Shown one piece after another: positions 1 through 64,000 of a stretch of 64,000 bases of DNA. The DNA lies in the IMG/VR virus record IMGVR_UViG_3300032288_003086, positions 60,087 to 124,086 of that record. The stretch is one strand, 5' to 3'. Positions within the stretch are counted from its first letter, which is position 1, and each line of letters begins with the position of its first letter. The notes below the pieces were generated by a model. That model saw nothing but the letters and a program-made list of their open reading frames with translations, was not told where the DNA came from and made no database searches. This DNA is from a virus. The translations under genes and the position numbers were made by a program.

Positions 1-3000
1 ATCACCAACAACCAGATCATAGGTTCTGAAATATCCTTGGAGGTGAAGGACTTCATACTTCAAGGTATGGCTGCATTGTCTATCAAGAATCCTGACATGT
101 CTGCTTCTCAGTTGTTTGACTTGGCCAGGATGGAGGTGCTTAAGATGAAGGACATCAATACCTTGATATCCCAGTCTCCAGAACAAGAAGCTGAGATCTT
201 GGCTAAGTATGGCGAGGAGTTTGCCACTGCAAGATGGCTTTTAGGAGCCATGCTAGAGGGTGAGACCTTTACATATAGAAACTTGACCAATGCACAGGAG
301 TATGATAATCAAGCTACTACAAGTAAAAAGCAGAATGATATTGTCATAGCCAACCTTAAAAGATTGAAGTCTACAGTTATAGAGGAGTACAATAAGCTTG
401 AAGATCTTGAAGATGTAGCGGATGATGAGAATTTTGAAGAAGACTTCAACAAGCAAGATGAAGAGGTTGAAATCAAGGATTCATTCTATGAGGGCGCAGG
501 CTTTGTTGGTATAAAACCCAATGAGGGCAATGCTGCTTTCCGCAGGATGATTCGTTTGATTACTTATGAAGAGATAGATCCTGTCCTTGGCATCAAGGTG
601 CGCAGGATGGTAAACTCTGCTTTGATATTCAGTACCATTACCAAGATTGCCTCAACAGAGTCAAAGGGTAATGCCATTCAAGCCATAAGTGATAAGATAC
701 AAGAGCTGGACTCCCAGATCAAATACTTCAGGGAGAATGTACAAAGCAAACTGCCAAACCCTAATGTCATTCCAATAAGTTATGACAAGGCCATCAAGCT
801 CAGGGACAGTCTCAAGGCGGTATATGATACCATAGATAACATCGTAGGTCTCAATGAAGACTTCGAGGCAACTCGAAACGAGCATGTACTTAAGCAGTTC
901 TCCACTGTATTCTCAAAAACCAACATCAAGCTTATCCAAGCCGAGGTTACTACTGAGATAGAGTTCGACCAGAACAAAAAGCCAGTACCTGTTCCTACAC
1001 CTGAGTCTGCTGTGTCAGATATTGTCACGCTTTATGATATCAATAAGATAAGGAGTTCGCTGCGTGATTCCATATTGTCAATAGACATGACTAAGGATCA
1101 GGCAAAACCTCACTTGCAGAAGTTGCGTGAGCTGGCCAAGCTGCTTAATATAACCAAGCAGTCTGCCATTGACAACATGCTGGATACTTTCTTCACAGAT
1201 AGTGGTGTGATCAATGACCATGCTTTCAGGAACTTCATTGATGATGTATATATCACACTGTCAGCTTTCAATTTAGACATACCTTACTCGCTTCTGTATA
1301 ATGCAATAGGTCATACGGTCTATATGGCCATGGGTAAGAACCTGGCCATGTTTCCCCAGAACAGTGACTTCAGAAGGTCATTGAGTTTAAATAAGGATTT
1401 CTTTCAAGATTTCTCCAAGGTAAAACATGACTTCTGGTATCACAATCTTGTCAATGCGATCGAAGCTTCCGTGGAAGCATCCAATGAGTCCAAGATGCGC
1501 ATGAACAATGAGGCATTGACTACAGCATTGAAGAGGTTCACTACTCCGTATGTGGCTGCCTATGGTGAGTATATTATAAAGCATGACCCTACAATTGCTG
1601 GATCAAGCACTAAGAATGCCAATGGTGACACCATATACAAGTATGTGGATCCTAACAAGGAGATGATCATTCTTCAAAAGCTCAAATCTTTTGATAATAT
1701 TGAAGAAGGTCTTGCTGCAGTTCTTAATGATGGATTCGAGCATTTCTATGAGAACAATCCTATGTTGGACACCAATGATCCAGAAGTGCGCGCGTTCCTT
1801 CAGAACATGCGCATGGAAGTCTTTGCTGGATTCCAACAAAGATTCAACATGCCAGATGGGGGTGTCAAGATGGGTGACCCTAGGACATTCAAAGATATTG
1901 ATGATGCTGCCTTTTTGATGTCCATGCTCTCACTGTTTGTCAGTCAGGAAAGGATATATGTACCTGAGACCAAGAGTTACATCACATCATTCAAAAGGAT
2001 TCTTACAGTATATGAAGCCACTGGTACCAGTATGGTCACCAATGGTGTACTTAGAAGATATTTTGACAATGCATCTGGCAATGTACTTTCAGAAAATGGT
2101 CGTCCTAAATACCTATGGGATCTTGTCAATGTCCTCAAGCAGGAGTATGAATTGATTCGTACTAACTACGAGCAGGAAAGAACCAATGATGCAAACACCA
2201 AGAAGTACCTCAACTACAACATCAACTCTGCCATAGACGAGAAGACAGGGTTCCCCAAAGACAGGGGTTTCAGGTTCAATGTGCTTGCTGACTTTGCAGA
2301 TGCCAATCCTGATCTTGCCAAAGAGTTGATCATGGCTGCCAAGGAGGGATTGTCATTTGATGCCATCATGGCTTCCAAGTCTGAGAAAGTCCTGGTGGAT
2401 GACATGCTCAATAACCTGCACAAATATGCCCAGAATCAGTATGTGACATTCAGGGATAAGTTTCAAAGCCTGGGATTGGATGAGACACATATTCCATTGT
2501 ATGTGACAGATGTATTTGATGAAGAGGCTCAGGTATTCCAGAATGCAAATCCAACCACTGTTCTCAGGGAGTTCTTCTTCAATAACTGGATAAACTCTCT
2601 TTCATTGAACCAGATCTTTGATGGTCCAGTAGCGGTGGGTGTAAAGAACTTTGCCAACTTCTTCAAACGCCAGAAGGCTGGTGCTGCTGCTGGTCCTAGC
2701 TTATTCAATCCCCATGTGAACAAATATGGTGTGAGTAAGACATACAGGGCTGCTGTGATAAAAGAGATTGTCATGTATCTAGATGACTCTGATCTTACCA
2801 AGCCTGCGAGCTTCACTCCTTACTATGAGAAGGGTGACAAGCGCAATGTAGAAGTGAAGATGATTGATGGTCAGTCCTACAATACCATTGCTAGGATGGT
2901 CAATGTGGCTGACAGCAGGGGAAGGCTTGACAATGAATCTTACAGAATGCTTAAGCGCATGATGTATGAAACAGAAGACACTTCCCAGTATGCTAAGAAT

Positions 3001-6000
3001 GTACGCAAACTCAACAAGAGAGGTATTGTCTTCAACAGCTTGAAGACTGTGACTGCAGGTCGTATTGAATACGTCAAACAGTCAGAGCATACTATTATGA
3101 GAAAAGATGTCAGTACTCTCAAAGAGGGTGTTGACTATAATACTGCCATGCAAGAGCTGGATGTACTCTATGATCGCATCATGGATTATAGTTATATGCT
3201 GCAGGCTGGCAGGGATGAGATGGTGTTTGATCCTTCAAACAACAGGGAAAGGCTTGTATCTGAATTATACAAAGAAGCTGTGACCCAGGCTCATTCTTAT
3301 TTCGAGCCCATACCTCAACATGCATTCATGCATCACATGCTCAATTCCATGGAACTCCATAGGATTGACCAGATGTTTGATCCTAATGCAAGTAAGAAGA
3401 TGACCATCAATCCTGTGGAGGTTGACTTACAACCTTCTACTACAGGAATGACTTATTACAACCTTGATCAGGCAGTAATGGATCTACCTAATGAATTCAC
3501 ATTCATCCAGGTCTCTACTGAAAAGGATGCCAACATGGTTACCCAAGGTATCCAACAGAAGCTGTTGCTTGCTGCACAGATTGCCGCGGAGAATCCTGAG
3601 TATGCCTCTATCAAGGATGACATAAACACATACAACACAGGTCTTGCCCAGATGGTGAAGACCCAGTTGAAAGTGCTTCAAAGGATGTTCAACACCAAAG
3701 ACACAGAGGTGATAGGTAAGATCTATCAGGTCATCTCTGCAGGTCTTAAGCAGCAAGGTGCGGACAGTACCATACTCCAGTACTTTGAACTGAATCCAAA
3801 TGGTAGTCCCAAGTACAATCCAAATTTGATGGTTGTGCAGTCCACCATTGCCAACTACTTCTTTTCAATATTCAACAATAACCTGTTTGATAAAAAGATA
3901 GCAGGTAGGAAGTATTACCATGTCAGTTCCATGGGTTACAATGTAATCGAGATGGATGGTAAGGTGATAACTACTTCTGAGTATAAGCGTAACAAGTCTA
4001 AGTATGACAAAGCCATTGCTGCGGGTGAAGCCAAGGTAAGACCTTTGAGTTATACCAAGACCAAACTTGCTGATGGTACTTACAAGTATGAAGTGGAAGT
4101 GATCATTCCCAAAGAGCTTCAGTCTCTTGACCAAGAGTTCCTTGAGAAGTATATGAGTGAGTTCTTTGCTACTCGTATCCCTACTGAGGGTCAGCGTTCC
4201 ATGATTGTAGCCAAGGTGGTTGACTATATGGATGAGGCCTATGGTTCTGGTATCATTGTTCCTCCCCAAGCGCACATGCTTGCAGGATCTGACTTTGACA
4301 TTGATGCGCTATATGCCCACGTCAAGTCATCCTATAGGACTCCTGATGGAAAAAAGGTATTGTATGGAGACTATTCTCATTACATAGAGAAGTATGATAT
4401 GTCTGAGAAGGATGCCAAGTTTATGGAATACCTGGTGTATCTATCCAAGGATCCTGTAATGCAGCCACTTTTGCAGTCAGAACTTAGAAGGATTAACTAC
4501 GAAGCAGGTTATAAGCAAGAGCAGGCCAGGAACTTTGGAAGTCTCTTTGGCGGTAAGCTTGAAGAGTTCTTCTCAAAGAATGCATCCACTATGGAAAAGG
4601 GGGAAGTAGAGAGTGACTCAGAACAGGAATCCATAGATACCTTCAAGAGAGTTATTGCTGTATTCAATGTGCTGGAAGATTTGAAGAAATCCAATCTTCC
4701 ATCAGATCCTGACAGTCTTGAGAAAGAGACTAAGAAGAATGGTTCTCCTGTGATCCCACTTATTCAGAACAAAATCTTGCAAGCCAAGATGAATATCCTA
4801 TCCAATGAGGCTGTATATAAGAAGTTCATGGAAGAATCATCAAACAGGGCTGATGTGGCTGCGGATCCTTACAAGGCTGCAGTTTCAGAAAGAGGACTGA
4901 GTGAAACAGAAATATATAACAAACAAAATATATATACTCCTACAGCCATGGTTGTGGCTAGAGGTTTGAACTCTGAATCCAAAGATTCTTTGGGTATAGC
5001 GGCAAGCTTCAACAAGGGTGTGAGTATGCTGGCTACTGTGCAGGCAGAACTCAAAGGAAAAGTGGGGACTGTATATGAACCCAATGCCAAGGGTAATCCA
5101 GAGCAGAGTATTGTCACAGACAAAGTTGTTGATGAATCTGTGAAGATTGTGGGTGGTTATATCGGTGTTGCGGCGGATGCTGCTAATAATCCATATCCAG
5201 GTCCATTGCATTTGAACAGTCATACTGTTCCTGTAATGCTTGCCATGTTCACCGTAGGCATGCCACAGCGTATGGCAATCATGTTCCAGTCACTACCTAT
5301 AATCCAAAAGATAGTGGCTGAATATACTATGGAGTATGGCAGTGCCTATAAAAAGAATCCTTATTCCAAGGATATGCGATTTGATACATTCCTCAGGGAT
5401 ATGATTAATGAGCTTGAAGAACGCATAGGGATTGAGGAGTTATTGGATCAAGACATCATGTATTTGAGTAAGACTGGAGCCAACTTTGATAAGGATTCCT
5501 ACAAGCTTGTGTGGAATAACCAGATCAAAAAGGACGATCCTGAGTTTGGATCTAGCAAAGATCAGCCCTTGAACACTTTTGGATTTGAGCTTTACAACAA
5601 AAAGAACATTGCATTTACCAGGGACATCGAGGACTTCATCATTCTCAATGAGTTCAAAAACTATAGCAACTTGGCCTCGGAGATCAGCTTTAAGATCACC
5701 AAGCTTACAGATGCATTGAAGTCTATCAAGCCTGACATGGATACCTTCGACAGGTTGGTAAATACCTTTGATATAGTCAGGACTCGTCCTGAAGAATTGA
5801 TGTTGAGTAAAAAGTCAATCCAGGACTTGTTTCAGATGTATCCTGTATTGCGAGAGTCTTATGAAGCATTGAAGTACATGGACAACATGTCCAGCAAAGT
5901 GCTACTTGAGCGTACTAGTTTGATTAAAGGTATGTCTGCACTCATAGGTAATATCTATGGGTATGAAAGTTCAGAGATACGTAAGGACATCAAGGCTTTC

Positions 6001-8145
6001 ATTGGACTTCAATTGCAGCGTGCAATGGCACAACGCGAGCCTGAGTCATTCATGAATAAGATGTTCTTGGAGCAGGTGAATCCTGAGACATTCCTCAATG
6101 GGGATGTCATTGCTGACTATAACCAACTCAAGTCCAGGTATCCTGGTAACAAGTTCATCCAGGCTTTGAGGATTGTGGATATAGGTACTACCTCTAGACC
6201 TGTAAGGGTATTGGAAGCAATATCCAGCAAGCTCTCTCCTGAGATGCGTGAGATGGTATACTCTGACTTGCTCAAGTTATTGGGTGAGGGATATGCCACA
6301 GAAGAGATGGGTGTAAATGGAGAGGTGATGCGTGTACTGGATAAGGAGCGTGCATTCAGGATTGCATACCATGGCATGGTGAAATCAGGTGCTCAAAAGG
6401 TGCGTGGCGGATTCTTTGAATTAGTGCCTGCTGTGCTTTCCAAACCCATGAGCACTGCCTTGGATAGCTTCCAAAGGGATCTGGTAAAGATGGATAACTA
6501 CATCAAGAACAAGTATGATGTATTTGAGGATGTAGATGGAAATCTACGTGCAGAACCACAAGCAGAAGAAGAATATCTAAAGATGCTTACTGCTGCCATA
6601 TCCAAGAACTTTGGTCAGATGGGTATTGATGACATCATCCAGGATGCAGTTATAAAGATTGTGAGCATGAAGCTTGCAGATGGAACTATGACGCCATTCA
6701 AGCGGGTCACTTCTCTTAGAAAAATATCACAGCAACTAGATGAAACTGTGACTATGGAGGATATGGTTAAATTCTTCAACAAGATTGCTCCTGCAAATGC
6801 ACCTTCAATCATAGACAGTAAAGGTTTAAGGGTGTCTACTCTAGAGGCTCAGTACAAGGTTGCATCAGATGAGTATGAGTTATTCACTGGCGTTGACGGG
6901 GTACTTTTTCTTGATCTTGCAGATGTAACCCAGCCTTTTGAAACGAAGATGCTCAGGGCATATGGTATAACCCCTAACTACAAGGACAAGAACTACAGGT
7001 TCCCTTTATATAGGATCAACATATACGGTCAGCTGATGATGTTAAAACGCATCAATGGCAATCCTGTTGGTCAAAAGCTGATGGAAACCTTGTATCTTAC
7101 ACCATTCACCAATGTCCAGGAGTTACAACTTACAGGTGAAACTGCTGTATATGAAGTAGTTCCAGAACAAGGTGTAAGTAAGATATCTCCTTTGGCATTT
7201 ACTTCTCAGGAAGCGGCGGTGATCAAGAACATTGTCAATGGTATCCAGCAGATATCAGATACCAGGATGATGGAAGTACCAAGGTCTATGACAATTGTCA
7301 GGGAGCAGAACAGGATGTATGAGTTGAGAACCCAGAAGAATCCTTCAGGAGCCTACACTAACAAGACCATGTCTACCATCAACATGAGCATTGTAGAGAC
7401 CACTGGTAAGTTCTCAAGGTTCAAAATGGTTGGTGGGGAGTTGTTTCAGTATCTGAATAATGAGCCAGCTGCAAGAGGTGTGAAGCAAGAACAGATGGAT
7501 CTGTTTGCTCAAAGGGTTGGATTCAGCACCTGGGGTGAACTATCCAACAGCGAACGCTTCAAGGACTTTGTTAGTGGCAAAGAGAATTTGTTTCTTTACG
7601 AATTAAACAATGGGGATCCTACCTCTCCAACTGCTCAGCCATTGTCTTCAGCACCTACAACACCTCAAGTGACAGCACCTACCCAAGTTCCTGTAAGTGC
7701 TCAACCTGCTGTAACAGATATTAAAGCGGAAGATATAACCTTTAAGTCAAAGAAGTTAGAAACATTTGAAAGAGCTGAAGGATTGGACGCTGTAAAAGGA
7801 TATAGTCTAGTTATAAAAAATCAACCTAGTGTTGATCTATTTGTCTATAAGGACAAAGAGGGGTGGATTATCATAGATAACACATCTAAACTTAAACTAC
7901 CACTAAGAGGTACAGTTGATGGTAATAGTGCAAGAAAAGATGAAATAGTAGAGTTACTAAGTAATACTTTGAATTATTATGGAAAATTGGAAAGCAGTAG
8001 GAAGACATTAGAAAGTATTGGTTTTAACTTTACCCAAGCTCCTACCACTGAAAAAAGAGCTATGGACATTGTAAAGCTCAATCAGCAGGCACAGGATGTA
8101 CTTAAACAAAAAGAAGACGAATCAAGAAATTGTAACGGAGGATAA
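1..8145 (+). CDS. Giant virion RNA polymerase of crAss-like phage (5' end outside window)
   Basis: The frame is open from base 1, so this gene starts upstream of the window; the first possible in-window start is a TTG at 37 and is probably internal. About 2,714 residues are visible. The sequence GSDFDIDALY near base 4291 matches the DFDID signature whose aspartates bind catalytic magnesium in the single-chain, QDE-1-like virion RNA polymerase of crAss-like phages (known for phi14:2 gp66). That enzyme is packaged in the capsid, enters the cell with the DNA and transcribes early genes. A Pro/Thr/Ala-rich linker near 7620-7715 precedes a C-terminal segment of about 145 residues with a visibly AT-richer codon choice than the rest. 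The stop is followed after 2 bases by the next giant gene. Family assignment is confident; domain limits outside the catalytic motif are not resolved. Confidence 0.9.
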   Translation: MTNNQIIGSEISLEVKDFILQGMAALSIKNPDMSASQLFDLARMEVLKMKDINTLISQSPEQEAEILAKYGEEFATARWLLGAMLEGETFTYRNLTNAQEYDNQATTSKKQNDIVIANLKRLKSTVIEEYNKLEDLEDVADDENFEEDFNKQDEEVEIKDSFYEGAGFVGIKPNEGNAAFRRMIRLITYEEIDPVLGIKVRRMVNSALIFSTITKIASTESKGNAIQAISDKIQELDSQIKYFRENVQSKLPNPNVIPISYDKAIKLRDSLKAVYDTIDNIVGLNEDFEATRNEHVLKQFSTVFSKTNIKLIQAEVTTEIEFDQNKKPVPVPTPESAVSDIVTLYDINKIRSSLRDSILSIDMTKDQAKPHLQKLRELAKLLNITKQSAIDNMLDTFFTDSGVINDHAFRNFIDDVYITLSAFNLDIPYSLLYNAIGHTVYMAMGKNLAMFPQNSDFRRSLSLNKDFFQDFSKVKHDFWYHNLVNAIEASVEASNESKMRMNNEALTTALKRFTTPYVAAYGEYIIKHDPTIAGSSTKNANGDTIYKYVDPNKEMIILQKLKSFDNIEEGLAAVLNDGFEHFYENNPMLDTNDPEVRAFLQNMRMEVFAGFQQRFNMPDGGVKMGDPRTFKDIDDAAFLMSMLSLFVSQERIYVPETKSYITSFKRILTVYEATGTSMVTNGVLRRYFDNASGNVLSENGRPKYLWDLVNVLKQEYELIRTNYEQERTNDANTKKYLNYNINSAIDEKTGFPKDRGFRFNVLADFADANPDLAKELIMAAKEGLSFDAIMASKSEKVLVDDMLNNLHKYAQNQYVTFRDKFQSLGLDETHIPLYVTDVFDEEAQVFQNANPTTVLREFFFNNWINSLSLNQIFDGPVAVGVKNFANFFKRQKAGAAAGPSLFNPHVNKYGVSKTYRAAVIKEIVMYLDDSDLTKPASFTPYYEKGDKRNVEVKMIDGQSYNTIARMVNVADSRGRLDNESYRMLKRMMYETEDTSQYAKNVRKLNKRGIVFNSLKTVTAGRIEYVKQSEHTIMRKDVSTLKEGVDYNTAMQELDVLYDRIMDYSYMLQAGRDEMVFDPSNNRERLVSELYKEAVTQAHSYFEPIPQHAFMHHMLNSMELHRIDQMFDPNASKKMTINPVEVDLQPSTTGMTYYNLDQAVMDLPNEFTFIQVSTEKDANMVTQGIQQKLLLAAQIAAENPEYASIKDDINTYNTGLAQMVKTQLKVLQRMFNTKDTEVIGKIYQVISAGLKQQGADSTILQYFELNPNGSPKYNPNLMVVQSTIANYFFSIFNNNLFDKKIAGRKYYHVSSMGYNVIEMDGKVITTSEYKRNKSKYDKAIAAGEAKVRPLSYTKTKLADGTYKYEVEVIIPKELQSLDQEFLEKYMSEFFATRIPTEGQRSMIVAKVVDYMDEAYGSGIIVPPQAHMLAGSDFDIDALYAHVKSSYRTPDGKKVLYGDYSHYIEKYDMSEKDAKFMEYLVYLSKDPVMQPLLQSELRRINYEAGYKQEQARNFGSLFGGKLEEFFSKNASTMEKGEVESDSEQESIDTFKRVIAVFNVLEDLKKSNLPSDPDSLEKETKKNGSPVIPLIQNKILQAKMNILSNEAVYKKFMEESSNRADVAADPYKAAVSERGLSETEIYNKQNIYTPTAMVVARGLNSESKDSLGIAASFNKGVSMLATVQAELKGKVGTVYEPNAKGNPEQSIVTDKVVDESVKIVGGYIGVAADAANNPYPGPLHLNSHTVPVMLAMFTVGMPQRMAIMFQSLPIIQKIVAEYTMEYGSAYKKNPYSKDMRFDTFLRDMINELEERIGIEELLDQDIMYLSKTGANFDKDSYKLVWNNQIKKDDPEFGSSKDQPLNTFGFELYNKKNIAFTRDIEDFIILNEFKNYSNLASEISFKITKLTDALKSIKPDMDTFDRLVNTFDIVRTRPEELMLSKKSIQDLFQMYPVLRESYEALKYMDNMSSKVLLERTSLIKGMSALIGNIYGYESSEIRKDIKAFIGLQLQRAMAQREPESFMNKMFLEQVNPETFLNGDVIADYNQLKSRYPGNKFIQALRIVDIGTTSRPVRVLEAISSKLSPEMREMVYSDLLKLLGEGYATEEMGVNGEVMRVLDKERAFRIAYHGMVKSGAQKVRGGFFELVPAVLSKPMSTALDSFQRDLVKMDNYIKNKYDVFEDVDGNLRAEPQAEEEYLKMLTAAISKNFGQMGIDDIIQDAVIKIVSMKLADGTMTPFKRVTSLRKISQQLDETVTMEDMVKFFNKIAPANAPSIIDSKGLRVSTLEAQYKVASDEYELFTGVDGVLFLDLADVTQPFETKMLRAYGITPNYKDKNYRFPLYRINIYGQLMMLKRINGNPVGQKLMETLYLTPFTNVQELQLTGETAVYEVVPEQGVSKISPLAFTSQEAAVIKNIVNGIQQISDTRMMEVPRSMTIVREQNRMYELRTQKNPSGAYTNKTMSTINMSIVETTGKFSRFKMVGGELFQYLNNEPAARGVKQEQMDLFAQRVGFSTWGELSNSERFKDFVSGKENLFLYELNNGDPTSPTAQPLSSAPTTPQVTAPTQVPVSAQPAVTDIKAEDITFKSKKLETFERAEGLDAVKGYSLVIKNQPSVDLFVYKDKEGWIIIDNTSKLKLPLRGTVDGNSARKDEIVELLSNTLNYYGKLESSRKTLESIGFNFTQAPTTEKRAMDIVKLNQQAQDVLKQKEDESRNCNGG

Positions 8146-8147
8146 TA

Positions 8148-11100
8148 ATGTCAAATTGTGCTATACTAAGAGATCCCGATTCTGGGAAAGTTGTTAATGT
8201 GTATGCTCCTAATGGTGAGCCCTCCATCCTATACCAGGATGCGCTTGTTGCATTTGGTCAAAATGCTGACAAAGCCATACTTGCCTGGGCTGCGGCATAT
8301 ACTCCTGAGTTCATGGGGTATTATGGAGACTGGATAAATGAACCTTCAAAGGTGTCTTTGGATGCCAATGGAGAACCTATATCCAGCATGGTATTCCTCA
8401 GTGTATATGATGTACTGAGGGATCCTAGATATAAGAGCATCGCCCGCAAAACAGGATACATTCCTTTCAGGGAAGCTGTCAGGATAAAGAACAGTCTTGA
8501 AAAAGCCATACCTGGATCCAGATACAAACTTGAAGAAAGCCGTGCTGAACCTGGCTATGCCAAAGTAACTGCATTGTCCAGCATCTTTTCATATGCTCCT
8601 AACTATACCAAGGAAGAGATACAAAGACAGAAGGAAAAGATCACTCCTATAATGGAGTATATGATCCGCAAGTTCCCTGGGGTTTCATATCAATGGATAT
8701 CTCCAAATCAACTTAAACAGACTGAGCACTATACTGACATACGAAGGATCAACTCCTTTGTAAAAGACAATGTGATATATCTGGTTGAGGGAAGGGTTAC
8801 TCCCCAGATTGCACTGGAAGAGATAAGCCACGTGTTTGTGGAGTTCCTCAGACAAGATCGCCCTGCTCTGTTCAAAGGTCTTTTTGAATCCCTTAAGAAT
8901 GATCCTAAGTATGCAGCTGAGTATGTTGCCATATTTGAAGGACTGAGAGCTGAGAATAAATTATTCATGAATGATCTAAAGGTCGTTGCTCAAAGTGAAT
9001 TCATTGCCAGGAATCTTGCCACTGCGTTGAAGGCTGAGTTGGAAATGAATCCAGAAGGAAGACCTTTATCTCCTTTGGGTAAGCTCTTCAAAAGGTTTTT
9101 TGATTGGTTGGCCAATGCCCTTGGTATGCCTAGGATAGACCCCAAGATGACTTTGCAGGACATAGCTGCACATCTTAATAGCAAGTACACAGAAATGGAG
9201 CTTCCTACTGAGCCATATCTGTATTACAATGCTGATCCCAATGCCAACTTCGATCCTGAAGACAGGGATGCTGCAGAAGAACTGAATCCCATAGGTGAGA
9301 CACAAAGAAAAAAGAAGACTGCTCAAGAGCTCAATCTACAAAGAGCTAAGGAGAATGTAGAGAAGTTGAATAAGATGAAGGCTTTTGTTTTGCGAACTAA
9401 GCCCAACAACAAGCAGCGTGAGAATCAAATTGCTGTCATAGATATATTGATTGACAATGCCAACTACCAAGTCACTGAACTTGAAGCTGGGCGTGCTACA
9501 GTCAGTATCACCAAGTACAAGGGGTCAGAGGACACTGAATCCTTGGATAACAAAACAGCAGAGATGGGTGCCAACTTTGGTACATTCTTCCATACGCTGA
9601 TTGAAGACTTACAGGATAGCTACATGGAGAATGGTATTAATCCTACCAAGCTCTATACTCAAGAATGGTTTGATGCATTCTATGAGAAACATAAGAAGAT
9701 GATCCAGTTCAAGGATGTTGACAAACAACTGCTGTTTGATGCAGGGTTAGAGATATCACAAGCTTTGTCTTCTGAGTTCTTACGTGGTAAGATCCTATTG
9801 CCAGAGATATCAGTGGCTGTTGAAGATGCCCAAGGTACTTTGATACTGGGTAGGTTGGATCTTATGGCACTGGATGAATTAGGTAGGGTTTCTGTAATGG
9901 ACTTGAAAACATCAAAGTCAGCACACTCTTTGGTCAACTTGAATGGTGGTCCAATGTTCCCAATGATAGACCTCAGTGTAAGTTACACTAATAAGAATGG
10001 ATGGAAAGACGGGGTTTCAGAGTTCTTTGCAGATATCCTCAATAGAACAAAGATGAACACCTACCACATGCAGCTTGCACTGTATGGAGAGATGTTGAAA
10101 AAGCTGGGTATAGTAGTGTCTTCAAGAAATGTCCTTGCATTAGCTTATAGGGTTCAAGGGAAAGAAGCTGATCAACAGACTGTAGTCCAGACAGCATTTC
10201 ATGTATTTGATGATAGCAGTTTCTACACTTTTGCTTTCAATGGTCAAAAAGCATCAGATGAAGGACGAATCATAGACACTGCTGCTAGACTGGCATTCAA
10301 TGGACGTGAAGAAGAGATAGATGAAGATGCGGCTGCTGAGACAGACCCAGGTCCTTTTGCAAGGATGAGTAAGGATGTCCAGGAAGACTTGATCAACAGA
10401 CTCATCAAACTCGCAACTGATCAGCTGGCAACTATTGAGAAAGAGCGTTCTGAAATTGAAAAGAATGACTTGATTGACAAGGACGAGAAGAACAACCTGA
10501 TAAAGATCCTTACCAAGAGGAAGGCTGGTCTTGTGGACATGTCAGAAAAACTGAAGCTTGCAATCTCCAATCCTGCATCCAGCGAAAGCCTTGCAGCTTC
10601 AAGGGCTGTGATAATAAAAGCGGCGTTGGATGTATTCTCCAATGAGATATCCACCATCTCTAGAAAGATAAATGAAGACATTGACATACCTGCCACATAT
10701 AAACTAGGCAGTGATGAGAACAGGACTGCTATTGCAACATTGCAGTCATATCTCACATCCATGGATAACATGGCTGATTACCTGCAAGGATTCAAGAATA
10801 CGATACTTGCAACCACCCTTGATCCAGATTCACAAAAGGATGAGGCACTGAAGAAGGATCTGATCCGATACTTCGACGACAAGCTTTTCACAATAGACGC
10901 CCAAAACCAGAAGATGGTCAACATAGGTAAGAGTATTACCAAAGCCATTATCATGGAGACTATTGGGACTAAGAACTTTGAGAAGGTGTTTGGGGAAGTC
11001 AAGAAGGTGCTGGCACCAAGACTTGCTTGGTTGGACAGGACTATTGAGAAGATAAAGAAAGGAGAAGCTCCTGCTGATACCATGGGTCTGAAGGCAAGGC

Positions 11101-14100
11101 GTGTGCTTGCCAGCATATTCAAGCAGGTTCAAAACCCTAAGGAAAGGCTACAACTCTTAGAAGAAGAGAGAAACAAGATTGCCAGGATGATGGATATCAA
11201 TCAGCTTACTGATGCAACTTTGGATACCTATTTGGATGGCATCTTGAATGATGACAACTCAAGTTTCTCCATGGGTCAGACCATGGGAAATGTCTTGGGT
11301 ATAAGCATGAGTGATATCATAGGTTCCAACGCGGACTCTGAAATGATTGTCAGTGCCATGTTCCAATACATGAGGAACATGACTGAAGATGCCAGGATTG
11401 AAGCATTAAGATGGGCTGATAGCTTGGGTATAGATGAGCTTAAAAGAGCTGCCATAGAATCCTTGGGAGGATTGCAACAGGCCAACAAGATATTGACTCA
11501 GGAAGTAGAAGTAGTGACTGAGTTTGATGAGAATGGTGAACCTGAGTTGAAGGAAACATATAGACAATATGTGGATCCTGTGCTTGAAGACTTTTATAAG
11601 ACACACGACAAATACAGGTCAAACCTGCGTAAGTATTCCAAACTGATACGTGAGAAGAGTGTTGAGAAAAGAAACGAGGTAGATCCTGTAAAGGCTGCTA
11701 TCCTGGATCAACAGCTTAAAGAACTCATCAAGGAGGAAGAGGCTTTGAGTTTGGAGTGGACACAGTGGAGGATTGACAACACTGAGACCAGAATCAAACC
11801 AGAAGTACTCATGCTAATGCATGGTAGTGGCTTTACCAACAGTCAGATCACTGAGAACTATAGTCAAATCAATGCAATCATAAATGCTGCGGGTGGTGAA
11901 GAGAATCTCTCTGAAGACCAACAAGAGCAGATTGATTATCTGGAAGCTGAGATATCAAGGATCAGGACTGAGACTATCAAAGACAATCCTGAAGCACAAG
12001 AAAGGATTGATGCTTTATTGGAGTACTTTGAGTTTGATTATAACTATACCCTGTGGGCAAAGAAGCGTGTTGCTATTGAAGCCAGCGGCGACAAGAAGGC
12101 TTTGGAAAGGTGGGATTACAATAACACCAATGAAGTTCCTACTGAAGATTGGAATCAAGCCAGGGAAAAGTTGTATGAGGACATGATGGACATCCTTGGT
12201 AAGGATGAGGTGTTAGGTAATCTGTATCGTGAGAGATCCCTTATCAAAGCCAAGGCAAAGATCAGAGGCAAGTTTAATTTCAACTACCTTAACCAGGAAG
12301 ACATTGATAGGTATCATGCTTTGGACGAGCAGATATCCAATAGGTTGGCATACTTGAGGGAAACATCTCCTTTGACAGAGGGTGAGGCGGCGGACTTGAC
12401 AATAGTCACACAAAGGCTTGCCAATATAGAAATCAAAGTCCTTGATCCAAGATACATACGTCAAAGGGATCAATTGAAAGATACTGTACGCAAAGCATAC
12501 GCTGCATTGAATGAAGCCAAGAAGAAATTCACTGAGGCACCAGAGTCCATTGGCTTACGTGATCAGCTTGATGCTGCCCAGAGTCACTATGAAAAGACAG
12601 AAAGGGAGTTTGCAGATTTCTTCAATAAGAATAACCAGAGCAAGTATACCTTGGGAGAGAACATCATTGCTGAAAGAAAAGCATTGAAGGAACTTCCCAA
12701 CTCTTATCTGTTTGTCAAGCAGCCTAAGAATCCTGCTGACATGGAGAGATTCCCTAACAAGAAGTATCGCATCAAGCGTCTGAAGTCTGAGTCATACAAT
12801 CCCAAGTATCAGAACTCCTTTGTGGAGGACAGGATGGGTGGGGGCATGTATCCTATGCCAAAAGGCATCAGGTTCAATGAAACCATCAATGAGTTTGAGA
12901 TATCACCTAGTGCCAAGTTCGTGAATCCAAACTTCATGACTGTGCAGAATAATCCTATAGCAAAGGATTTCTACAAGAAGTGGATTATAGAGCAGTATCT
13001 GATTAAGCAGAAGAATGCCAGTGGTAAAAGACTAGGCTTTAATCTTCCTTATGTCCAACAGCTCGCACTAGAGAATGTCATGGCAAAAGGGATGGATGGT
13101 ATGGCTAGGGAGTATCAGGAGAAACTCCAGGAGATTTCATATCAGAACAGTGAGCTAGAGAAAGCAACCAATGAATCAGGTATAGCAGGACAACAGCGGG
13201 TGTTGTTCAAAGAGAACCACCTTGTTCCTGCAGCACTTACCACCACTGATGGCATAGGTGCCATTGTGAATTGGAATGCGGGGTACTACACCAATAGAAA
13301 GATGGCTATGATATCCAATGAGATGTCGGCAGTCTTGACATTCTTGAAAGACATTCAGCGTCAGATACAGGATCAAAGCGCAGGTCTACAGGATGCCAAT
13401 AAGGAATCCCATGCTCAAAGGCTTGAGGCTATAAACTCAATCATCACCCAGATTGAATACAACAAAGACAAGTTCATATTTGGAAAGCTGTTTGAAAAGG
13501 GAGATTCTGAGAACAGTGTGTTCAATAGAAAAACCATGCGTCTGTTCATGGGTGTGGCCAGCTTTGCTCGTATGGCATTTGATGTGCCTATGCAGTTTGG
13601 TAACATGTTATCTGGAAACGTTCAGGCATTCCTTTCAACTTCCAACCATAGACATGCCAGTACTCAGAACTATCTGAACGCTAAAAAGATGATATACACC
13701 AGATGGTTCCCTAAGATGATTGCAGACTGGGGTACTGTATCTGATGCAAGTTTTGAGACCAAGTTGTTTAGATATATGAATCCATTGTCCAAAGATCTGG
13801 ACAGGTTGTTTGATGCCAATACAGTGAGTAAGATGAGAAGGCTTGGTAACAGGATTTTCAACATCACTGACTTGTCCATGGCTTTACAGGATAAAGGTGA
13901 GATTGAAATAGGACTTACCACTATGTTGATGATCATGGATGGTCGCCGCTATGAGGTATTTGATACAGATAGCCAGGGTAATTTACTGATGGATGATCAA
14001 GGCAACAGGGTTGTCAAAAAGAATCCTGATGGAAGTATCGTATATGTGAATGCCATAGATGCGTTTGGTATAGATGAAAACAACAGCATAGCACCCAAGA

Positions 14101-14960
14101 AGAATGTGAACATCTCCCAACAAGAGATCAACAGTCTTAAGTCATTGATAATGGGTGAGATATATAGGCACCAGGGTAACTATGCCAACTATACCAAAAG
14201 TAAGTTTGGTAGTACAATGCTGGGTTCACTCTATGAGTTCTATCGTAAGTATCTTATCCCAGCTGTATCAGTTCGCTTCCATTTAGGTAAACGCGAGGGA
14301 GTTGGATCCATGTATTCTTGGGATACCCAGGAAGCTTACATGGGTTGGTATATGGCACTTGGAAGAATGTATCAGTACTATGGCCTGGGTAAAGCGACTA
14401 AGACACTTCTCTATGATACTCTTCTGCCAGGACTGGTTAAAAAGAAGATAAATGCGGATACTGGTATTGAGCAACATGACTTCTATAGGGGGCGTGCAGC
14501 TATGGCTGGGCGTGAAATCCTTATAGCTATTGCTTTCTACATGCTTTATCAAACCCTCAGGAGTGCTTTATATGATGGGGATGAGGAAGATTTCACTTAT
14601 GCTGAACTGAGTATGATGCGTGCGCTTGTAAAAGTGAGTAATGAATCACGGTCTATGGTGCCTTTGTTTGTGGTTGGTAAGCCTGGGGATTACATTGACA
14701 ACTTTGGCAGCTTTACTTCAGCTTTCAGGGAGGGTAAGACTATCTGGGAACTGGGTAATAATGCATTCTTCTGGGCAAATTACCACACTACAGGAAGTAT
14801 GTTTGCCTATGAGCGTGGGTTCTATCAAAGGGATACAGCCAGGTTTGAAGAAGGAGATGCCAAAGTGTTGAAGAATCTCTATGATCTTACAGGTTGGTCC
14901 AACGTTGTAGATACATTTGAGCCATATGAAGCTGCTAAAGCCAACCTTAAAATGAAGTAA
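8148..14960 (+). CDS. Giant virion cargo-type protein with PD-(D/E)XK nuclease-like domain
   Basis: 2,270 residues, directly after the RNA polymerase gene, as in crAss-like phages where such giant proteins are capsid cargo ejected with the DNA. Residues about 224-230 read EEISHVF, a degenerate zincin-type HExxH-like helix. Residues about 474-645 carry a PD-(D/E)XK pattern: GTFFHTLIE, then GRLDLMALDE, a strand ending in DLKTSK (D585, K587), and a helix with Q and Y (HMQLALYGEML). Long charged helical/coiled-coil stretches follow (about 720-1000 and 1240-1560), and a hydrophobic segment near 2120 (ILIAIAFYMLY) could cross or contact a membrane. The nuclease core looks intact; the metallopeptidase motif lacks the first histidine. 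Function as a cargo/ejection protein is inferred from size and position. Confidence 0.8.
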   Translation: MSNCAILRDPDSGKVVNVYAPNGEPSILYQDALVAFGQNADKAILAWAAAYTPEFMGYYGDWINEPSKVSLDANGEPISSMVFLSVYDVLRDPRYKSIARKTGYIPFREAVRIKNSLEKAIPGSRYKLEESRAEPGYAKVTALSSIFSYAPNYTKEEIQRQKEKITPIMEYMIRKFPGVSYQWISPNQLKQTEHYTDIRRINSFVKDNVIYLVEGRVTPQIALEEISHVFVEFLRQDRPALFKGLFESLKNDPKYAAEYVAIFEGLRAENKLFMNDLKVVAQSEFIARNLATALKAELEMNPEGRPLSPLGKLFKRFFDWLANALGMPRIDPKMTLQDIAAHLNSKYTEMELPTEPYLYYNADPNANFDPEDRDAAEELNPIGETQRKKKTAQELNLQRAKENVEKLNKMKAFVLRTKPNNKQRENQIAVIDILIDNANYQVTELEAGRATVSITKYKGSEDTESLDNKTAEMGANFGTFFHTLIEDLQDSYMENGINPTKLYTQEWFDAFYEKHKKMIQFKDVDKQLLFDAGLEISQALSSEFLRGKILLPEISVAVEDAQGTLILGRLDLMALDELGRVSVMDLKTSKSAHSLVNLNGGPMFPMIDLSVSYTNKNGWKDGVSEFFADILNRTKMNTYHMQLALYGEMLKKLGIVVSSRNVLALAYRVQGKEADQQTVVQTAFHVFDDSSFYTFAFNGQKASDEGRIIDTAARLAFNGREEEIDEDAAAETDPGPFARMSKDVQEDLINRLIKLATDQLATIEKERSEIEKNDLIDKDEKNNLIKILTKRKAGLVDMSEKLKLAISNPASSESLAASRAVIIKAALDVFSNEISTISRKINEDIDIPATYKLGSDENRTAIATLQSYLTSMDNMADYLQGFKNTILATTLDPDSQKDEALKKDLIRYFDDKLFTIDAQNQKMVNIGKSITKAIIMETIGTKNFEKVFGEVKKVLAPRLAWLDRTIEKIKKGEAPADTMGLKARRVLASIFKQVQNPKERLQLLEEERNKIARMMDINQLTDATLDTYLDGILNDDNSSFSMGQTMGNVLGISMSDIIGSNADSEMIVSAMFQYMRNMTEDARIEALRWADSLGIDELKRAAIESLGGLQQANKILTQEVEVVTEFDENGEPELKETYRQYVDPVLEDFYKTHDKYRSNLRKYSKLIREKSVEKRNEVDPVKAAILDQQLKELIKEEEALSLEWTQWRIDNTETRIKPEVLMLMHGSGFTNSQITENYSQINAIINAAGGEENLSEDQQEQIDYLEAEISRIRTETIKDNPEAQERIDALLEYFEFDYNYTLWAKKRVAIEASGDKKALERWDYNNTNEVPTEDWNQAREKLYEDMMDILGKDEVLGNLYRERSLIKAKAKIRGKFNFNYLNQEDIDRYHALDEQISNRLAYLRETSPLTEGEAADLTIVTQRLANIEIKVLDPRYIRQRDQLKDTVRKAYAALNEAKKKFTEAPESIGLRDQLDAAQSHYEKTEREFADFFNKNNQSKYTLGENIIAERKALKELPNSYLFVKQPKNPADMERFPNKKYRIKRLKSESYNPKYQNSFVEDRMGGGMYPMPKGIRFNETINEFEISPSAKFVNPNFMTVQNNPIAKDFYKKWIIEQYLIKQKNASGKRLGFNLPYVQQLALENVMAKGMDGMAREYQEKLQEISYQNSELEKATNESGIAGQQRVLFKENHLVPAALTTTDGIGAIVNWNAGYYTNRKMAMISNEMSAVLTFLKDIQRQIQDQSAGLQDANKESHAQRLEAINSIITQIEYNKDKFIFGKLFEKGDSENSVFNRKTMRLFMGVASFARMAFDVPMQFGNMLSGNVQAFLSTSNHRHASTQNYLNAKKMIYTRWFPKMIADWGTVSDASFETKLFRYMNPLSKDLDRLFDANTVSKMRRLGNRIFNITDLSMALQDKGEIEIGLTTMLMIMDGRRYEVFDTDSQGNLLMDDQGNRVVKKNPDGSIVYVNAIDAFGIDENNSIAPKKNVNISQQEINSLKSLIMGEIYRHQGNYANYTKSKFGSTMLGSLYEFYRKYLIPAVSVRFHLGKREGVGSMYSWDTQEAYMGWYMALGRMYQYYGLGKATKTLLYDTLLPGLVKKKINADTGIEQHDFYRGRAAMAGREILIAIAFYMLYQTLRSALYDGDEEDFTYAELSMMRALVKVSNESRSMVPLFVVGKPGDYIDNFGSFTSAFREGKTIWELGNNAFFWANYHTTGSMFAYERGFYQRDTARFEEGDAKVLKNLYDLTGWSNVVDTFEPYEAAKANLKMK

Positions 14961-14999
14961 TACAATTGATTTCCAACTAAATTTTGCTTATATTATAGT

Positions 15000-15143
15000 A
15001 TGGCCAAACCTAAAAAGACAGACAGCGTCAAGACCGTTGTCAAAACTGAAGTTAATAGACCTGGTATTCATGCTAAAACTAAAAGTAGTAAGCTGAAGTC
15101 CAGTAAGTTATACAAGAAACAATACCGAGGACAAGGTAGATGA
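15000..15143 (+). CDS. 47-aa basic protein, first of the lysine-rich cassette
   Basis: Starts MAKPKKTDSV and is very rich in Lys and Arg throughout, ending QYRGQGR. Its TGA stop overlaps the ATG of the next gene (ATGA), which supports a real, translationally coupled gene. An AT-rich promoter-like stretch (TTATATTATAG) sits directly before the ATG. Not recognised as a named family. Position between giant cargo genes and other Lys-rich small proteins suggests a virion or DNA-associated role, but this is inference. Confidence 0.7.
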   Translation: MAKPKKTDSVKTVVKTEVNRPGIHAKTKSSKLKSSKLYKKQYRGQGR

Positions 15144-15976
15144 CCCCTACTGAAAAACAACAGTTATGGAACTGCATTAGTAAGATGCGGTCTATGCCTT
15201 GGAGAGGTCCAAGGGGTGGTGTCTATAATTGGACTCAGCGTGAACTGCGTAAGCTGTATGAGAAGCTTGTGGTCTATGGTGATGCCAATGAACCTACAGC
15301 TGCTTGGAGACTCCTTAATGAGGGTAAGTACAGGTATATGATTTATCCTTGGTATAAAGGAAAGATTTACAATTCTATCGCATTTGTTCCTCCGTGTGAT
15401 AACTTCAGGTATGCTACAGTATCATCTGTTCTTGGGGCATCGCTTTACAATTTTACTGGTTGGACAATTAATGGTCTTGATTTTGATCTAAATTACATTT
15501 CAGTTGCGGCCTCTGAGGGTTGCAATGTAAATACGCCTGTTACAAATATAAGTGAACTGTTTTTCGGCCAAGAAGTTATCATTTGGTATTATGGTACTGT
15601 TGATCCTGTTTTCACAATCTTAGATAATATAGGTAGTCCAATAACATTGACTTGGAGAACATTATGTACCAAGACTTGCTATGAGCTTCAGATTCCATCA
15701 GCTTTCAGTTTCATAGGTGATATAATCTCAGGTGTTGATTTTATTGTTAACAGTATATACCCTGTGAAAACATGGGGTTCTAATCTAGATGTTGCTAACC
15801 CTTCAGATATTGCTGCAGCAGAAGCATACTATAAACAATTGAGTGGAGCCTCTACAACGATAACATCCACTTATGATATTATAAATGATCAATACATTGT
15901 ACAAATAAAGGATGCCTATTTGGCTTATTCGCCAACTTGGTCTACTTTCAATTCTATTGAAATAACTTGTCCATGA
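15140..15976 (+). CDS. Hypothetical protein of the structural module (278 aa)
   Basis: Starts at the ATG overlapping the previous stop. The N-terminal 80 residues are basic and aromatic-rich (PWRGPRGG, WTQRELRK, YPWYKGK); the rest is beta-rich with many Tyr, Ile, Asn and Ser and four or more Cys, like phage adhesion or tail-associated proteins. No catalytic motif or signal peptide is visible. Its TGA overlaps the next ATG (CCATGA), so it belongs to the same operon as the basic small proteins. I do not recognise a family. Confidence 0.75.
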   Translation: MTPTEKQQLWNCISKMRSMPWRGPRGGVYNWTQRELRKLYEKLVVYGDANEPTAAWRLLNEGKYRYMIYPWYKGKIYNSIAFVPPCDNFRYATVSSVLGASLYNFTGWTINGLDFDLNYISVAASEGCNVNTPVTNISELFFGQEVIIWYYGTVDPVFTILDNIGSPITLTWRTLCTKTCYELQIPSAFSFIGDIISGVDFIVNSIYPVKTWGSNLDVANPSDIAAAEAYYKQLSGASTTITSTYDIINDQYIVQIKDAYLAYSPTWSTFNSIEITCP

Positions 15977-16125
15977 AAAAGAAACAGATGATCAAGCGTG
16001 CTGATGGCTCCTACTCCCAAAGGGGATTGTGGGATAATATCCGCGCCAACAAAGGATCAGGCAAGAAACCTACAGCTCAGATGCTCAAGCAGGAGCGTAA
16101 GATTAAAGCTAAATCAAAAAAATAA
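15973..16125 (+). CDS. 50-aa basic protein (ADGSYSQRGLWDNIR motif)
   Basis: ATGA overlap with the preceding gene. Begins MKKKQMIKRADG, contains SYSQRGLWDNIRANKGSGKK and ends in a Lys-rich tail. Phage proteins with this 'SQRGLWDNIR...GSGKKPT' pattern are familiar from many tailed phages but have no assigned function as far as I know. Part of the run of very small basic proteins that follows the giant virion genes. Confidence 0.75.
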   Translation: MKKKQMIKRADGSYSQRGLWDNIRANKGSGKKPTAQMLKQERKIKAKSKK

Positions 16126-16127
16126 CC

Positions 16128-16409
16128 ATGGCTAAGTCCGCAGCATGGCAACGCAAAGAAGGGAAAGATCCCAAGGGTGGTCTGAATGCAAAAGGTGTCG
16201 CATCCTACAGGAGAGCAAACCCTGGAAGCAAACTTCAGACAGCAGTCACCACCAAACCTTCCAAGATCAAGAAGGGGAGCAAGGACGCCAAAAGGAGGAA
16301 GTCATTTTGCGCTCGAATGTCAGGTATGAAAAAGAGGCTGACCTCAGCTAAGACCGCTAATGATCCTAACTCAAGGATCAATAAGTCTTTGCGAAAATGG
16401 AATTGCTAA
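16128..16409 (+). CDS. DUF6321-like small basic phage protein (93 aa)
   Basis: The motifs AAWQRKEGKDPKGGLNAKG, KRRKSFCARMSGM and NDPNSRINKSLRKW are characteristic of a widespread small phage protein family (I recall DUF6321). The protein is strongly basic with two Cys. It begins 2 bases after the previous stop. Role unknown; its place in a cassette of Lys/Arg-rich proteins next to capsid cargo genes suggests nucleic-acid binding in the virion, which is inference. Confidence 0.8.
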   Translation: MAKSAAWQRKEGKDPKGGLNAKGVASYRRANPGSKLQTAVTTKPSKIKKGSKDAKRRKSFCARMSGMKKRLTSAKTANDPNSRINKSLRKWNC

Positions 16410-16438
16410 TTATATTTACGGTCTAAACCAACCAAATC

Positions 16439-16642
16439 ATGGCAAAGCTAAAACCCACACCTATCAAAATGTCTAAGGAAGAAAAGCGCTGGAGAACAGA
16501 AGATGATCTACGCACTCTTCAAAGAGCTGGAGAGATTCAACAGGATGCATCTAGGATGAATGCTGTACGACAAGCAGCTATGGATCTGAACAAACTTGTA
16601 ATGGGTGGTAAGACCACAGGTAAGACCACAAAGAAGAAATAA
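16439..16642 (+). CDS. 67-aa basic helical protein
   Basis: Starts MAKLKPTPIKMSK, is largely helical by composition and ends in a Thr/Lys tail (GKTTGKTTKKK). The 29-base gap before it holds a promoter-like TTATATTTACGG followed by the leader TCTAAACCAACCAAATC, so this may be a secondary transcription start within the cassette. The next gene starts after 2 bases. No family recognised. Confidence 0.7.
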   Translation: MAKLKPTPIKMSKEEKRWRTEDDLRTLQRAGEIQQDASRMNAVRQAAMDLNKLVMGGKTTGKTTKKK

Positions 16643-16644
16643 TC

Positions 16645-16833
16645 ATGGCTGAAAAGTGGATACAGAAGGCTATCAAACGCCCAGGTGCCTTTACAGCCAA
16701 GGCTAAGGCGGCAGGTAAGTCTACTGCAGCATATGCTAAATCCGTATTAAAAGAGGGCAGCAAGGCCAGTACTCGTACCAAGCGTCAAGCTGCACTGGCT
16801 CAAACACTAGGTAAAATGCGTAAAAAGAAATAA
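16645..16833 (+). CDS. 62-aa basic protein (EKWIQKAIKRPGAF family)
   Basis: The pattern 'MAEKWIQKAIKRPGAFTAKA ... TKRQAALAQTLGKMRKKK' matches a short phage protein family seen next to structural genes in many phages; function is not established to my knowledge. Almost entirely helical, rich in Lys and Ala, similar in composition to DNA-condensing peptides. Tight spacing on both sides (2 and 1 bases). Confidence 0.75.
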   Translation: MAEKWIQKAIKRPGAFTAKAKAAGKSTAAYAKSVLKEGSKASTRTKRQAALAQTLGKMRKKK

Positions 16834-16834
16834 C

Positions 16835-17107
16835 ATGTCACAGAACAAAGGAAAGGCGAAGACTTCACCCGCCAGAAAAACAGGGAAGTCAACAAAGAGT
16901 ACTGCAGGTATCCCCAAGCGTGCTACATTAGATAAACGTTCACCAAAAGAACCTATGGCTATCTCAGGTGATACCATGAGTAACTATGCCATGTATAAGA
17001 AAGGTGGCAGCACTAAAGCTAAGAAGTTTGCAGCTTTAGCTCCTCCTTATGATAAGATTACAGCAGCTGATCGCATTGCGGGAGCTAAGAAGAATAAGAA
17101 AAAATAA
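16835..17107 (+). CDS. 90-aa lysine/serine-rich protein
   Basis: Lys/Thr/Ser-rich N-terminus (KGKAKTSPARKTGKSTKS), a central segment TMSNYAMYKKGGS, and a Lys-rich end (KKNKKK). Starts 1 base after the previous stop. Low sequence complexity suggests a disordered, positively charged protein. No family recognised; probably of the same functional class as its neighbours. Confidence 0.7.
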   Translation: MSQNKGKAKTSPARKTGKSTKSTAGIPKRATLDKRSPKEPMAISGDTMSNYAMYKKGGSTKAKKFAALAPPYDKITAADRIAGAKKNKKK

Positions 17108-17133
17108 TATCTAACTAATTAACAATCAATAAA

Positions 17134-17433
17134 ATGAAAAAGAAAACAATTAAGAAGTACCAAGGTACAAATGGTAGTCAAGTTTCAGATAGCACTTCTA
17201 CGCCTAAATACACATTGAGTAAGAGCGGAAATGTAGTTAAAGATTCCAAGGGAAATATTCTTAACCCAAATTCTGCAGAGGGCAAAGCAGCTTTGGATTT
17301 GCTTAATGTGTCTGCAGAGCAAAGGATAAAAATGGGTCAACAAAAAAATGGTGGCACCATGAAGATGGGAGGCACTAAGAAAAAGATGATGGCTGCCCCT
17401 AAGAAGAAAATGGCTGCAAAGAAAAAGAAGTAA
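17134..17433 (+). CDS. 99-aa low-complexity basic protein
   Basis: Basic start (MKKKTIKKYQG), a Ser/Asn-rich middle (SGNVVKDSKGNILNPNSAEGKAA) and a Met/Lys/Gly tail with repeated KKKM and KKK units. The leader (TATCTAACTAATTAACAATC) is A-rich without Shine-Dalgarno, typical for Bacteroidota translation. Family unknown. Confidence 0.7.
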   Translation: MKKKTIKKYQGTNGSQVSDSTSTPKYTLSKSGNVVKDSKGNILNPNSAEGKAALDLLNVSAEQRIKMGQQKNGGTMKMGGTKKKMMAAPKKKMAAKKKK

Positions 17434-17458
17434 TACTAACTAATTAAAACTCAAGAAA

Positions 17459-17629
17459 ATGGCAGGAATGACCAAATCAAAAAAAGGAATGGGCACTGGT
17501 GAAAACATGCAATACATGAAGCCAGGTGGCGTTAAAAAGAAAATGAACAAAGTCCCCATGAAAGCTGTACCATCCAAGAAAATGGGTATGGGTGGTAAGT
17601 ACAAGATTGGTGGCAAAAAAGGTATGTAA
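17459..17629 (+). CDS. 56-aa Met/Lys/Gly-rich protein
   Basis: Small open frame with a leader (ACTAACTAATTAAAACTC) nearly identical to that of the preceding gene. Composition is dominated by Lys, Met and Gly (MAGMTKSKKGMGTG, then KKMGMGGKYKIGGKKGM), resembling the tail of the 99-aa neighbour, so the two may be related. The 2-base gap to the next ATG supports an operon. Confidence 0.65.
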   Translation: MAGMTKSKKGMGTGENMQYMKPGGVKKKMNKVPMKAVPSKKMGMGGKYKIGGKKGM

Positions 17630-17631
17630 TC

Positions 17632-17796
17632 ATGAAGAACCAAAAAGCAACAGTACAAAAGGTTCCTGGTAGCAATGGAACTTTTGTAGGTCTGAATCCC
17701 AAGGTTTCAGTCCAAAAACAACCAGGCAGCAATGGCGTAAAAGTCAATGTGAATCCTAAAGCCAAAGTAATGCCCTGCCACTATGGGGAACATTGA
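17632..17796 (+). CDS. 54-aa protein with an internal tandem repeat
   Basis: Two imperfect copies of a unit VQK-x-PGSNG-x(4-6)-V/L-x-NPK (residues about 8-24 and 27-43) make up most of the protein, which ends MPCHYGEH with a Cys/His pair. Last gene of the basic cassette; a strong hairpin terminator follows 20 bases after the stop. Function unknown. Confidence 0.65.
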   Translation: MKNQKATVQKVPGSNGTFVGLNPKVSVQKQPGSNGVKVNVNPKAKVMPCHYGEH

Positions 17797-17815
17797 TCAC
17801 TTTGGTCTTTGAAGC

Positions 17816-17844
17816 AAGGGCTCCCGCTTATCTTGGGAGCCCTT
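17816..17844. terminator. Bidirectional terminator between convergent operons
   Basis: AAGGGCTCCC (17816-17825) pairs perfectly with GGGAGCCCTT (17835-17844) around a 9-base loop, between the last plus-strand small gene and the convergent minus-strand gene at 17851. The flanks are mildly T/A-rich, so it can serve both directions. Confidence 0.8.
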
Positions 17845-17850
17845 GTCATT

Positions 17851-18435
17851 TTATGCCAGTTGATTGAATCCTTCAAAAGGATTTTCGCTGGGTGGCTCAT
17901 CTTCCATAGACTCACACCAGCTTGCCAGGGTGGATACCCAGTTCCCACTCTTGTCATTTTTCTTAATGAAATAGGCTGAGGTCATGCAATAGCGATACTC
18001 CCCAGCCATAGAGTTGATATACCTACTGGTGGCATTCAAGATAGTATCCCAGTCATAGTCAGGATAGGTCTTGATAAACCACAGCATTCGCTGCTCCAAC
18101 TCTGTCAAGCTATTGCGCACAGGTCTGCCAGCGTCCTTGGAGCTAGGAAACAGATCCCTATACTTCAATAGATTCTCTTGGAAGTCTGTGGTAGACTCTA
18201 TCTTGGATGTCTTCTGTTTAGTGAAGTAGTCCTTACTCAACTCCACTAGGACAGTCTTGGCCAAGGGGGTGAGTCTGGATTCTTCATCCAAGAAGCCCTG
18301 TAGTTTAAGCTTGTGTATTTCAGTACTGTGCGCAATAGGTAGGTTCAGAGCGCAGTTATGTTCTAGGCAATAGAGCAAATAGTGACCATTGGGGGTCAGA
18401 TTATACTTCTTCAACAGTTGAAATAATTCCTTCAT
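17851..18435 (-). CDS. Hypothetical regulator-like protein (194 aa)
   Basis: Starts MKELFQLLKKYNL; the first 70 residues resemble a winged-helix arrangement (NGHYLLYCLEHN, KLKLQGFLDEESRLTPLAKTV), followed by an acidic/aromatic second half with WFIKTYPDYDWDTIL. It overlaps the upstream gene by 35 bases, so the pair is co-translated. No firm family. The pair is isolated from the replication block and faces the structural genes, which fits a late regulator or a DNA-binding pair (inference). Confidence 0.7.
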   Translation of the reverse strand: MKELFQLLKKYNLTPNGHYLLYCLEHNCALNLPIAHSTEIHKLKLQGFLDEESRLTPLAKTVLVELSKDYFTKQKTSKIESTTDFQENLLKYRDLFPSSKDAGRPVRNSLTELEQRMLWFIKTYPDYDWDTILNATSRYINSMAGEYRYCMTSAYFIKKNDKSGNWVSTLASWCESMEDEPPSENPFEGFNQLA

Positions 18436-18901
18436 CTCGTAGGGATGTTAGTAATTTGTAATACTTCTTTAGATAATCCTTATACATGCAATTGGCATGG
18501 TGTCTCTTTATGTAATACGTTATAGATGAGCGATCTACACCAATAACAGTAGCAAGTTTCTGTTGAATGATGTTGTAATTACTTATTATAATATTGACTG
18601 TTACGGATATAATATCCGTGATGCTGCTGGTGGCACCTTTTACTTTACACTTCTTGGATACATTTTGCCCCTCTTTATTCTTGTAGGGAACTATTGACCA
18701 ATCGTTGTTGTATATAAAGTTTGCCCAAGATAGGACTCTTTCAAATGTCTTCTTGAGTTCCCCTATAATAAATTTCTCCTCTAACTGAGGCACATAGACT
18801 TTTTGGATATCAGGGAATAACCTAAGGGACATCCTCATATACCAGCTGTAGAACTCCTCAGGGGATTCCAGGGCTGAATTTGGTACGCATAAATCACTCA
18901 T
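18401..18901 (-). CDS. DNA-binding protein with DnaA-domain-IV-like HTH (166 aa)
   Basis: The C-terminal quarter reads QQKLATVIGVDRSSITYYIKRH, a helix-turn-helix whose 'G-x-D-R-S-S-I/V-x-Y' recognition helix resembles DnaA domain IV (RDHSTVLHA). The N-terminal part is helical and unrecognised. The start is preceded by the recurring leader element TTAAAAACCAA. It is divergent from the lysis-type gene at 18969. A role as transcription regulator or origin-binding protein is inference. Confidence 0.7.
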   Translation of the reverse strand: MSDLCVPNSALESPEEFYSWYMRMSLRLFPDIQKVYVPQLEEKFIIGELKKTFERVLSWANFIYNNDWSIVPYKNKEGQNVSKKCKVKGATSSITDIISVTVNIIISNYNIIQQKLATVIGVDRSSITYYIKRHHANCMYKDYLKKYYKLLTSLRDEGIISTVEEV

Positions 18902-18968
18902 GATATTTGGTTTTTAACTGTTTTTTTATTAAATTCTTACTGTAGACTATATATGTATCTAAAAGAAA
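18902..18968. promoter_or_regulatory. Divergent promoter region
   Basis: 67-base AT-rich gap between divergent starts at 18901 (-) and 18969 (+). Towards the plus strand it has ACTATATATGTATC, similar to other TATATTT-type boxes in this window, close to the ATG; towards the minus strand it has the AAAACCAA leader. Confidence 0.5.
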
Positions 18969-19289
18969 ATGAGCAGTTCAGGTAAGGACCCTGTTGTATC
19001 CAGGGTCAAAGAATACATCACCCCAGGGTTGATTACCATACTAGGAGTCATGTTGTGGGCAGAGCTGTCCGAACTCAAGAATGATGTAAAGACCCTATTA
19101 GCACGCGATGCAGCCTCTACAATGAAGATTGATATGCTGGAGAAGGAGATTGATCGTGTCAGACAGCAGGTTTGCAATGATACTAAACCTCTAGGATATA
19201 ATACTCCAATTTCATTACCTTGGTATAAAATGATTGCCAAGAAAGAAGATGAGCTTGAGGTCCCTAAACCAAAAGAACACACCATTTGA
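18969..19289 (+). CDS. Small membrane protein, holin/XhlA-like (106 aa)
   Basis: One predicted transmembrane segment at about residues 17-33 (ITPGLITILGVMLWAEL) followed by a heptad-like coiled-coil stretch (LKNDVKTLLARD ... MLEKEIDRVRQQV). This topology and its pairing with a spanin-like gene suggest a holin or lysis accessory protein; sequence similarity to a named holin family cannot be shown here. Its TGA overlaps the start of the next gene. Confidence 0.65.
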   Translation: MSSSGKDPVVSRVKEYITPGLITILGVMLWAELSELKNDVKTLLARDAASTMKIDMLEKEIDRVRQQVCNDTKPLGYNTPISLPWYKMIAKKEDELEVPKPKEHTI

Positions 19290-19837
19290 AGTATCTAATA
19301 TACATAGTGGCCATATTGATGTTCTCTTGCAACCCTGTGAAGAAGGTTCTCAAAGACAGTGAGAAGTTTGAGCAGGTGGCCCAAGAAGTGGTTAGGCGTG
19401 GGTATTGTGTAAATGACACCACCAAGGTAATTACTGTAAAAGATACTGTATATGTGTACACTACAATCAATTCAGACACTATATTTGTAGGTACTCAGTG
19501 TGAATTGGATACAGTCCTGGCATCAGGTACCTGGATACGCTTAGAAGAGGGTTATCTTATGGTCAGTGAGGTTGTCAAAGAGCGTACTAGGGAAGTGATC
19601 AAGACAGTAGATAATTACATCAGGGATACCAAGCATGAAGACATCCTTAAAAAGGACATCCTTGACAGGGAGAGCAAGATAAGCCAACAGCAGGGTATGC
19701 TTGTTGTATATAATGAACAGATCAATAAACTGACCAAGAGCCTTAATAGATTCAAATGGTCCTTAGGTGTAGTTTTGGGGGCGATTCTTGTAGCTGTAGG
19801 ATTGAGAATATATATGAAAACAATAAAACCATTCTGA
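19286..19837 (+). CDS. Unimolecular-spanin-like lipoprotein (183 aa)
   Basis: N-terminal lipoprotein signal with lipobox ILMFSC (Cys about residue 14), a long periplasmic-type region with coiled coil (about 95-150), and a C-terminal transmembrane segment (WSLGVVLGAILVAVGL) followed by a basic tail. Outer-membrane lipid at one end and inner-membrane anchor at the other is the defining topology of u-spanins, which fuse the membranes at lysis. It starts with TTG inside the stop of the preceding gene; no ATG alternative would keep the signal peptide. Confidence 0.7.
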   Translation: MKYLIYIVAILMFSCNPVKKVLKDSEKFEQVAQEVVRRGYCVNDTTKVITVKDTVYVYTTINSDTIFVGTQCELDTVLASGTWIRLEEGYLMVSEVVKERTREVIKTVDNYIRDTKHEDILKKDILDRESKISQQQGMLVVYNEQINKLTKSLNRFKWSLGVVLGAILVAVGLRIYMKTIKPF

Positions 19838-19838
19838 A

Positions 19839-20993
19839 ATGTCAGCAAACAAGATAGTAGTAACAAATGCAGCTACATTGAGCGCAGCCATAGCGGCTGC
19901 TGCTACCAATGACACTACCTGCATTTCCATAGAGTCCAATACAGATATCATACAACTGACATCTACACTGAACATTCCTGCTGACTTTGTAGGTAATGCT
20001 TCCAGGACTTTGATCATCGAAGGCAATGGTATCACTTTACAGCCTGCAAGTAACTTTGGCACTGATACCTCATTGATCAGGAGAAACAATGGAATTGGTA
20101 CTGACATCAAGACCTGTTCAATTGTAATCAGGGATGTCTACTTTGACTGTAGAAATTATCCTATGTATGCTTTGGAATTGTTCAGCGCATCCAATGTGAT
20201 CATTGAGAACTGTAAGTTTGACAATTGCAAGGTAGGCATGTCCTTAGCTAATGTAGACAGGGCTGCCATCAATAATTGCAGGGCATATAATGTAAAGTCA
20301 GTAGGATTCAGAGACGGGGTAGATCCTGCCTTTGTACATCCACTTAATACTTTGTGTAATGACATAACCTACACCAATTGTAAGGTTATTAGTCTAGATA
20401 CCAATCCTAGCAATATCATAGGGTTCTCATCTTATGCTACAGCTGGTTTAGCATATTATCAATGTGCCACTTTAGGAAGAGTTGGTTATTGTATCAACTT
20501 TGACAGCGCAGGTGGCACAGGAGCTACTCCTCCCAATGTAGTAAACAATGTACAGATCAGGAATTTCAAAGCTCCATCTGCGGATACAGCGATGATATAC
20601 TTACACTTGACTGATGGCTTTGTCAAGATAGATGGTCTTTATATAACCTCCACAGGTGTTCCTGTGACAGGTGGCATGATCATCGTAGAAGCCAATGCTT
20701 ATGTGCTTACTTCTACATTCAACCCACACTTATATGTGGAGAATGTACCATATCTTCCACCAAATGCTAAGTTCAAAACTGCAGGGGGCATACCTTCTCC
20801 TGTAAATTGTCCTGTAGCTCCTCCTGATAATGTAGTGACTTGGGAATTCAAGGAAATATACGACGGGCGTAATATCTTTGGTCCTGGAAGATGGTATAAT
20901 AGTCTCATACCTTATCATAGGTATGCTGAGTTCTTCGATGAGTCGAAGATCATACTTGCAGATTCAATCTTTGTAAACAACAAATATATCTAA
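19839..20993 (+). CDS. Tail spike/fibre protein with parallel beta-helix (384 aa)
   Basis: Regular runs of short strands (SRTLIIEGNGITL, SIVIRDVYFDC, NVIIENCKFDNC, AAINNCRAYNV) are typical of right-handed parallel beta-helix (pectate-lyase-like) folds used by phage receptor-binding and depolymerase spikes. No catalytic residues can be assigned. It lies one base after the spanin-like gene and 6 bases before a larger fibre gene, so the two may form one host-recognition complex. Confidence 0.75.
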   Translation: MSANKIVVTNAATLSAAIAAAATNDTTCISIESNTDIIQLTSTLNIPADFVGNASRTLIIEGNGITLQPASNFGTDTSLIRRNNGIGTDIKTCSIVIRDVYFDCRNYPMYALELFSASNVIIENCKFDNCKVGMSLANVDRAAINNCRAYNVKSVGFRDGVDPAFVHPLNTLCNDITYTNCKVISLDTNPSNIIGFSSYATAGLAYYQCATLGRVGYCINFDSAGGTGATPPNVVNNVQIRNFKAPSADTAMIYLHLTDGFVKIDGLYITSTGVPVTGGMIIVEANAYVLTSTFNPHLYVENVPYLPPNAKFKTAGGIPSPVNCPVAPPDNVVTWEFKEIYDGRNIFGPGRWYNSLIPYHRYAEFFDESKIILADSIFVNNKYI

Positions 20994-20999
20994 ACAACC

Positions 21000-23258
21000 A
21001 TGGCATTTTATAGACATTTCTGGGATCTCGCTAATTCCACAACTTACTCCTCACATGTGATTGGGGCGTTTGATCGCAATACAACTACAGGTGGAGGCAT
21101 CTTCCGCTGGGTAGGTGGAGTTAACAACAGCACCATCACTAATATTCCTGGTGTCAGAATCAAACCTGTGAATGCTGTTACAGGATACTGGCTGCGCTCA
21201 TTTGATGGTCCAATCTCAGTAAGCTGGTTTGGATGTCAAAACAGTGTAAGCATTCCTAACACCTATGCTCAGCTTGGTGTAAATCAGCTCACTTTGGATT
21301 CTTATTATGGACCTGGCTTTGCAACCACCACTGATAACTATGATACTACAGCTATCAGGTATGCAATGAAGTTCATGGACGACATGATTGCATTGAATGC
21401 TACTCCAAGTTCTGGGGCAAGTCTTCCCGTAAATGCAAACTCATTGACATTTGAACCTAAGACATACTATCTTACAAGAATGGTAACTCTTCCAAGAGGA
21501 TCCAATACCATTCTTCCTCCTTTTGTAACAAACGACATATCAATCATCATTGATGGCAATGGAGCCACGATTAAGAAAGCAAACAATAACCAGTTTGATT
21601 TCTTCAATCGTTATCCTTCAAATCCATCCAATCCCAATGATGCCATTGAAATGAAAAAGGCAAGTGTGACCTTTAAGAATTTCAATGCTGACGGTTTGGG
21701 AGGAGTATGGCAAGGAAGTGGATATTCATTTCTGACATTGACTGCTTCAAATAATGCTTTGGTTGAGAATCTAACCATTCAGAATTTTGATATTGGTGTT
21801 AGAATGGAGTGGTGTGATTCAGCAATGATTCAAAAAATAAACACTACAGGCATTGCTACCAATAGCATACGTACTTCAAGTGGTTCTTGGCCTGGTGCAA
21901 CTCCTTCAGTAGGATGCACTAATCTAAAAATAAATCAGGTAAATGTCCTTGATACAATAAGTCAATCTGAATGTATCAAAGTAATTGACGGTGCTGGTGT
22001 AGAAATAGAACATATTGTACTGACAGGTACAAGCAAATTCGATCATGGTATCTACCTTGACTCAGGGTCTCCAACACTTCAGGGTTTTAACTTGAAAGCA
22101 TCAAAAGTTTATGATGTAAATTACATACAAAGCAATACAAATCCACAGGTTACCCAGGGATGGAACAATGCACTTGTCACAGTAAAAGCCACATCGAATA
22201 ATCGATACCTCCTTGATACTGTATACATATTATATACTATTTTCCCATACAATCTTTCTCCAACTTCAATTATAAACATTGAAGAAACGGCGTCTGTTCC
22301 TGGAAGAAATCCAATAATCGAGCTTAGGAATATTCCTGTTTACTCGACTTATCCTACAGCTCCTACATTGCCTGTAAATACTACTACTGGACTATGGCCT
22401 ACAATGTTCAGAAATGTAGGAAGCACAATTTGGGATTTTCAAACTGTAGACTTTGGCGGTGATCCTTCAGTGAATGCCGCAGCAATTGTAAATCCTACAA
22501 ATAATTTATGGGTAACGATTGCACCTGCCACTATTCCTTCAATATCTGATTTAATTTACAATAATCCTCTTTCTGCATGCTGTAACATACAAGATACGCT
22601 TGCCGCAGGTCAGGATATTGCAGATGGTCTTTTGTTTATTGGAACCGATGCTGGTGTATCCAACACAGGTGCCAGTGATGTGATCGGACTTGGTTCTGAT
22701 GCAGCTAGTGGAAACAGTGGAATTGATGTGGTTGCACTTGGTAACAGTGCAGCATTGACCAACACAGGAAGTGATGTAGTAGCCATAGGTAACAATGCAC
22801 TCTCAGGTAATACAGGTAGTGATGCTATTGCAATTGGTGAGAACGCAGGTCAGAACCAGACAGGTGCTGATGCCATCCTCATTGGTCAAGGTGCTGGATT
22901 CAACAACATTGGAATCGAAGTGGTGGCGATAGGTAAGAGCGCAGGTAATGCCAATACTGGAGACAAACTTCATGCAATGGGTGTACTTGCAGGTGCAGGT
23001 AATGCTGGAGACTTTGTTGTCGCACTTGGTTCAGGTGCTGCTCAAACCAACACTGTGAACTATGTACTTGCCCTTGGTAATGGTGCTGGAGCTAACAATG
23101 CAATTCCTAACTCCACCATCATCTCCAATGACTGTCTTCCTTCATATTTGAATTATGCAGCTGCGTCTGCTGTGATCATAGCTCCTGGTGCTACAACTGG
23201 TACATACTTATATCATGACCAGACCACTAACTCCATTGGAGCAGTAAGAATACCCTGA
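21000..23258 (+). CDS. Large tail fibre/spike with beta-helix and AIG-type repeats (752 aa)
   Basis: The N-terminal part contains aromatic segments (HFWDLANST, FRWVGGVNN, GYWLRSFDG). The middle holds beta-helix-like strands (SIIIDGNGATIKK, VTFKNFNADG, NALVENLTIQNFD). Residues about 550-710 consist of about nine imperfect 17-residue repeats of the form TG-x-D-V/A-V/I-A/G-I/L-G-x-x-A, as in trimeric head repeats of fibres and adhesins, then a terminal cap. The leader TCTAAACAACC precedes the ATG and a strong terminator follows the stop. Host-receptor binding is inferred. Confidence 0.8.
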   Translation: MAFYRHFWDLANSTTYSSHVIGAFDRNTTTGGGIFRWVGGVNNSTITNIPGVRIKPVNAVTGYWLRSFDGPISVSWFGCQNSVSIPNTYAQLGVNQLTLDSYYGPGFATTTDNYDTTAIRYAMKFMDDMIALNATPSSGASLPVNANSLTFEPKTYYLTRMVTLPRGSNTILPPFVTNDISIIIDGNGATIKKANNNQFDFFNRYPSNPSNPNDAIEMKKASVTFKNFNADGLGGVWQGSGYSFLTLTASNNALVENLTIQNFDIGVRMEWCDSAMIQKINTTGIATNSIRTSSGSWPGATPSVGCTNLKINQVNVLDTISQSECIKVIDGAGVEIEHIVLTGTSKFDHGIYLDSGSPTLQGFNLKASKVYDVNYIQSNTNPQVTQGWNNALVTVKATSNNRYLLDTVYILYTIFPYNLSPTSIINIEETASVPGRNPIIELRNIPVYSTYPTAPTLPVNTTTGLWPTMFRNVGSTIWDFQTVDFGGDPSVNAAAIVNPTNNLWVTIAPATIPSISDLIYNNPLSACCNIQDTLAAGQDIADGLLFIGTDAGVSNTGASDVIGLGSDAASGNSGIDVVALGNSAALTNTGSDVVAIGNNALSGNTGSDAIAIGENAGQNQTGADAILIGQGAGFNNIGIEVVAIGKSAGNANTGDKLHAMGVLAGAGNAGDFVVALGSGAAQTNTVNYVLALGNGAGANNAIPNSTIISNDCLPSYLNYAAASAVIIAPGATTGTYLYHDQTTNSIGAVRIP

Positions 23259-23290
23259 TTTGTTTGGGTTGTTTGATTATTGGTTGGTTG

Positions 23291-23325
23291 CCCCTACAGA
23301 TGCTCTCTGTAGGGGTTTTCCTTTT
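23291..23325 (+). terminator. Rho-independent terminator after the tail fibre gene
   Basis: CCCCTACAGA (23291-23300) pairs with TCTGTAGGGG (23306-23315) around a 5-base loop and is followed by TTTTCCTTTT. It closes the plus-strand structural block; a minus-strand gene ends at 23324. Confidence 0.85.
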
Positions 23326-23602
23326 AGAATATCTTAGGACTCTTGCGCAACCTTGCAATCTTGAGATGCACCAGATAACCTATTAGATCATCAATGCTAT
23401 CTTCAGTATCTGGGGTAATCCCCATATTTTGTATACGTCTTAACTTGTCATTGATCCTAGCTTGTATACCTATCTCAGGATCAATATTGAAAAGCGGGCC
23501 CTGCTGATGTACAGCATCCCCATAAGCCTTGCTCTTGGAGAGTAATAGGACTTTAATTTGGTCACAGACTTCTTCTATCAGATACTCAGTACTTTTTTCC
23601 AT
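23324..23602 (-). CDS. DUF1599-like phage protein (Nmad1-type, about 92 aa)
   Basis: The pattern LLLSKSKAYGDAV, followed by PLFNIDPEIGIQARINDKLRR and DDLIGYLVHLKIA, matches a widespread small phage family (DUF1599, described by others as nucleotide-modification-associated). I take the ATG at 23602 (MEKSTEY); upstream ATGs at 23623 and 23641 would extend it into the preceding gene. Adjacent to a MazG-like gene, which fits nucleotide-pool metabolism. Confidence 0.7.
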   Translation of the reverse strand: MEKSTEYLIEEVCDQIKVLLLSKSKAYGDAVHQQGPLFNIDPEIGIQARINDKLRRIQNMGITPDTEDSIDDLIGYLVHLKIARLRKSPKIF

Positions 23603-23966
23603 GTAACCGTTCTCTTGTTGCATTATACCTGATTTTGGCATGGATGTGCCAGTCTATGTCAATATTGAGTCCACCGCAAAGATCCAGTATTCTAATGATG
23701 GAATCAGCCATCTCATCTGCAAACTGGTCTTTTACCAAAAGGGTAAAGTGTTCTGCAAATTCAGCATCATTCATATCATTGAACTGTTCCTTGATTTCAG
23801 GACTGAGAGTATGCACATAGCCTTCTCGCCTGTGCACTTCTACAGCCTCTGCAAGTTCTGTTACTACTAGCATCAAAGCTTCAGCAATGTTGCGTTCATT
23901 ATCCCAAAATCCTTTTTTTTTGGCATTGAGATAGATCACATCCCTAAGATCATTCATCTTTGTCAT
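23586..23966 (-). CDS. MazG-like NTP pyrophosphohydrolase
   Basis: The helix with ALMLVVTELAEAVEVHRR and the later FADEMADSIIRILDLCG reproduce the metal-binding EExxE-12-28-ExxD arrangement of the all-alpha MazG/dUTPase-like NTP-pyrophosphatase superfamily; the ending HGKKY is also typical. The reaction is hydrolysis of (d)NTP to (d)NMP and pyrophosphate. Start chosen at the ATG at 23966, which overlaps the previous stop by 17 bases; a longer frame up to 24032 lies inside the upstream gene. Confidence 0.8.
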   Translation of the reverse strand: MTKMNDLRDVIYLNAKKKGFWDNERNIAEALMLVVTELAEAVEVHRREGYVHTLSPEIKEQFNDMNDAEFAEHFTLLVKDQFADEMADSIIRILDLCGGLNIDIDWHIHAKIRYNATRERLHGKKY

Positions 23967-24135
23967 AATCTGGATAGTCTTTCCATTCTTCCTCAGGAAG
24001 ATAGCCTTGGAAGAACTTGTGTGTTTTTTCATTATGCAGCAACTGGAGAAACTCCTCCAGCGCTGCAGTATCGTTGTAATTGCAAATATCGTCTATAATC
24101 TGTTCGACTACGCGATCAATGATTGTTTTACTCAT
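23950..24135 (-). CDS. 61-aa acidic small protein
   Basis: Starts MSKTIIDRVVEQIIDDIC and ends with an acidic run (EEEWKDYPDYDKDE). Its start overlaps the stop of the DNA polymerase gene, and its stop overlaps the MazG-like gene, so it is embedded in a co-translated set. No family recognised. Confidence 0.7.
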   Translation of the reverse strand: MSKTIIDRVVEQIIDDICNYNDTAALEEFLQLLHNEKTHKFFQGYLPEEEWKDYPDYDKDE

Positions 24136-26057
24136 TAGAACAATGTTGTTTGTATATAACCTTTTCTAGCACCCTCAATATTAGCAATTTCCTGGTAAAT
24201 CTGTTCCAAGTAATACTTGGTATTGATACCATATTCTTCAAAGGGTTTATCCTCGAATTTGTTGAATACCCGTTGTATCCAGTGGCCTGCCTCTAGTTGT
24301 ATCTCTCTACCATCAGGATGGCATTTGAATAGCTTGACACCAGATTCTGCGATATAGTACCGCACTAGCTTCTGAAGCTTGTCTTGGGTATATATTCCAT
24401 CTTTGACATAGCGCTGTACAAAGCACCATTCGCCGCGGATTTTAACACCTCCACAGTAGTCAAAGATGTTTGTATTGGACGCCAGATAATCCTCAGGCTT
24501 TACACCATTGACAAAATACTCATACAGTGCTTTGGATACCACAAGAAAGCTTTTGTTTTTGTGTAGGGCAATATCCTTCCACTCGAACCTGCCCTTGCAC
24601 TTAGGCTCTTTACCTTTACCATAGACAGCGATGTAGTTGTTTACATCTGCAATAATCATCTTCTGGTAGGTATCTACCTCAAGCTGTAGGCTGGTCATCT
24701 CTTCCCACTCCTTGCATACTTTCTCAAATGCAGGCATCTGGTCTCTAGGTATACGAAACTCAAGGCCATCAGTATTTTGCATGAGGGGTTGTGCATCAGG
24801 TATGGCCAGCATCACATTCTCATAGAGTATACTCAGCAGCAGTTGACCATTGACAGTAATGCGGAAGGTCAACTCTGGATCATACAGGAAGCTGTGTTTG
24901 TTCTTGCTTAGACCGTATGTACTATTGAGAATAATCTTGAACAGATAGTTCAGGGGATTCTTCTTGTCATACTTCTTACGCTCCTCGAAGAACCACTCAT
25001 ACAGCTCACAGAAGTCATCTTTGGGAATATGGGCGGGAGACCACTGATTGCGGATAGCTAGATTGGGATAGAAACTGGTGACATCTGCTGTGACTATGAC
25101 ATGCTGATCATCGGAGTCATACACTCCTGAACTGATACAACCATGCACGCCACCCAATGCATACACGGTATCCACTCCAAAGGCTCTCATCATATGCTGA
25201 GGTCCCTTGATCTTACCATCTGTGATTTGCACATCCAGCTTTCTAAACCATGCAAGCATGTTACAGAATTCAGGTGTTTTGAATCGTACATAAGGCAAGA
25301 TAAGATCCTTGATAGGCACATTCTTTCTCTCTGTGCGTAGGGCCTTGATGGTTTTCTTATCCATATCAAGCTTTTGGCTCAGAAAGTGGATGAACATCTC
25401 CTTGCTTATGCGCGGCTCGCTGGCTGAATGAAGCTTTAAGCCATATTCTTTGCTCAGTTTAGCCCTCAGGTTGATCTGCTTTTTCATATCTCCAAGCAAG
25501 AATATCCCTTTGGTGCTGGATACGTCATTCATGCAATAGCTGATTACAGCTTGTAATTGCGCTTCATCCTCTACAGGTTTGTAGTGAGGATGTGGCATTT
25601 CTTCTACATTATCCCAATCCATGCTGTATTGAATCCACTTGAGTCCGCATCTTTTGGCTTCGCTATCCCAGTGGTTGAGCTTAAATATATCTACTTGTGG
25701 CATACTTAGCTTCCATTCAGGATAATCTGCAAACTCACCTTTATTGGATTTTTCAATAACACTTTGGGCATATGCATATATCTCAGATGAAGCATGTTCA
25801 CCTGAGATGACAGAGAGTCTGTCAGCTTTTTTGAGTATGAACTCTATAATCTGGGCGTCAAATGCCAGATTATTGAATCCGAACATCCAGGTTTGATTTA
25901 TCCTGCACTCCTTAAGAAACTCAACAAGGTGTTCAATGTCATTCCTAAGGGGACTTACTACAAATACCCTGCGCTCAGTACTCACATAAGACTCGAAGAC
26001 CCCGATGAAGCAATTCACCAGGGTCTCTAAGTCATATACCCAATGTTTTGTGGTCAT
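24135..26057 (-). CDS. Family B DNA polymerase with 3'-5' exonuclease
   Basis: Exonuclease motifs are present: YDLET (D9, E11), FNNLAFD (N62/63, D67) and YCMND (Y174, D178). Polymerase motifs follow: motif A DVTSFYP (325-331), motif B KIILNSTYG (374-382) and motif C NTDG (T429, D430; the usual first Asp of DTD is Asn here). At 640 residues it is short for PolB and has no obvious terminal-protein insertions. This is the replicative polymerase; in crAss-like phages either a PolB or a PolA type is found. It overlaps the genes on both sides by 1-4 bases. Confidence 0.92.
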   Translation of the reverse strand: MTTKHWVYDLETLVNCFIGVFESYVSTERRVFVVSPLRNDIEHLVEFLKECRINQTWMFGFNNLAFDAQIIEFILKKADRLSVISGEHASSEIYAYAQSVIEKSNKGEFADYPEWKLSMPQVDIFKLNHWDSEAKRCGLKWIQYSMDWDNVEEMPHPHYKPVEDEAQLQAVISYCMNDVSSTKGIFLLGDMKKQINLRAKLSKEYGLKLHSASEPRISKEMFIHFLSQKLDMDKKTIKALRTERKNVPIKDLILPYVRFKTPEFCNMLAWFRKLDVQITDGKIKGPQHMMRAFGVDTVYALGGVHGCISSGVYDSDDQHVIVTADVTSFYPNLAIRNQWSPAHIPKDDFCELYEWFFEERKKYDKKNPLNYLFKIILNSTYGLSKNKHSFLYDPELTFRITVNGQLLLSILYENVMLAIPDAQPLMQNTDGLEFRIPRDQMPAFEKVCKEWEEMTSLQLEVDTYQKMIIADVNNYIAVYGKGKEPKCKGRFEWKDIALHKNKSFLVVSKALYEYFVNGVKPEDYLASNTNIFDYCGGVKIRGEWCFVQRYVKDGIYTQDKLQKLVRYYIAESGVKLFKCHPDGREIQLEAGHWIQRVFNKFEDKPFEEYGINTKYYLEQIYQEIANIEGARKGYIQTTLF

Positions 26058-26446
26058 CGTACAATAGGTGGTTCTATAGCTGGCTTTTCATCCAGGTATT
26101 GTTTGTAATCAAATGACTCATCATTCACTGCAAAGCGGGCAATCAGTGCTTCGATATCTTCTCTTGATTCTACATAGTACTCATACCAGGTATCCAATAC
26201 CCTGCGTTCTTCAGAGTAGTTTTTGCCATTTTCCCTAGCTGCTCTAAGGTAACTTACGTCTCCTTTCTCAGTCATTTTTGGGACAAGTTGGAATGCTTCT
26301 TTGCACTCTTTACTGATCACAGCAAGGACACCTTGGTCTTTGTCATAAATCACCTCATTGTATGGACACTCCATCTCAACTGGGATCATTCTGAAGGTCT
26401 TCCCTCTGTTCCAAGAGGAATGAATAAGCATCATTGATTTTTGCAT
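26054..26446 (-). CDS. Conserved replication-block protein (130 aa)
   Basis: Contains KTFRMIPVEMECPYNEVIYD, a strand-rich start, then an acidic helical end (EDIEALIARFAVNDESFDYKQYL). Start taken at the ATG at 26446, which carries the TTAAAACCAAAAC leader typical of this phage although that leader lies inside the upstream coding sequence; later ATGs at 26431 or 26389 are possible. The 4-base overlap with PolB suggests a polymerase partner, but the function is unknown. Confidence 0.7.
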   Translation of the reverse strand: MQKSMMLIHSSWNRGKTFRMIPVEMECPYNEVIYDKDQGVLAVISKECKEAFQLVPKMTEKGDVSYLRAARENGKNYSEERRVLDTWYEYYVESREDIEALIARFAVNDESFDYKQYLDEKPAIEPPIVR

Positions 26447-26990
26447 ATAGTTTTGGTTTTAAGGTTTCCTTTTCCAGATTTGGCAGGTCGCACAATTCGC
26501 CTGTAAATCTAATATGTTCCTCGTCAACTGCAAGGATTTCACTGTACAATTTTACATACCTCTCAGGAAAGAGGAAACTTTCCATATAGATCCATTCAGG
26601 GCTGTCATGCCCATAAAACTCTCTGATCTTGTTTTTGACCAGCTTGGATAACTTACTGTACTTGCCCTGAAGGACAAGACTGTAATCCTCCCTGATACAA
26701 TGCAAGTCAAATGACATAGCTACTTGACTATCTCCAATATTATGGATTTCATCAAACATGGGACTTTGCACTAATGAATCCAGCTGGTACTTATCCCAAG
26801 CAGGATCATCATGCGGGTTGTCAAAAGTCAGTATTATCCGCTGGTCATCCACTGTATACAATCCTTCCAATTGTAGATACGATTGCTTGAATGGAAACTT
26901 GGCTGTCTTTTTCAGACCAAGCACAGGTGCCAGAAAACTCCTTGACTTCTGGAAATACCTTGAATACAACTTTTTCAGTTGATAGGTCAT
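26376..26990 (-). CDS. Conserved replication-block protein (204 aa)
   Basis: Basic, aromatic-rich N-terminus (MTYQLKKLYSRYFQKSRSF), then mixed alpha/beta segments (RIILTFDNPHDDP, QVAMSFDLHCIRED). No motif I can assign. Overlaps the nuclease gene upstream by 4 bases and the downstream gene by 71 bases, so it is embedded in the replication operon. Confidence 0.7.
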   Translation of the reverse strand: MTYQLKKLYSRYFQKSRSFLAPVLGLKKTAKFPFKQSYLQLEGLYTVDDQRIILTFDNPHDDPAWDKYQLDSLVQSPMFDEIHNIGDSQVAMSFDLHCIREDYSLVLQGKYSKLSKLVKNKIREFYGHDSPEWIYMESFLFPERYVKLYSEILAVDEEHIRFTGELCDLPNLEKETLKPKLYAKINDAYSFLLEQREDLQNDPS

Positions 26991-28054
26991 AGAAGGAATT
27001 CTTGGTAGTCAGACTTATCGTGTGCTATGGTAAGTGTGTGATAGGGGAGATTGAAGTCCTTATTTACAAAATGCTTGTCAGCCATCTGTAATGCTTCCAA
27101 AGTCTTTTGGGTATACTCCTCCATGCTTTTCTCAGATATCCTAAAAGGTGCAATCTGCATATAGGGATCTACTACAAGAAACCTGAACTCCACTGGGTAA
27201 TCCACACCATATGTAGTCATCTTGACATTATCTACAATCATCTTGTAGATGGCTGCCTGTAACCAATACTTGTAATACTCCACTGTATCTGGGAACTGTG
27301 ACAAGGGCTTGGATGTTTTCTTCAAGTCATTCACGCGGATCACTTTTTCATCATGGTCTATGACTAGATTGTCAATGATACCGCGTATGCCAAACTCATA
27401 ATCAGCAAACATCACCAGCTCAGTCTCATTGTGAACAGTTGATTCCAAGCTATCCATGCCCATTAGCTTACGCATGGCTATGTTGTTGGTAAATGTCTCT
27501 CGCACCCTTTCAGCAAATACAACCATGTCCCTGTCAACAACAGTGCGACCATTCTTCTTGAGAAGAAAGTCTAAGTACTCCATGTTCTTGTCAGTGAGCA
27601 TGCGATCTAAGCGCTGCTGGTCTGTCTTGAGGGTCTGATGCAGATTCTCATCCTTGAGGATATCAAGCATGGCATTCTGTACATTCTCTAAATAGGGAAG
27701 GATGCTTTCTTTGACATCTCTGATTTGAGGATAAGCTTCTGCAATATGACTATGCAATCGCTCCATCACACGCTTGGGATTGTCACTTGGGAAAGCATTG
27801 GGTAACACTACAAACTCATCCTGGAAGTTTTCAGGATTGAGCAGCATGCAATGGATCAGTTTACCTTCAGCCATTGCTTTGTCTGTGGTGTCGTCCCTTT
27901 GTCTAAGGACATAATGTTGGTAAAACGCGCCTGGGCTGAACAGTAACCTGTTCAATCCTGAATAGGACATCAGGAATCCTTGCGCAAAAAACTCGTCTTC
28001 GAGTTTTAACTTCTCTACGAGGTCTAATTCATAGGGGTTAAGGAAGGGTTTCAT
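26987..28054 (-). CDS. PD-(D/E)XK family nuclease (355 aa)
   Basis: After LSPGAFYQHYVLRQ and an AEGKLIHCMLLNP helix (as in Cas4/RecB-like and DUF3799-type nucleases), the core reads GIRGIIDNLVID, then VIRVNDLKKTSK with the D...(E/D)xK pair, and the late helix YWLQAAIYKMI carries the usual Q and Y. A role in recombination or end processing next to RusA and the polymerase is inferred. Overlaps the RusA-like gene by 17 bases. Confidence 0.8.
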   Translation of the reverse strand: MKPFLNPYELDLVEKLKLEDEFFAQGFLMSYSGLNRLLFSPGAFYQHYVLRQRDDTTDKAMAEGKLIHCMLLNPENFQDEFVVLPNAFPSDNPKRVMERLHSHIAEAYPQIRDVKESILPYLENVQNAMLDILKDENLHQTLKTDQQRLDRMLTDKNMEYLDFLLKKNGRTVVDRDMVVFAERVRETFTNNIAMRKLMGMDSLESTVHNETELVMFADYEFGIRGIIDNLVIDHDEKVIRVNDLKKTSKPLSQFPDTVEYYKYWLQAAIYKMIVDNVKMTTYGVDYPVEFRFLVVDPYMQIAPFRISEKSMEEYTQKTLEALQMADKHFVNKDFNLPYHTLTIAHDKSDYQEFLL

Positions 28055-28484
28055 CTGGATCTTCTGTTTTTAAGTCTACTGCTTCACAGAAGGAGTCCAG
28101 AACAGCAATATATACGCCAGGATTTGTCTTGTCATAGCTCCATGGCAACCCATCAATGTAAAGAGGTACTGGTAGTATCTCTTCCACATTGTCATCATCA
28201 ATCCATCCAGCTTTTGTCATCTCGTCTTGGATCGTCTGAGCAGGATTGATAAAATCCCACTTATGACGACTAGCCCTTACAAAATGCATTCCTATGATTA
28301 TAGGTTTGGACATGCCTGATAGCGCTGCCTTGAAGGCTGGCTTGTGCATCATCCAATATGCTGCAGATAGTTTGCGATACTTCTGAGTTTGCTTGCTCGC
28401 TATGAATAATCCTGAGCGTGTCATAATCCTGCTGTTCTTGCTGGAAGGCACGGCTCCTGGTATGAATAATGGTTTTGATTTCAT
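28038..28484 (-). CDS. RusA-like Holliday junction resolvase (148 aa)
   Basis: N-terminal PGAVPSSKNSR and the later block WDFINPAQTIQDEMTKAG followed by WIDDDNVEEI reproduce the D-x-D-N-x-x-K ... G-x-(I/W)-x-D-D pattern of RusA family endonucleases, with the acidic residues that bind metal. It resolves branched replication or recombination intermediates before packaging. Sits between the PD-(D/E)XK nuclease and primase genes with overlaps on both sides. Confidence 0.75.
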   Translation of the reverse strand: MKSKPLFIPGAVPSSKNSRIMTRSGLFIASKQTQKYRKLSAAYWMMHKPAFKAALSGMSKPIIIGMHFVRASRHKWDFINPAQTIQDEMTKAGWIDDDNVEEILPVPLYIDGLPWSYDKTNPGVYIAVLDSFCEAVDLKTEDPDETLP

Positions 28485-29428
28485 CCTAACAACGATTTCA
28501 ACTGCTCTTTTACCTTAGATGCTCCAAACTCTTTGATAGAGTCGCTCACATCTTTGGCCATCTTCAAATGCAGAAAAGGTATTCCATGAGTTTGGCGGTA
28601 CTTTTCCATCATCCTGATGCCAGCTTGGTCGTTGTCAAATATAATATACTTTTCAGGATATTCAAGTATCCAATCAATGATACGCTCCAATCCTGAATTC
28701 TCGCTTTGGGGAGCAATATAGTCCCCGTCTATGCCTAGTGAACTCATGGACATGATATCCTTGAGGGAACTGCATATAAATAATCTGGGTTTGCCTTTGA
28801 TCTGGTCCCAGCCTTGGATATAGTTCTTGAAAGTCATGAACTTCTGGTCCTGCTTATAAGGCTGATATACCTTGTAAAGCTCTCCAGTACCTGTAAGGTA
28901 TGCGTAGGTAAAGCCTTTCATGACCATTTCCATCCTCTCCTCACCTTTGACTAACACCAGTTTGGACAATGCTTTGACATTGTATTTGTCTAGTATTTTG
29001 CTGCCAATATTGTATGGACTCCAAAAATCCACATCACTCTTGCTCCAAGGGCGTACTGTATAATTCTCCACTTCCCACTTTTTCTGGGGTTTTGATGGTT
29101 GAATCTCATATATACCATTGTTTTTGAGATACTCCCTATAGTCATCCATTATTTTCAGTACAGCATCCCTGAAAGAGAGTGAAAACATATGGCCAACCAG
29201 ATCAGTGGCGTTGCCTTTTATGCCTGTGGAAAAACAACAAAACCTATAACTCTTGACATCATTGGGAACATATACACACATACTGGGGGTTCTGTCCAAT
29301 GAGTTGAATACACTGTTGATCTTTATAGTCTGCCCCACCAGCTTTTGGCTCAATTTCAAATAATATTCATATATCCAAGTGACAGGAATATCATCTATCC
29401 CAGTCACTGCGTTTCTGCTTGAAAACAT
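28481..29428 (-). CDS. DnaG-type primase with TOPRIM domain (about 315 aa)
   Basis: An early CCFSTGIKGNATDLV resembles the end of the DnaG zinc-ribbon with reduced cysteines. The TOPRIM core is LFICSSLKDIMSM (about 214-226), where phage primases often have S in place of the bacterial Glu, and YIIFDNDQAGIRMM (about 260-273), then KDVSD. I choose the ATG at 29428 (MFSSRN); a GTG at 29476 would put the start inside a hairpin. The sequence just upstream, TTTATTTGCCC, resembles the promoter boxes before 32423 and 57259. Confidence 0.85.
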   Translation of the reverse strand: MFSSRNAVTGIDDIPVTWIYEYYLKLSQKLVGQTIKINSVFNSLDRTPSMCVYVPNDVKSYRFCCFSTGIKGNATDLVGHMFSLSFRDAVLKIMDDYREYLKNNGIYEIQPSKPQKKWEVENYTVRPWSKSDVDFWSPYNIGSKILDKYNVKALSKLVLVKGEERMEMVMKGFTYAYLTGTGELYKVYQPYKQDQKFMTFKNYIQGWDQIKGKPRLFICSSLKDIMSMSSLGIDGDYIAPQSENSGLERIIDWILEYPEKYIIFDNDQAGIRMMEKYRQTHGIPFLHLKMAKDVSDSIKEFGASKVKEQLKSLLG

Positions 29429-29446
29429 GGGCAAATAAATTAGTGA

Positions 29447-29471
29447 GGGGAGGACAATGGCTCTCCTCCCC
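29447..29471 (-). terminator. Hairpin between the SSB-like and primase genes
   Basis: GGGGAGGA (29447-29454) and TCCTCCCC (29464-29471) form a perfect 8 bp stem in the gap downstream of the SSB-like gene. There is no strong T-run, so it could be an attenuator or RNA-processing site as much as a terminator. Confidence 0.5.
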
Positions 29472-29494
29472 TTCACAAAGCAACACTAAAACAA

Positions 29495-30169
29495 TTAGTT
29501 CAAGTCAAGATCGCTGCCGCTGTCTCTTCCTGCAAAGGAATCAACTGGCTTCTTTTTCTTGATATGGTCTGACTCACTGAATTGAATCAACTTAGAAGGC
29601 TGTTGTCCTTCAACATACAACTGAAAACCCTTCTTGCTTCCTTCATTCTTGGGAAGGAAAAGTCTGTACTGAGTGTATCCACTCTTATTCTCATACTCTG
29701 AACCTGCAACACAGAAATGGAACCATCTATCCTTGCTTACAAGGTATGGTTTGGCATTGTTCAGATACTCTTCGATGGTGGCACCTTGGATGTCTTTCTC
29801 CTTAAGAACATCAGCAACGCCGATTTCTTTGGCAAAGTTCCAAATCCACTTGAAAATCATGTCTTCCTTCAAGGTAGTATTACCATCCTTGTTGGTGTAG
29901 TCACTATAAGAATACTGCTGGGTTTGTACCCTAGCAACCTGACCTTGGTAGTTACCTAGTTCAGGAGTATCCTTGTTGATAGGCAATCCTTCGAAACCAT
30001 CACCAATAGGTTGGGTTTCTAATTGTAACACCATATTAAATGCCGAGGCATCATAAGGTGGTACATCTAATGAAATGTCAATTACTCTGGCAATCACGAT
30101 GCCTGGTTGGATTACTTTGGGCGTCATGCTGGCACCCATCTTTTTGTCTGCTTCTTTGCTGCTAAACAT
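29495..30169 (-). CDS. Probable single-stranded DNA-binding protein (224 aa)
   Basis: Strand-rich, aromatic body (VIARVIDISLDV, NMVLQLETQP, WFHFCVAGSEY) followed by a Lys-rich linker and a short acidic C-terminus (SGSDLDLN), the usual layout of phage SSBs that recruit partners through an acidic tail. It lies between the Sak4-like recombinase and primase genes, separated by untranslated gaps on both sides, which suits separate high-level expression. Assigned from layout and context, not from a diagnostic motif. Confidence 0.55.
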   Translation of the reverse strand: MFSSKEADKKMGASMTPKVIQPGIVIARVIDISLDVPPYDASAFNMVLQLETQPIGDGFEGLPINKDTPELGNYQGQVARVQTQQYSYSDYTNKDGNTTLKEDMIFKWIWNFAKEIGVADVLKEKDIQGATIEEYLNNAKPYLVSKDRWFHFCVAGSEYENKSGYTQYRLFLPKNEGSKKGFQLYVEGQQPSKLIQFSESDHIKKKKPVDSFAGRDSGSDLDLN

Positions 30170-30208
30170 GTCAATGATAATTTAATTGGTTAATAATGAA
30201 TTGAATAA

Positions 30209-30958
30209 TTAATCTAAATATATACGGTCCCAATATGTGTGGACGCCGTCTTCTGTAACTTCTGAAAGAATTACATCCTTATTCCTAAGATGCTCTGGCC
30301 TGGCTCCGCAGGAGATCTCATCATTGGTTTTGAAACTAAGGATATTGGTGTTACCCTTCCTGTAAAGATAACCAATAGCATCTGAACCACTTGCGGTTAT
30401 ACGCTTTATTTTTCCTGTGAGATCCAGATCCATACTAGTGAATTCATTGCCAGACTTCTCAAGCAATGTATCTTTTACGTGTCCCATTAGGATGATCCTT
30501 GGAGCCAATCCACGCACATAGTCAAGCACTTTCATATATGCAGTACGCAACCATTGGTATCCTGCGCCATTGGGCATGTTGGTGATGGTACCATACTTGG
30601 CTTTACCTTGTGTGTACCAGTTCATTCCCATGCTTGACTTGGAATACAGATCCTCAGCATATGTGATACAGAACTCCTCAAGAGCTGTAACTGTATCAAT
30701 GGCTATATACTTGTAAGGATGTCCTGCTTCTTTGATAGCCTTGCCTATGGACTTGAGTGTTTCTATGCTATCCACTTTCATCTTGAGGGCTTCGACATAA
30801 TCAGAGCCATTCTCAAAGTCAAGTATCAAACAGTTCTCCAATCCAGCAAGCAATGTGGTCTTTCCCACTTTGGGTTTACTGAAGATGATAAGTTCCTTAG
30901 GCGACTGGGTAAGTGCCTTGACAGGTTTCATTGGAAGCTCAATTTTCTTTTCTTCCAT
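30209..30958 (-). CDS. Sak4-like RecA-fold ATPase (249 aa)
   Basis: Walker A FSKPKVGKTT (K33, T34), Walker B KYIAIDTV (D88), and a later IILMGHVKDT typical of Sak4/AAA_24-type phage single-strand annealing recombinase ATPases. Short for RecA and without its C-terminal domain. Adjacent to the SSB-like gene, as commonly seen for Sak4. Recombination role is by family. Confidence 0.85.
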   Translation of the reverse strand: MEEKKIELPMKPVKALTQSPKELIIFSKPKVGKTTLLAGLENCLILDFENGSDYVEALKMKVDSIETLKSIGKAIKEAGHPYKYIAIDTVTALEEFCITYAEDLYSKSSMGMNWYTQGKAKYGTITNMPNGAGYQWLRTAYMKVLDYVRGLAPRIILMGHVKDTLLEKSGNEFTSMDLDLTGKIKRITASGSDAIGYLYRKGNTNILSFKTNDEISCGARPEHLRNKDVILSEVTEDGVHTYWDRIYLD

Positions 30959-31487
30959 TGTTCTTCTGTATTAAAGTGTTTAACCAATGTTTTGAACTGA
31001 CTGGACGATTTGACAAGATTGCATAGAAATCGCGGATAGTCATGCTAGAGATATTCTGATCTTCCATGGTGTCCTCCTCTTGTTCATATTCAAAGGGAAT
31101 CTCCACTACTGCAGATACTTTTGGTTTTTTCTCTAATCTCTTAAGGTCATCTACAGGTACTACCCATGACTTGGTGCTTCCATGGGTTACTTTGGCATAC
31201 TCACTATTTGCAACCTTAATCTTGTCAAGAATAAAATAGATAGGATCCTGTGACAGGGCTCCAATCTGGTCACAAAAGTTAACATAGTCCTTTCTGTACA
31301 TGACATAGATCAAGTCAGAGGAGAACTCTTCTGTAAAGAGCAACACATGGTCTGGGTTATCCCTATAGACCTTGGGTGCTATCTGTCCATACGAGGCGCT
31401 TACGCCATAATTCTCAGAGAGTTCTTTGATTGCCCTCTCTGCGATTTTGTCCTTGGCGATTTGCCAGGGAGATTTTTGTTTTTTCAT
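30939..31487 (-). CDS. Conserved hypothetical protein (182 aa)
   Basis: Begins MKKQKSPWQIAKDKIAERAI, has a central mixed alpha/beta part and an acidic stretch EYEQEEDTMEDQ before a helical end with WLNTLIQKN. Overlaps the Sak4-like gene by 20 bases and follows the DnaB-like helicase gene after 3 bases. It could be a helicase partner by position; no family recognised. Confidence 0.7.
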   Translation of the reverse strand: MKKQKSPWQIAKDKIAERAIKELSENYGVSASYGQIAPKVYRDNPDHVLLFTEEFSSDLIYVMYRKDYVNFCDQIGALSQDPIYFILDKIKVANSEYAKVTHGSTKSWVVPVDDLKRLEKKPKVSAVVEIPFEYEQEEDTMEDQNISSMTIRDFYAILSNRPVSSKHWLNTLIQKNNGRKEN

Positions 31488-31490
31488 AGA

Positions 31491-32423
31491 TTATAGGATT
31501 TGGTGAATCTTGCTTTTGGCAAAATCAGCTTTGAAGAGAGTCAAACATGGCTCACCATTGCGCACCTTTAAGAAATGCACAGCAAGGGTATTGATGTCTA
31601 CTGGGATCTTCTTAGGCCCATATTGCTCTATCCCGTACTTAGCGGGTCTGTTAATACCAATAAGAATATCAGTGAATTGTAAAAGGGCATCTGCCCCGAA
31701 GACATCGCTGTCTTTGACAAAGTTGCCAATACTGGCATTCTTGACCCTGTCAACACTTTCGATCTCCCTGTTTAATTGACTAAGCACGATGAATGCTACG
31801 GGTAACCTGCGCCTGGTCTCAGCGAGCATGTTACCCAGGTTGTATAAGGACTCTATTCTATCTTTCTCACTAGCGCTTCTCTTTATCAATAGGCTGTGAT
31901 CAAGGGTTATAAGCATTGGTTTTTTCTTGACCTCGTAAAAGTCAAAGATTTTATTACGCATTCCTTCGACATCCAGGGGTCTCTCATATGTATAGATCTC
32001 CTTGTGTTTGTTCTCATCGCAATATTTGATTGCAGAGTCCAAATCATCATCTCCAAGTTCACCTCCTACAGATGAAAGCTTTCTTACATTGATTCCTGTA
32101 TGTCCACTAATCTCACGCAGGGCTATGTTGCGGGCAAGCATCTCAAACTGAAAATCCAATACACAGAAATCCTGGTCTGGATTAAGTCTGAATGCTTCTC
32201 TGCTAATCATACTCCCTACAAGTGTCTTCCCACTGCCTGGTCTACCTGCAATCACTGTCAGACTGTTCCACTCAAGTCCATCCATAGACTTCTCATTGAA
32301 CTTCTGCCATGGGGTTTTGATACTCTTTATCTCCCCAGTCTTACGCTTTTTAGCGTAGTTGATTGCCTGGTCATAGGCTTCTGAAATGTGAATAAAACCT
32401 TGTTCTTTTAGACTTTTGGCCAT
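31491..32423 (-). CDS. DnaB-type replicative helicase (RecA domain only, 310 aa)
   Basis: Walker A IAGRPGSGKT (59-67) in the DnaB position after a short N-terminus, Walker B LITLDHSLL, then the arginine-rich and Gln-containing blocks RRRLPVAFIVLSQLNRE typical of DnaB. The N-terminal primase-interaction domain of bacterial DnaB is missing, as in many phage forms. It unwinds DNA at the fork with the neighbouring primase. The upstream 37 bases hold the clearest promoter-like sequence in the window. Confidence 0.88.
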   Translation of the reverse strand: MAKSLKEQGFIHISEAYDQAINYAKKRKTGEIKSIKTPWQKFNEKSMDGLEWNSLTVIAGRPGSGKTLVGSMISREAFRLNPDQDFCVLDFQFEMLARNIALREISGHTGINVRKLSSVGGELGDDDLDSAIKYCDENKHKEIYTYERPLDVEGMRNKIFDFYEVKKKPMLITLDHSLLIKRSASEKDRIESLYNLGNMLAETRRRLPVAFIVLSQLNREIESVDRVKNASIGNFVKDSDVFGADALLQFTDILIGINRPAKYGIEQYGPKKIPVDINTLAVHFLKVRNGEPCLTLFKADFAKSKIHQIL

Positions 32424-32460
32424 GGCATAAATATAGATAGAAAATTTAAACTTTCAAAGT
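32424..32460 (-). promoter_or_regulatory. Promoter-like sequence upstream of the helicase gene
   Basis: Read on the minus strand the gap contains TTTG, then 19 bases, then TATATTTA four bases before the ATG. This fits the Bacteroidota promoter pattern TTTG-N19-21-TAnnTTTG except for the last base. It also shares AAAGTTTAAATTT plus TATATTT with the region before 57259. Confidence 0.6.
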
Positions 32461-33195
32461 TTACCATAAAATTATTTCTTTCTTGAACTCAGCAAGTTGA
32501 GCATTCACCTTATTGAATACATCACTACAATCCCATTCATGGAGTCTTTGATAGGCTGCAAAGGCGGGATGGGTAGTGGTACTAACCATGTGATGGTCTC
32601 CTATAATACCATCAAATGACTGGGCTTGTTTACCCATAAGCACCCATACAAGTCCTGACTGTTTGAAGTTGAGCATATCAATGACATATTCTAAGAAAGG
32701 ACGCCATATATCTGTATGTTTACCTGTCTTGGTGACTTCTGTAGTCAGGGCTGTATTAAGAAGGAGTACGCCTTGCTTGGCCCATCTATCCAGATTACAT
32801 TTGGATATATCATCTACCTCCTGTCTTTGCTCTGTAGGTACAGTACTTTCAATAGCCCTAAGCATATATCTAAGGCTGGCTTCTGGCTTTTGGGTATTGC
32901 TACAACTAAATGCCATACCATCAGCTACCCTGGGCTGGGGATAAGGATCTTGACCTATCAGAACTACCTTGACACTGTCCACAGGACATAGTTCAAAGGC
33001 TGTAAAGAGCTGTTTGAGGGCAGGGGTAAACCTGCGTCCAGACTCATTCTCTTGAACCAAGAACTTTACTATATTATCAAAGTCCCCTGATCTAAGGAAG
33101 CCTTTGAGGAAGTCTGCCCAGCCACTAGGACCAAGCTTTTCAATTAATTTTTCGCGGATTTGCTCCGCTGATAATTTTTCTTTAATTTCGCTCAT
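32461..33195 (-). CDS. ung: Family 1 uracil-DNA glycosylase
   Basis: The catalytic water-activating loop VVLIGQDPYP (Asp83), the FSCSNT uracil-pocket segment, LLLNTALT and a C-terminal THPAF in place of the usual HPS(P/L) loop identify a UDG family 1 enzyme, which removes uracil from DNA. Length (244 aa) is normal. In a phage it probably protects or edits the genome during replication. Divergent from a plus-strand gene only 22 bases away. Confidence 0.92.
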   Translation of the reverse strand: MSEIKEKLSAEQIREKLIEKLGPSGWADFLKGFLRSGDFDNIVKFLVQENESGRRFTPALKQLFTAFELCPVDSVKVVLIGQDPYPQPRVADGMAFSCSNTQKPEASLRYMLRAIESTVPTEQRQEVDDISKCNLDRWAKQGVLLLNTALTTEVTKTGKHTDIWRPFLEYVIDMLNFKQSGLVWVLMGKQAQSFDGIIGDHHMVSTTTHPAFAAYQRLHEWDCSDVFNKVNAQLAEFKKEIILW

Positions 33196-33217
33196 GTAAA
33201 CTTCTAAAATTTAAATT

Positions 33218-33439
33218 ATGGCAAAGACTTATGTGGACATGTTCAAACTAGGCGCTGAGGTAATAGTCAGTTTTACCAATGAAGATGTCGTTAAACTACA
33301 ATCGATCTTGTTCAAGCATATGAGCAAGCAAAACCAGTTGGATGATGATTCTTGGACCACAATTCTCGATCTTTGTTCCAAAATAGAAGACTGTGCGAAA
33401 ACACAGGGCAAGATGGAATCAAAAGAAATCAAATTCTAA
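33218..33439 (+). CDS. 73-aa protein of a plus-strand island
   Basis: Starts MAKTYVDMFKLGAEVIVSF and looks like a helical small protein with a strand-rich start. One of only two plus-strand genes inside the long minus-strand replication block. Its stop overlaps the next start (TAATG), showing coupling. The short divergent gap to ung has the AT-rich sequence TAAAATTTAAATT. No family recognised. Confidence 0.7.
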   Translation: MAKTYVDMFKLGAEVIVSFTNEDVVKLQSILFKHMSKQNQLDDDSWTTILDLCSKIEDCAKTQGKMESKEIKF

Positions 33440-33786
33440 TGGAACAAGCTAGTACAATTGAGGTAATCAAGCCAGAGGCTGTGATCACCATTAAGTTAAA
33501 TAGAGACTTTTACGTCAGACTTACTATTATCCTACAAGAAATCATAGCAGGTAAGTCTAATGATGAGATGATTGCTGCTGCTAAACAGATTGAAGACAAG
33601 AACATCAGTGAGATGTGGGTTTTCAATTATGAAACCATGCTGTATTTGATTAAAGCCTGCGAGGACTATTGCAAGGAGAATAACCTCATTGAAATACGTG
33701 ATTTAGAGCAATTCAAGGCTGAGTCTGAGCAAAGGCAGCAGGAATACCTAGCTAACTTCCCTAGTCAGGACAGCGCTCCTCAGTAA
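33439..33786 (+). CDS. 115-aa protein of the plus-strand island
   Basis: Start taken at the ATG overlapping the previous stop (MEQASTIEV); an ATG at 33352 in the same frame lies inside the upstream gene. Like its neighbour it has a strand-rich start (AVITIKLNRDFYVRL) and helical body with similar spacing, so the two may be distant paralogues. It ends convergently, overlapping the next minus gene by 7 bases. Confidence 0.7.
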   Translation: MEQASTIEVIKPEAVITIKLNRDFYVRLTIILQEIIAGKSNDEMIAAAKQIEDKNISEMWVFNYETMLYLIKACEDYCKENNLIEIRDLEQFKAESEQRQQEYLANFPSQDSAPQ

Positions 33787-34175
33787 AGAATACACCCTAC
33801 TTCCTCACCTATGAGGATGCAGGCTTCTATGGCCATGGACAGTTGTTCTTTGCTACAATCAGCAAAGCTTTTGACATATTCCAAAGCAGTACCTTCTGAA
33901 TCTTTGGTTTTGACTGTAAGACCAGCTTTTCTCTTAACTTCGAGTTTTACATCTTCAAACTCATTACCTGTGCAATGGGCTAATTCTCTGATAAGAGCAT
34001 GAACTTTGGCAAGCTGTACCAGACTATGGTCATCTTTGATGACTTCATACATCGCATGAACCTTGGTGCCTGGTTTCAGGTGGCTGAGCATGCGCTCATA
34101 CTTATGCTTCTCCTTTTCTGAGCCAGGGGATAGTTTACCCCCTGGTTCCATAGTGTATTCAATTATCGTATACAT
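33780..34175 (-). CDS. NinB/Orf-like recombination protein candidate (131 aa)
   Basis: The segment QLAKVHALIRELAHCTGNEFEDVKLEVKRKA followed by late helices (DCSKEQLSMAIEACILIGEE) resembles the NinB/lambda Orf-like and related families, in which 'ALATG-x-x-F-x-x-V-K' is conserved. Sequence support is modest. Overlaps the helicase gene by 17 bases, which fits a recombination mediator working with it. Confidence 0.5.
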   Translation of the reverse strand: MYTIIEYTMEPGGKLSPGSEKEKHKYERMLSHLKPGTKVHAMYEVIKDDHSLVQLAKVHALIRELAHCTGNEFEDVKLEVKRKAGLTVKTKDSEGTALEYVKSFADCSKEQLSMAIEACILIGEEVGCILY

Positions 34176-35280
34176 ACTTGTATTTTATTTTCTCTTTATC
34201 AAAATCCTGCAGTGCCTTGCGAACCCAGTTCTCATCCACTGTCTTGTTGTACATCAGGATGTGGACTGTAGCTACCTCATCTGGTGAGAGCCTCAGTACC
34301 CTACCTATTCTTTGCGCTGCTTTCCTCTCGTTGCCATAAGCATGCATAATAACAGCATTACGAAGCCCAGGAACATTAACACCCTCATTGAGCTGTAATA
34401 CGCAAGATAGTCTGTCAATAGTTCCATCCTTTAACATTGTTAGATTTGCTTCACTGTTTGGATTCTGGCTGTGGTAGCTGTATTTACATAGCTTTTCAGC
34501 TTGTTCTTGGGTATTGGCAAAGACAATGCATTTGTCTTCCATATTGGACATCAGGTTAACCACATAGTCTTCCTTACTCTTGTAGGTCATCATGCTGCGC
34601 ATCCTGGCAATCCTGAAATACTGATCATCCTTGGGATTGGTGGCATTATGAATTCTCTCTGTCCAATAGTCATAATTGGCTTTTTCGCTGGTCTTAAACT
34701 CCCCTGTCTTGGTTCTGACAAAGAAATCCATCTTAGTGCCTAGGTTTATAGAGTGGATGATAATCCTGTAATCATTAAGTATCCTATCGCCAATAGCATC
34801 ATCAGTAAGGTAGTAATAAGAGATAGGACAGAACTTGCCCACCATTTCCCCCTTTTCGCTGTTTTTAATGCGAGGAGGAGTGCCAGTGAGGCCAACAATT
34901 CTGCCGCGATACATATCAAGCCAATACATGTGAGAATAAAGAAGGCTGTGGCACTCGTCAAGGTAAAGCACATCATAGGACGGCGATTGTTTAGTTAAAG
35001 ATAAGTAAGTTGTGACTACAACCCTGTCTTTAAGGTGAGATAAGCCAAATTTGAACATATCATCAAACCAACTCCCAAATATACTTTTCTTGGGAGCTAC
35101 CACAAGGAATTTGGCATCAGGATTTACCTCCTTCAAATACCAATCCATGTGTTGCAGGCCTATGTAGGTCTTGCCTACACCCATGCTTACAGCTAGGCCA
35201 CATCTGGTCATCTTCTTGGCTATGTCCAAGGCTCTTTGTTGTACAACTTCGCGTTTGGATTCTGTTACTTCTTCTGTCAT
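34159..35280 (-). CDS. SF2 DEAD/DECH helicase (373 aa)
   Basis: Motif I SMGVGKT (32-38), motif II LDECHS (107-112), motif III LTGTPP, a later VFANTQEQAEKL, and motif VI AAQRIGRVLRLS define a superfamily 2 helicase of the SNF2/UvsW-like type. In phages such enzymes remodel branched DNA or start recombination-dependent replication. Only the core is present. Last of the recognisable replication genes in this block. Confidence 0.88.
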   Translation of the reverse strand: MTEEVTESKREVVQQRALDIAKKMTRCGLAVSMGVGKTYIGLQHMDWYLKEVNPDAKFLVVAPKKSIFGSWFDDMFKFGLSHLKDRVVVTTYLSLTKQSPSYDVLYLDECHSLLYSHMYWLDMYRGRIVGLTGTPPRIKNSEKGEMVGKFCPISYYYLTDDAIGDRILNDYRIIIHSINLGTKMDFFVRTKTGEFKTSEKANYDYWTERIHNATNPKDDQYFRIARMRSMMTYKSKEDYVVNLMSNMEDKCIVFANTQEQAEKLCKYSYHSQNPNSEANLTMLKDGTIDRLSCVLQLNEGVNVPGLRNAVIMHAYGNERKAAQRIGRVLRLSPDEVATVHILMYNKTVDENWVRKALQDFDKEKIKYKYVYDN

Positions 35281-35291
35281 TTTAATGCGAT

Positions 35292-35906
35292 TTAATACCT
35301 ATAATGTCCAATAATCTTATAGTCAAACAAACAGTCATCAAGCTCTTGTCCTGAACCTATGTTGTGAACTATTTGATAACCCTCATGCTTATGGGATTTG
35401 ATATTGGATACCATACCTGTGTGGGTAGTGCCTCCGCCAAGGGTCCAACAAACAACATCTCCAGGCATATAGTCTTTACCATCTTGAGTAATAGGTAAGG
35501 AAACACCCATTCTAGTGAAGAAAGTCATCAGATTAGGCACTCGTCTGTGATCAATGTTATTGTCAGGCTTTGTCAAACCCCACTTGTTTGGGTAGTCTTC
35601 AAAATTCTGAGACATGTCTTCATGGACTAGCTGTTGAAGGTCTATTCCTACTTTTCTATAGCTTCTGATTACCACATCACTACATACACCTGTGCCAGAT
35701 GGGACATCCCCATTTGGATAATCAATCAGCCTGTATGAAGCGTCATATACTATGTCATTGTCAATAATATCCACTGCTGCATTTGCCAGATCAGAGTGGA
35801 CAGTAGTATCCCTATAACTCATTACATCCCTGCCTGAGATATTCTCACAGGATTGATACAATAAAGGCAGTACTATACTGCCCACAATTAGAATTCTTTT
35901 ATTCAT
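35292..35906 (-). CDS. DUF1287 family lipoprotein (NlpC/P60-like)
   Basis: N-terminal signal with lipobox LLYQSC, then the DUF1287 hallmarks GVCSDVVIRSYRKVGIDLQ, LVHEDMSQNF, NIDHRRVPNLMTFF, MPGDVVCW, THTGMVS and IVHNIGSGQELDD. The conserved Cys (GVCSD) and His (THTG) match the papain-like catalytic pair of NlpC/P60-type cell-wall enzymes. It is therefore a surface-directed candidate peptidoglycan enzyme, either a lysis protein or a host-modifying one. Located at the start of the accessory block rather than beside the spanin-like genes. Confidence 0.8.
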   Translation of the reverse strand: MNKRILIVGSIVLPLLYQSCENISGRDVMSYRDTTVHSDLANAAVDIIDNDIVYDASYRLIDYPNGDVPSGTGVCSDVVIRSYRKVGIDLQQLVHEDMSQNFEDYPNKWGLTKPDNNIDHRRVPNLMTFFTRMGVSLPITQDGKDYMPGDVVCWTLGGGTTHTGMVSNIKSHKHEGYQIVHNIGSGQELDDCLFDYKIIGHYRY

Positions 35907-36121
35907 TTTTTGTACGTTTCGTTGTAGTATTCTTTTGCTGTTTCATGTTTGTCACCTATTGCTCCATGTGCCCAAGCATCAATCAACTGCTCCTTTTCCA
36001 TCTCAAGGAGTTCCACAGCCTTGTCAATGGCTTCAGCAAAAGATAATGTCTTCATAGGATGCTCCAACATCATCTTGTCACCCCATTCTATCAGAGTCTG
36101 TAGTGCGGTCTTATTTGCCAT
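35903..36121 (-). CDS. Small paralogous protein, MEKEQ...YYNETY family (72 aa)
   Basis: Layout: helix near the start, then LLEMEKEQLIDAWAHGAIG and a terminal AKEYYNETYKK. The same layout recurs at 36258-36500, partly at 36497-36733 and at 45707-45961, so the phage carries a family of these. They are common in Bacteroidota phages without a known function. Overlaps the lipoprotein start by 4 bases. Confidence 0.75.
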   Translation of the reverse strand: MANKTALQTLIEWGDKMMLEHPMKTLSFAEAIDKAVELLEMEKEQLIDAWAHGAIGDKHETAKEYYNETYKK

Positions 36122-36268
36122 TTATATCAATGTTATTAGTATTACAATCATAATAGAGGTAATGAAGGTGATTGCGCCTATTTGTATTAAGCCTCTGTTG
36201 TTAATATAAGGTTCATACCATTCTCCACCTTCTCCTTTATTCAGCCATTCAGCAATCTTATTTGCCAT
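36122..36268 (-). CDS. 48-aa single-pass membrane protein
   Basis: Start chosen at ATG 36268 (MANKIAEWLNKGEGG); a longer frame to 36358 would lie inside the upstream gene. The C-terminal half (AITFITSIMIVILITLI) is one hydrophobic membrane helix. It overlaps the stop of the preceding gene by 11 bases. Unknown function. Confidence 0.65.
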   Translation of the reverse strand: MANKIAEWLNKGEGGEWYEPYINNRGLIQIGAITFITSIMIVILITLI

Positions 36269-36500
36269 ATGTTTCGTTGTAGTATTGTTCTGCTTGGTCA
36301 GTAGTCCATTGAGTATGTTGGTACTTATCAAATAATCTTTGCCCTTCAATATGTGCATCTTCTATCTGCTCCTTCTCCATTAGTAGATACACTTCCTCTA
36401 TTATGTCGATTATGTAAGGCATACATTCTTTGTAGGCATCTTTCACTTTGAGCAAGTCAACCAAGGCTTGCATTGCGGTCTGTTTGTTGGTTTGTGTCAT
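36258..36500 (-). CDS. Small paralogous protein, MEKEQ...YYNETY family (80 aa)
   Basis: Contains LLMEKEQIEDAHIEGQRLF and ends AEQYYNETYGK, matching the 72-aa protein at 35903. Overlaps its upstream neighbour by 4 bases. Function unknown. Confidence 0.75.
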   Translation of the reverse strand: MTQTNKQTAMQALVDLLKVKDAYKECMPYIIDIIEEVYLLMEKEQIEDAHIEGQRLFDKYQHTQWTTDQAEQYYNETYGK

Positions 36501-36733
36501 TTGTTTGTTCTATTAAGTTCTCTTGCTTCATCAAGCAATTTCACTATATGTTTATAATCGTGATGGTTTATTTCACCGATTTCTCCTGCTTTTAATACAT
36601 CATCTTTTGTATAACCCATCTGCTCCTTCTCCATCTGCTTGGCTTGGTCAATTATTGAAGGTGCTAAAAGACCTCCAAAGAAATCTTCTGCATTGTCAAC
36701 CAACCATTCAACTGCGGTCTGTTTCTTTTCCAT
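36497..36733 (-). CDS. Small paralogous protein with MEKEQ motif (78 aa)
   Basis: Shares the TAVEWLVDNA start and QAKQMEKEQMGYTKDDV block with the paralogues but ends ARELNRTNK. Start chosen at ATG 36733 (MEKKQT) because an upstream ATG at 36796 lies inside a palindromic operator-like sequence. First gene of this small operon, downstream of the operator candidate. Confidence 0.65.
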   Translation of the reverse strand: MEKKQTAVEWLVDNAEDFFGGLLAPSIIDQAKQMEKEQMGYTKDDVLKAGEIGEINHHDYKHIVKLLDEARELNRTNK

Positions 36734-36789
36734 TTTCTTTACTATTAGTACCCGTTTTGATACGATTTTATACAATTTGATATGATTAG

Positions 36790-36803
36790 TACCCATTTGG
36801 GTA
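36790..36803. promoter_or_regulatory. Operator-like palindrome
   Basis: TACCCATTTGGGTA is an inverted repeat with two central bases. Part of it (ATTAGTACCC) recurs about 60 bases nearer the gene start at 36733, giving two sites upstream of the small paralogous genes, as expected for a repressor-binding region. The regulator is unknown. Confidence 0.45.
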
Positions 36804-36809
36804 TAATTT

Positions 36810-36840
36810 ATGCGGAGAATAACCCTCGTATTCTCCGCAT
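36810..36840 (-). terminator. Hairpin downstream of the gene at 36844
   Basis: ATGCGGAGAAT (36810-36820) and ATTCTCCGCAT (36830-36840) form a perfect 11 bp stem with a 9-base loop just after the stop of the minus-strand gene at 36844. No long T-run follows, so termination strength is uncertain. Confidence 0.6.
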
Positions 36841-36843
36841 ATC

Positions 36844-37092
36844 TTAGCGAGTCAACTCTTCTATGTTGATATTATACTCATCAAACATTTCGTTTATATG
36901 ATTGAGTGTGAGTTCAATACCTGGATCGTACTTATCTTGATCATCAAGATTATCTGCGTCTGCATATACTCTACTGCGTAAGTTGAACCTAATGTGCCAA
37001 AGCATCATAGCCATATCAGATGCCTTAACAGCAGCTAAATGTTCCATTCTACCCTCAGGGTCATTCAAATCAAATTCCAATACTGCTTTCAT
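36844..37092 (-). CDS. 82-aa acidic hypothetical protein
   Basis: Starts MKAVLEFDLNDPEGRMEHLAA, with KASDMAMMLWHIRFNLRSRV and an acidic second half. Similar small proteins occur in many phages (a 'VLEFDL ... DDE..H..A' pattern). The AAAACC leader precedes the ATG, and a tRNA-like gene lies just upstream. No function known. Confidence 0.7.
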   Translation of the reverse strand: MKAVLEFDLNDPEGRMEHLAAVKASDMAMMLWHIRFNLRSRVYADADNLDDQDKYDPGIELTLNHINEMFDEYNINIEELTR

Positions 37093-37108
37093 GTATAATG
37101 GTTTTAGT

Positions 37109-37198
37109 AGTCAGGACAGGATTCGAACCTGCATTATTGTTGATCCTCTTTTCTAATGTTTTCTTGAGTCAACCGCTTCACCTTTCGGCCACCTGACT
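37109..37198 (-). tRNA. tRNA-like gene with disturbed anticodon arm (Leu-CAA-like loop)
   Basis: Acceptor AGTCAGG/CCTGACT (7 bp), D-arm GCCG/CGGT with a 10-base loop, and a T-arm GCAGG-TTCGAAT-CCTGT are all canonical. The anticodon side reads GTTGA-CTCAAGA, a textbook loop with CAA, but the matching 3' stem TCAAC comes only 18 bases later. Either the arm is degenerate or the gene has a short insertion near position 37/38. Total 90 nt would otherwise fit a long-variable-arm tRNA. Function doubtful without experiment. Confidence 0.6.
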
Positions 37199-37213
37199 GG
37201 TGCTTGGCACACC

Positions 37214-37615
37214 TTAATCATAAAGAGACCACAGAAAGAAATACCTTCCTTGGTCTGATTGTTTCAATTTACACATGAATATAGAACCCTCATCATAGAA
37301 CTTCCAAGTGTATGAGTCAATAATGACATACCTGGAATTATAACGCTCTATGATACCTTGTAATTCACCCTCAGTCTGGGGATTTATAGTAGTGGCAATA
37401 GATTTATTATTTTCATTAAAGAAGTAAACTACAATCAGATCCTCAGCGCGGAAACCCATACTAAGCTTGTCGTCTCCATCACCCCATCTTTTATAGGTCC
37501 AATCTACGCCTGGATACCTATCCTTCACTTCAGAAGGTGTAAACCCAAACAAAGGTTGGGAATTGGATATCAGCGGCAACACCGCCATTGCTAATAATAG
37601 AAGCAGTTTTTTCAT
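37214..37615 (-). CDS. Secreted/periplasmic hypothetical protein (133 aa)
   Basis: Signal peptide MKKLLLLLAMAVLPLISNSQ with a probable cleavage near residue 19. The mature part (GFTPSEVKDRYPGVDWTYKRW, then YFFNENNKSIATTINPQ and CKLKQSDQGRYFFLW) is a small alpha/beta domain seen in other Bacteroidota phages and hosts, without known function. Export suggests an action on the host envelope. Confidence 0.7.
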   Translation of the reverse strand: MKKLLLLLAMAVLPLISNSQPLFGFTPSEVKDRYPGVDWTYKRWGDGDDKLSMGFRAEDLIVVYFFNENNKSIATTINPQTEGELQGIIERYNSRYVIIDSYTWKFYDEGSIFMCKLKQSDQGRYFFLWSLYD

Positions 37616-37818
37616 GTTTTTTGCTTATGGTATTGTTTCTCGTAATCCAGCTTTCTTTCTAGCTGGTATACCACATCTTCAATAAGAGACAATTCTCTCA
37701 ATACGCGCATGGATGGATTATCCAAGTACTCCTTACGCTTTTTGTCTATATCCTTATTGAACAAGTCAATCAAGGATTCAATGGGCGTTTTAGTTTCTGT
37801 CTTCAAACGCATTGTCAA
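37612..37818 (-). CDS. 68-aa charged helical protein
   Basis: Starts MTMRLKTETKTPIESLIDLF, coiled-coil-like, ending KLDYEKQYHKQKT. Overlaps both neighbours (4 and 29 bases). Unknown. Confidence 0.6.
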   Translation of the reverse strand: MTMRLKTETKTPIESLIDLFNKDIDKKRKEYLDNPSMRVLRELSLIEDVVYQLERKLDYEKQYHKQKT

Positions 37819-38041
37819 TGTTCTTCTTTACATGTTTCCAATGTTCCAATCTCTCTATACCTGTATAGTCATGTTGGAAGTTGACCCTGAGTTCCTCTAT
37901 GATCTTGTTGACCACATAGTGTGCATACATCTTGGCCTTACCCATGGATTCTGGGTGTACAGAGCCAGTAAGACCACCTGAAGTATTCAACAACTTCAGG
38001 TAGTCCATGACTATGCGCTCAGCGGTCTCTTTTGGTGTCAT
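37790..38041 (-). CDS. 83-aa MTPKETAE-type small phage protein
   Basis: Begins MTPKETAERIVMDYLKLL and has KAKMYAHYVVNKIIEEL followed by WKHVKKNIDNA, a layout recurrent in Bacteroidota phages ('MTPKE.A..L...A...V..II..L...W..VK..I'). Function unknown. Starts at the last base of the upstream stop. Confidence 0.7.
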   Translation of the reverse strand: MTPKETAERIVMDYLKLLNTSGGLTGSVHPESMGKAKMYAHYVVNKIIEELRVNFQHDYTGIERLEHWKHVKKNIDNAFEDRN

Positions 38042-38694
38042 TACAATATGAACAACAATGGTATGATACAGATACCAAATGTAAGAAGGAAAGTACCTGT
38101 GAGATTAGGGGTGCGCTCTTCCTTGTAAACAGTCTTCTTTTCTCCAACCTGGAAGTTGAAGGTGTAATCCTTTGTTGCACCATTTATTATTGTAGGCATA
38201 TAAACACTGAACTGAGTACCTTTCTCAGTACTTTCTGGGAATAAGTCCTTCTGCTCCCATCCTCCTGGAATACTGCTGTACTGTGAATAGTATCCTTCAC
38301 GATAGTATACCTTGTTGCTGGGAACAATAATATCCGTATGCAAGGTATTAGGAGGTATCACACTGGCTGGCATGGATTGGTTGCGGTCAGTGTATTTGAC
38401 ACCACCATGCATAACCCTTTCAGATATACCATTCTGTATGAACAATGTTTCATCCCAAAGGATCTTCATTGTCTTGTCTGTCTTATTACGCATCACAAAA
38501 GAGATATCTTTCTTTCCTATGGTGAATACGGCATTGATCATTGAGTCTACATAACTCAAGGTTGAACTTGTATCTACCACTTGCTTGGTACTGTCAAGCA
38601 TGTTGTAGGAATAAGAACTGTAAGGAACAGTCTGGGTGTTGTAACAACTGGTCAAACTTGTGACCGCAACTGCGATTAAAATGAGTTTTTTCAT
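38041..38694 (-). CDS. Lipoprotein with C-terminal membrane helix (217 aa)
   Basis: Signal peptide with lipobox SLTSC (Cys about 17), a beta-rich exported domain (about 40-185: DISFVMRNKTDKTMKILWDE, DIIVPSNKVYYREG) and a hydrophobic C-terminus (FLLTFGICIIPLLFIL). The ATAAAACC leader precedes the ATG. Candidates are superinfection exclusion or envelope modification; nothing in the sequence decides between them. Confidence 0.7.
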   Translation of the reverse strand: MKKLILIAVAVTSLTSCYNTQTVPYSSYSYNMLDSTKQVVDTSSTLSYVDSMINAVFTIGKKDISFVMRNKTDKTMKILWDETLFIQNGISERVMHGGVKYTDRNQSMPASVIPPNTLHTDIIVPSNKVYYREGYYSQYSSIPGGWEQKDLFPESTEKGTQFSVYMPTIINGATKDYTFNFQVGEKKTVYKEERTPNLTGTFLLTFGICIIPLLFIL

Positions 38695-38709
38695 TGGTTT
38701 TATTTTAAA

Positions 38710-38958
38710 TTATTTCTTTTTAAGAGTGTCTTTTGTAATTATATATACTGTATCATTCACTATGAATCCTACTTGCATGGGTATGGTGTACCCCAAGCTA
38801 TAGGGGTCACCATACATAAATGTCATTTCATCCATGACCTTGTTATAGAATCCAATACGAGTGTCAACCTTGCTTTTAGTGTACCAGAGTATAAAGCATA
38901 GTACGACCACCACCCCTATGAGCCACTTGCTCAGGGTGTCTATTTTGAATTTATCCAT
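38710..38958 (-). CDS. 82-aa single-pass membrane protein
   Basis: One membrane helix at about residues 12-27 (WLIGVVVVLCFILWYT), then a periplasmic-type domain ending in a Lys run. Adjacent to two other membrane/coiled-coil genes, so possibly part of an envelope-acting cassette. Confidence 0.65.
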   Translation of the reverse strand: MDKFKIDTLSKWLIGVVVVLCFILWYTKSKVDTRIGFYNKVMDEMTFMYGDPYSLGYTIPMQVGFIVNDTVYIITKDTLKKK

Positions 38959-38959
38959 G

Positions 38960-39409
38960 TTAGTCTTTTTTACCTACCAGATTGCCAAACCAGGAGTTCT
39001 TCCAGTCTTCATGCACACCAATTGCTCCCAATGTGGCAAGAATGGTGGTGGTAAACCATACATTACGTGAACGCTTTACCTTCTTGAGTGCCTTGGTATT
39101 ATCCACAGCCAGTTGCATGTTCTGAGCAACTAATGTATCATTGTACTCACGTGTGGAGGCAAGATCCTTTTTGATGGTATTCAATGCGGCGTCTTTCTTG
39201 GCAAGGTCTACATATAATAATGCAAGTTCAGCCTTGGCCTTCTTAAGTTCAATGCGCTCAAGATCGCAGGTATTAAGGTCTGATAGCAATGCTTCCATCA
39301 GATAGTCTGGAACATAAACCAGCGTATCAGTGGTTTGGGCTGTAGCGCTCCTTGAGAAGGTCAGTGATAGACTCACTAGCAGCAGCGTCAATATTTCTCT
39401 TCTGTACAT
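38960..39409 (-). CDS. Exported coiled-coil protein with C-terminal membrane helix (149 aa)
   Basis: Signal peptide MYRREILTLLLVSLSLTFS with likely cleavage after ATA, coiled coil at about 45-110 (LERIELKKAKAELALLYVDL) and a C-terminal hydrophobic segment (VWFTTTILATLGAIGV). Overlaps the next-upstream gene by 83 bases in a different frame, reminiscent of nested Rz/Rz1-type spanin genes, though no lipobox is visible here. Confidence 0.65.
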   Translation of the reverse strand: MYRREILTLLLVSLSLTFSRSATAQTTDTLVYVPDYLMEALLSDLNTCDLERIELKKAKAELALLYVDLAKKDAALNTIKKDLASTREYNDTLVAQNMQLAVDNTKALKKVKRSRNVWFTTTILATLGAIGVHEDWKNSWFGNLVGKKD

Positions 39410-39671
39410 GTTTATAGATGATTAAGGGTTTATTGTTTTCAAGTTGCATTTTCAATTCATTCACTAGAGTCACTAGTTCCGCATTCTGTTTAAGCAATAC
39501 GTCTTCACGATTAGACCATTCTTCTTTGTCCAATCTTAGTTTTTCAAGTTCTCCTGTATGCGCACAGGCAGGCATAACAACATTGTTACTGTAATGATAC
39601 AGTCGGTAATAATTGATAGCCAGAACTATAGATATAATTCCGAACATCAAAGATAAAACTTTGTACTTCAT
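39327..39671 (-). CDS. i-spanin-like membrane coiled-coil protein (114 aa)
   Basis: N-terminal anchor MKYKVLSLMFGIISIVLAINYY followed by a long periplasmic-type coiled coil (ELEKLRLDKEEW ... LVTLVNELKMQLENN), the topology of an Rz-type inner-membrane spanin subunit. Leader CTAAAAACCCAATAAACC precedes the ATG. Whether it is a lysis gene is inferred from topology only. Confidence 0.6.
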   Translation of the reverse strand: MKYKVLSLMFGIISIVLAINYYRLYHYSNNVVMPACAHTGELEKLRLDKEEWSNREDVLLKQNAELVTLVNELKMQLENNKPLIIYKHVQKRNIDAAASESITDLLKERYSPNH

Positions 39672-39689
39672 GGTTTATTGGGTTTTTAG

Positions 39690-40103
39690 TTAATCACTGT
39701 CTTGTTCTTCCAACCTGGACTCTGAGAATCCAAGTTCTTTTGCTTGCATTGGGTGCTTTTCTATCCAATCATGACATGTTCTGCATACTGCCAACCAGGT
39801 ATCTTGCTGCAAATACTTCTTGCCTCTTCCTGCTTTGTGGTGTACATCCGTACTAGTACCCGTACAAGCGACCAAGTGTGCTTTACAGAAGGGATGCTTG
39901 GATAAGAACTCTACCCTCAATTTGGAATATAACTTGTCTAGGACATCTCTTTTGGGAGATTTGGGGTTCAATACCCTAGACTTACTTGGAAATTTAGGAG
40001 GTTCACGCTTGAACCAACAATCTTTACAATAACGGTTGCCTGCGTCATTCTTCCAAATGGGTCGCATCTCACCGCAGCCTGCACACTGCTTAAGTTTCAT
40101 CAT
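39690..40103 (-). CDS. HNH-type endonuclease with zinc ribbon (137 aa)
   Basis: CAGCG ... CKDC forms an N-terminal zinc ribbon. The HNH-like core is FCKAHLVACTG, TDVHHKAGRGKK and LAVCRTCHDWIEKHP, with the catalytic His pair and a second Cys pair. The ending ELGFSESRL is typical of this phage HNH group. It may be a free-standing nuclease or homing-type gene; no split gene is visible next to it. Confidence 0.75.
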   Translation of the reverse strand: MMKLKQCAGCGEMRPIWKNDAGNRYCKDCWFKREPPKFPSKSRVLNPKSPKRDVLDKLYSKLRVEFLSKHPFCKAHLVACTGTSTDVHHKAGRGKKYLQQDTWLAVCRTCHDWIEKHPMQAKELGFSESRLEEQDSD

Positions 40104-40347
40104 TTATGTCCTCTGCGTCAAGGTCTTGGAGTTTATCCAAGTCTGACGGCTCTATGATTTCATTGTCCTCTTCATATTCTTCATCCTGCTTTGCCTCACC
40201 GTATAACAAGACACTAGATTCGAATGGGTTAATCACATCGTCTCCACAGTTAATGGATATAAGATACTCAAAATCATCATCCGTCATTCTCAGATAAACT
40301 TCCAAGGAAACCTCGATGGTTTTTCCATTTGGAAGGTTGATAATCAT
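40090..40347 (-). CDS. Acidic small conserved protein (85 aa)
   Basis: N-terminal domain MIINLPNGKTIEVSLEVYL followed by RMTDDDFEYLISINCGDD and a very acidic tail (DEEYEEDNEIIEPSD). The pattern is familiar from several large phages but has no known function to me. Overlaps the HNH gene by 14 bases; upstream lies an AT-rich gap with a 9 bp inverted repeat. Confidence 0.65.
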   Translation of the reverse strand: MIINLPNGKTIEVSLEVYLRMTDDDFEYLISINCGDDVINPFESSVLLYGEAKQDEEYEEDNEIIEPSDLDKLQDLDAEDINDET

Positions 40348-40382
40348 TGATATAGATATACATATACATAGACTACCAAACT

Positions 40383-40427
40383 ACCAATAATCAGGAATAA
40401 ACTTTACAAATTTAAAAAATTATTGGT
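40383..40427. promoter_or_regulatory. AT-rich gap with 9 bp inverted repeat
   Basis: ACCAATAAT (40383-40391) and ATTATTGGT (40419-40427) flank TTTACAAATTTAAAAA-type sequence between the stop of one minus gene (40437) and the start of the next (40347). It could be a weak terminator or an operator/promoter. Confidence 0.4.
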
Positions 40428-40436
40428 ATTATAACG

Positions 40437-40829
40437 CTAAAGTGTAACGTCAATTTCAGTGTATTCACCATTTAGATTTACGTCTATTTTCTTAGCAACC
40501 TTCATCTGCCACGGTTCAACCTTCATGTTCTTAAGATAATCCTTAGCATTAGGTATGAATCCGCAGTCCTCTTTCACATGTTGCTCACCTAGTAATCTGA
40601 CTGGAACATCCTTGATGTGACCTGACTCGAGGGTAATCCTTACAGATACCCCGAAGATCTTCTCACATTCAAAGATTCCTTCAGCATGGTGCCTGAATGC
40701 TCTGTGTCTTACATCAGCAATCCAGGATTTGGTTTCGTCAAACCAGTTATGAATGTGGACATACTGCTCCCACGTGCCGCCGTGCTTCCTTGCAGAAGAC
40801 ATTGCATGATGCATGGGTGTAGCCATCAC
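40437..40829 (-). CDS. DUF6915-like protein (130 aa)
   Basis: Shows HAMSSARKHGGTWEQYVHIHNWFD, RHRAFRHHAEGIFECEKIFG and VRLLGEQHVKEDCGFIPNAKDYL, a conserved phage/bacterial family with several His residues (recalled as DUF6915). Function unknown. One of the few genes ending in TAG. Confidence 0.75.
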   Translation of the reverse strand: MMATPMHHAMSSARKHGGTWEQYVHIHNWFDETKSWIADVRHRAFRHHAEGIFECEKIFGVSVRITLESGHIKDVPVRLLGEQHVKEDCGFIPNAKDYLKNMKVEPWQMKVAKKIDVNLNGEYTEIDVTL

Positions 40830-41743
40830 TCTGTATCAACATTGATATCCCAAGCTATGGTACACTCAGTGTGCTCAATATAGTTGTGATGTTCCCAACT
40901 GAATGTACTTTTGGTAAATTCAATTGATCCGTATCCACCTTCATTGTTGTAGAAACCATCTTCATGAGCTTGAATCAAACGCCAAATCAAGTTATCAAAA
41001 TCGTCACTGCCTGCTAACTTTTCAGTGAGTTCTGAATGGTTTTCTGTATCTGACACACGAACAATTATATCATCTATCTGACCGCTGTCTCCTGAGCCGC
41101 TATATCGGATGATATACTTCATATCACCACTATTTTGGTCAGCATCCAACAGCATGGCATGCAGCCACAATTCATATGCTTCAGATGTAAGTCTACCTGC
41201 CATCATTGTTAAGTATGGTCCTAATGGTTCTGTCTTATCATCATCCTCATCCTCAATGTGTTCTTCACACTCTTCAGGTTCAAATTCTTCAGATGAAGAT
41301 CCAAGCTCGAATACTTCAGCCTTCACCACAGGATATAAATCAGGATGGAACAATTCTTTCCAGTTATCAAATATGGCATCCAGATACAGAGTACCTACCT
41401 CTTGGTCATGTACATCATAGATTACACAGGTACCTCTCATAAGGTCCAAGGTGAACTTCTGTTGTATCATAAGCGTACTTGCAATTATGAAGTTACCATC
41501 CACATACTTGCGAGCATTCACAATGGAATGCATTTGTTCATCCAAGGTAACAAATACCTTGATCTTACCCATACTTAACTCAGGTTTACGTGTGCGTAAG
41601 TTCTTGAGTCCTTTGGAGTATTTCTTCAACATTTCAATAAATTCTTCTTCAGAGTCCACATGGGAGTATCCGTTGAAGTCTGGCAGAGCCATGTTAATGA
41701 TCTCTCCATTTGATAATATCAATTCTAATTTCCTGAATATCAT
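40826..41743 (-). CDS. Hypothetical protein next to the VWA/ATPase module (305 aa)
   Basis: N-terminal domain MIFRKLELILSNGEI, a central highly acidic stretch (EEFEPEECEEHIEDEDDDKTE, about 150-172) and a C-terminal beta-rich part (YIIRYSGSGDSGQIDDI, SIEFTKSTFSWEHH). A terminator separates it from the VWA gene upstream. No family recognised; it could be a client or adaptor of the module, which is speculation from position. Confidence 0.65.
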   Translation of the reverse strand: MIFRKLELILSNGEIINMALPDFNGYSHVDSEEEFIEMLKKYSKGLKNLRTRKPELSMGKIKVFVTLDEQMHSIVNARKYVDGNFIIASTLMIQQKFTLDLMRGTCVIYDVHDQEVGTLYLDAIFDNWKELFHPDLYPVVKAEVFELGSSSEEFEPEECEEHIEDEDDDKTEPLGPYLTMMAGRLTSEAYELWLHAMLLDADQNSGDMKYIIRYSGSGDSGQIDDIIVRVSDTENHSELTEKLAGSDDFDNLIWRLIQAHEDGFYNNEGGYGSIEFTKSTFSWEHHNYIEHTECTIAWDINVDTE

Positions 41744-41763
41744 GGATAATAGGATTATGAAAA

Positions 41764-41786
41764 ACCCCCTGCTTTTGACAGGGGGT
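41764..41786 (-). terminator. Rho-independent terminator after the VWA gene
   Basis: On the minus strand ACCCCCTG-TCAAAAG-CAGGGGGT followed by TTTTC, 9 bases after the VWA stop. Perfect 8 bp GC-rich stem with T-run. Confidence 0.88.
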
Positions 41787-41794
41787 CTCTCGAT

Positions 41795-43600
41795 TTACAA
41801 TGTTACTTTCTGTTTTATCAGATCGTTGATCTTAGTTCTAAGGAATCCTACGAACTTCATAGGGAACTCAGCAATACTGTCTATATCCAACACATTCTTG
41901 AACATGTCAGTACTACGATAACCACCAATGGTCACCTGAATCACCTGGAATCCCATCTGCTCAATCTTGATGGCAGTCTTACGCACGTGTTCTTTGGCTG
42001 CATAACCACTATACGCATTGGCATGCGGAGAACCATCGCTGAGGATGACAAACACACCTTGATTCTGGGTGAATTTACGCATGCGCTTTGCAGCTGCAAT
42101 CATGGCAACACCATCGCGATTCTCATACTTGGCGAAGATACTACCCATAGCTGTTTCATTGTTATTACCAGGTTCGCGGTATATGAATAGCTGGGTAGAG
42201 TTAGTACCGCTAGCACCCTCTTCATACCAATCTGCAGTATGACCATAGATGAACAATTCCACATCAGGTACATTCTTAAGTGCTTCATTAAGCATGATGG
42301 CAGCTTGAGCCGCAGTCTTATCTTTACCATTACTACTCATACTACCTGACTCATCGATAAGGATGCCTACGCATAGCTTATTGGTCTTGACAGTACCAAT
42401 CCTTTCATAGATGGTAGGTACATGCTGCTTTGCTTCTGCAAGCTTACCTGTATCCAACCTGCCACTACGCATGGATTTGAGAGAGAACTGGTAATCGCGA
42501 TTCTTACGCTTGAGCAGTGTACCAATGACAGATGCTTTGTTACGATCTACTTGATCTAACAACATCTTGTACCTTTTGGTAAAATAATCAGTTGGAACAG
42601 GGGTGATATAATCCACCTTACCATTGATCTCACCAGAGCTGCTGGTTTCACGAAGACTTTTCATCTCATCCACCATCTGTTGTAGTTGATCTTTATCCTC
42701 AGTATCTGGTTCAGACATGGATTCCATCATCTTTTTCATGTACTCCTGCATTTCAGCAGTACCAGATGAACCTTTGCCTTTACCACCTTCACCGCTTTTA
42801 TCACTTTCACCATCACCATCATCACCACTGTCTTCAGGCTTCTCTTCTTCAGGTGGTATCTCGATGTATTCATTCAACACACCTGCGATCTTCTTACCCA
42901 GCTTGCGACACTTGCCTGAGGTGTCAGGAATACCATCGCTTTTCTGGATCAGTTCTTTGATAGCTTCAATAGGTTTGGCAAACTCAGTGAGTTCTTCCTC
43001 GGTAATCTGATCAGGATAGCGAATGATACGGTCAAACAGATCCAATAGATGCTTGGACTTGTCTCCATCATGTGAAGGACGCTCTGCATACTTATGCTCT
43101 TTGTATTTCTTTACAAAGCGCAGGTAGCCTGGAGTATCTTCATTCATCAGTTTACTCACACGCTCTTCATTGAGCACACGCTGTACAAACTTCTCCAGGT
43201 TAGGATTGCTCTCCAGACGATGATCAGAAGATATCTCAACAGCATCCTGGTGTACAAACCTTGCCATGTTTTGAAGTGCAGCACCCAGGAATACATCCAT
43301 AGGGATACTGGAATCCTTCAACAGATCAGTAGGAAGATGTGCCTTACCTGTGTATTTGCGTTTACCAGCAAAATCATCAAGGGTGACACCCATTACACGA
43401 CTCATGGTGGATAACAAACCAGCTGCCTCGGTCACTTTACTACTTGCTTTGGAGGAATAACCATTGCCAAAGAAGAAATCGCTGTAATTCTCCAATCCTT
43501 TGTCCCAGCTTATGGAACGCTTGGTAGGATCATAATATGTGTAACCTTCATCAGCATCCCTGCTGAACCAGTCATAGAATTTGAATCCTGCTTTACCCAT
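41795..43600 (-). CDS. VWA-domain protein (CobT/MoxR-associated type, about 601 aa)
   Basis: The C-terminal VWA domain has a MIDAS motif ILIDESGSMSS (about 413-420), a later TAMGSIF threonine candidate and VILSDGSPH (about 520). The middle is acidic and low-complexity (EEEKPEDSGDDGDGESDKS), as in CobT-like partners of MoxR/CobS ATPases. Start taken at ATG 43600 (MGKAGFKFYDWF) right after the stop of the small upstream gene; an in-frame ATG at 43615 overlaps it. Together with the ATPase at 43778 it forms a MoxR-VWA pair, which in bacteria remodels protein complexes or inserts metals. Confidence 0.85.
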   Translation of the reverse strand: MGKAGFKFYDWFSRDADEGYTYYDPTKRSISWDKGLENYSDFFFGNGYSSKASSKVTEAAGLLSTMSRVMGVTLDDFAGKRKYTGKAHLPTDLLKDSSIPMDVFLGAALQNMARFVHQDAVEISSDHRLESNPNLEKFVQRVLNEERVSKLMNEDTPGYLRFVKKYKEHKYAERPSHDGDKSKHLLDLFDRIIRYPDQITEEELTEFAKPIEAIKELIQKSDGIPDTSGKCRKLGKKIAGVLNEYIEIPPEEEKPEDSGDDGDGESDKSGEGGKGKGSSGTAEMQEYMKKMMESMSEPDTEDKDQLQQMVDEMKSLRETSSSGEINGKVDYITPVPTDYFTKRYKMLLDQVDRNKASVIGTLLKRKNRDYQFSLKSMRSGRLDTGKLAEAKQHVPTIYERIGTVKTNKLCVGILIDESGSMSSNGKDKTAAQAAIMLNEALKNVPDVELFIYGHTADWYEEGASGTNSTQLFIYREPGNNNETAMGSIFAKYENRDGVAMIAAAKRMRKFTQNQGVFVILSDGSPHANAYSGYAAKEHVRKTAIKIEQMGFQVIQVTIGGYRSTDMFKNVLDIDSIAEFPMKFVGFLRTKINDLIKQKVTL

Positions 43601-43601
43601 G

Positions 43602-43778
43602 TTATTTGGTATCAAATGTTATTATCAATCTTACAGAAGGGTCTAACTCCCGCAATCTTTGTTCAAACTCGCAGACCATTTCCTCAAGGTCATATACCTT
43701 GAGGCCATGGTCATCGATATGAAAGTAAGTACCTATGGTGATTACACCATACTCGCTGTCATCAAATTCCTCTTTCAT
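43602..43778 (-). CDS. 58-aa linker gene between ATPase and VWA genes
   Basis: Open frame MKEEFDDSEYGVITIG with GLKVYDLEEMVCEFEQ and ending LIITFDTK. Its ATG overlaps the ATPase stop (TGATG), and its TAA ends 2 bases before the VWA start, so it is translationally coupled to both. Fills an otherwise empty gap. Probably a small conserved component of the module; no family recognised. Confidence 0.7.
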   Translation of the reverse strand: MKEEFDDSEYGVITIGTYFHIDDHGLKVYDLEEMVCEFEQRLRELDPSVRLIITFDTK

Positions 43779-45043
43779 CAGTTAGCTGCGATAATGGATT
43801 TTACTTTGGTACGCTCGGATACACCTGTGGAATCATCAAACAAAGGCATGATGACCTTCATCAGTGCACCTACTGTGTCAAAGCCGTCTTTGATAAGACT
43901 GGCTGCAAGCAAGGTATGACGCACAGATACCACATTGGACAACTCCTGATCCCTGAACTGCTCGCGGATGGTCTTGGATACCTTCACAATAGCTTTGGCA
44001 GTCTTCTCATCAATACCTGTACGGATGATAAGGATCTTGGACTCAGCAGCTTCTGTTGGATATGTCAACTCCACAGGCATGAAACGATCTAGCAATGCGC
44101 GGTCAATCTGGGTAGTACCTGTGTACTCCGCACCTAGGTTAGCAGTTGCAAAGAACACACACTTATCATGTACAGGTACAGTCCTGATACCTTCTCCCAC
44201 TGCAATGTCAATAGGAAGATACCTGCGTCTGTCAAGACATGGGAACAGGATATTGGCTGCTGACAATGGAGCACGATTCAACTCGTCGAGTAGTACAATG
44301 CCTTCGCGTTGTACGTGACCAACAAATGGAGCATAGTCAAACTCTGAGTGACCCTCTTTGTTCAAGCGGTGAACACCTAGCAATGCAGACTGGGCATCTT
44401 GTACAGTACCCATGTCCTGAATAGACAGATGTTTACTCATTGCTTCAGTGATGTGCGTCACTAGTTCTGTCTTACCTGAACCTGTAGGACCTATGAGCAT
44501 GGTATTCTCACCACGCATGATGTTGCGGATAAGCAGATACCATACATCCTCATCCACGTGGAATCCAATCTCAGACTCTTTAGGACAGGGGAACTTGCGA
44601 ATGATCTGCTCACGCAAAGAACCTGTGGAATCCTCCACATAATCCTTACACTTGCCTTCTACATCCACCATGTATCCCAATTCAACAAACTTGGCAGCAT
44701 ACTTGCGTGCGCCTTCACAGCGGTATTCTGAATTTGCAATCATCCAGTCCATCAGATACTCCACATCTGCATTGGTGGGAGTATTATCCGCTGACAGGCT
44801 GCCTGCATATACTGTATCTTCATAAAACATAGGACGTACGCTGCCTATGATCTTGGATTCTATCTCACCCCAGGTAATGTCAGACACAATAAAGTGCGTA
44901 CCTATGGGGAACTTGGTCAATACTTTGGCATCACCTGTGAGCCTTGTGGTTTCATTGATACCCACAGGCATCTTGTTAGCTTGGTTGCTGATGAATTTTA
45001 CTGTAAACTGGGTGCCTTCCAAGGCGGTTTTGATCAAGTACAT
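43778..45043 (-). CDS. MoxR/CobS-type AAA+ ATPase (421 aa)
   Basis: An N-terminal domain of about 165 residues precedes the AAA+ core: Walker A LIGPTGSGKT (183-192), Walker B IVLLDELNRAP (249-259, D253/E254), sensor 1 VFFATANLGAEYTG (N302) and arginine finger IDRALLDRF (about 313-321). The DELNRA and sensor pattern is that of MoxR/CobS proteins, which act with VWA partners. Leader AAAAACCAAGACTAAC precedes the ATG. Client unknown; virion maturation or host-complex remodelling are both possible. Confidence 0.87.
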   Translation of the reverse strand: MYLIKTALEGTQFTVKFISNQANKMPVGINETTRLTGDAKVLTKFPIGTHFIVSDITWGEIESKIIGSVRPMFYEDTVYAGSLSADNTPTNADVEYLMDWMIANSEYRCEGARKYAAKFVELGYMVDVEGKCKDYVEDSTGSLREQIIRKFPCPKESEIGFHVDEDVWYLLIRNIMRGENTMLIGPTGSGKTELVTHITEAMSKHLSIQDMGTVQDAQSALLGVHRLNKEGHSEFDYAPFVGHVQREGIVLLDELNRAPLSAANILFPCLDRRRYLPIDIAVGEGIRTVPVHDKCVFFATANLGAEYTGTTQIDRALLDRFMPVELTYPTEAAESKILIIRTGIDEKTAKAIVKVSKTIREQFRDQELSNVVSVRHTLLAASLIKDGFDTVGALMKVIMPLFDDSTGVSERTKVKSIIAAN

Positions 45044-45044
45044 G

Positions 45045-45209
45045 TTAGTCTTGGTTTTTATTGTTTAGTTCAAGGTATTCAATGAGGTACTTGGCATAAC
45101 TGGTCAGGAGTATATGCCCTTTGTATGTGAACTCTTCACGACGTTCTTCTTTTGCTTTCTCATAAGCTACCTTGAGATGTTTTATCTCAGATGCATCGAT
45201 GTAATCCAT
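45045..45209 (-). CDS. 54-aa helical protein upstream of the ATPase
   Basis: I take the ATG at 45209 (MDYIDASEI), which overlaps the previous stop as TGATG; a GTG at 45227 is possible. Charged helix (KVAYEKAKEERREEFTY) and a tyrosine-rich end. Unknown. Confidence 0.6.
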   Translation of the reverse strand: MDYIDASEIKHLKVAYEKAKEERREEFTYKGHILLTSYAKYLIEYLELNNKNQD

Positions 45210-45490
45210 CAGCTTGGTTTTGCCCACACCAGGTGGAGTGTATAAAATGAATCTTTGTCATAGGGAACCTGTACACCTTGGTTATACCCTGCGATCACAA
45301 CTCTTTGATAAACAGTTTTATCCATGTCTTCTATTTCAGATCCTGGACCAATGATATGCCTGCAAAATCTTAGTTCAGCACGATCCAGGATCTCTTGGTA
45401 TATAGAATCAGAAAAATTGTCTAGAAATGAAAACGCCTCAATTATCTGAGGCGTTCCATTTTTGATTTTTACGATGTTCAATGTCTTCAT
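45209..45490 (-). CDS. 93-aa hypothetical protein with an internal terminator-like hairpin
   Basis: Starts MKTLNIVKIKNGTPQII, with an alpha/beta composition and ending VPYDKDSFYTLHLVW. Its codons 12-19 form a perfect terminator-like stem (see separate entry). Coupled to both neighbours by 1-4 base overlaps. No family recognised. Confidence 0.65.
   Translation of the reverse strand: MKTLNIVKIKNGTPQIIEAFSFLDNFSDSIYQEILDRAELRFCRHIIGPGSEIEDMDKTVYQRVVIAGYNQGVQVPYDKDSFYTLHLVWAKPS
45432..45455 (-). terminator. Terminator-like hairpin inside a coding region
   Basis: On the minus strand AACGCCTCA-GATAAT-TGAGGCGTT is followed by TTCATTT, about 35 bases after the start codon of the gene at 45490. The shape is that of a rho-independent terminator placed early in an ORF. 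Confidence 0.5.
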
Positions 45491-45696
45491 TGGGTCAGTT
45501 CAATAATCTGATACCAGGATTCCCAATCAGTACCTGCTAATTCAACCATCATTTTTTTGATGCTGGTTTTGCAGCCTGATTTCTTGGAATAACCTTCACT
45601 AGTCAAAATAGGTTTGTTGTTCTTGACGCTGGAAATGTGCCAATACCATTGGCCATCCATCCCCTGCCAGATTTCGATTTTGTACTTGTTTTTCAT
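45487..45696 (-). CDS. DUF1508/YegP-like domain protein (69 aa)
   Basis: KNKYKIEIWQGMDGQWYWHI, then SVKNNKPILTSEGYSKKSGCKTSIKKM: a strand-strand-helix unit like the DUF1508 (YegP) repeat, where 'dGqWrWrl ... NGeiia.SegY..k..c..gI' is conserved. Start chosen at ATG 45696 (MKNKYK) in the gap after the upstream stop; in-frame upstream ATGs would overlap that gene. Function unknown. Confidence 0.75.
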   Translation of the reverse strand: MKNKYKIEIWQGMDGQWYWHISSVKNNKPILTSEGYSKKSGCKTSIKKMMVELAGTDWESWYQIIELTQ

Positions 45697-45706
45697 GTGT
45701 ATAGTT

Positions 45707-45961
45707 TTAAAGATTAGGATCTTCTTTCTTTCCAAACTGCCACTCATAGTACTGCTTGCCATCATTCACAAGCTTCTGCAACTCCTCGTTGGATATTTCT
45801 GGATTGTAATAACCCACATAGGCTCTGATTAGATCAAACTTCTCAGCAGTATCCCTCAGCTCTGTAGCGAAGGCTATGAGGATATCATAGTCAAACTCTT
45901 GCTTTTCTTCCTTTGACTTCTCCAAGAACTCAAGGAACACGGTCATTGCAGTTTTTGCCAT
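45707..45961 (-). CDS. Small paralogous-type protein (84 aa)
   Basis: TAMTVFLEFLEKSKEEKQEF at the start and a terminal GKQYYEWQFGKKEDPNL follow the same overall plan as the YYNETY proteins at 35.9-36.7 kb. Function unknown. It follows a 45-aa membrane protein gene with a 1-base gap. Confidence 0.65.
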   Translation of the reverse strand: MAKTAMTVFLEFLEKSKEEKQEFDYDILIAFATELRDTAEKFDLIRAYVGYYNPEISNEELQKLVNDGKQYYEWQFGKKEDPNL

Positions 45962-45962
45962 A

Positions 45963-46100
45963 TCAGAAATCTTCGTCTAAGTAATCTTCACCTCTATATT
46001 TAGGGTGATTCTTGTTCATGTCATTGATACCCTTTACCCAAAGGATGCAGATGACAATCAAAATCCCTATGCCTATAAGTGTAATTTCAGTGAGTGTCAT
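45963..46100 (-). CDS. 45-aa single-pass membrane protein
   Basis: Open frame starting MTLTEITLIGIGILIVICIL (membrane helix at about 5-21), then KGINDMNKNHPKYRGEDYLDEDF, an acidic cytoplasmic-type tail. Its ATG overlaps the upstream stop (ATGA) and its stop is one base from the next ATG, so it is coupled on both sides. Confidence 0.7.
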   Translation of the reverse strand: MTLTEITLIGIGILIVICILWVKGINDMNKNHPKYRGEDYLDEDF

Positions 46101-46381
46101 GGTTGCAAATCTAAGTCTTTTTTGAATTTAAACAAGCATGTGATAAATTCCAGAAGTTTATCCCTGTCCTCAAACTCATACTCTGCTGTTTCAAACAACT
46201 TGACCTTCCATATATCATTACTGATCTTATCAGATTCTTGGGATATCAGACAAAAGTTCTCATTGGTGTTACTTAGCTCAAGTTCGTAGTAATACCAGCC
46301 GTGAGCATCCCCCGATTCCTCAGGGGATACTACGACCTTTTCAAATCCAAACGCAATAAGATCTATTTCTTTAATCTTCAT
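46097..46381 (-). CDS. 94-aa hypothetical protein
   Basis: Starts MKIKEIDLIAFGFEKVVV with YYYELELSNTNENFCLI and a charged end; looks like a small alpha/beta domain. Similar 'IGF.....W.Y..L.N..CLI' proteins are common in Bacteroidota phages. Unknown function. Confidence 0.65.
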   Translation of the reverse strand: MKIKEIDLIAFGFEKVVVSPEESGDAHGWYYYELELSNTNENFCLISQESDKISNDIWKVKLFETAEYEFEDRDKLLEFITCLFKFKKDLDLQP

Positions 46382-46384
46382 TAC

Positions 46385-46996
46385 TTAAAAGATTTGGAAT
46401 CCACCACACTCCCGAAGGAATGAAATGAACTCATATACATACTCTTTAGATACACTATGCGTGGTATGATATAAGATACCATCATGTTCTATCTCACCAT
46501 TCTTTACATACAATGTGCTGGATACTACAGCTTCCACATCGTAGTTGTGCAATACCTTCTCCAATGATTCCTTGTCATCCATCCATTTCTCCACCATCTG
46601 ACCATGGTCATTTATGGTGCTATAGGTAAGAGTACCAAAGAACACACCTATGGAATTCCAGCCATCGAAATGATTCTCGATATAGGATTCCATGAAGTTG
46701 GCGAGCTTATCACATTCAGCTTGGGTTTTAAGACCACCGCCGTCATTGTAATGCAGCTGATTGAGGAACTTCTCATCATGTTCGAAACCGTACAGTTCAG
46801 TGACAGATGCTATAATCATTGCAATAGGTCTCCAGGACCATAGGTTGGCTCTGAAGTATACTCCTGGGTTCTGCGTGCGGAATTCCTGCAGCTGCTCCCA
46901 GTATTTGTCTTGTTCCTCCTTAGTGGAACTATCCCAGTTAATAGTAGGTTCTACACCCCTTAGTACAGGAGCGATACCATAGACATCCATTCCCAT
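46385..46996 (-). CDS. Conserved MGMDVYG family protein (203 aa)
   Basis: Starts MGMDVYGIAPVLRG and has FRANLWSWRPIAMII, YNDGGGLKTQAECDKLANFM and a C-terminal FLRECGGFQIF. Recognisable as a protein family found in many Bacteroidota phages and mobile elements; no biochemical function is known to me. Confidence 0.75.
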   Translation of the reverse strand: MGMDVYGIAPVLRGVEPTINWDSSTKEEQDKYWEQLQEFRTQNPGVYFRANLWSWRPIAMIIASVTELYGFEHDEKFLNQLHYNDGGGLKTQAECDKLANFMESYIENHFDGWNSIGVFFGTLTYSTINDHGQMVEKWMDDKESLEKVLHNYDVEAVVSSTLYVKNGEIEHDGILYHTTHSVSKEYVYEFISFLRECGGFQIF

Positions 46997-47379
46997 TATT
47001 TACCGAATTTGCGTTTAATGTCTTTCATTAACTTCATCAATTCCTCAGATGCCTGGGGATCTTTGAAGAGCTTTTCAATACGCGGGTCATTCATATCATC
47101 AATGCCCATTTCTTTGAGTATATCAGTGATGTTATCGCTAGCTTCACCCATTTTGTCTATTTTCTCAAGAGTCTGTTGTTCCATATCATCAATCATATCC
47201 CTGAGAAGAGTGATACTAGCCAGTACGCTGCTAGGAGCGCCCACGCATTTTACAGCCCTTGAAGATGGGAATCCATTCTTATCGAATTCCACAGCAACCA
47301 TAAGAACTGATTTGTTCTCTTCATTTTTTTCATAGTCATCCAGCATATCAAATGCTTTCTGTAGCATGCTTTTACTCAT
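46996..47379 (-). CDS. 127-aa acidic helical hypothetical protein
   Basis: Starts MSKSMLQKAFDMLDDYEK, with RAVKCVGAPSSVLASITLLRDMIDDMEQ and an Asp/Lys-rich end. Mostly helical. No family recognised. Its stop adjoins the start of the MGMDVYG protein. Confidence 0.65.
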   Translation of the reverse strand: MSKSMLQKAFDMLDDYEKNEENKSVLMVAVEFDKNGFPSSRAVKCVGAPSSVLASITLLRDMIDDMEQQTLEKIDKMGEASDNITDILKEMGIDDMNDPRIEKLFKDPQASEELMKLMKDIKRKFGK

Positions 47380-47671
47380 CTAATTTCTTTTTGATGTCGG
47401 GCTCCGCTTCTTCAATTAGTTCAATAATGGGGTGGAGCTTATCCACTATTGAACGCACTGTCTTGTAATGGTCTGTCTTTTTGAAGGCATTTTCTTCCTC
47501 CTTGGATATCTTCACCACTACATAAGGCTGGACATTAAGCCCCTCATCGAGGCTTATGTCCAACCTTTCTGTACGATATCCTTGTTCAAAGGTCTCTTCT
47601 ATCTGCTCGAGATAGGATCTGAATTGGTAGTAAACCAAGGATACCTCAGTGTTGTCAAGTTCTTTTATCAT
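47372..47671 (-). CDS. 99-aa acidic helical hypothetical protein
   Basis: Starts MIKELDNTEVSLVYYQF and is strongly acidic with coiled-coil character (IVDKLHPIIELIEEAEPDIKK). Overlaps neighbours by 4-8 bases. Unknown. Confidence 0.6.
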   Translation of the reverse strand: MIKELDNTEVSLVYYQFRSYLEQIEETFEQGYRTERLDISLDEGLNVQPYVVVKISKEEENAFKKTDHYKTVRSIVDKLHPIIELIEEAEPDIKKKLDE

Positions 47672-48159
47672 AACGCAAGTTTTTGTTCACTTAGATCATA
47701 GAAGTCTAAAGGTAACAACTTATTCTCAATCCATGCGTCAATGACATCCACTGTTTTTATGCCTAACTCCCTGAGTGTGGGCATTTCAGCATACTTACCA
47801 TCCTTGTAGTAATCCAACTTGATGTCTGGAAATATCACAGCAAACAGCTTATTGATATACCCAAAACTCTTCTCATACTTCATCTTGTTGAGTACTTCGG
47901 TGGCACGCAAATGCTTATTGCGGATGGCAAACTTGGTACTTTCAGGCATACTCTCGAACTCATTGACAGAGTAAGCCTTTGGGCCCAGCATTAGTTGCTG
48001 GTACAATCCATATTGGATGCCATTCATCTGATAATGATGATTCATCTGACGATATACATTGTCAGATTGTGACATTTCCCCATAAGGAATGAAGGTTGAT
48101 TTTTGGGTGTTCTCGTAGTTTACGGCTACACCTTTGGCTGTTGCAGTGACTGTTTTCAT
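47668..48159 (-). CDS. 163-aa hypothetical protein
   Basis: Starts MKTVTATAKGVAVNYENTQK; alpha/beta, aromatic-rich (QMNHHYQMNGIQYGLYQQL, KLFAVIFPDIKLDYYKDG). Leader AAAAACCAAAAAACTG precedes the ATG. No family recognised. Confidence 0.65.
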   Translation of the reverse strand: MKTVTATAKGVAVNYENTQKSTFIPYGEMSQSDNVYRQMNHHYQMNGIQYGLYQQLMLGPKAYSVNEFESMPESTKFAIRNKHLRATEVLNKMKYEKSFGYINKLFAVIFPDIKLDYYKDGKYAEMPTLRELGIKTVDVIDAWIENKLLPLDFYDLSEQKLAL

Positions 48160-48167
48160 GTTGAATA

Positions 48168-48344
48168 TCAGTTTTTTGGTTTTTGTTTATTGATTAGAAA
48201 TATCAGGAATAAGGGTACTGAGATTGGCGCGGATAACCATATGAGCCAGTCTTTGTAGGTGATCTTTTTGGGTTCGATGTTGTAGGCAAGTACGGCGATC
48301 AAGGTCATAATTGCGTAGGCCAACATCACATAGGCATAAATCAT
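48168..48344 (-). CDS. 58-aa membrane protein, two hydrophobic helices
   Basis: MIYAYVMLAYAIMTLIAVLA forms a first membrane helix; KDWLIWLSAP and ISVPLFLIFLIN a second, then a basic tail. ATG overlaps the upstream stop (TGATG). This is the real frame here; a 60-codon frame in another phase has no such features. Confidence 0.7.
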   Translation of the reverse strand: MIYAYVMLAYAIMTLIAVLAYNIEPKKITYKDWLIWLSAPISVPLFLIFLINKQKPKN

Positions 48345-48628
48345 CAATAGTGTACGTTCTCACATTCAAATACCAGGAATGGTAGTATCATATGAGGCAA
48401 TGTGAATTCAAACTCGTTGTCATTATGTGACATGCGCACACCTTGTATTTCAGGTATGATTTGTTTTGCCAACTCCAAAATACGCCTGTGGCTATCTGCT
48501 AGGATAGTATGGGTCTGACCCATATAGTTGAACTGGACAAAGTACTTAAACAAATAAGGCTCAACAATAACCTGCTGAGCCCCTTGCACAATCTGATCGT
48601 GATAATGTTCTTTAATTCTGCTCATCAT
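48344..48628 (-). CDS. 94-aa hypothetical protein
   Basis: Starts MMSRIKEHYHDQIVQGAQQV; YLFKYFVQFNYMGQTHTILADSHRRILELAKQI suggests an alpha/beta small domain. Overlaps the upstream gene by 17 bases. Unknown function. Confidence 0.65.
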   Translation of the reverse strand: MMSRIKEHYHDQIVQGAQQVIVEPYLFKYFVQFNYMGQTHTILADSHRRILELAKQIIPEIQGVRMSHNDNEFEFTLPHMILPFLVFECENVHY

Positions 48629-48947
48629 ACATCGTTATTATGCCTCTACATTTGAGGCGGATTATTCTTTCAATATTCTCACACTTTTTAACCAGATAGT
48701 GTTCCACGTTTTCCTGAGGAAGGATATTGTAGTATACATTCTCCACAATCTCCTTCATGCTGTAATACTTGGTATCTACCATCTGGCGACTCCTACCATC
48801 ATAGACCCTGTGGTAGTATTCCGTATTCTTGCTTTCAGGGGGATTGACTATGTTATCCCAATTCTCTCTGAGTATACTACGGATGTGTGGCAGGGATGTT
48901 TGCAGTATCTGCATCATCTTGAGGTATTTTTCGAATTGTGTGTACAT
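48612..48947 (-). CDS. 111-aa hypothetical protein
   Basis: Starts MYTQFEKYLKMMQILQTSL, with SRQMVDTKYYSMKEIVENVYY and ending MYDEQN. Helical. First gene after the terminator at 48977, so it may have its own promoter. No family recognised. Confidence 0.6.
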   Translation of the reverse strand: MYTQFEKYLKMMQILQTSLPHIRSILRENWDNIVNPPESKNTEYYHRVYDGRSRQMVDTKYYSMKEIVENVYYNILPQENVEHYLVKKCENIERIIRLKCRGIITMYDEQN

Positions 48948-48976
48948 GGCCTTATGAATAGGTTGAAGATAAAAAT

Positions 48977-49006
48977 AAAGGGGATATTTCGCAATACCCC
49001 CCTTAT
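48977..49006 (-). terminator. Terminator after the exported protein gene
   Basis: On the minus strand, AAGGGGGGTATT pairs with AATATCCCCTTT-type sequence around GCGA, followed by TTATTTTTA, just after the stop at 49023. Confidence 0.75.
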
Positions 49007-49022
49007 GACCCAGTCACCAAAA

Positions 49023-49400
49023 TTATTTGCTTTCCATCTCTTTGCGCTGGCTATCTTCCATGAACAGGATTGCCTTGATAATGTCTTTCTTATCAGCATA
49101 TGGCAATAAGTCCTTGTATTGTTTGCGCAGCACTTTGATATGACGGTAGCTGGACTTGTTTATCTTCTTCCATCTTTGTTTGGTAAACCCATTGGATGGT
49201 ACATTCTCCAATGAATTTACAAAGGGCATGTTGGGCAGGGTTGTGATTGACGAGGCTACAATCTCTATGTAGGTCCTAGTCAAGGACAGCTTACCCATTT
49301 TCTCCAATTCAAGTTCTCTGGCTTTGAGGGAATCAGCTTGAGTCTGTCCAAAGGCATAGGAGCTCATGCAGACCATAATTGCAATAAGGGTTTTTTTCAT
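49023..49400 (-). CDS. Exported small protein (125 aa)
   Basis: Signal peptide MKKTLIAIMVCMSSYAFGQ with likely cleavage after FGQ or near it, then a helical basic domain (KLSLTRTYIEIVASS, KKINKSSYRHIKVLRKQYKDLL). Leader ACTAAAACCAACC precedes the ATG. Monocistronic: leader upstream and terminator downstream. Function unknown. Confidence 0.7.
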   Translation of the reverse strand: MKKTLIAIMVCMSSYAFGQTQADSLKARELELEKMGKLSLTRTYIEIVASSITTLPNMPFVNSLENVPSNGFTKQRWKKINKSSYRHIKVLRKQYKDLLPYADKKDIIKAILFMEDSQRKEMESK

Positions 49401-49419
49401 TCAGGGTTGGTTTTAGTGA

Positions 49420-49806
49420 TTAGTCCATATCTTTTAACTTGTCAATCAACTTCTTAAGGGTCTGAATGGAAGACTCCTTGCTCTCTTCAAACTCCATTAC
49501 GCCGCGTATTACAAAAGATCTGATCAGTTCTGGGGAACCCGTATTGATAATAGCTTCTATGATCTGACTCTTCTTCTCAATAGCATCATCATTTTTCATC
49601 TTGAAATACTCTTCCATGATTTTGGAGTTCATGGAATCAGGTAAACCACAAGCGTCAAATACACTCTTTTTGTCGTGGTCAAATGAGATAGGCTCATTGA
49701 CTGTCTCATTGGGGATGTTGGCAATAGCCCAATCTATATCAGATTTGGACAATTTGTTCTCAGTGGTCAGTAAGACCTCCATGATACGATGTTTGGTTGT
49801 CATCAC
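49420..49806 (-). CDS. 128-aa hypothetical protein
   Basis: Starts MMTTKHRIMEVLLTTENKL, rich in acidic residues, with helices EYFKMKNDDAIEKKSQIIEAI and a C-terminal coiled coil. No family recognised. Confidence 0.6.
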   Translation of the reverse strand: MMTTKHRIMEVLLTTENKLSKSDIDWAIANIPNETVNEPISFDHDKKSVFDACGLPDSMNSKIMEEYFKMKNDDAIEKKSQIIEAIINTGSPELIRSFVIRGVMEFEESKESSIQTLKKLIDKLKDMD

Positions 49807-49832
49807 TTTTGTGATTTAAGGGTTTACGGATA

Positions 49833-50189
49833 TTACTCTGCTACTTTAACATTCTTACGCTTGCGGCGGACTTTGTGTACAGTACGATGCACAGGTGTCA
49901 AATAGGTTTGATATGCACCTTTTGTATCATAACGCTTCACTAGATTCCACACATAGTCAGGATGGAGCAGGTAGCACTTATTGATTAACTTGTCTGCATG
50001 ACAGGTAGCATCAGAGATAGTAATCATCGCAGCTGTATTGTCCACAGTAACCTCAAAGGGTTGCAATGGCTTTTCAGCTTCATTCACAAATGCATCAGGG
50101 AACAATTCCTTGAGCTTTTTGAAGTTCTTCTTGCCTGCTATCTCAACAAGCAATTCTTTTGTAATACTGATTTCGATAGGCTTTTTCAT
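49833..50189 (-). CDS. 118-aa protein with basic C-terminus
   Basis: Starts MKKPIEISITKELLVEIAGK; central VTVDNTAAMITISDATCHAD and a basic end (RTVHKVRRKRKNVKVAE) that could bind nucleic acid. Leader CCCAAAACCAAC precedes the ATG. Unknown family. Confidence 0.6.
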   Translation of the reverse strand: MKKPIEISITKELLVEIAGKKNFKKLKELFPDAFVNEAEKPLQPFEVTVDNTAAMITISDATCHADKLINKCYLLHPDYVWNLVKRYDTKGAYQTYLTPVHRTVHKVRRKRKNVKVAE

Positions 50190-50202
50190 GTTGGTTTTGG
50201 GA

Positions 50203-50646
50203 TTAATAGATTAATTTATAAGTGATAGGATACGAGCCTCCGCCATTGCAGAGATGCATAATTGAATCAGACAAATTTACATAATAGGTATAGAATCCCA
50301 CACTCCCTGTCAACTGTGTAATTTTCTGTTGATTATCTACATTGACCACAGCATTGAAGTTCTGGGCAGTATATGTGTAACGCATACCTACTTGTGTATT
50401 GTTATCCACAAGCTTTGTAGTATCAACAGGGGTGAGTACTCCACTATCCCAATTAGAAGCAGGTATCTGCAATGAGAAGCTGGGATGCACAGACTTGACA
50501 CTAGGCTTGGTATCCTCATCCTTACCACAGGAAGAGAACAATACTGCAACAATTAAAATACAAGCTATAGATACAATGGTTGTAGCTACACAGGCCACTA
50601 TTGCTATGGCCTTCAATATATTAGATAAGAATACATTCTTAATCAT
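50203..50646 (-). CDS. Membrane/lipoprotein-type exported protein (147 aa)
   Basis: Long hydrophobic N-terminus (about 10-38: AIAIVACVATTIVSIACILI then VAVLFSSCGKDED) with a lipobox-like LFSSC at about residue 40, followed by a beta-rich exported domain (NNTQVGMRYTYTAQNF, VGFYTYYVNLS). The start may be later if the lipobox is used. Probably surface-exposed; function unknown. Confidence 0.6.
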   Translation of the reverse strand: MIKNVFLSNILKAIAIVACVATTIVSIACILIVAVLFSSCGKDEDTKPSVKSVHPSFSLQIPASNWDSGVLTPVDTTKLVDNNTQVGMRYTYTAQNFNAVVNVDNQQKITQLTGSVGFYTYYVNLSDSIMHLCNGGGSYPITYKLIY

Positions 50647-50671
50647 TTGAATATCAGTTTTTTAGTTAAAA

Positions 50672-50860
50672 TTAGGAAACACTATAGTGTAGATCATCTA
50701 GATCATCATCCTTTTGATCTTCCTCTTCCCAATCATGTGCAAACTCATTGAGGAATTGTCTGCAGGCATATTTCACATCCTCATCTTGATGATGATGAAG
50801 ACAACTCATCACCATACCTATGGTGTCTGAGAGCAGCTTTTCTTGTTCTTTTTTGTCCAT
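50672..50860 (-). CDS. 62-aa acidic protein
   Basis: Starts MDKKEQEKLLSDTIGMVMSC, has CLHHHQDEDVKYACRQFLNE with two Cys and three His, and an acidic tail. A 195-base gap upstream contains a terminator and an AT-rich stretch likely holding its promoter. Confidence 0.6.
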   Translation of the reverse strand: MDKKEQEKLLSDTIGMVMSCLHHHQDEDVKYACRQFLNEFAHDWEEEDQKDDDLDDLHYSVS

Positions 50861-51007
50861 GTTAATTTTTTCTCACTGTTATACAAACACTTATGACTTT
50901 ACCCCTTGATTATGTCAGAATTATTGTGTAACTTATGTTTACATCAGTTACATGAACATAGGGGATATATTTTTCTTTGGTACTACCTTTCTTTGTCAGC
51001 TGAAAAA

Positions 51008-51036
51008 ATGGGGGAAACGTGATGTCTCCCCCATAC
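51008..51036 (-). terminator. Rho-independent terminator after the gene at 51056
   Basis: Minus strand: ATGGGGGA-(loop GACATCACGTT)-TCCCCCAT followed by TTTT. Perfect stem, strong T-run. The rest of the gap 50861-51055 shows only AT-rich sequence. Confidence 0.88.
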
Positions 51037-51055
51037 GATGGACAGCAATTACTTG

Positions 51056-51376
51056 TTAGTGATCTTTTGGACCACCATTCTGTGAATAGAACTCTCTCAA
51101 GTACTGTTCTTTGGCCCACTGCTTGCTGACTTGTTGTTCTAGCTGCTCTTGTTCGTGGGCTTCAATCATTTGATCAAAGATATCTTGGTCGAGCTTTTGC
51201 TCAACCACGTTATCCATGTCAGGTTCATCCTGATTATCTACCCATATCTGATATGTGTAGATGTCATTGATGTTATTGGTGATGAACTTACTGGAGAACT
51301 CTTCAATGGTACCAGTCCATGTACCATCTAAAGTACCTGATGAGTTGAAGATGATGTAATACCTGAATCTTTCCAT
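51056..51376 (-). CDS. 106-aa hypothetical protein
   Basis: Starts MERFRYYIIFNSSGTLDGTW; a strand-rich first half with TYQIWVDNQDEPDMDNVVE and a Gln/Glu-rich helical end (EQEQLEQQVSKQWAKEQY). Leader CTACTAAAACCCAAAAGC precedes the ATG. No family recognised. Confidence 0.65.
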   Translation of the reverse strand: MERFRYYIIFNSSGTLDGTWTGTIEEFSSKFITNNINDIYTYQIWVDNQDEPDMDNVVEQKLDQDIFDQMIEAHEQEQLEQQVSKQWAKEQYLREFYSQNGGPKDH

Positions 51377-51389
51377 GTGCTTTTGGGTT

Positions 51390-51593
51390 TTAGTAGTTAG
51401 ACGGATTATCCTTTTCCAATTGTTTGTTACTGAAATACCATATCACAAATCCTGTGATGAGCATCCATACACCTGCAATAAGAGCAGCGGTATTGTCTGC
51501 TGTGATTATGAATGGTACAATCAACCCCATTATGACGGTCATAGCGCCGATGAGGTTGACAATCACTAGTACTGCTTGATTAAATGTTTTCAT
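51390..51593 (-). CDS. 67-aa membrane protein, two helices
   Basis: Start chosen at ATG 51593 (MKTFNQAV) behind the leader ACTTTAAAACTCATATAC; upstream in-frame ATGs lack it. Two membrane helices (VLVIVNLIGAMTVIMGLIVPF and AALIAGVWMLITGFVIWYF). Unknown function. Confidence 0.65.
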   Translation of the reverse strand: MKTFNQAVLVIVNLIGAMTVIMGLIVPFIITADNTAALIAGVWMLITGFVIWYFSNKQLEKDNPSNY

Positions 51594-51867
51594 GTATATG
51601 AGTTTTAAAGTTAGTCTCTGCATTAATACCAATACACTTGGTCATAGTAACCTGTGGGATTACTACAACCTTGTGTATCAGCGTGATGTGTTCATACGGG
51701 TCACTTGCCTAAAAGGCGTTTGGACACTGATGTGCAGGAACATCAATCCTGGCTCATTATTCTAATGGCAAACTACCCCTGCGAGAGTGACCTCGCTTCT
51801 CATCATCTGGCACATAATGTATGTGGCTTTCGCGGCGGACTACCCAGGTTACAAGCCTAGGACGTGT
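51594..51867 (-). other. Non-coding stretch rich in short hairpins
   Basis: No convincing gene. Short stems on the minus strand include CACATA/TATGTG, GCGAG/CTCGC, CATTA/TAATG, TGATGT/ACATCA and TAGTAA/TTACTA, and TCCTAGGCT can pair with AGCCAGGA over a longer range. GC content is higher than in flanking genes. Short open frames occur in all three phases and are mutually exclusive, so I do not call any. Confidence 0.45.
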
Positions 51868-51971
51868 GACTGAGGGAGGACTCGAACCTCCTTATTAGGA
51901 ATAGCTAACAGTGGCAGTACTACCCAGGTTATCCATACTGGCATTGGTCGTTAGAGCAATACCACTCAGTC
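51868..51971 (-). tRNA. tRNA-like sequence with oversized central region
   Basis: Acceptor GACTGAG/CTCAGTC (7 bp) and T-arm GGAGG-TTCGAGT-CCTCC are canonical and correctly placed. The part between them is 73 nt, about 25-30 nt longer than normal, with stems GGTATTG/CAATGCC, CAGTA/TACTG and TTAG/CTAA instead of a clear anticodon arm. No anticodon is called. Probably a degenerate tRNA or a tRNA-like RNA domain. Confidence 0.45.
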
Positions 51972-51980
51972 ATAAAAGCC

Positions 51981-52012
51981 TGAACAACAGACTTTACGGA
52001 GTCCATTGTTCA
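51981..52012 (-). terminator. Terminator after the gene at 52035
   Basis: Minus strand TGAACAATGGACT pairs with AGTCTGTTGTTCA (13 pairs, two G-U) around CCGTAA, followed by GGCTTTTAT. The G-U pairs favour the minus strand. Confidence 0.75.
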
Positions 52013-52034
52013 AGCTAGTTTATACTAATGCCTA

Positions 52035-52430
52035 TTAGAAGGCAGCATCGTTGTGGTCTACTACTACACGACGATTAGGAGTAATGCGAGGGCTGGCAGA
52101 TACATCAGCAGCACGACGATCACTTTCAAGCATACTACGCTTTAGTTCAAAGTCTTCTGAACCGATAGCTTTAAATACATCTACTAAGCGACCAGTCTCA
52201 GCTTCGTAGCCTCTGGACTTTACAATCTCCACATTGTTACCTTCGAAGTTGGTAGTGAAGAATAGTGGTTCACCTGTACCTTCTTCTTGACGGTAGTTGG
52301 CACCTTGAGTCATTTGAAAGTCTGCCAGTTCATCAGTTGTGAAGCTGTGCACTTTGTAGGTGTAAACACGGATACTCTTGCCAGTTGATTCTGACGTTTT
52401 GTTGTACTTGTTGATCAGTTTACCTTTCAT
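52035..52430 (-). CDS. Hypothetical protein, possibly related to the gene at 54831 (131 aa)
   Basis: Starts MKGKLINKYNKTSESTGKS; strand-rich (IRVYTYKVHSF, PLFFTTNFEGNNVEIV) with a basic C-terminus (RITPNRRVVVD). The segment 'PLFFTTNFEGNN ... TGRLVDV' resembles 'QLRWCTQFESAD ... TGNLYLR' at 54831-55205. Own leader (CAATCAAAACC) and own terminator, suggesting a well-expressed single gene. Family unknown. Confidence 0.65.
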   Translation of the reverse strand: MKGKLINKYNKTSESTGKSIRVYTYKVHSFTTDELADFQMTQGANYRQEEGTGEPLFFTTNFEGNNVEIVKSRGYEAETGRLVDVFKAIGSEDFELKRSMLESDRRAADVSASPRITPNRRVVVDHNDAAF

Positions 52431-52476
52431 GGTTTTGATTGATTTAAGTGTTAATAATATAAGAATTGTAGATATT

Positions 52477-52517
52477 AAGAAGTGAGGCCATATGTGGGGC
52501 CGAGCGGCGCGAGGCCC
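52477..52517. repeat. Dispersed hairpin repeat, copy 1 (variant core)
   Basis: Core GAGCGGCGCGAG (one base different from the other copies) with stem GGGCC/GGCCC and an outer CATATG/CATATG extension. Preceded by AAGAAGTGAGG, as in copy 2. Confidence 0.75.
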
Positions 52518-52521
52518 ATAT

Positions 52522-52558
52522 GTATATACTACCTACTTAAAGTGTAGATAGTATATAC
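52522..52558 (-). terminator. Hairpin downstream of the gene at 52566
   Basis: GTATATACTA (52522-52531) pairs perfectly with TAGTATATAC (52549-52558), with an inner CTAC/GTAG stem. No T-run; it adjoins repeat copy 1, so RNA stabilisation or processing is as likely as termination. Confidence 0.5.
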
Positions 52559-52565
52559 AAAGGTT

Positions 52566-52760
52566 TTACTCCATCTCTTCGGTGGCTGCCAATCCCAGCC
52601 ATACAAAGAACAGGTAATAGACTACAGTACACCCTATCCATAATCCTGAAGAGAATATGTCTGAGGGACTGAAGGTGAACAGTGTGCATATACACAATGT
52701 CCACACTGCGATAAAAGGGAAAAGTACGATGATTAAACGAGCTATATTCTTCTTGGTCAT
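52566..52760 (-). CDS. 64-aa membrane protein, two helices
   Basis: Two membrane helices (LIIVLFPFIAVWTLCICTLF and GLWIGCTVVYYLFFVWLGL) separated by a short polar loop. Leader CTAACTCAAACACTTATATAAA precedes the ATG. Unknown function. Confidence 0.65.
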   Translation of the reverse strand: MTKKNIARLIIVLFPFIAVWTLCICTLFTFSPSDIFSSGLWIGCTVVYYLFFVWLGLAATEEME

Positions 52761-52793
52761 TTTATATAAGTGTTTGAGTTAGAGTCAATTAAA

Positions 52794-52884
52794 ACCAGGC
52801 TCCTATCTGTTGAGGTCAAGGGTGCTACCCTTATTTCTCGAACCTTAGTGGATTTGTACCACCTGTGCAGCCTAGGAGCCTGGT
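52794..52884 (-). ncRNA. Candidate structured RNA, 12 bp closing stem
   Basis: ACCAGGCTCCTA (52794-52805) and TAGGAGCCTGGT (52873-52884) are perfectly complementary and enclose AAGGGT/ACCCTT and GTGG/CCAC hairpins. It fills the gap between two minus-strand genes and, on the minus strand, is followed by TTTTAATT, so it could also end transcription. Not a canonical tRNA. Confidence 0.5.
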
Positions 52885-52893
52885 ATACTGTAA

Positions 52894-53316
52894 TTACTCA
52901 GACATTGCGTACTGAGTGGAGGCGTCACCATCCCAATAGTCAGCCTCGGAGACGACTTTGAGATAGGTGACTTTACGAGCAGTTTGAATCTGCTCATCAG
53001 TGAGACCACGCTTCAACATATCCTCGCAGATAGTGAAGGTAGTGTGACTAATGTGTTCCATACCATCATACTCATGAATGTGATACTCACATCCATCAGG
53101 TACTTCCTCGACAGCTAGTTCAGCAAACATACCACTGGCTTTGTCAAGACCAAAGCTAATAGCCTCGTTGACAATGCGCTTGTCATCGCGCATATTCCAA
53201 TAAGTACTGTCCAGTCCATGACTTGTGAACATATCAGGGTGGACAGATTCCAGGTGCTTTAAGAATTCTTTAGAGAATCCAAAGCCACCAAAACGTTGAT
53301 TGATTAATACCTTCAT
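52894..53316 (-). CDS. 140-aa hypothetical protein
   Basis: Starts MKVLINQRFGGFGFSKEFLK; has HSLDSTYWN-type and DDKRIVNEAI segments, and EYHIHEYDGMEHISHTTF. The 'INQRFGGFGFS' start occurs in a family of small phage proteins of unknown function. Leader CTTTAAACCCTCAAACGC precedes the ATG. Confidence 0.7.
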   Translation of the reverse strand: MKVLINQRFGGFGFSKEFLKHLESVHPDMFTSHGLDSTYWNMRDDKRIVNEAISFGLDKASGMFAELAVEEVPDGCEYHIHEYDGMEHISHTTFTICEDMLKRGLTDEQIQTARKVTYLKVVSEADYWDGDASTQYAMSE

Positions 53317-53342
53317 GCGTTTGAGGGTTTAAAGGGTTAGAA

Positions 53343-53645
53343 TTACAAGTTATCTGCCACTACAGCAGAGTCAATTTCAGACAATGACCCCGCTATCAAG
53401 ATGGGGCAACTGGATTCAATATCCCACACATTGTACTTAATAACGCCGTTCACTTCAATGGGATCAAGGAAGTAGGCGTGGAGGTCAAGCTGCTGTTCAA
53501 TGTACTCATTGCCTTCAAAGAGATGATTATCAAACTCTTTCTTGGCGGCGGTGTAACCTTTAGTCTCACCAGAAGCAAAGGAGAATACAGCAACAATAGT
53601 AAGTGTAAAGGCTATGATAACAGCCAGGAAGATGTTGTTCTTCAT
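53343..53645 (-). CDS. 100-aa protein with N-terminal membrane helix
   Basis: MKNNIFLAVIIAFTLTIVAV forms an anchor or signal peptide; the rest is an acidic exported-type domain (QLDLHAYFLDPIEVNGVIKY). Leader CTAACTCTAAAACCCATATAC precedes the ATG. Unknown function. Confidence 0.65.
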   Translation of the reverse strand: MKNNIFLAVIIAFTLTIVAVFSFASGETKGYTAAKKEFDNHLFEGNEYIEQQLDLHAYFLDPIEVNGVIKYNVWDIESSCPILIAGSLSEIDSAVVADNL

Positions 53646-53685
53646 TGTATATGGGTTTTAGAGTTAGTCTAATAAAAATCCCTCT

Positions 53686-53816
53686 GCACTCAGTTGTAAT
53701 ACAATTCAAGGATGATGCACTTTTTGCACCTCTTTAAACCTAACCAACCCAGTAAACCTGGTTCATACTAATACGTCTATCAGCACATATTGGATTTTTT
53801 GTATTACAACTGGTGC
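53686..53816 (-). ncRNA. Candidate structured RNA, about 18 bp closing stem
   Basis: CAGTTGTAATACAA (53691-53704) pairs perfectly with TTGTATTACAACTG (53799-53812), extended by GCAC/GTGC across one bulged base. Inside are CCAG/CTGG and GTGCA-type hairpins. It occupies the whole gap between genes ending at 53824 and starting at 53645, and is followed on the minus strand by ATTTTTATT. Confidence 0.55.
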
Positions 53817-53823
53817 ATTGGGA

Positions 53824-54093
53824 TTAGTGCATAATGTGATAAGCATCCTGCAATCTCTTTTCAAGACTGCCCAGGTAAATACCCTCATCACTATACACTG
53901 GAAGCCTGAGAACATCAGCATTCAACTTAGTACCACCAAAATGCTCCATGTTGATCATATCAATAAGATAATGACCTACATAGAAGGCAATAGTCCAAGA
54001 ATACCCATTGTCCCTTTCAATTACTCGTAACAAAGGATCCTCTGTTGTTGTAAGTGTAGGAGCCCACCATCCTGTGTGAATGAAATCTTTCAT
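53824..54093 (-). CDS. 89-aa hypothetical protein
   Basis: Starts MKDFIHTGWWAPTLTTTEDP; contains NGYSWTIAFYVGHYLIDMIN and ends RLQDAYHIMH. The leader CTAACTCTAAATCATATACGCC is a variant of the recurring one. Unknown function. Confidence 0.6.
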   Translation of the reverse strand: MKDFIHTGWWAPTLTTTEDPLLRVIERDNGYSWTIAFYVGHYLIDMINMEHFGGTKLNADVLRLPVYSDEGIYLGSLEKRLQDAYHIMH

Positions 54094-54159
54094 TGGCGTA
54101 TATGATTTAGAGTTAGTTATCTAATGCCGCACTTTTTTTACTGAAAAGGGTAAATAGTG

Positions 54160-54211
54160 AAGTGAGATTGGAGGGGAATAGGTGTTGTACTCCCCTCACA
54201 ATCAATCACTT
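54160..54211 (-). terminator. Long imperfect hairpin upstream of the gene at 54093
   Basis: AAGTGA-GATTG-GAGGGGA (54160-54177) pairs with TCCCCTC-CAATC-TCACTT (54191-54211) with two small bulges. It ends whatever transcript covers 54217-54830; no T-run. Confidence 0.5.
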
Positions 54212-54216
54212 ACAGA

Positions 54217-54420
54217 CTAAAATGCTCCACATTCTCATGCTTCATAGCTAGTCTTTTGCTGTTGTAGCCATAAGTGGCCCAGTGTTAGCATAGTTCACAC
54301 TGTTAAGTCGATTACATGGTGCACTCCTTTGTAGTAATCCACACTGAATTGTGTGAACAACGCACACTGGCGAGTTTGCATTCCAGGGTGGTAGAGATTT
54401 CAGCTATTCAAGTTTAACAA
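54217..54420 (-). other. Gap with nested inverted repeats and split protein-like frames
   Basis: CCAGTGT (54279-54285) pairs with ACACTGG (54364-54370), and inside it GTTCACAC (54293-54300) with GTGTGAAC (54351-54358). On the minus strand a 28-codon frame runs from the ATG at 54381 (MQTRQCALFTQF...) to a TGA at 54295, and a second protein-like stretch in another phase ends at the TAA near 54215 (...NSKRLAMKHENVEHFSL). Joining them would need two -1 shifts. It is either a decayed small gene, sequence error, or a structured RNA. Confidence 0.4.
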
Positions 54421-54435
54421 CAGTGAATAGGTATA

Positions 54436-54480
54436 TTGTAAGAAGTGAGGAACAATGCAAGGGCGAGCGGAGCGAGCCCT
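54436..54480. repeat. Dispersed hairpin repeat, copy 2
   Basis: Core GAGCGGAGCGAG (54465-54476) in stem GGGC/GCCC, outer ACAAT/ATTGT, preceded by AAGAAGTGAGG as in copy 1. Confidence 0.8.
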
Positions 54481-54499
54481 ATTGTGTACAGGTGTAGTT

Positions 54500-54535
54500 A
54501 CTGTGTATGTAAGCACGAGCGGAGCGAGTGCTATT
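54500..54535. repeat. Dispersed hairpin repeat, copy 3
   Basis: Core GAGCGGAGCGAG (54517-54528) in stem AGCAC/GTGCT. The arm sequence differs from copies 2, 4 and 5 but stays complementary. Confidence 0.8.
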
Positions 54536-54561
54536 TGTGCGATAACTTGAGTGTATAGAAA

Positions 54562-54716
54562 ATAGTTTACGATGACTACCCATTTGTTTATATCCAAGCT
54601 TATACAGTACTCGCACCAAGGTTTCAGAGGGTTTCTCTAGATTGGTGTAGCCTGTAAGCATTGAATGGCAAAGAGGAATACTACAGGTTAATTACTCCTG
54701 TGTCATCGTAAACTAT
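54562..54716 (-). ncRNA. Candidate structured RNA, 15 bp closing stem, branched
   Basis: ATAGTTTACGATGAC (54562-54576) is perfectly complementary to 54702-54716. Nested inside one arm are CCATT/AATGG, GCTTA-CAG/CTG-TAAGC, CACCAA/TTGGTG and AGAG/CTCT, and a second arm is ACAGG/CCTGT. Five nested helices in 155 bases is far more than expected by chance. A 60-codon minus frame (54479-54661, MLTGYTNLEKPSETL...) overlaps it and cannot be excluded as a real mini-gene. Confidence 0.55.
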
Positions 54717-54721
54717 ATAAA

Positions 54722-54756
54722 ACCACCCGCTTTCTCTAAGCTTCTGTGCGGGTGGT
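54722..54756 (-). terminator. Terminator-like hairpin
   Basis: ACCACCCGC (54722-54730) pairs with GCGGGTGGT (54748-54756); on the minus strand TTTTATATAG follows. It precedes the structured element at 54562-54716. Confidence 0.65.
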
Positions 54757-54788
54757 ATGAGAGAGTCCTTGTAGCTCAGGACATAAAA

Positions 54789-54815
54789 GCGAGGAGCCCG
54801 CTATGGACTCCCCGC
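54789..54815 (-). terminator. Terminator after the gene at 54831
   Basis: Minus strand GCGGGGAG-loop-CTCCTCGC (one G-U pair) followed by TTTTATG, 15 bases after the stop. The G-U pair favours the minus strand. Confidence 0.75.
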
Positions 54816-54830
54816 TGTAAAGACTGCTGA

Positions 54831-55205
54831 TTAAAGCTCAGCATCTTCTGCACTCACCACGGGCTTGCGCACAGTGGTGGTGTTGGAGGTAGCTTTGCGT
54901 GCAGCGACTGCAGCTTGGCGTTGCTCCAAGGTCAGAACTGCTTGAGTCCTGAGGTAGAGGTTCCCAGTCTTGGGATTGATTGCACCCTCTATGTGCAATG
55001 TGTCCGCAGATTCGAACTGCGTACACCAGCGCAATTGGTCAGCCTCCTCGTCAAACTGGACGGTGGTATAACCTTTTGCGCCGTCCCTGCTAAGCTTCTC
55101 AGTGAAATACTGAAGAGTTAGAGGGTTGGCACTGATTTCGCTCAGTGAAGCGCCGTACCAGTTAGCGCCTGCGCTAGTGGTACGGATGTACATTGCTGTA
55201 ATCAT
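54831..55205 (-). CDS. GC-rich hypothetical protein (124 aa)
   Basis: Starts MITAMYIRTTSAGANWYG; strand-rich middle (RWCTQFESADTLHIEGAI, TGNLYLRTQAVLT) and an Ala/Thr-rich C-terminal tail ending EDAEL. The coding sequence is clearly GC-richer than the rest of the phage. Distant resemblance to the protein at 52035 suggests paralogy or a shared fold. Own terminator; repeat copy 4 lies just upstream. Confidence 0.65.
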   Translation of the reverse strand: MITAMYIRTTSAGANWYGASLSEISANPLTLQYFTEKLSRDGAKGYTTVQFDEEADQLRWCTQFESADTLHIEGAINPKTGNLYLRTQAVLTLEQRQAAVAARKATSNTTTVRKPVVSAEDAEL

Positions 55206-55209
55206 CGTA

Positions 55210-55258
55210 AATGGCTATTAGTGAGTGATATGCTGAGACCGAGCGGAGCGAGGTCTAT
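55210..55258. repeat. Dispersed hairpin repeat, copy 4
   Basis: Core GAGCGGAGCGAG (55241-55252) in stem AGACC/GGTCT, preceded by AGTGAG and ATGC as in other copies. Confidence 0.8.
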
Positions 55259-55268
55259 ACAGTAAAAT

Positions 55269-55303
55269 CCGCGTAGTTGGTACTATACTTCGCAACTACG
55301 CGG
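55269..55303 (-). other. Perfect 11 bp hairpin
   Basis: CCGCGTAGTTG (55269-55279) pairs with CAACTACGCGG (55293-55303) around 13 bases. It lies in the second half of a possibly frame-split mini-gene (55255-55433). Confidence 0.6.
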
Positions 55304-55304
55304 C

Positions 55305-55410
55305 GGTCACCGATGGTGCATGCTAGGCTTTCTCGCCATAGACTGCCTCCCTATAAGCCTTATAAGCTTCATAGAGAGATGTAGCATACACTACTACACC
55401 ATCGATGACC
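55305..55410 (-). ncRNA. Candidate structured RNA, 14-pair closing stem
   Basis: GGTCACCGATGGTG (55305-55318) faces CACCATCGATGACC (55397-55410): 13 Watson-Crick pairs plus one that is G-U only on the minus strand. Inside are ATGCTA/TAGCAT and CTAT/ATAG helices. A 36-codon frame overlaps it, so it may be a structured mRNA rather than a separate RNA. Confidence 0.45.
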
Positions 55411-55433
55411 CAAGTTCTGAGCTTGGATTCCAT
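55323..55433 (-). CDS. 36-aa mini-ORF, possibly frame-split
   Basis: ATG at 55433, MESKLRTWVIDGV then VVYATSLYEAYKAYREAVYG, ending EKA at a TAG. The composition is protein-like. A second protein-like stretch in the -1 phase (IGDRRVVAKYSTNYADFTV) continues to a TAG at 55255, directly before repeat copy 4. One missing A in the AAA of GAGAAAGCC would join them into about 60 residues. Real small gene, decayed gene or programmed frameshift cannot be told apart here. Confidence 0.4.
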   Translation of the reverse strand: MESKLRTWVIDGVVVYATSLYEAYKAYREAVYGEKA

Positions 55434-55447
55434 CGTAGCTGGCTCAC

Positions 55448-55490
55448 AGTGAGGATGCTATGCACAGGCGAGCGGAGCGAGCCATGTGAT
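55448..55490. repeat. Dispersed hairpin repeat, copy 5
   Basis: Core GAGCGGAGCGAG (55470-55481) in stem GGC/GCC with outer CACA/TGTG, preceded by AGTGAGG and ATGC. Confidence 0.8.
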
Positions 55491-55521
55491 GTCTCTCTCT
55501 CCTTGAAAGAATTCTTTTTAA

Positions 55522-55700
55522 GTTGTTGCTAGATTTCGCGAGGCCTCTGTAAACTATGGGGGGTACCCCTCTGACTCCGCGAGGCCTGGGGGGTTGTTGC
55601 TAGGACCCCCACATCTCCTCTAATGTAGAGCATTTTACTATGGCGTTTTAGATAATTGATAATGAAAAGATTATCTAAATTCTAGCAACATATATGTGGG
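55522..55700 (-). other. Repeat-rich gap with candidate pseudoknot
   Basis: GTTGTTGCTAG occurs at 55522 and 55593, CGCGAGGCCT at 55537 and 55578, and GGGGTACCCC is a palindrome at 55560. GTTGCTAG (55596-55603) pairs with CTAGCAAC (55682-55689) while CCCACAT (55608-55614) pairs with ATGTGGG (55694-55700), interleaved as in an H-type pseudoknot around a 10 bp hairpin TTTAGATAAT/ATTATCTAAA. No gene is visible. Confidence 0.5.
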
Positions 55701-55730
55701 AGTGGTGAGGTGGATGATATAAGTGGTTGA

Positions 55731-56840
55731 TTATATGACCACTCCATCTTGGATTTGGAAGGGGGATACTGTAAAGGATTTCTTGTCTTCATGGAGTTGT
55801 ACTGTTGCTCCACCTTGTGTCCATTGGTTGAGTACGCCAGTGTATCTTGGTTTTAGGTAGCATAGGGATCCTACTGCCCAGGCTGTGTGTACTTCATCTG
55901 CCAGGTTTCTACTGGAGTCTGTCTGGTTTTTATGCCAGTGGCCGAACATGATATTGACTCCCACGCGCATTCTGACTTGTCTTGCAATGTTGACTGTTCC
56001 AGATCTGAGTCCTAGTTCATGTCCATGGGCTATCCAAAGTTGTCCAAATTTTGCCACTTTTTGTTCAGGTACGTGTATGATATCTAGATCTTGTAGTTGC
56101 ATCAGGGTGGGCATATCCATACCATATAGGTTGGCTAGTTCTTCGCAGCGGCTGATGATGTAGGATTCTAGTCTTTTCTCGTGGTTACCATCTTTCCAGT
56201 AGATGGGTATTTTGGGGAACATTTTTCTCAGTGATTTTAGGAAGGAGCGTCCCACGTCGATTTCATCTTTGAGGTATCTGCCATTGGGTGCGCTTTCAAA
56301 CCTGGATACATTTTCCATGTCCATGATATCTCCATTGAGGTAGATGCCATTTACATTGCGGCGTTTGAACTCGGCGAAGCATGCTTGTACTGCGAACTTG
56401 TCATGGTATGGGAGATGGATGTCGTTGCATATGCCTAGGTTGGTTACACCTTGTATGATATAGGGTTCATTGATTTCGCTCCAGCTGTTGGGAAAGTCTA
56501 TAGTTTCAGCTAGGGGATCTTCAAAGTCAGGGCCTTCAGTGACATCTGGTTCTAGGATATAGGTCTTTTGAGCAAATGATTGAGCAGCGATGTCCATGTT
56601 TTGTACAATGGACTGTGCGATTTCATTTAGATTATCTTCTACAAAGTCTTCTATTTTTCCTGCGCGCGAGTGTACTACGTATTTCTCAACGGTGTATACG
56701 CTGTGTTTGATATCAGGGTTTGTTTTGAGGAAAAGCTGGGCGGTCTTGAATGCTGGTATATTGCGGGTTACTCCTGCCCCATCATTTTTCTTTACGAATT
56801 CATGTATGAGATCTTTGAGTTTTCTGTTCCTTCTTACCAT
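55731..56840 (-). CDS. Calcineurin-like metallophosphoesterase (369 aa)
   Basis: Metal ligands appear in order: NDIHLPYH (D140, H142), NGDIMD (D171), GNHEKR (N219, H220), AHGH (H272) and FGHWHKN (H301, H303). The first 130 residues are a separate domain with a helix-turn-helix-like start (NIPAFKTAQLFLKTNPD, HSVYTVEKYV). Such enzymes cleave phosphodiesters of nucleotides or nucleic acids; the substrate is unknown. It forms a two-gene minus operon with the metallopeptidase, divergent from the packaging genes. Confidence 0.85.
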   Translation of the reverse strand: MVRRNRKLKDLIHEFVKKNDGAGVTRNIPAFKTAQLFLKTNPDIKHSVYTVEKYVVHSRAGKIEDFVEDNLNEIAQSIVQNMDIAAQSFAQKTYILEPDVTEGPDFEDPLAETIDFPNSWSEINEPYIIQGVTNLGICNDIHLPYHDKFAVQACFAEFKRRNVNGIYLNGDIMDMENVSRFESAPNGRYLKDEIDVGRSFLKSLRKMFPKIPIYWKDGNHEKRLESYIISRCEELANLYGMDMPTLMQLQDLDIIHVPEQKVAKFGQLWIAHGHELGLRSGTVNIARQVRMRVGVNIMFGHWHKNQTDSSRNLADEVHTAWAVGSLCYLKPRYTGVLNQWTQGGATVQLHEDKKSFTVSPFQIQDGVVI

Positions 56841-56843
56841 GGT

Positions 56844-57152
56844 CTATAGGATTGCGCTAAAGCGTTTGATTATGTTTCTTACTTGGCGTGGGCTTAGCTT
56901 GTTTATAAGGTAGGTCTCATGCCATAGTACCTGTTCTTCAGTCATCTCAGGATGGAGGAAGTGCAGTGCCTCATGAAGTAGGGTGCTGATGAGTTCATCC
57001 CTGTAATCCAGTTCAATACGCTCTATATCAGTGTGGCAATAGCCTCTGGCTGAGCGTAGTTTCTTGACATGGAATATATGAGGCTTCTCCCTAAACAACT
57101 TGTACAGCTTACGTACAAATCGATCCTTGTTTATGAGTGGTGTCTGAGGCAT
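56844..57152 (-). CDS. Small HExxH zinc metallopeptidase-like protein (102 aa)
   Basis: LLHEALHFLHPEM supplies the HExxH zinc-binding motif with a possible third His, in a short SprT-like or phage 'putative metallopeptidase' context. The protein is basic overall. Stop is TAG, 3 bases before the phosphoesterase start. The promoter-like TATCTATATTTA lies upstream. Substrate unknown. Confidence 0.75.
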   Translation of the reverse strand: MPQTPLINKDRFVRKLYKLFREKPHIFHVKKLRSARGYCHTDIERIELDYRDELISTLLHEALHFLHPEMTEEQVLWHETYLINKLSPRQVRNIIKRFSAIL

Positions 57153-57258
57153 GGGTACAATTAAATATAGATATTTCCAAGGTAATTATCAACAGGTTAG
57201 GAAAAAAACCTTGAGTACATAAATCTCTAAAGTTTAAATTTGTGATTATATTTGCCCA
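57153..57258. promoter_or_regulatory. Divergent promoter region of the packaging operon
   Basis: Plus strand: AAAGTTTAAATTT, then GTGAT, then TATATTTG (57247-57254) four bases before ATG, matching the Bacteroidota -7 box TAnnTTTG and the sequence before the DnaB-like gene. Minus strand: ATCTATATTTAATTG before the start at 57152. The leader of the plus transcript would be very short or absent. Confidence 0.6.
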
Positions 57259-57591
57259 ATGCGATTGAAATTATATGAGTATGCCATCCTTTGGCACCCT
57301 ACTACTGCAGAGGCAGAGCAGGGGATGAGGTCTATCTTGATCATAGAGCCTACGTATGTATTGGCTGTAGATAAAAGAGCAGCCATGGTTTCAGCCTCCA
57401 TGGATATCCCAAGTGTATACAAGGATACATTGGATCAGGTGGAGATATTGGTGCGTCCTTTCTTGGAGCAGTCTTCAGTGGCTTTTACTGGAACAAGTTC
57501 GACCAATGGGAACTTTTATGTGGACACCTTGACCAACAATTATTCATCAGTGGACTATAACATCATAAAAAACAATACATCAAATGAGTGA
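57259..57591 (+). CDS. Conserved phage protein upstream of packaging genes (110 aa)
   Basis: Begins MRLKLYEYAILWHPTTAEAE and has YVLAVDKRAAMVSASMDIP followed by DTLDQVEILVRPF, a small alpha/beta pattern recurrent in large phages of several hosts. Function unknown. First gene of the plus-strand packaging operon, directly behind the promoter-like box; overlaps the next gene by 8 bases. Confidence 0.7.
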   Translation: MRLKLYEYAILWHPTTAEAEQGMRSILIIEPTYVLAVDKRAAMVSASMDIPSVYKDTLDQVEILVRPFLEQSSVAFTGTSSTNGNFYVDTLTNNYSSVDYNIIKNNTSNE

Positions 57592-57811
57592 GAAAAAAGA
57601 GAAGCCTTCGCGCGAGCAGATTATCAAGTGGTACAATGATGAGATTGAGCTGGCCAAGTTGAGGGCTGAGTTGGCATTGCATCAGCGCAATGCTACAGTA
57701 TCAGAAGCTGAGAGATTGCAGGCTATTGCTGTGATTGCACAAATGACTCAGGACCCAGAGCCTGAGCAGTCCAACATGTCAATACAAAGGGAATCTGAGG
57801 ATGGATGTTAA
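57584..57811 (+). CDS. 75-aa charged helical protein
   Basis: MSEKKEKPSREQIIKWYNDE, then AKLRAELALHQRNATVSEAERLQAIAVIAQ: one long amphipathic helix. Overlaps both neighbours. Conserved small proteins of this kind lie before TerL in crAss-like phages; a small-terminase-like or scaffold role is speculation. Confidence 0.65.
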   Translation: MSEKKEKPSREQIIKWYNDEIELAKLRAELALHQRNATVSEAERLQAIAVIAQMTQDPEPEQSNMSIQRESEDGC

Positions 57812-58253
57812 AAGAGTGACCAAGAAGATAAGGCTTGATTCTCTTACTACGGCTATCAGGTACCAGCTCATTACTGAGTTGGTGTTCTTGCGTAAGTTGT
57901 CTATTACGGAGAATGACCTTATCTATCTTTCTTATTTGGCTCAATGGGGTCCAATGCCCATGAAGCAGTTCTGCCATAAGGTTGTGGTGGAGTTATATGG
58001 TCAGCAGATTTCTACAGATGTGGAGAAGCATCCTGTGAGGGTTCAAGCTGTGCGTAACAGATTGGGTATTTTAGAAAAGAGGGGGTTGATACAAAGGATC
58101 AAGGATGAGGGCAAGAAGCTTATTTCTCTTCCTGGTTCTTTTGGTGTGAACGCCAGTGGGAATATGTTATTGGAGTATAACTTTCTGTACATTGAAACCA
58201 AAAAAGATCAAAGATCTGATGCCATTGTTGGCTCAGGAGTTGCAGCTCTCTGA
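57801..58253 (+). CDS. Winged-helix-like protein (150 aa)
   Basis: Residues about 15-105 read as a helical DNA-binding domain with a wing (RYQLITELVFLRKLSITENDL, QAVRNRLGILEKRGLIQRIKDEGKKLI). 'RLGILEKRGLI' is the typical end of a winged helix. Could bind phage DNA at packaging or regulate late genes; in this position a small-terminase role cannot be excluded. Confidence 0.65.
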   Translation: MDVKRVTKKIRLDSLTTAIRYQLITELVFLRKLSITENDLIYLSYLAQWGPMPMKQFCHKVVVELYGQQISTDVEKHPVRVQAVRNRLGILEKRGLIQRIKDEGKKLISLPGSFGVNASGNMLLEYNFLYIETKKDQRSDAIVGSGVAAL

Positions 58254-58578
58254 GAAGGAAGTGGCTTCAGTATTGAATGTGTATTGGGATAAGATCCGCA
58301 AGTTGCTTAGTTCTTTGGATCATAACAGGGTTTACCTCAAAGGTCTTGGAACCTTCTATGTCAAGCCATGGGCGGTGGACAAGAAGATGGAGGTCAATCA
58401 TAGGACTATTGACAAGTATACAGAAATGCCTACTCCTAGGAGTTTGATGATTATTAGTCAGGCTATCTTGGACAATGTAAAGCTTCAGAATGTCAAAGAG
58501 CGGGAAGCTGAGTTAATGAAAATTAAAAAACGTAAAAGGGATGAAAGGCGTAATCAAGATTTGGAAGGAAAAGGATAA
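58219..58578 (+). CDS. IHF/HU-family DNA-bending protein (119 aa)
   Basis: LSEKEVASVLNVYWDKIRKLL gives the two N-terminal helices of the HU fold, and HNRVYLKGLGTFYVKPW the conserved beta sheet ('v.l.gfGtF'), followed by the arm region and a Lys-rich C-terminal extension. IHF-like subunits are among the core genes of crAss-like phages. Start chosen at ATG 58219 behind an A-rich leader; an ATG at 58156 would add 21 residues inside the previous gene. Confidence 0.82.
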   Translation: MPLLAQELQLSEKEVASVLNVYWDKIRKLLSSLDHNRVYLKGLGTFYVKPWAVDKKMEVNHRTIDKYTEMPTPRSLMIISQAILDNVKLQNVKEREAELMKIKKRKRDERRNQDLEGKG

Positions 58579-58882
58579 GATTCTAGAAGGCATTGCAAAC
58601 AGTGTCTTCAAGAAAGCTGATGTGGAACACATTGCAGCAGAGCGTATGTCTATATGCGACACTTGTCCTGACATTGATAGGGAAGGAACTAAATGTATGG
58701 TTCCAGGTACAAGTCCTTGTTGTGGAGTTTGTGGATGCTCACTAGGTCTAAAGACTAGGGCGTTGTCTGCAGCTTGCGACAATGGCAAGTGGCTGGCTGT
58801 GCTTTCCCAGGATGAACAGATCGCGTTGGATATGCATCTTAACAAAGATGATAATCCTTCCAACCATGAAAATAGTATTTGA
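58541..58882 (+). CDS. Cys-rich zinc-ribbon-type protein (113 aa)
   Basis: SICDTCPDIDREGTKC, then PCCGVCGCSLGLKTR provides seven closely spaced Cys, consistent with zinc binding. This small protein recurs beside packaging genes of Bacteroidota phages. Overlaps the IHF-like gene by 38 bases. Function unknown. Confidence 0.72.
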   Translation: MKGVIKIWKEKDKILEGIANSVFKKADVEHIAAERMSICDTCPDIDREGTKCMVPGTSPCCGVCGCSLGLKTRALSAACDNGKWLAVLSQDEQIALDMHLNKDDNPSNHENSI

Positions 58883-59678
58883 TCCCGCAACACACAGTTA
58901 CAAGACAGACCAAAATGAGGAGTACACCAGTGTAACAAAACTGATATCAAAGTATAAGCAGCCCTTTGATCAAAAGACAGCTGCTATGAAAGCTTCCAAG
59001 AATAAGAAAGGGAAGTGGTACAACATGTCCATACCTGAGATTATTGGTGTATGGGAAAAGGAGTCCAAAAGGAGTATAGACTTGGGTAACTGGTACCATG
59101 ACCAAAGGGAAAAGGATCTACTGCAGTGCGAAACTATCACCCTCAGCGGAGAGATCCTTAGCATACACCCTTGCCTGTATGATCAAGAAGGTCGCAAGAC
59201 TGCTTGTGATCAGAAGATTGGCAATGGTGTATATCCAGAACTTTTCCTGTATCTCCCCTCAGCGGGTATAGCTGGTCAGAGTGACAGGGTCACCATATCA
59301 AATGGTAAAGTTGATATCCTCGATTATAAAACCAACAAGGAGATCAAGACCCAAGGCTATCGCAATTATGAAGGCATCACCCAGAAGATGCTATATCCGC
59401 TGAGTCATCTGGATGATTGTAACTTGAACCATTACGCTGTTCAGTTAAGCATTTACATGTACATCATTCTTAAACACAATCCCTTGTATACACCAGGGGA
59501 TTTGACATTACATCATGTAGTGTTTGAGGAGGATTATGACAAGGATGCTTTCGGCTATCCTGTTTATCTGAGGGATGTAAATGGAGAATTCATCATAAAA
59601 GATGTGATCCCATATAAGTTGCCTTATCTCAAGAGTGAAGTCCATACGCTTATCGAACATTTTAAACAAAATAAATAA
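58866..59678 (+). CDS. PD-(D/E)XK family nuclease (270 aa)
   Basis: Starts MKIVFDPATHSYKTDQNEEY, with the RecB/Cas4-type core: GNWYHDQREK, YPELFLYLPSAGIAGQSDRV (E and D), KVDILDYKTNKEI (D...K) and NHYAVQLSIYMYI (Q, Y). Part of the crAss-like packaging neighbourhood; a role in end processing or recombination is likely by family. ATG at 58866 overlaps the previous stop by 17 bases; an earlier in-frame ATG at 58782 lies deep in that gene. Confidence 0.82.
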   Translation: MKIVFDPATHSYKTDQNEEYTSVTKLISKYKQPFDQKTAAMKASKNKKGKWYNMSIPEIIGVWEKESKRSIDLGNWYHDQREKDLLQCETITLSGEILSIHPCLYDQEGRKTACDQKIGNGVYPELFLYLPSAGIAGQSDRVTISNGKVDILDYKTNKEIKTQGYRNYEGITQKMLYPLSHLDDCNLNHYAVQLSIYMYIILKHNPLYTPGDLTLHHVVFEEDYDKDAFGYPVYLRDVNGEFIIKDVIPYKLPYLKSEVHTLIEHFKQNK

Positions 59679-59684
59679 ATAAAC

Positions 59685-59960
59685 ATGAAACTAAAAGGAA
59701 AAAGGGTGCTGTTGAACAGACCAGAACTTGAGAAATCACCAATCCACATGACTCCTGAAGTGCAGGAGAGTCTTGACAGGGAGAACATGAAGAAGTGGAC
59801 GCACTTGGAAGTATATCAGATAGGGGAGTCTGTTGAAGGAATCTCCGTGGGTGATATGGTATATCTTCCAAAGAATGCCATTGAGCGTTGTGACCTTGTA
59901 GAGGTAGAGGGTACACTTAAATTGATGGTGTCAGATTTTGACATTGCAATCATATGGTAA
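59685..59960 (+). CDS. GroES-like co-chaperonin fold candidate (91 aa)
   Basis: MKLKGKRVLLNRPELEKSPI, then THLEVYQIGESVEGISVGDMVYLP and finally VEVEGTLKLMVSDFDIAIIW. The order 'RVL ... G.V...G..V.GI.VGD.V..P ... VE..G....V...DI..I' follows GroES/gp31-like proteins at about normal length. A crAss-like phage using its own cap for capsid protein folding would parallel T4 gp31. The similarity is by eye only. Confidence 0.5.
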   Translation: MKLKGKRVLLNRPELEKSPIHMTPEVQESLDRENMKKWTHLEVYQIGESVEGISVGDMVYLPKNAIERCDLVEVEGTLKLMVSDFDIAIIW

Positions 59961-60466
59961 AGCTATTTGATATTGCCAATGGTACGGTGGTTCCCAGTGA
60001 ACACTGCTATACCTTGAAGGATCTCAAGGCGGTCTTTGAAGCATATCCTGAGCACTATATGGATGCCTTTGCATATGTCTTTTACATGACCTGTCCCAAT
60101 CCAGATCTAAATCCTTTCTTTGATGTGGTGGAAACTGACAAAGAAACTCTTATATTACGCCAGCTGAATTCTTCGTTCTCCGTGGAGGATCCAGTTGTGA
60201 TCAATGCTGTTAAGTTATGTACGCAGCTTTATGAGACCCCGACTCTCAGGTCATATATGGGTATCAAAAAGATGTTGGATAAACTGGCTACCTATATGGA
60301 AACAGCGCCTATTGAAGCAGGGAGGGATGGTAACATCATGGCACTAGTGAATACTGCTGCCAAGTTTGAGAACATCCGCCAGAGTTTCAAAGGTGCGTAC
60401 AAAGACCTGATGGAGGAGCAGCAATCACAGGTGCGCGGAGGTCAACAACTGGCATATGACCAATAA
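59954..60466 (+). CDS. Conserved packaging-module protein (170 aa)
   Basis: MVKLFDIANGTVVPSEHCYT, then LKAVFEAYPEHYMDAFAYVFYMTCPNP and helices toward a disordered end. This architecture directly upstream of TerL is typical of crAss-like phages. It could serve as small terminase or portal-associated factor; no diagnostic motif. Confidence 0.65.
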   Translation: MVKLFDIANGTVVPSEHCYTLKDLKAVFEAYPEHYMDAFAYVFYMTCPNPDLNPFFDVVETDKETLILRQLNSSFSVEDPVVINAVKLCTQLYETPTLRSYMGIKKMLDKLATYMETAPIEAGRDGNIMALVNTAAKFENIRQSFKGAYKDLMEEQQSQVRGGQQLAYDQ

Positions 60467-60674
60467 GAAAATCGATCAATCGCTGTTCAACTGGATATTC
60501 CACTTCAATCCATGGACAGAGTTATGGAATGCATTCCCTAGGGAGAAGTATTTGGATTACTTCAATGATCCTGAGGATCCCAAGATGATAGTGATACGCT
60601 CTAAGAACTTCAAGACTCTTGCAGAAATCATCCGCAAGATAGAAGGAGATCCTAAGCGTATAGATGAATTATGA
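60456..60674 (+). CDS. 72-aa protein overlapping TerL
   Basis: MTNKKIDQSLFNWIFHFNPW, then LWNAFPREKYLDYFNDPED; helical and acidic/aromatic. Overlaps genes on both sides (11 and 4 bases). Unknown function. Confidence 0.65.
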   Translation: MTNKKIDQSLFNWIFHFNPWTELWNAFPREKYLDYFNDPEDPKMIVIRSKNFKTLAEIIRKIEGDPKRIDEL

Positions 60675-62884
60675 CAGAATACTTTATTAAGATACCTACC
60701 TATGACGCTGATAGCGGGTTGTGGAGCCATATGGAGTTCACAACCAGGGAGGATTTGCTTGCTTTTGTAAAAGGTATATTCAAAGAACCTGGTCAGTATG
60801 GGTTTGACAAGACATCTCTTTTGTTTAACGAACAGGCAAGAATCTTCAACAAAACAAGGGTATATTGTATAGCTCCTCCTAGGTCAAAAGACTTTGTCCT
60901 ATACTGGGATACTGAAAAGGAGAAGTGTCGCAATGGAGTAATCTTCAAATCAGAGGGTAAGACCTGGTATATCACCAGGGATTACTACATGTGGTTGAAC
61001 TTCCTACCTATATATAATAAGGAGGTGGGGAAGTTTACCTTTGCGGATGTGCGTGATGCTCAATATCATATGGCACTTTATGAAGAGATTGCTAAGCTTA
61101 GTTACAAGCATGTGGCGATCTTGAAGAAACGTCAGATTGCATCCTCCTACTTCCATGCTGCCAAGATGATTAATGGTTTTTGGTTTGAGGAAGGATTTGT
61201 AAATAAGATTGCAGCCTCTCTCAAAGACTACATCAATGAGAAAGGAACCTGGCGTTTTTTGGATGAGTATAGGAACTTCCTCAATACTCATACTGCGTGG
61301 TATCGTCCTTGCCAACCTGATAAGACCTTCAACTGGGAACAGAAGATTGAGACTGTCCAGGGTGGTAGAAAGCGCGATGTGGGTCTGAAGTCTGTAATGA
61401 TTGGTATTACATTGGAGAAAGATCCTACTGCTGGTGTAGGTGGTCCATGCAATTTCTTCCTCCATGAGGAGGCTGGTATTGCACCCAGGATGAATGAGAC
61501 CTTGGAGTACCTCTTACCTGCACTTAAATCAGGTATGATCTATACAGGAATGTTTGTAGCTGCGGGTTCTGTGGGTGATTTGGATCAGTGTGAACCCTTG
61601 AGGGATCTCATATTCAATCCAGATTCCAAGGATGTACTGGCTGTAGGCACTAATCTAGTCAATGAGAATGGTGATTATGGTGAGTGTGGTTTGTTTATAC
61701 CTGAGCAGTGGAGTATGATTCCATGCATTGATGAGTGGGGGAACTCACTTGTGGAGAATGCGGTGGATATGATCCAAGAGGAACGCAAGCGGTGGAAGAA
61801 GGATCTCAAAGCCAACGATTATCAGCTGAGGATATCCCAGAAACCTATCAATATAGAGGAGGCATTTGCATATCGTAAGTCTTCAGTATGGCCCTTGCAT
61901 CTAATCACTAGTCAGTTGCGCAGGATTGAGGACAAGGAATATTACTGTGAGACAGTTCAGCTTATTCGCAATGACCAAGGACATGTGGAGGCTGAGCATT
62001 GTAAGAAGCTGCCCATCATGGAATTTCCTCTTTCACCCAAGACAAATGATAAAGAGGGGGCTGTTCTCATATGGGAACGCCCTGTAAAGGATGCGCCTTT
62101 CATGACTTACTATGCTTCTGTGGATCCTGTGGGTGAGGGTAAGACTACAACCTCGGATTCTTTGTGTAGTATATTCATATATAAGAGTCCACTCCAAGTA
62201 ACTAAAAGGAAGTATGATGGCTCTGTGGAGAATCATATAGAACATGATCAGATTGTGGCATCTTGGTGTGGGAGGTTTGATGATTTGAATAAAACCCATG
62301 AGCGCCTAGAGATGCTTATTGAATATTATGGGGCGTGGACGATTGTGGAGAACAACGTCTCCTTGTTTATCCAACACATGATCTTCAAAAAGAAGCAGAA
62401 GTATCTAGTACCTAAATCTCAGATCCTGTTTCTCAAAGACCTGGGTTCAAATAATAATGTATTCCAAGAATATGGCTGGAAGAATACGGGCACCTTATTC
62501 AAATCACATCTCATATCCTATGGTGTCAACTTCTGTACAGAGGAGATAGATAATGTGACTAAGGAAGATGGCACCATTGTCAAGACTACTTATGGGATAG
62601 AGCGCATCAAGGATCCTATCCTATTGAAAGAGATGCAGCAGTATAGAGAAGGTTTGAACGTGGATAGGTTGGTGGCATTCTGTGCGCTGGTAGCCTTTGC
62701 CAAGGTTCAACAATCCAACAGGGGATATCCTCATAAGATTGAAACTGAAACAAATCCACACAGATCCGAGCAAAAGTCATCAAATTTGACTAAATTAAGT
62801 ATGAACCCCTTTCGTAATTTAGGGAAACCTGTGCCCAAATCAGGTAATACCTTCAGAAGACAGGCGTTTAGAAACATAAAATAA
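60671..62884 (+). CDS. Terminase large subunit TerL (737 aa)
   Basis: ATPase: a degenerate Walker A-like KKRQIASSYF (about 151-160) and Walker B CNFFLHEEAG (about 260-269). Nuclease: the RNase H-like first strand YYASVDPVGEGKTTTSDS (about 480-497) and VENNVSLFIQ later. Overall organisation matches TerL of crAss-like phages, which pumps and cuts the concatemer into the procapsid. The C-terminal 40 residues are Lys/Arg/Pro-rich and look disordered. Confidence 0.92.
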   Translation: MTEYFIKIPTYDADSGLWSHMEFTTREDLLAFVKGIFKEPGQYGFDKTSLLFNEQARIFNKTRVYCIAPPRSKDFVLYWDTEKEKCRNGVIFKSEGKTWYITRDYYMWLNFLPIYNKEVGKFTFADVRDAQYHMALYEEIAKLSYKHVAILKKRQIASSYFHAAKMINGFWFEEGFVNKIAASLKDYINEKGTWRFLDEYRNFLNTHTAWYRPCQPDKTFNWEQKIETVQGGRKRDVGLKSVMIGITLEKDPTAGVGGPCNFFLHEEAGIAPRMNETLEYLLPALKSGMIYTGMFVAAGSVGDLDQCEPLRDLIFNPDSKDVLAVGTNLVNENGDYGECGLFIPEQWSMIPCIDEWGNSLVENAVDMIQEERKRWKKDLKANDYQLRISQKPINIEEAFAYRKSSVWPLHLITSQLRRIEDKEYYCETVQLIRNDQGHVEAEHCKKLPIMEFPLSPKTNDKEGAVLIWERPVKDAPFMTYYASVDPVGEGKTTTSDSLCSIFIYKSPLQVTKRKYDGSVENHIEHDQIVASWCGRFDDLNKTHERLEMLIEYYGAWTIVENNVSLFIQHMIFKKKQKYLVPKSQILFLKDLGSNNNVFQEYGWKNTGTLFKSHLISYGVNFCTEEIDNVTKEDGTIVKTTYGIERIKDPILLKEMQQYREGLNVDRLVAFCALVAFAKVQQSNRGYPHKIETETNPHRSEQKSSNLTKLSMNPFRNLGKPVPKSGNTFRRQAFRNIK

Positions 62885-62891
62885 CACAGCT

Positions 62892-64000
62892 ATGGCATTA
62901 GTTATAAATGCAATGCAGGCGAAAGCGGGGGCCAAGACTGACCACACCCGCATGGGTACGCTTACTCAGCCTATACAGTTTCTTCCAAAGACACAGAAGG
63001 ATGGTGAGTGGGGTGCATGGAACATGGACTGGTTTGAGATGGAAGGTCTTAGGCAGATTCGCCGCAATGCTCGCAAGCTTTTGAAGAACTACAAGCTGGC
63101 CAATGGTATCATTGACAGGACTGACTACATCGTAGAAGAAGACAATGAGTATGCAGATTTGGTAGATACGCTCACGCGCGAGGATGCTTCAGCTCTTGAG
63201 CTTAAGTTCTACCCCATCATCCCCAATGTAATCAATGTAATGTGTGGGGAGTTTGCCAAAAGGGCAGACAAGGTACAGTATGTTACTACAGACCCTACTA
63301 GTTTCAATGAGATGTTGGAGCAGAAGCGGGCTATGATTGAGCAGTTCTTGCTTAAGAATGCTGAAATGAAAATAGCCATGCAGATGATTGAGATGGGGGC
63401 GGATCCTGAGTCAGATGAGTTTAAAGAAGCCCTATCACCTGAGAAGCTAAAGACTTTGCCTGAGATTGAGCAGTTCTTCAAGAAGGACTATCGTTCTTTA
63501 GTGGAGCAGTGGGCCAATCACCAGCATGAAGCTGACAGTGAAAGGTTCAAAATGAAGGAGTTGGAGAATCGCGCCTTCAGGGATATGCTTACTACAGACA
63601 GGGAGTTCTGGCATTTCAGGATGGATGAGGATGATTATGAGGTTGAGCTATGGAATCCAGTGCTGACCTTTTATCACAAGTCTCCTGACATCAGGTATAT
63701 ATCACAAGGAAACTTCGTAGGTAAGATAGAACTACATACAGTCTCTGACATCATAGACAGGTATGGATATTTAATGAATGATGAAGAACTCAGATCACTT
63801 GAAAACATCTATCCAAAGAAAGCTGCGGGGTATCCAATCCAAGGTTATCAAAATGACGGTACTTATTATGATGGTACTAGGAGTCATCAGTGGAACGTTA
63901 GTTCTCCTTCTCTTGGATTTCGTCAGTTCACTTCTGTCAATGATTATTTCTTGGCTGCGGGGGATGACATCATCACTAGGATCCTTAATGAGTCGGAAGA
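62892..64000 (+). CDS. crAss-type portal protein (3' end outside window)
   Basis: Starts MALVINAMQAKAGAK eight bases after TerL. The stretch MEGLRQIRRNARKLLKNYKL, then LKFYPIIPNVINVMCGEFAKRADK is typical of the crAss-like portal. The frame stays open to the window end (369 codons visible). The portal forms the dodecameric channel that TerL docks to. Confidence 0.85.
   Translation, partial: MALVINAMQAKAGAKTDHTRMGTLTQPIQFLPKTQKDGEWGAWNMDWFEMEGLRQIRRNARKLLKNYKLANGIIDRTDYIVEEDNEYADLVDTLTREDASALELKFYPIIPNVINVMCGEFAKRADKVQYVTTDPTSFNEMLEQKRAMIEQFLLKNAEMKIAMQMIEMGADPESDEFKEALSPEKLKTLPEIEQFFKKDYRSLVEQWANHQHEADSERFKMKELENRAFRDMLTTDREFWHFRMDEDDYEVELWNPVLTFYHKSPDIRYISQGNFVGKIELHTVSDIIDRYGYLMNDEELRSLENIYPKKAAGYPIQGYQNDGTYYDGTRSHQWNVSSPSLGFRQFTSVNDYFLAAGDDIITRILNESE

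Follow-up and report, generated by a model that had tools for sequence, protein, structure and literature searches.

Four gaps between genes in the window, a 64,000-nt stretch of a viral record (IMGVR_UViG_3300032288_003086, positions 60,087–124,086), are each closed by a pair of long complementary segments. An earlier note on this DNA had pointed them out and proposed that they are structured small RNAs or structured mini-mRNAs. We asked whether these pairings are real and what kind of element they close.

Folding of the four intergenic gaps

All four pairs of segments were located. E1 is closed by 12 perfect pairs (52794–52805/52873–52884), E2 by 14 perfect pairs (53691–53704/53799–53812) extended by TGCAC/GTGCA and CCC/GGG, E3 by 15 perfect pairs (54562–54576/54702–54716), and E4 by 14 pairs (55305–55318/55397–55410). 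One pair of E4 is U-G on the minus strand only, as the earlier note had described, and the minus strand is the gene-sense strand for all four elements. The claim that such stems exceed chance was confirmed by counting perfect arms of at least 12 bp with a loop of 40–300 nt: the 4.35 kb region held three, whereas 1000 dinucleotide shuffles averaged 0.071 and reached two at most. Within the 124-kb record, the 14- and 15-bp stems of E2 and E3 were the longest of that kind. Folding against dinucleotide shuffles, the check that had been suggested, gave minus-strand z values of −4.95, −6.09, −5.74 and −7.16 for E1 to E4 (0/200 shuffles each), with weaker values on the plus strand (−3.3, −5.4, −4.8 and −4.8). 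E1–E4 matched no family of Rfam 15 at the gathering score, and BLAST of their region against 50,697 phage records returned zero matches. Judged by stem counts and folding, the gaps contain real folded RNAs.

E2 and the F1 RNA family

E2 (53676–53822, minus strand) was recognized by its fold and by a sister homologue at 14437–14643 of L027. It begins 1 nt after the stop of the gene at 53824–54093 and ends ~35 nt ahead of the start of the gene at 53343–53645. From its 5′ end on the minus strand, the P1 strand CCC-AA-TGCAC (53813–53822), which pairs with 53680–53689, is followed by the P3 5′ arm CAGTTGTAATACAA (53799–53812), an arm common to most members of a family that we call F1. This arm forms the 14 perfect pairs with the 3′ arm TTGTATTACAACTG (53691–53704). 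The two enclose a variable insert, or cargo (53705–53798), unalignable to that of the sister element, and the 3′ tail AGTGCAGAGGG (53680–53690), consisting of the P1 3′ strand plus GGG, is the most conserved stretch of the family.

F1 elements fold as a three-way junction of a P1 clamp, a P2 hairpin and a P3 stem, with the P2 loop pairing with the 3′ tail to form a pseudoknot. Members were assigned by three features. For the first, P1 TGCAC/GTGCA followed by a paired tail, E2 has CCC-AA-TGCAC/GTGCA-GA-GGG, its GGG pairing with the upstream CCC. The second is a P3 stem immediately enclosed by P1, either CAGTTGTAAT/ATTACAACTG or a covarying counterpart, for which E2 has the arms given above. The third, a P2 hairpin whose CCCAAG loop pairs with the tail, is usual and not universal; E2 is without P2, and the CCC of its P1 stands where other members have the P2-loop CCC. 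The same P2-less subtype occurs in G003/L082, L159 and L155. By these features, E2 is assigned to the F1 family.

Across 25 F1 sequences, 98.6% of pair cells were paired and nine pairs were changed on both sides; covariation was 0.285 versus 0.125 in shuffles (0/500), and all five pairs of P2 covaried. With the pseudoknot added, 98.5% were paired, and the loop and tail covaried as CCC/GGG, CCA/UGG and CAC/GUG. Elements were sought by arm pairing and not with our covariance model R1, because the model finds F1 poorly when the cargo is long. A 14-sequence test of P3 is inflated, because its members had been found by pairing; the independent test comes from elements found by P2 only, 96 of 106 distinct ones having a P3 of at least 7 bp followed by the matching P1 strand; shuffled DNA gave 9.0 on average (maximum 14) and swapped DNA 10.2. 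Counting G-U against A-C pairs was not used as a strand test, because the search itself allowed G-U. The P1 and P3 sequences are near-fixed, with P3 conserved over 8–10 pairs, and P3 can be wholly replaced, as in CAGTCTAAGTA/TACTTAGACTG. Together, these comparisons establish the F1 fold and its covariation among the aligned members. Homologues with compensatory changes, as the earlier note had called for, exist for E2; the changes affect every helix and also the pseudoknot, and the reading of E2 as a structured small RNA is well supported.

F1 was present on at least 147 loci. Terminase phrog_6681 was found in L098, L144, L082, L184, L147 and the window, and all F1 loci with a terminase in reach are crAss-like. 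BLAST of the F1 element against the 50,697 phage records gave zero matches, its 3′ signature (up to three mismatches) was absent in Leptolyngbya phage Lbo-JY46, Cellulophaga phage phi17:2 and cr50_1, only one contig among GTDB MAGs carried F1, and no Rfam 15 family was matched at the gathering score. The elements were intergenic in 88 of 94 cases, lay on the strand of the upstream gene in 65/73 and of the downstream gene in 71/77, and numbered about one or two per record. They occur also without tRNAs. A second RNA frame, F2, often precedes them by 45–380 nt on the same strand, and F2 on the opposite strand was never nearby. F1 is, on this distribution, a widespread predicted RNA family of environmental crAss-like phages that is not in Rfam.

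Cargo, apparent exchange and possible function

P3 encloses hypervariable cargo of 40–220 nt, 96 cargos falling into 84 clusters. Most cargos exceed shuffles in folding strength by little (median z −1.0), so the cargo may be filler. Near-identical stretches were found in pairs of contigs whose fetched flanks were otherwise unlike (L129/L142, 152 nt at 98%; L108/L167, 95 nt at 96%; L110/L165, 110 nt at 95%) or had only short further matches (L073/L084, 124 nt at 98%; L096/L109, 121 nt at 93%), the F1 loci being fragments, so that contigs sharing an element may match further outside these flanks. Comparison of L114 with L139 revealed an apparent empty site. F1 appears from these comparisons to move between phages as a small unit.

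E1 (52794–52884, minus strand; identified by fold and stem count) contains a cargo module of this kind. It lies between the genes at 52894–53316 and 52566–52760, begins 9 nt after the stop codon, ends about 33–35 nt before the next start, and consists of the 12-bp clamp, a 5′ hairpin GTGG/CCAC and the module GGTTCGAGAAATAAGGGTAGCACCCTTGACCTC (52812–52844, minus strand). The module recurs inside the F1 frames of L127, L221 and L222, whose clamp differs from that of E1; compared with the F1 frame sequence, E1 had only this module in common with them. This recurrence in three further phage contigs supports the reading of E1 as a structured small RNA.

We consider it probable that E2, as a member of a widespread family, and E1, sharing its cargo system, use the clamp as a chassis for exchangeable cargo that acts as a stable small RNA in trans, and that E4 is a mini-mRNA. 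On this view, F1 would be transcribed as part of an operon or RNA array and then excised, the clamp allowing it to persist as a stable small RNA. All members would share this chassis, which could aid maturation or stability or be bound by a protein of the phage or the host. The fast turnover of the cargo would follow if it acts in trans on host targets that vary. E4, in contrast, is read as a structured mini-mRNA. Against this reading of F1, E2 has neither P2 nor the pseudoknot of the P2 loop, and in the window E1 and E2 are fitted closely between genes of the same orientation, a placement expected of cis elements.

Such a placement would fit if the long clamps between genes were cis-acting sites for RNase III or for stability, at which the operon mRNA is cut or protected, the interior being irrelevant. 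E2 and E1 lie 1 and 9 nt past a stop codon and each about 33–35 nt before the next start, the elements follow the gene strand, and the hypervariable interiors are mostly weakly folded. A plain cutting site, however, needs no conserved P2, tail pseudoknot or near-fixed P1 and P3, nor would it explain the same-strand spacing from F2 or the recurrence of one cargo module in different clamps, and we regard this explanation as unlikely. A new self-cleaving ribozyme, with junction and pseudoknot as catalytic core and P3 plus insert as dispensable arm, would be built as small ribozymes usually are, with a small pseudoknotted core and a variable distal arm. An F1 element lies ~1.0 kb from a Hatchet ribozyme in L073 and 1.1–1.4 kb from one in L184; in L141, a twister-P1 match below threshold is ~130 nt away from the F1 element. 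Such catalysis seems improbable given that E2 and several others are without P2 and the loop pseudoknot, that P3 sequence is kept over 8–10 pairs, beyond the need of a dispensable arm, and that no known Rfam ribozyme family matches F1. F1 could also be a miniature mobile DNA element, the apparent RNA stem being formed by its terminal inverted repeats: the ends are conserved and inverted, the interiors unrelated, contigs with little else in common carry near-identical copies, and some sites appear empty. We find this very improbable, as inverted ends do not predict an internal, asymmetric and covarying P2 and pseudoknot, the strand bias with genes is strong, copies number about one or two per record, and consistent target duplication was not seen. 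Imitation of host CRISPR array repeats by the GTTGT...ACAAC ends can hardly be right, although phage-encoded mimics exist and the short ends, and only these, resemble Bacteroidota CRISPR repeats: the supposed repeat is interrupted by 40–220 nt of insert and has nothing that corresponds to the P1/P2/tail core, and unrelated helices can replace P3.

For a trans-acting cargo in a stabilizing clamp, known phage RNAs offer partial parallels. RNA anti-CRISPRs (Racr, solitary repeat units) are short phage RNAs acting in trans by mimicry (PMC10651486) and provide a model for how F1 cargo could act, but they are single CRISPR repeats and F1 is not. Theta ribozymes are small structured RNAs of Caudoviricetes tRNA regions with a proposed role in phage RNA processing (PMC10879173). 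F1, in contrast, encloses variable cargo between the arms of a clamp and also occurs where there are no tRNAs. Phage T4 encodes the stable RNAs C and D, structured small RNAs of unknown function that are not tRNAs but lie next to the phage tRNAs; they are not known to form a family whose interiors are exchanged. The skipping-rope RNA (RF02924) resembles F1 in having a conserved base and a long variable region. It is a conserved motif reported among phage noncoding RNAs (PMC8501573). Its covariance model matched 0/7 records at E ≤ 1 (G000, G001 and five others with F1-type loci), and cmscan of F1 loci was without a match to it. GOLLD and ROOL often occur near tRNAs. They are structured phage and bacterial RNAs of unknown function (PMC12286853) and resemble F1 in being structured phage RNAs. 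They span hundreds of bases and have conserved interiors; the F1 clamp is small, encloses unrelated interiors and matches no Rfam family.

No described counterpart of a conserved clamp with a nearly always different insert was found in Rfam 15 or in the open-access papers that were searched. If the cargo acts in trans, F1 would be a modular phage RNA toolkit with a logic like that of exchangeable effector genes, and its clamp a natural scaffold to stabilize arbitrary RNAs. Tentatively, environmental crAss-like phages may possess a common set of RNA chassis (the pseudoknotted F1 junction, F2, and a body resembling tRNA-Leu that has no normal anticodon arm) and trade them horizontally with their fast-changing cargo, as an RNA arsenal against differing hosts. 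F1 offers sharp, testable signatures for crAss-like phage transcriptomes.

E3, E4 and the adjoining tRNA-like RNA

E3 (54562–54716, minus strand; identified by fold and stem count) consists of its 15-bp clamp, a hairpin (ACAGG/CCTGT) that follows directly, and a long stem further inside. A search for homologues found none above chance; its energetics are what point to a structured RNA, and its shape is what suggests a possible place in the F1/cargo system.

E4 (55305–55410, minus strand) has a strong fold (z −7.2) that encloses most of a 36-codon mini-ORF, MESKLRTWVIDGVVVYATSLYEAYKAYREAVYGEKA (55323–55433, minus strand), an overlap that the earlier description had omitted. A homologue lies at the same place in G003 (pairwise BLASTP E 1e-5) and a small ORF at the equivalent position in G001; the long stem was looked for in both relatives and not seen. 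The protein is kept and the stem is not, the outcome that the earlier note had named as refuting; a conserved noncoding RNA was rejected here, and E4 fits a structured mini-mRNA. Of the two proposals made for the gaps, small RNAs were well supported for E2 through compensatory changes, supported for E1 through its recurring module and for E3 only through energetics, and failed for E4, to which alone the mini-mRNA proposal applies. A hairpin just past the mini-ORF (55262–55304, minus strand) keeps the loop GAAGTAYAGTA; each of the three relatives has a different stem.

A tRNA-like RNA and further noncoding candidates, also missing from the earlier description, adjoin the four elements. The tRNA-like RNA (51866–51972, minus strand) has an enlarged or irregular anticodon region. 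A search with the pattern AGCTATTCCTAATAAG gave chance hits except in the sister phage, whose copy (L027, 14322–14436) revealed compensatory acceptor and D stems.

Four stem-closed elements in a crAss-like relative

The window covers positions 60087 to 124086 of an IMG/VR viral record 124,086 bases long. The window phage encodes DnaB, primase and polymerase genes, and its terminase matches phrog_6681, with crAss-like phages such as cr50_1 as best relatives (27% identity). The closest relative found was the sister phage G001, a 125-kb contig (L027/L030/L055), with G002 and G003 more distant. Noncoding gaps concentrate at window 50861–55730, where four stem-closed elements lie on the minus (gene-sense) strand: E1 (52794-52884), E2 (53676-53822), E3 (54562-54716) and E4 (55305-55410).

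An earlier note had judged the long stems beyond chance, and they proved to be so: E1, E2 and E3 provide three perfect stems of ≥12 bp (loop 40–300 nt) within 4.35 kb, against a shuffled expectation of 0.071 and a maximum of two in 1000 shuffles. On the minus strand all four elements folded far better than 200 dinucleotide shuffles (z −4.95, −6.09, −5.74 and −7.16 for E1 to E4), and each did so more strongly there than on the plus strand. The G-U pair that the note had reported on the minus strand only was recovered in the E4 stem, being U·G there and A·C on the opposite strand.

The F1 RNA family

In the sister phage (L027 14437–14643), the E2 clamp, its conserved outer part, is present around an unrelated interior. 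Searching viral contigs for its 3′ arm, ATYACAACTRAGTGCA, yielded at least 119 stretches; in most of the matches listed, the partner arm CAGTTGTAAT lies 40–220 nt upstream, with TGCAC and a hairpin of the type CTCACTTCCCAAGGGTGAG ahead of it. The matches without a recognised partner comprise family tails with a diverged arm and others resembling unrelated DNA. A second scan used the P2 hairpin alone, its matches likewise being a lower bound, and the two combined place an F1 element in at least 147 loci. Wherever a terminase was present in the examined F1 loci, it was of the crAss-like kind (L098, L144, L082, L184, L147). The only F1 match in GTDB genomes came from a Neisseriaceae MAG, on an 8-kb contig (L217) that is probably mis-binned phage DNA; none of three tested proteins of this contig had a PHROG match.

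At the sequence level, the F1 fold is supported by covariation. Among 25 members, the P1 clamp, P2 hairpin and P3 stem were paired in 98.6% of cells, nine pairs changed on both sides, and the observed pairing or covariation score was reached by 0 of 500 shuffles. All five P2 pairs covary (CTCAC/GTGAG, TCTAC/GTAGA, CCTGA/TCAGG, CTAGC/GCTAG, CTATC/GATAG), and the 3′ tail pairs with the P2 loop as CCC–GGG, CCA–UGG or CAC–GUG. Where the loop lacks CCC, GGG is often paired instead with CCC upstream of P1, the solution adopted by the P2-less E2. In an independent test on 106 elements gathered by P2 alone, 96 had the matching P1 strand behind a P3 of ≥7 bp, versus 9.0 in shuffles. The whole P3 may be replaced with pairing kept, one of the two replacement sets having been selected by pairing.

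P3 holds a hypervariable cargo: 96 cargos of 28–176 nt formed 84 clusters, with stability on average just slightly above shuffles. Elements 93–98% identical occur in contigs with nothing else alike in the fetched flanks (L129/L142, L108/L167, L110/L165) or with just short further matches there (L073/L084, L096/L109), and an empty site for the L114 element is likely at L139. The block common to contig pairs often begins inside P2 (CCCAAGGGTGAG); therefore, cargo and P3 can follow different 5′ parts. The inner module of E1, GGTTCGAGAAANAAGGNTNGCANCCTTNACCTC, recurs in three other contigs, always within the F1 frame (at L221 with a wholly different P3), and is held in the window by another, 12-bp clamp, which is direct evidence from sequence that clamp and cargo are separable.

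Neighbouring genes lie on the element's strand in 65/73 and 71/77 cases. F1 RNA would probably be transcribed within operons or RNA arrays, and processing by the host or the phage would release it as a stable small RNA, in which the clamp may serve as a common chassis for maturation and stability and the cargo may act in trans. The main rival, that these gene-sense elements work in cis in mRNA processing, seems rather unlikely. That the covarying fold is a new ribozyme is more doubtful still, and a mobile DNA element, despite near-identical copies in otherwise dissimilar contigs, is less probable again.

No Rfam family matched F1, skipping-rope among those tested. Searches of open-access papers gave no description of an F1-like family, and an earlier report may exist in the subscription literature. 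The apparent novelty lies in the architecture, one conserved clamp with exchangeable unrelated inserts, rather than in a demonstrated function.

Further frames and tRNA-like RNAs

A second frame, F2 (ACTCTCATCCAAGCAGG … CAAGGGTTGCAACCTTGTGAGAGTAC), mostly precedes F1 by 45–380 nt on the strand of F1, with no F2 on the other strand. In the third, a tRNA-Leu-like body (AGTCAGGTGGCGGAATTGGTAGACGC … ACAGGTTCGAATCCTGTCCTGACT), a variable stretch replaces the anticodon arm, and the fourth (TAAGATGTGAAAC…CTGATTAA…TTAATCAG) continues directly into F1. Arrays of tRNA-Leu-like bodies with different inserts occur in F1-bearing phages, as at L180, with five copies in about 1.7 kb and one close variant. 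The window carries a relative of the third frame at 37106–37199 (minus), a tRNA-Leu-like RNA with an anticodon-loop insertion, 94% identical to G001 3783-3880.

In another tRNA-like RNA (window 51866-51972, minus; sister L027 14322-14436), the acceptor, D and T arms are present and the anticodon region is irregular and enlarged; ARAGORN and Rfam gave no call for this RNA, and the sister copy has compensatory changes in the acceptor and D stems. It adjoins a noncoding stretch of about 230 nt (window 51633-51866, minus; L027 14640-14905) with 152 nt at 89% identity to the sister phage, a repeated motif GTAACCTGGGTAGTCCGCC and a weak folding signal (z −2.2). A 61-nt tRNA-like RNA at L027 12898-12958 has a 9-bp acceptor and D and T arms, without an anticodon arm.

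E3, E4 and neighbouring RNA features

E3, with a 15-bp clamp and a hairpin directly behind, resembles the other frames in layout; a homologue search found none. E4 spans a 36-codon ORF. Two-sequence BLASTP gave a G003 homologue of this ORF at E 1e-5, G001 has a small ORF at the same place, and the folds at this site differ among the three phages. E4 is therefore best read, from sequence comparison, as a structured mini-mRNA; of the earlier proposal of structured small RNAs or mini-mRNAs, the mini-mRNA stands here through the ORF kept in G003, and a conserved fold does not.

After the mini-ORF, all three phages carry a hairpin with constant loop GAAGTAYAGTA on three unrelated stems, once per record (window 55262-55304, minus; L027 near 11486; L068). 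Hairpins with the constant core CGAGCGGAGCGAG (once CGAGCGGCGCGAG) on different stems lie at window 52492-52524, 54455-54539, 55231-55263 and 55460-55492; a similar motif, CGCTCGCTGCGCTCGC, lies upstream of start codons in G001 and G003, raising the question of whether they are a leader or promoter element. Behind two leader hairpins, a 330-nt ORF-free stretch (54110-54440, minus; z −4.5 over 54120-54560), whose end GTAAGTGATTGANTGTGAGG is common to G001 and G003, is a candidate further RNA gene. A leader close to GACTAACTCTAAAACCCATATACA just before the start codons is common to genes starting at window 51632, 53645 and 54093.

A sub-threshold twister-P1 match (L141 855-923; 48.5 bits, E 5e-8) lies shortly upstream of an F1 element. 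Hatchet ribozymes above the Rfam cut-off were found in crAss-like phages, at L184 3088-3239 (minus), L073 5635-5767 (plus) and 36791-36918 (plus) of cr50_1, a named gut crAss-like genome.
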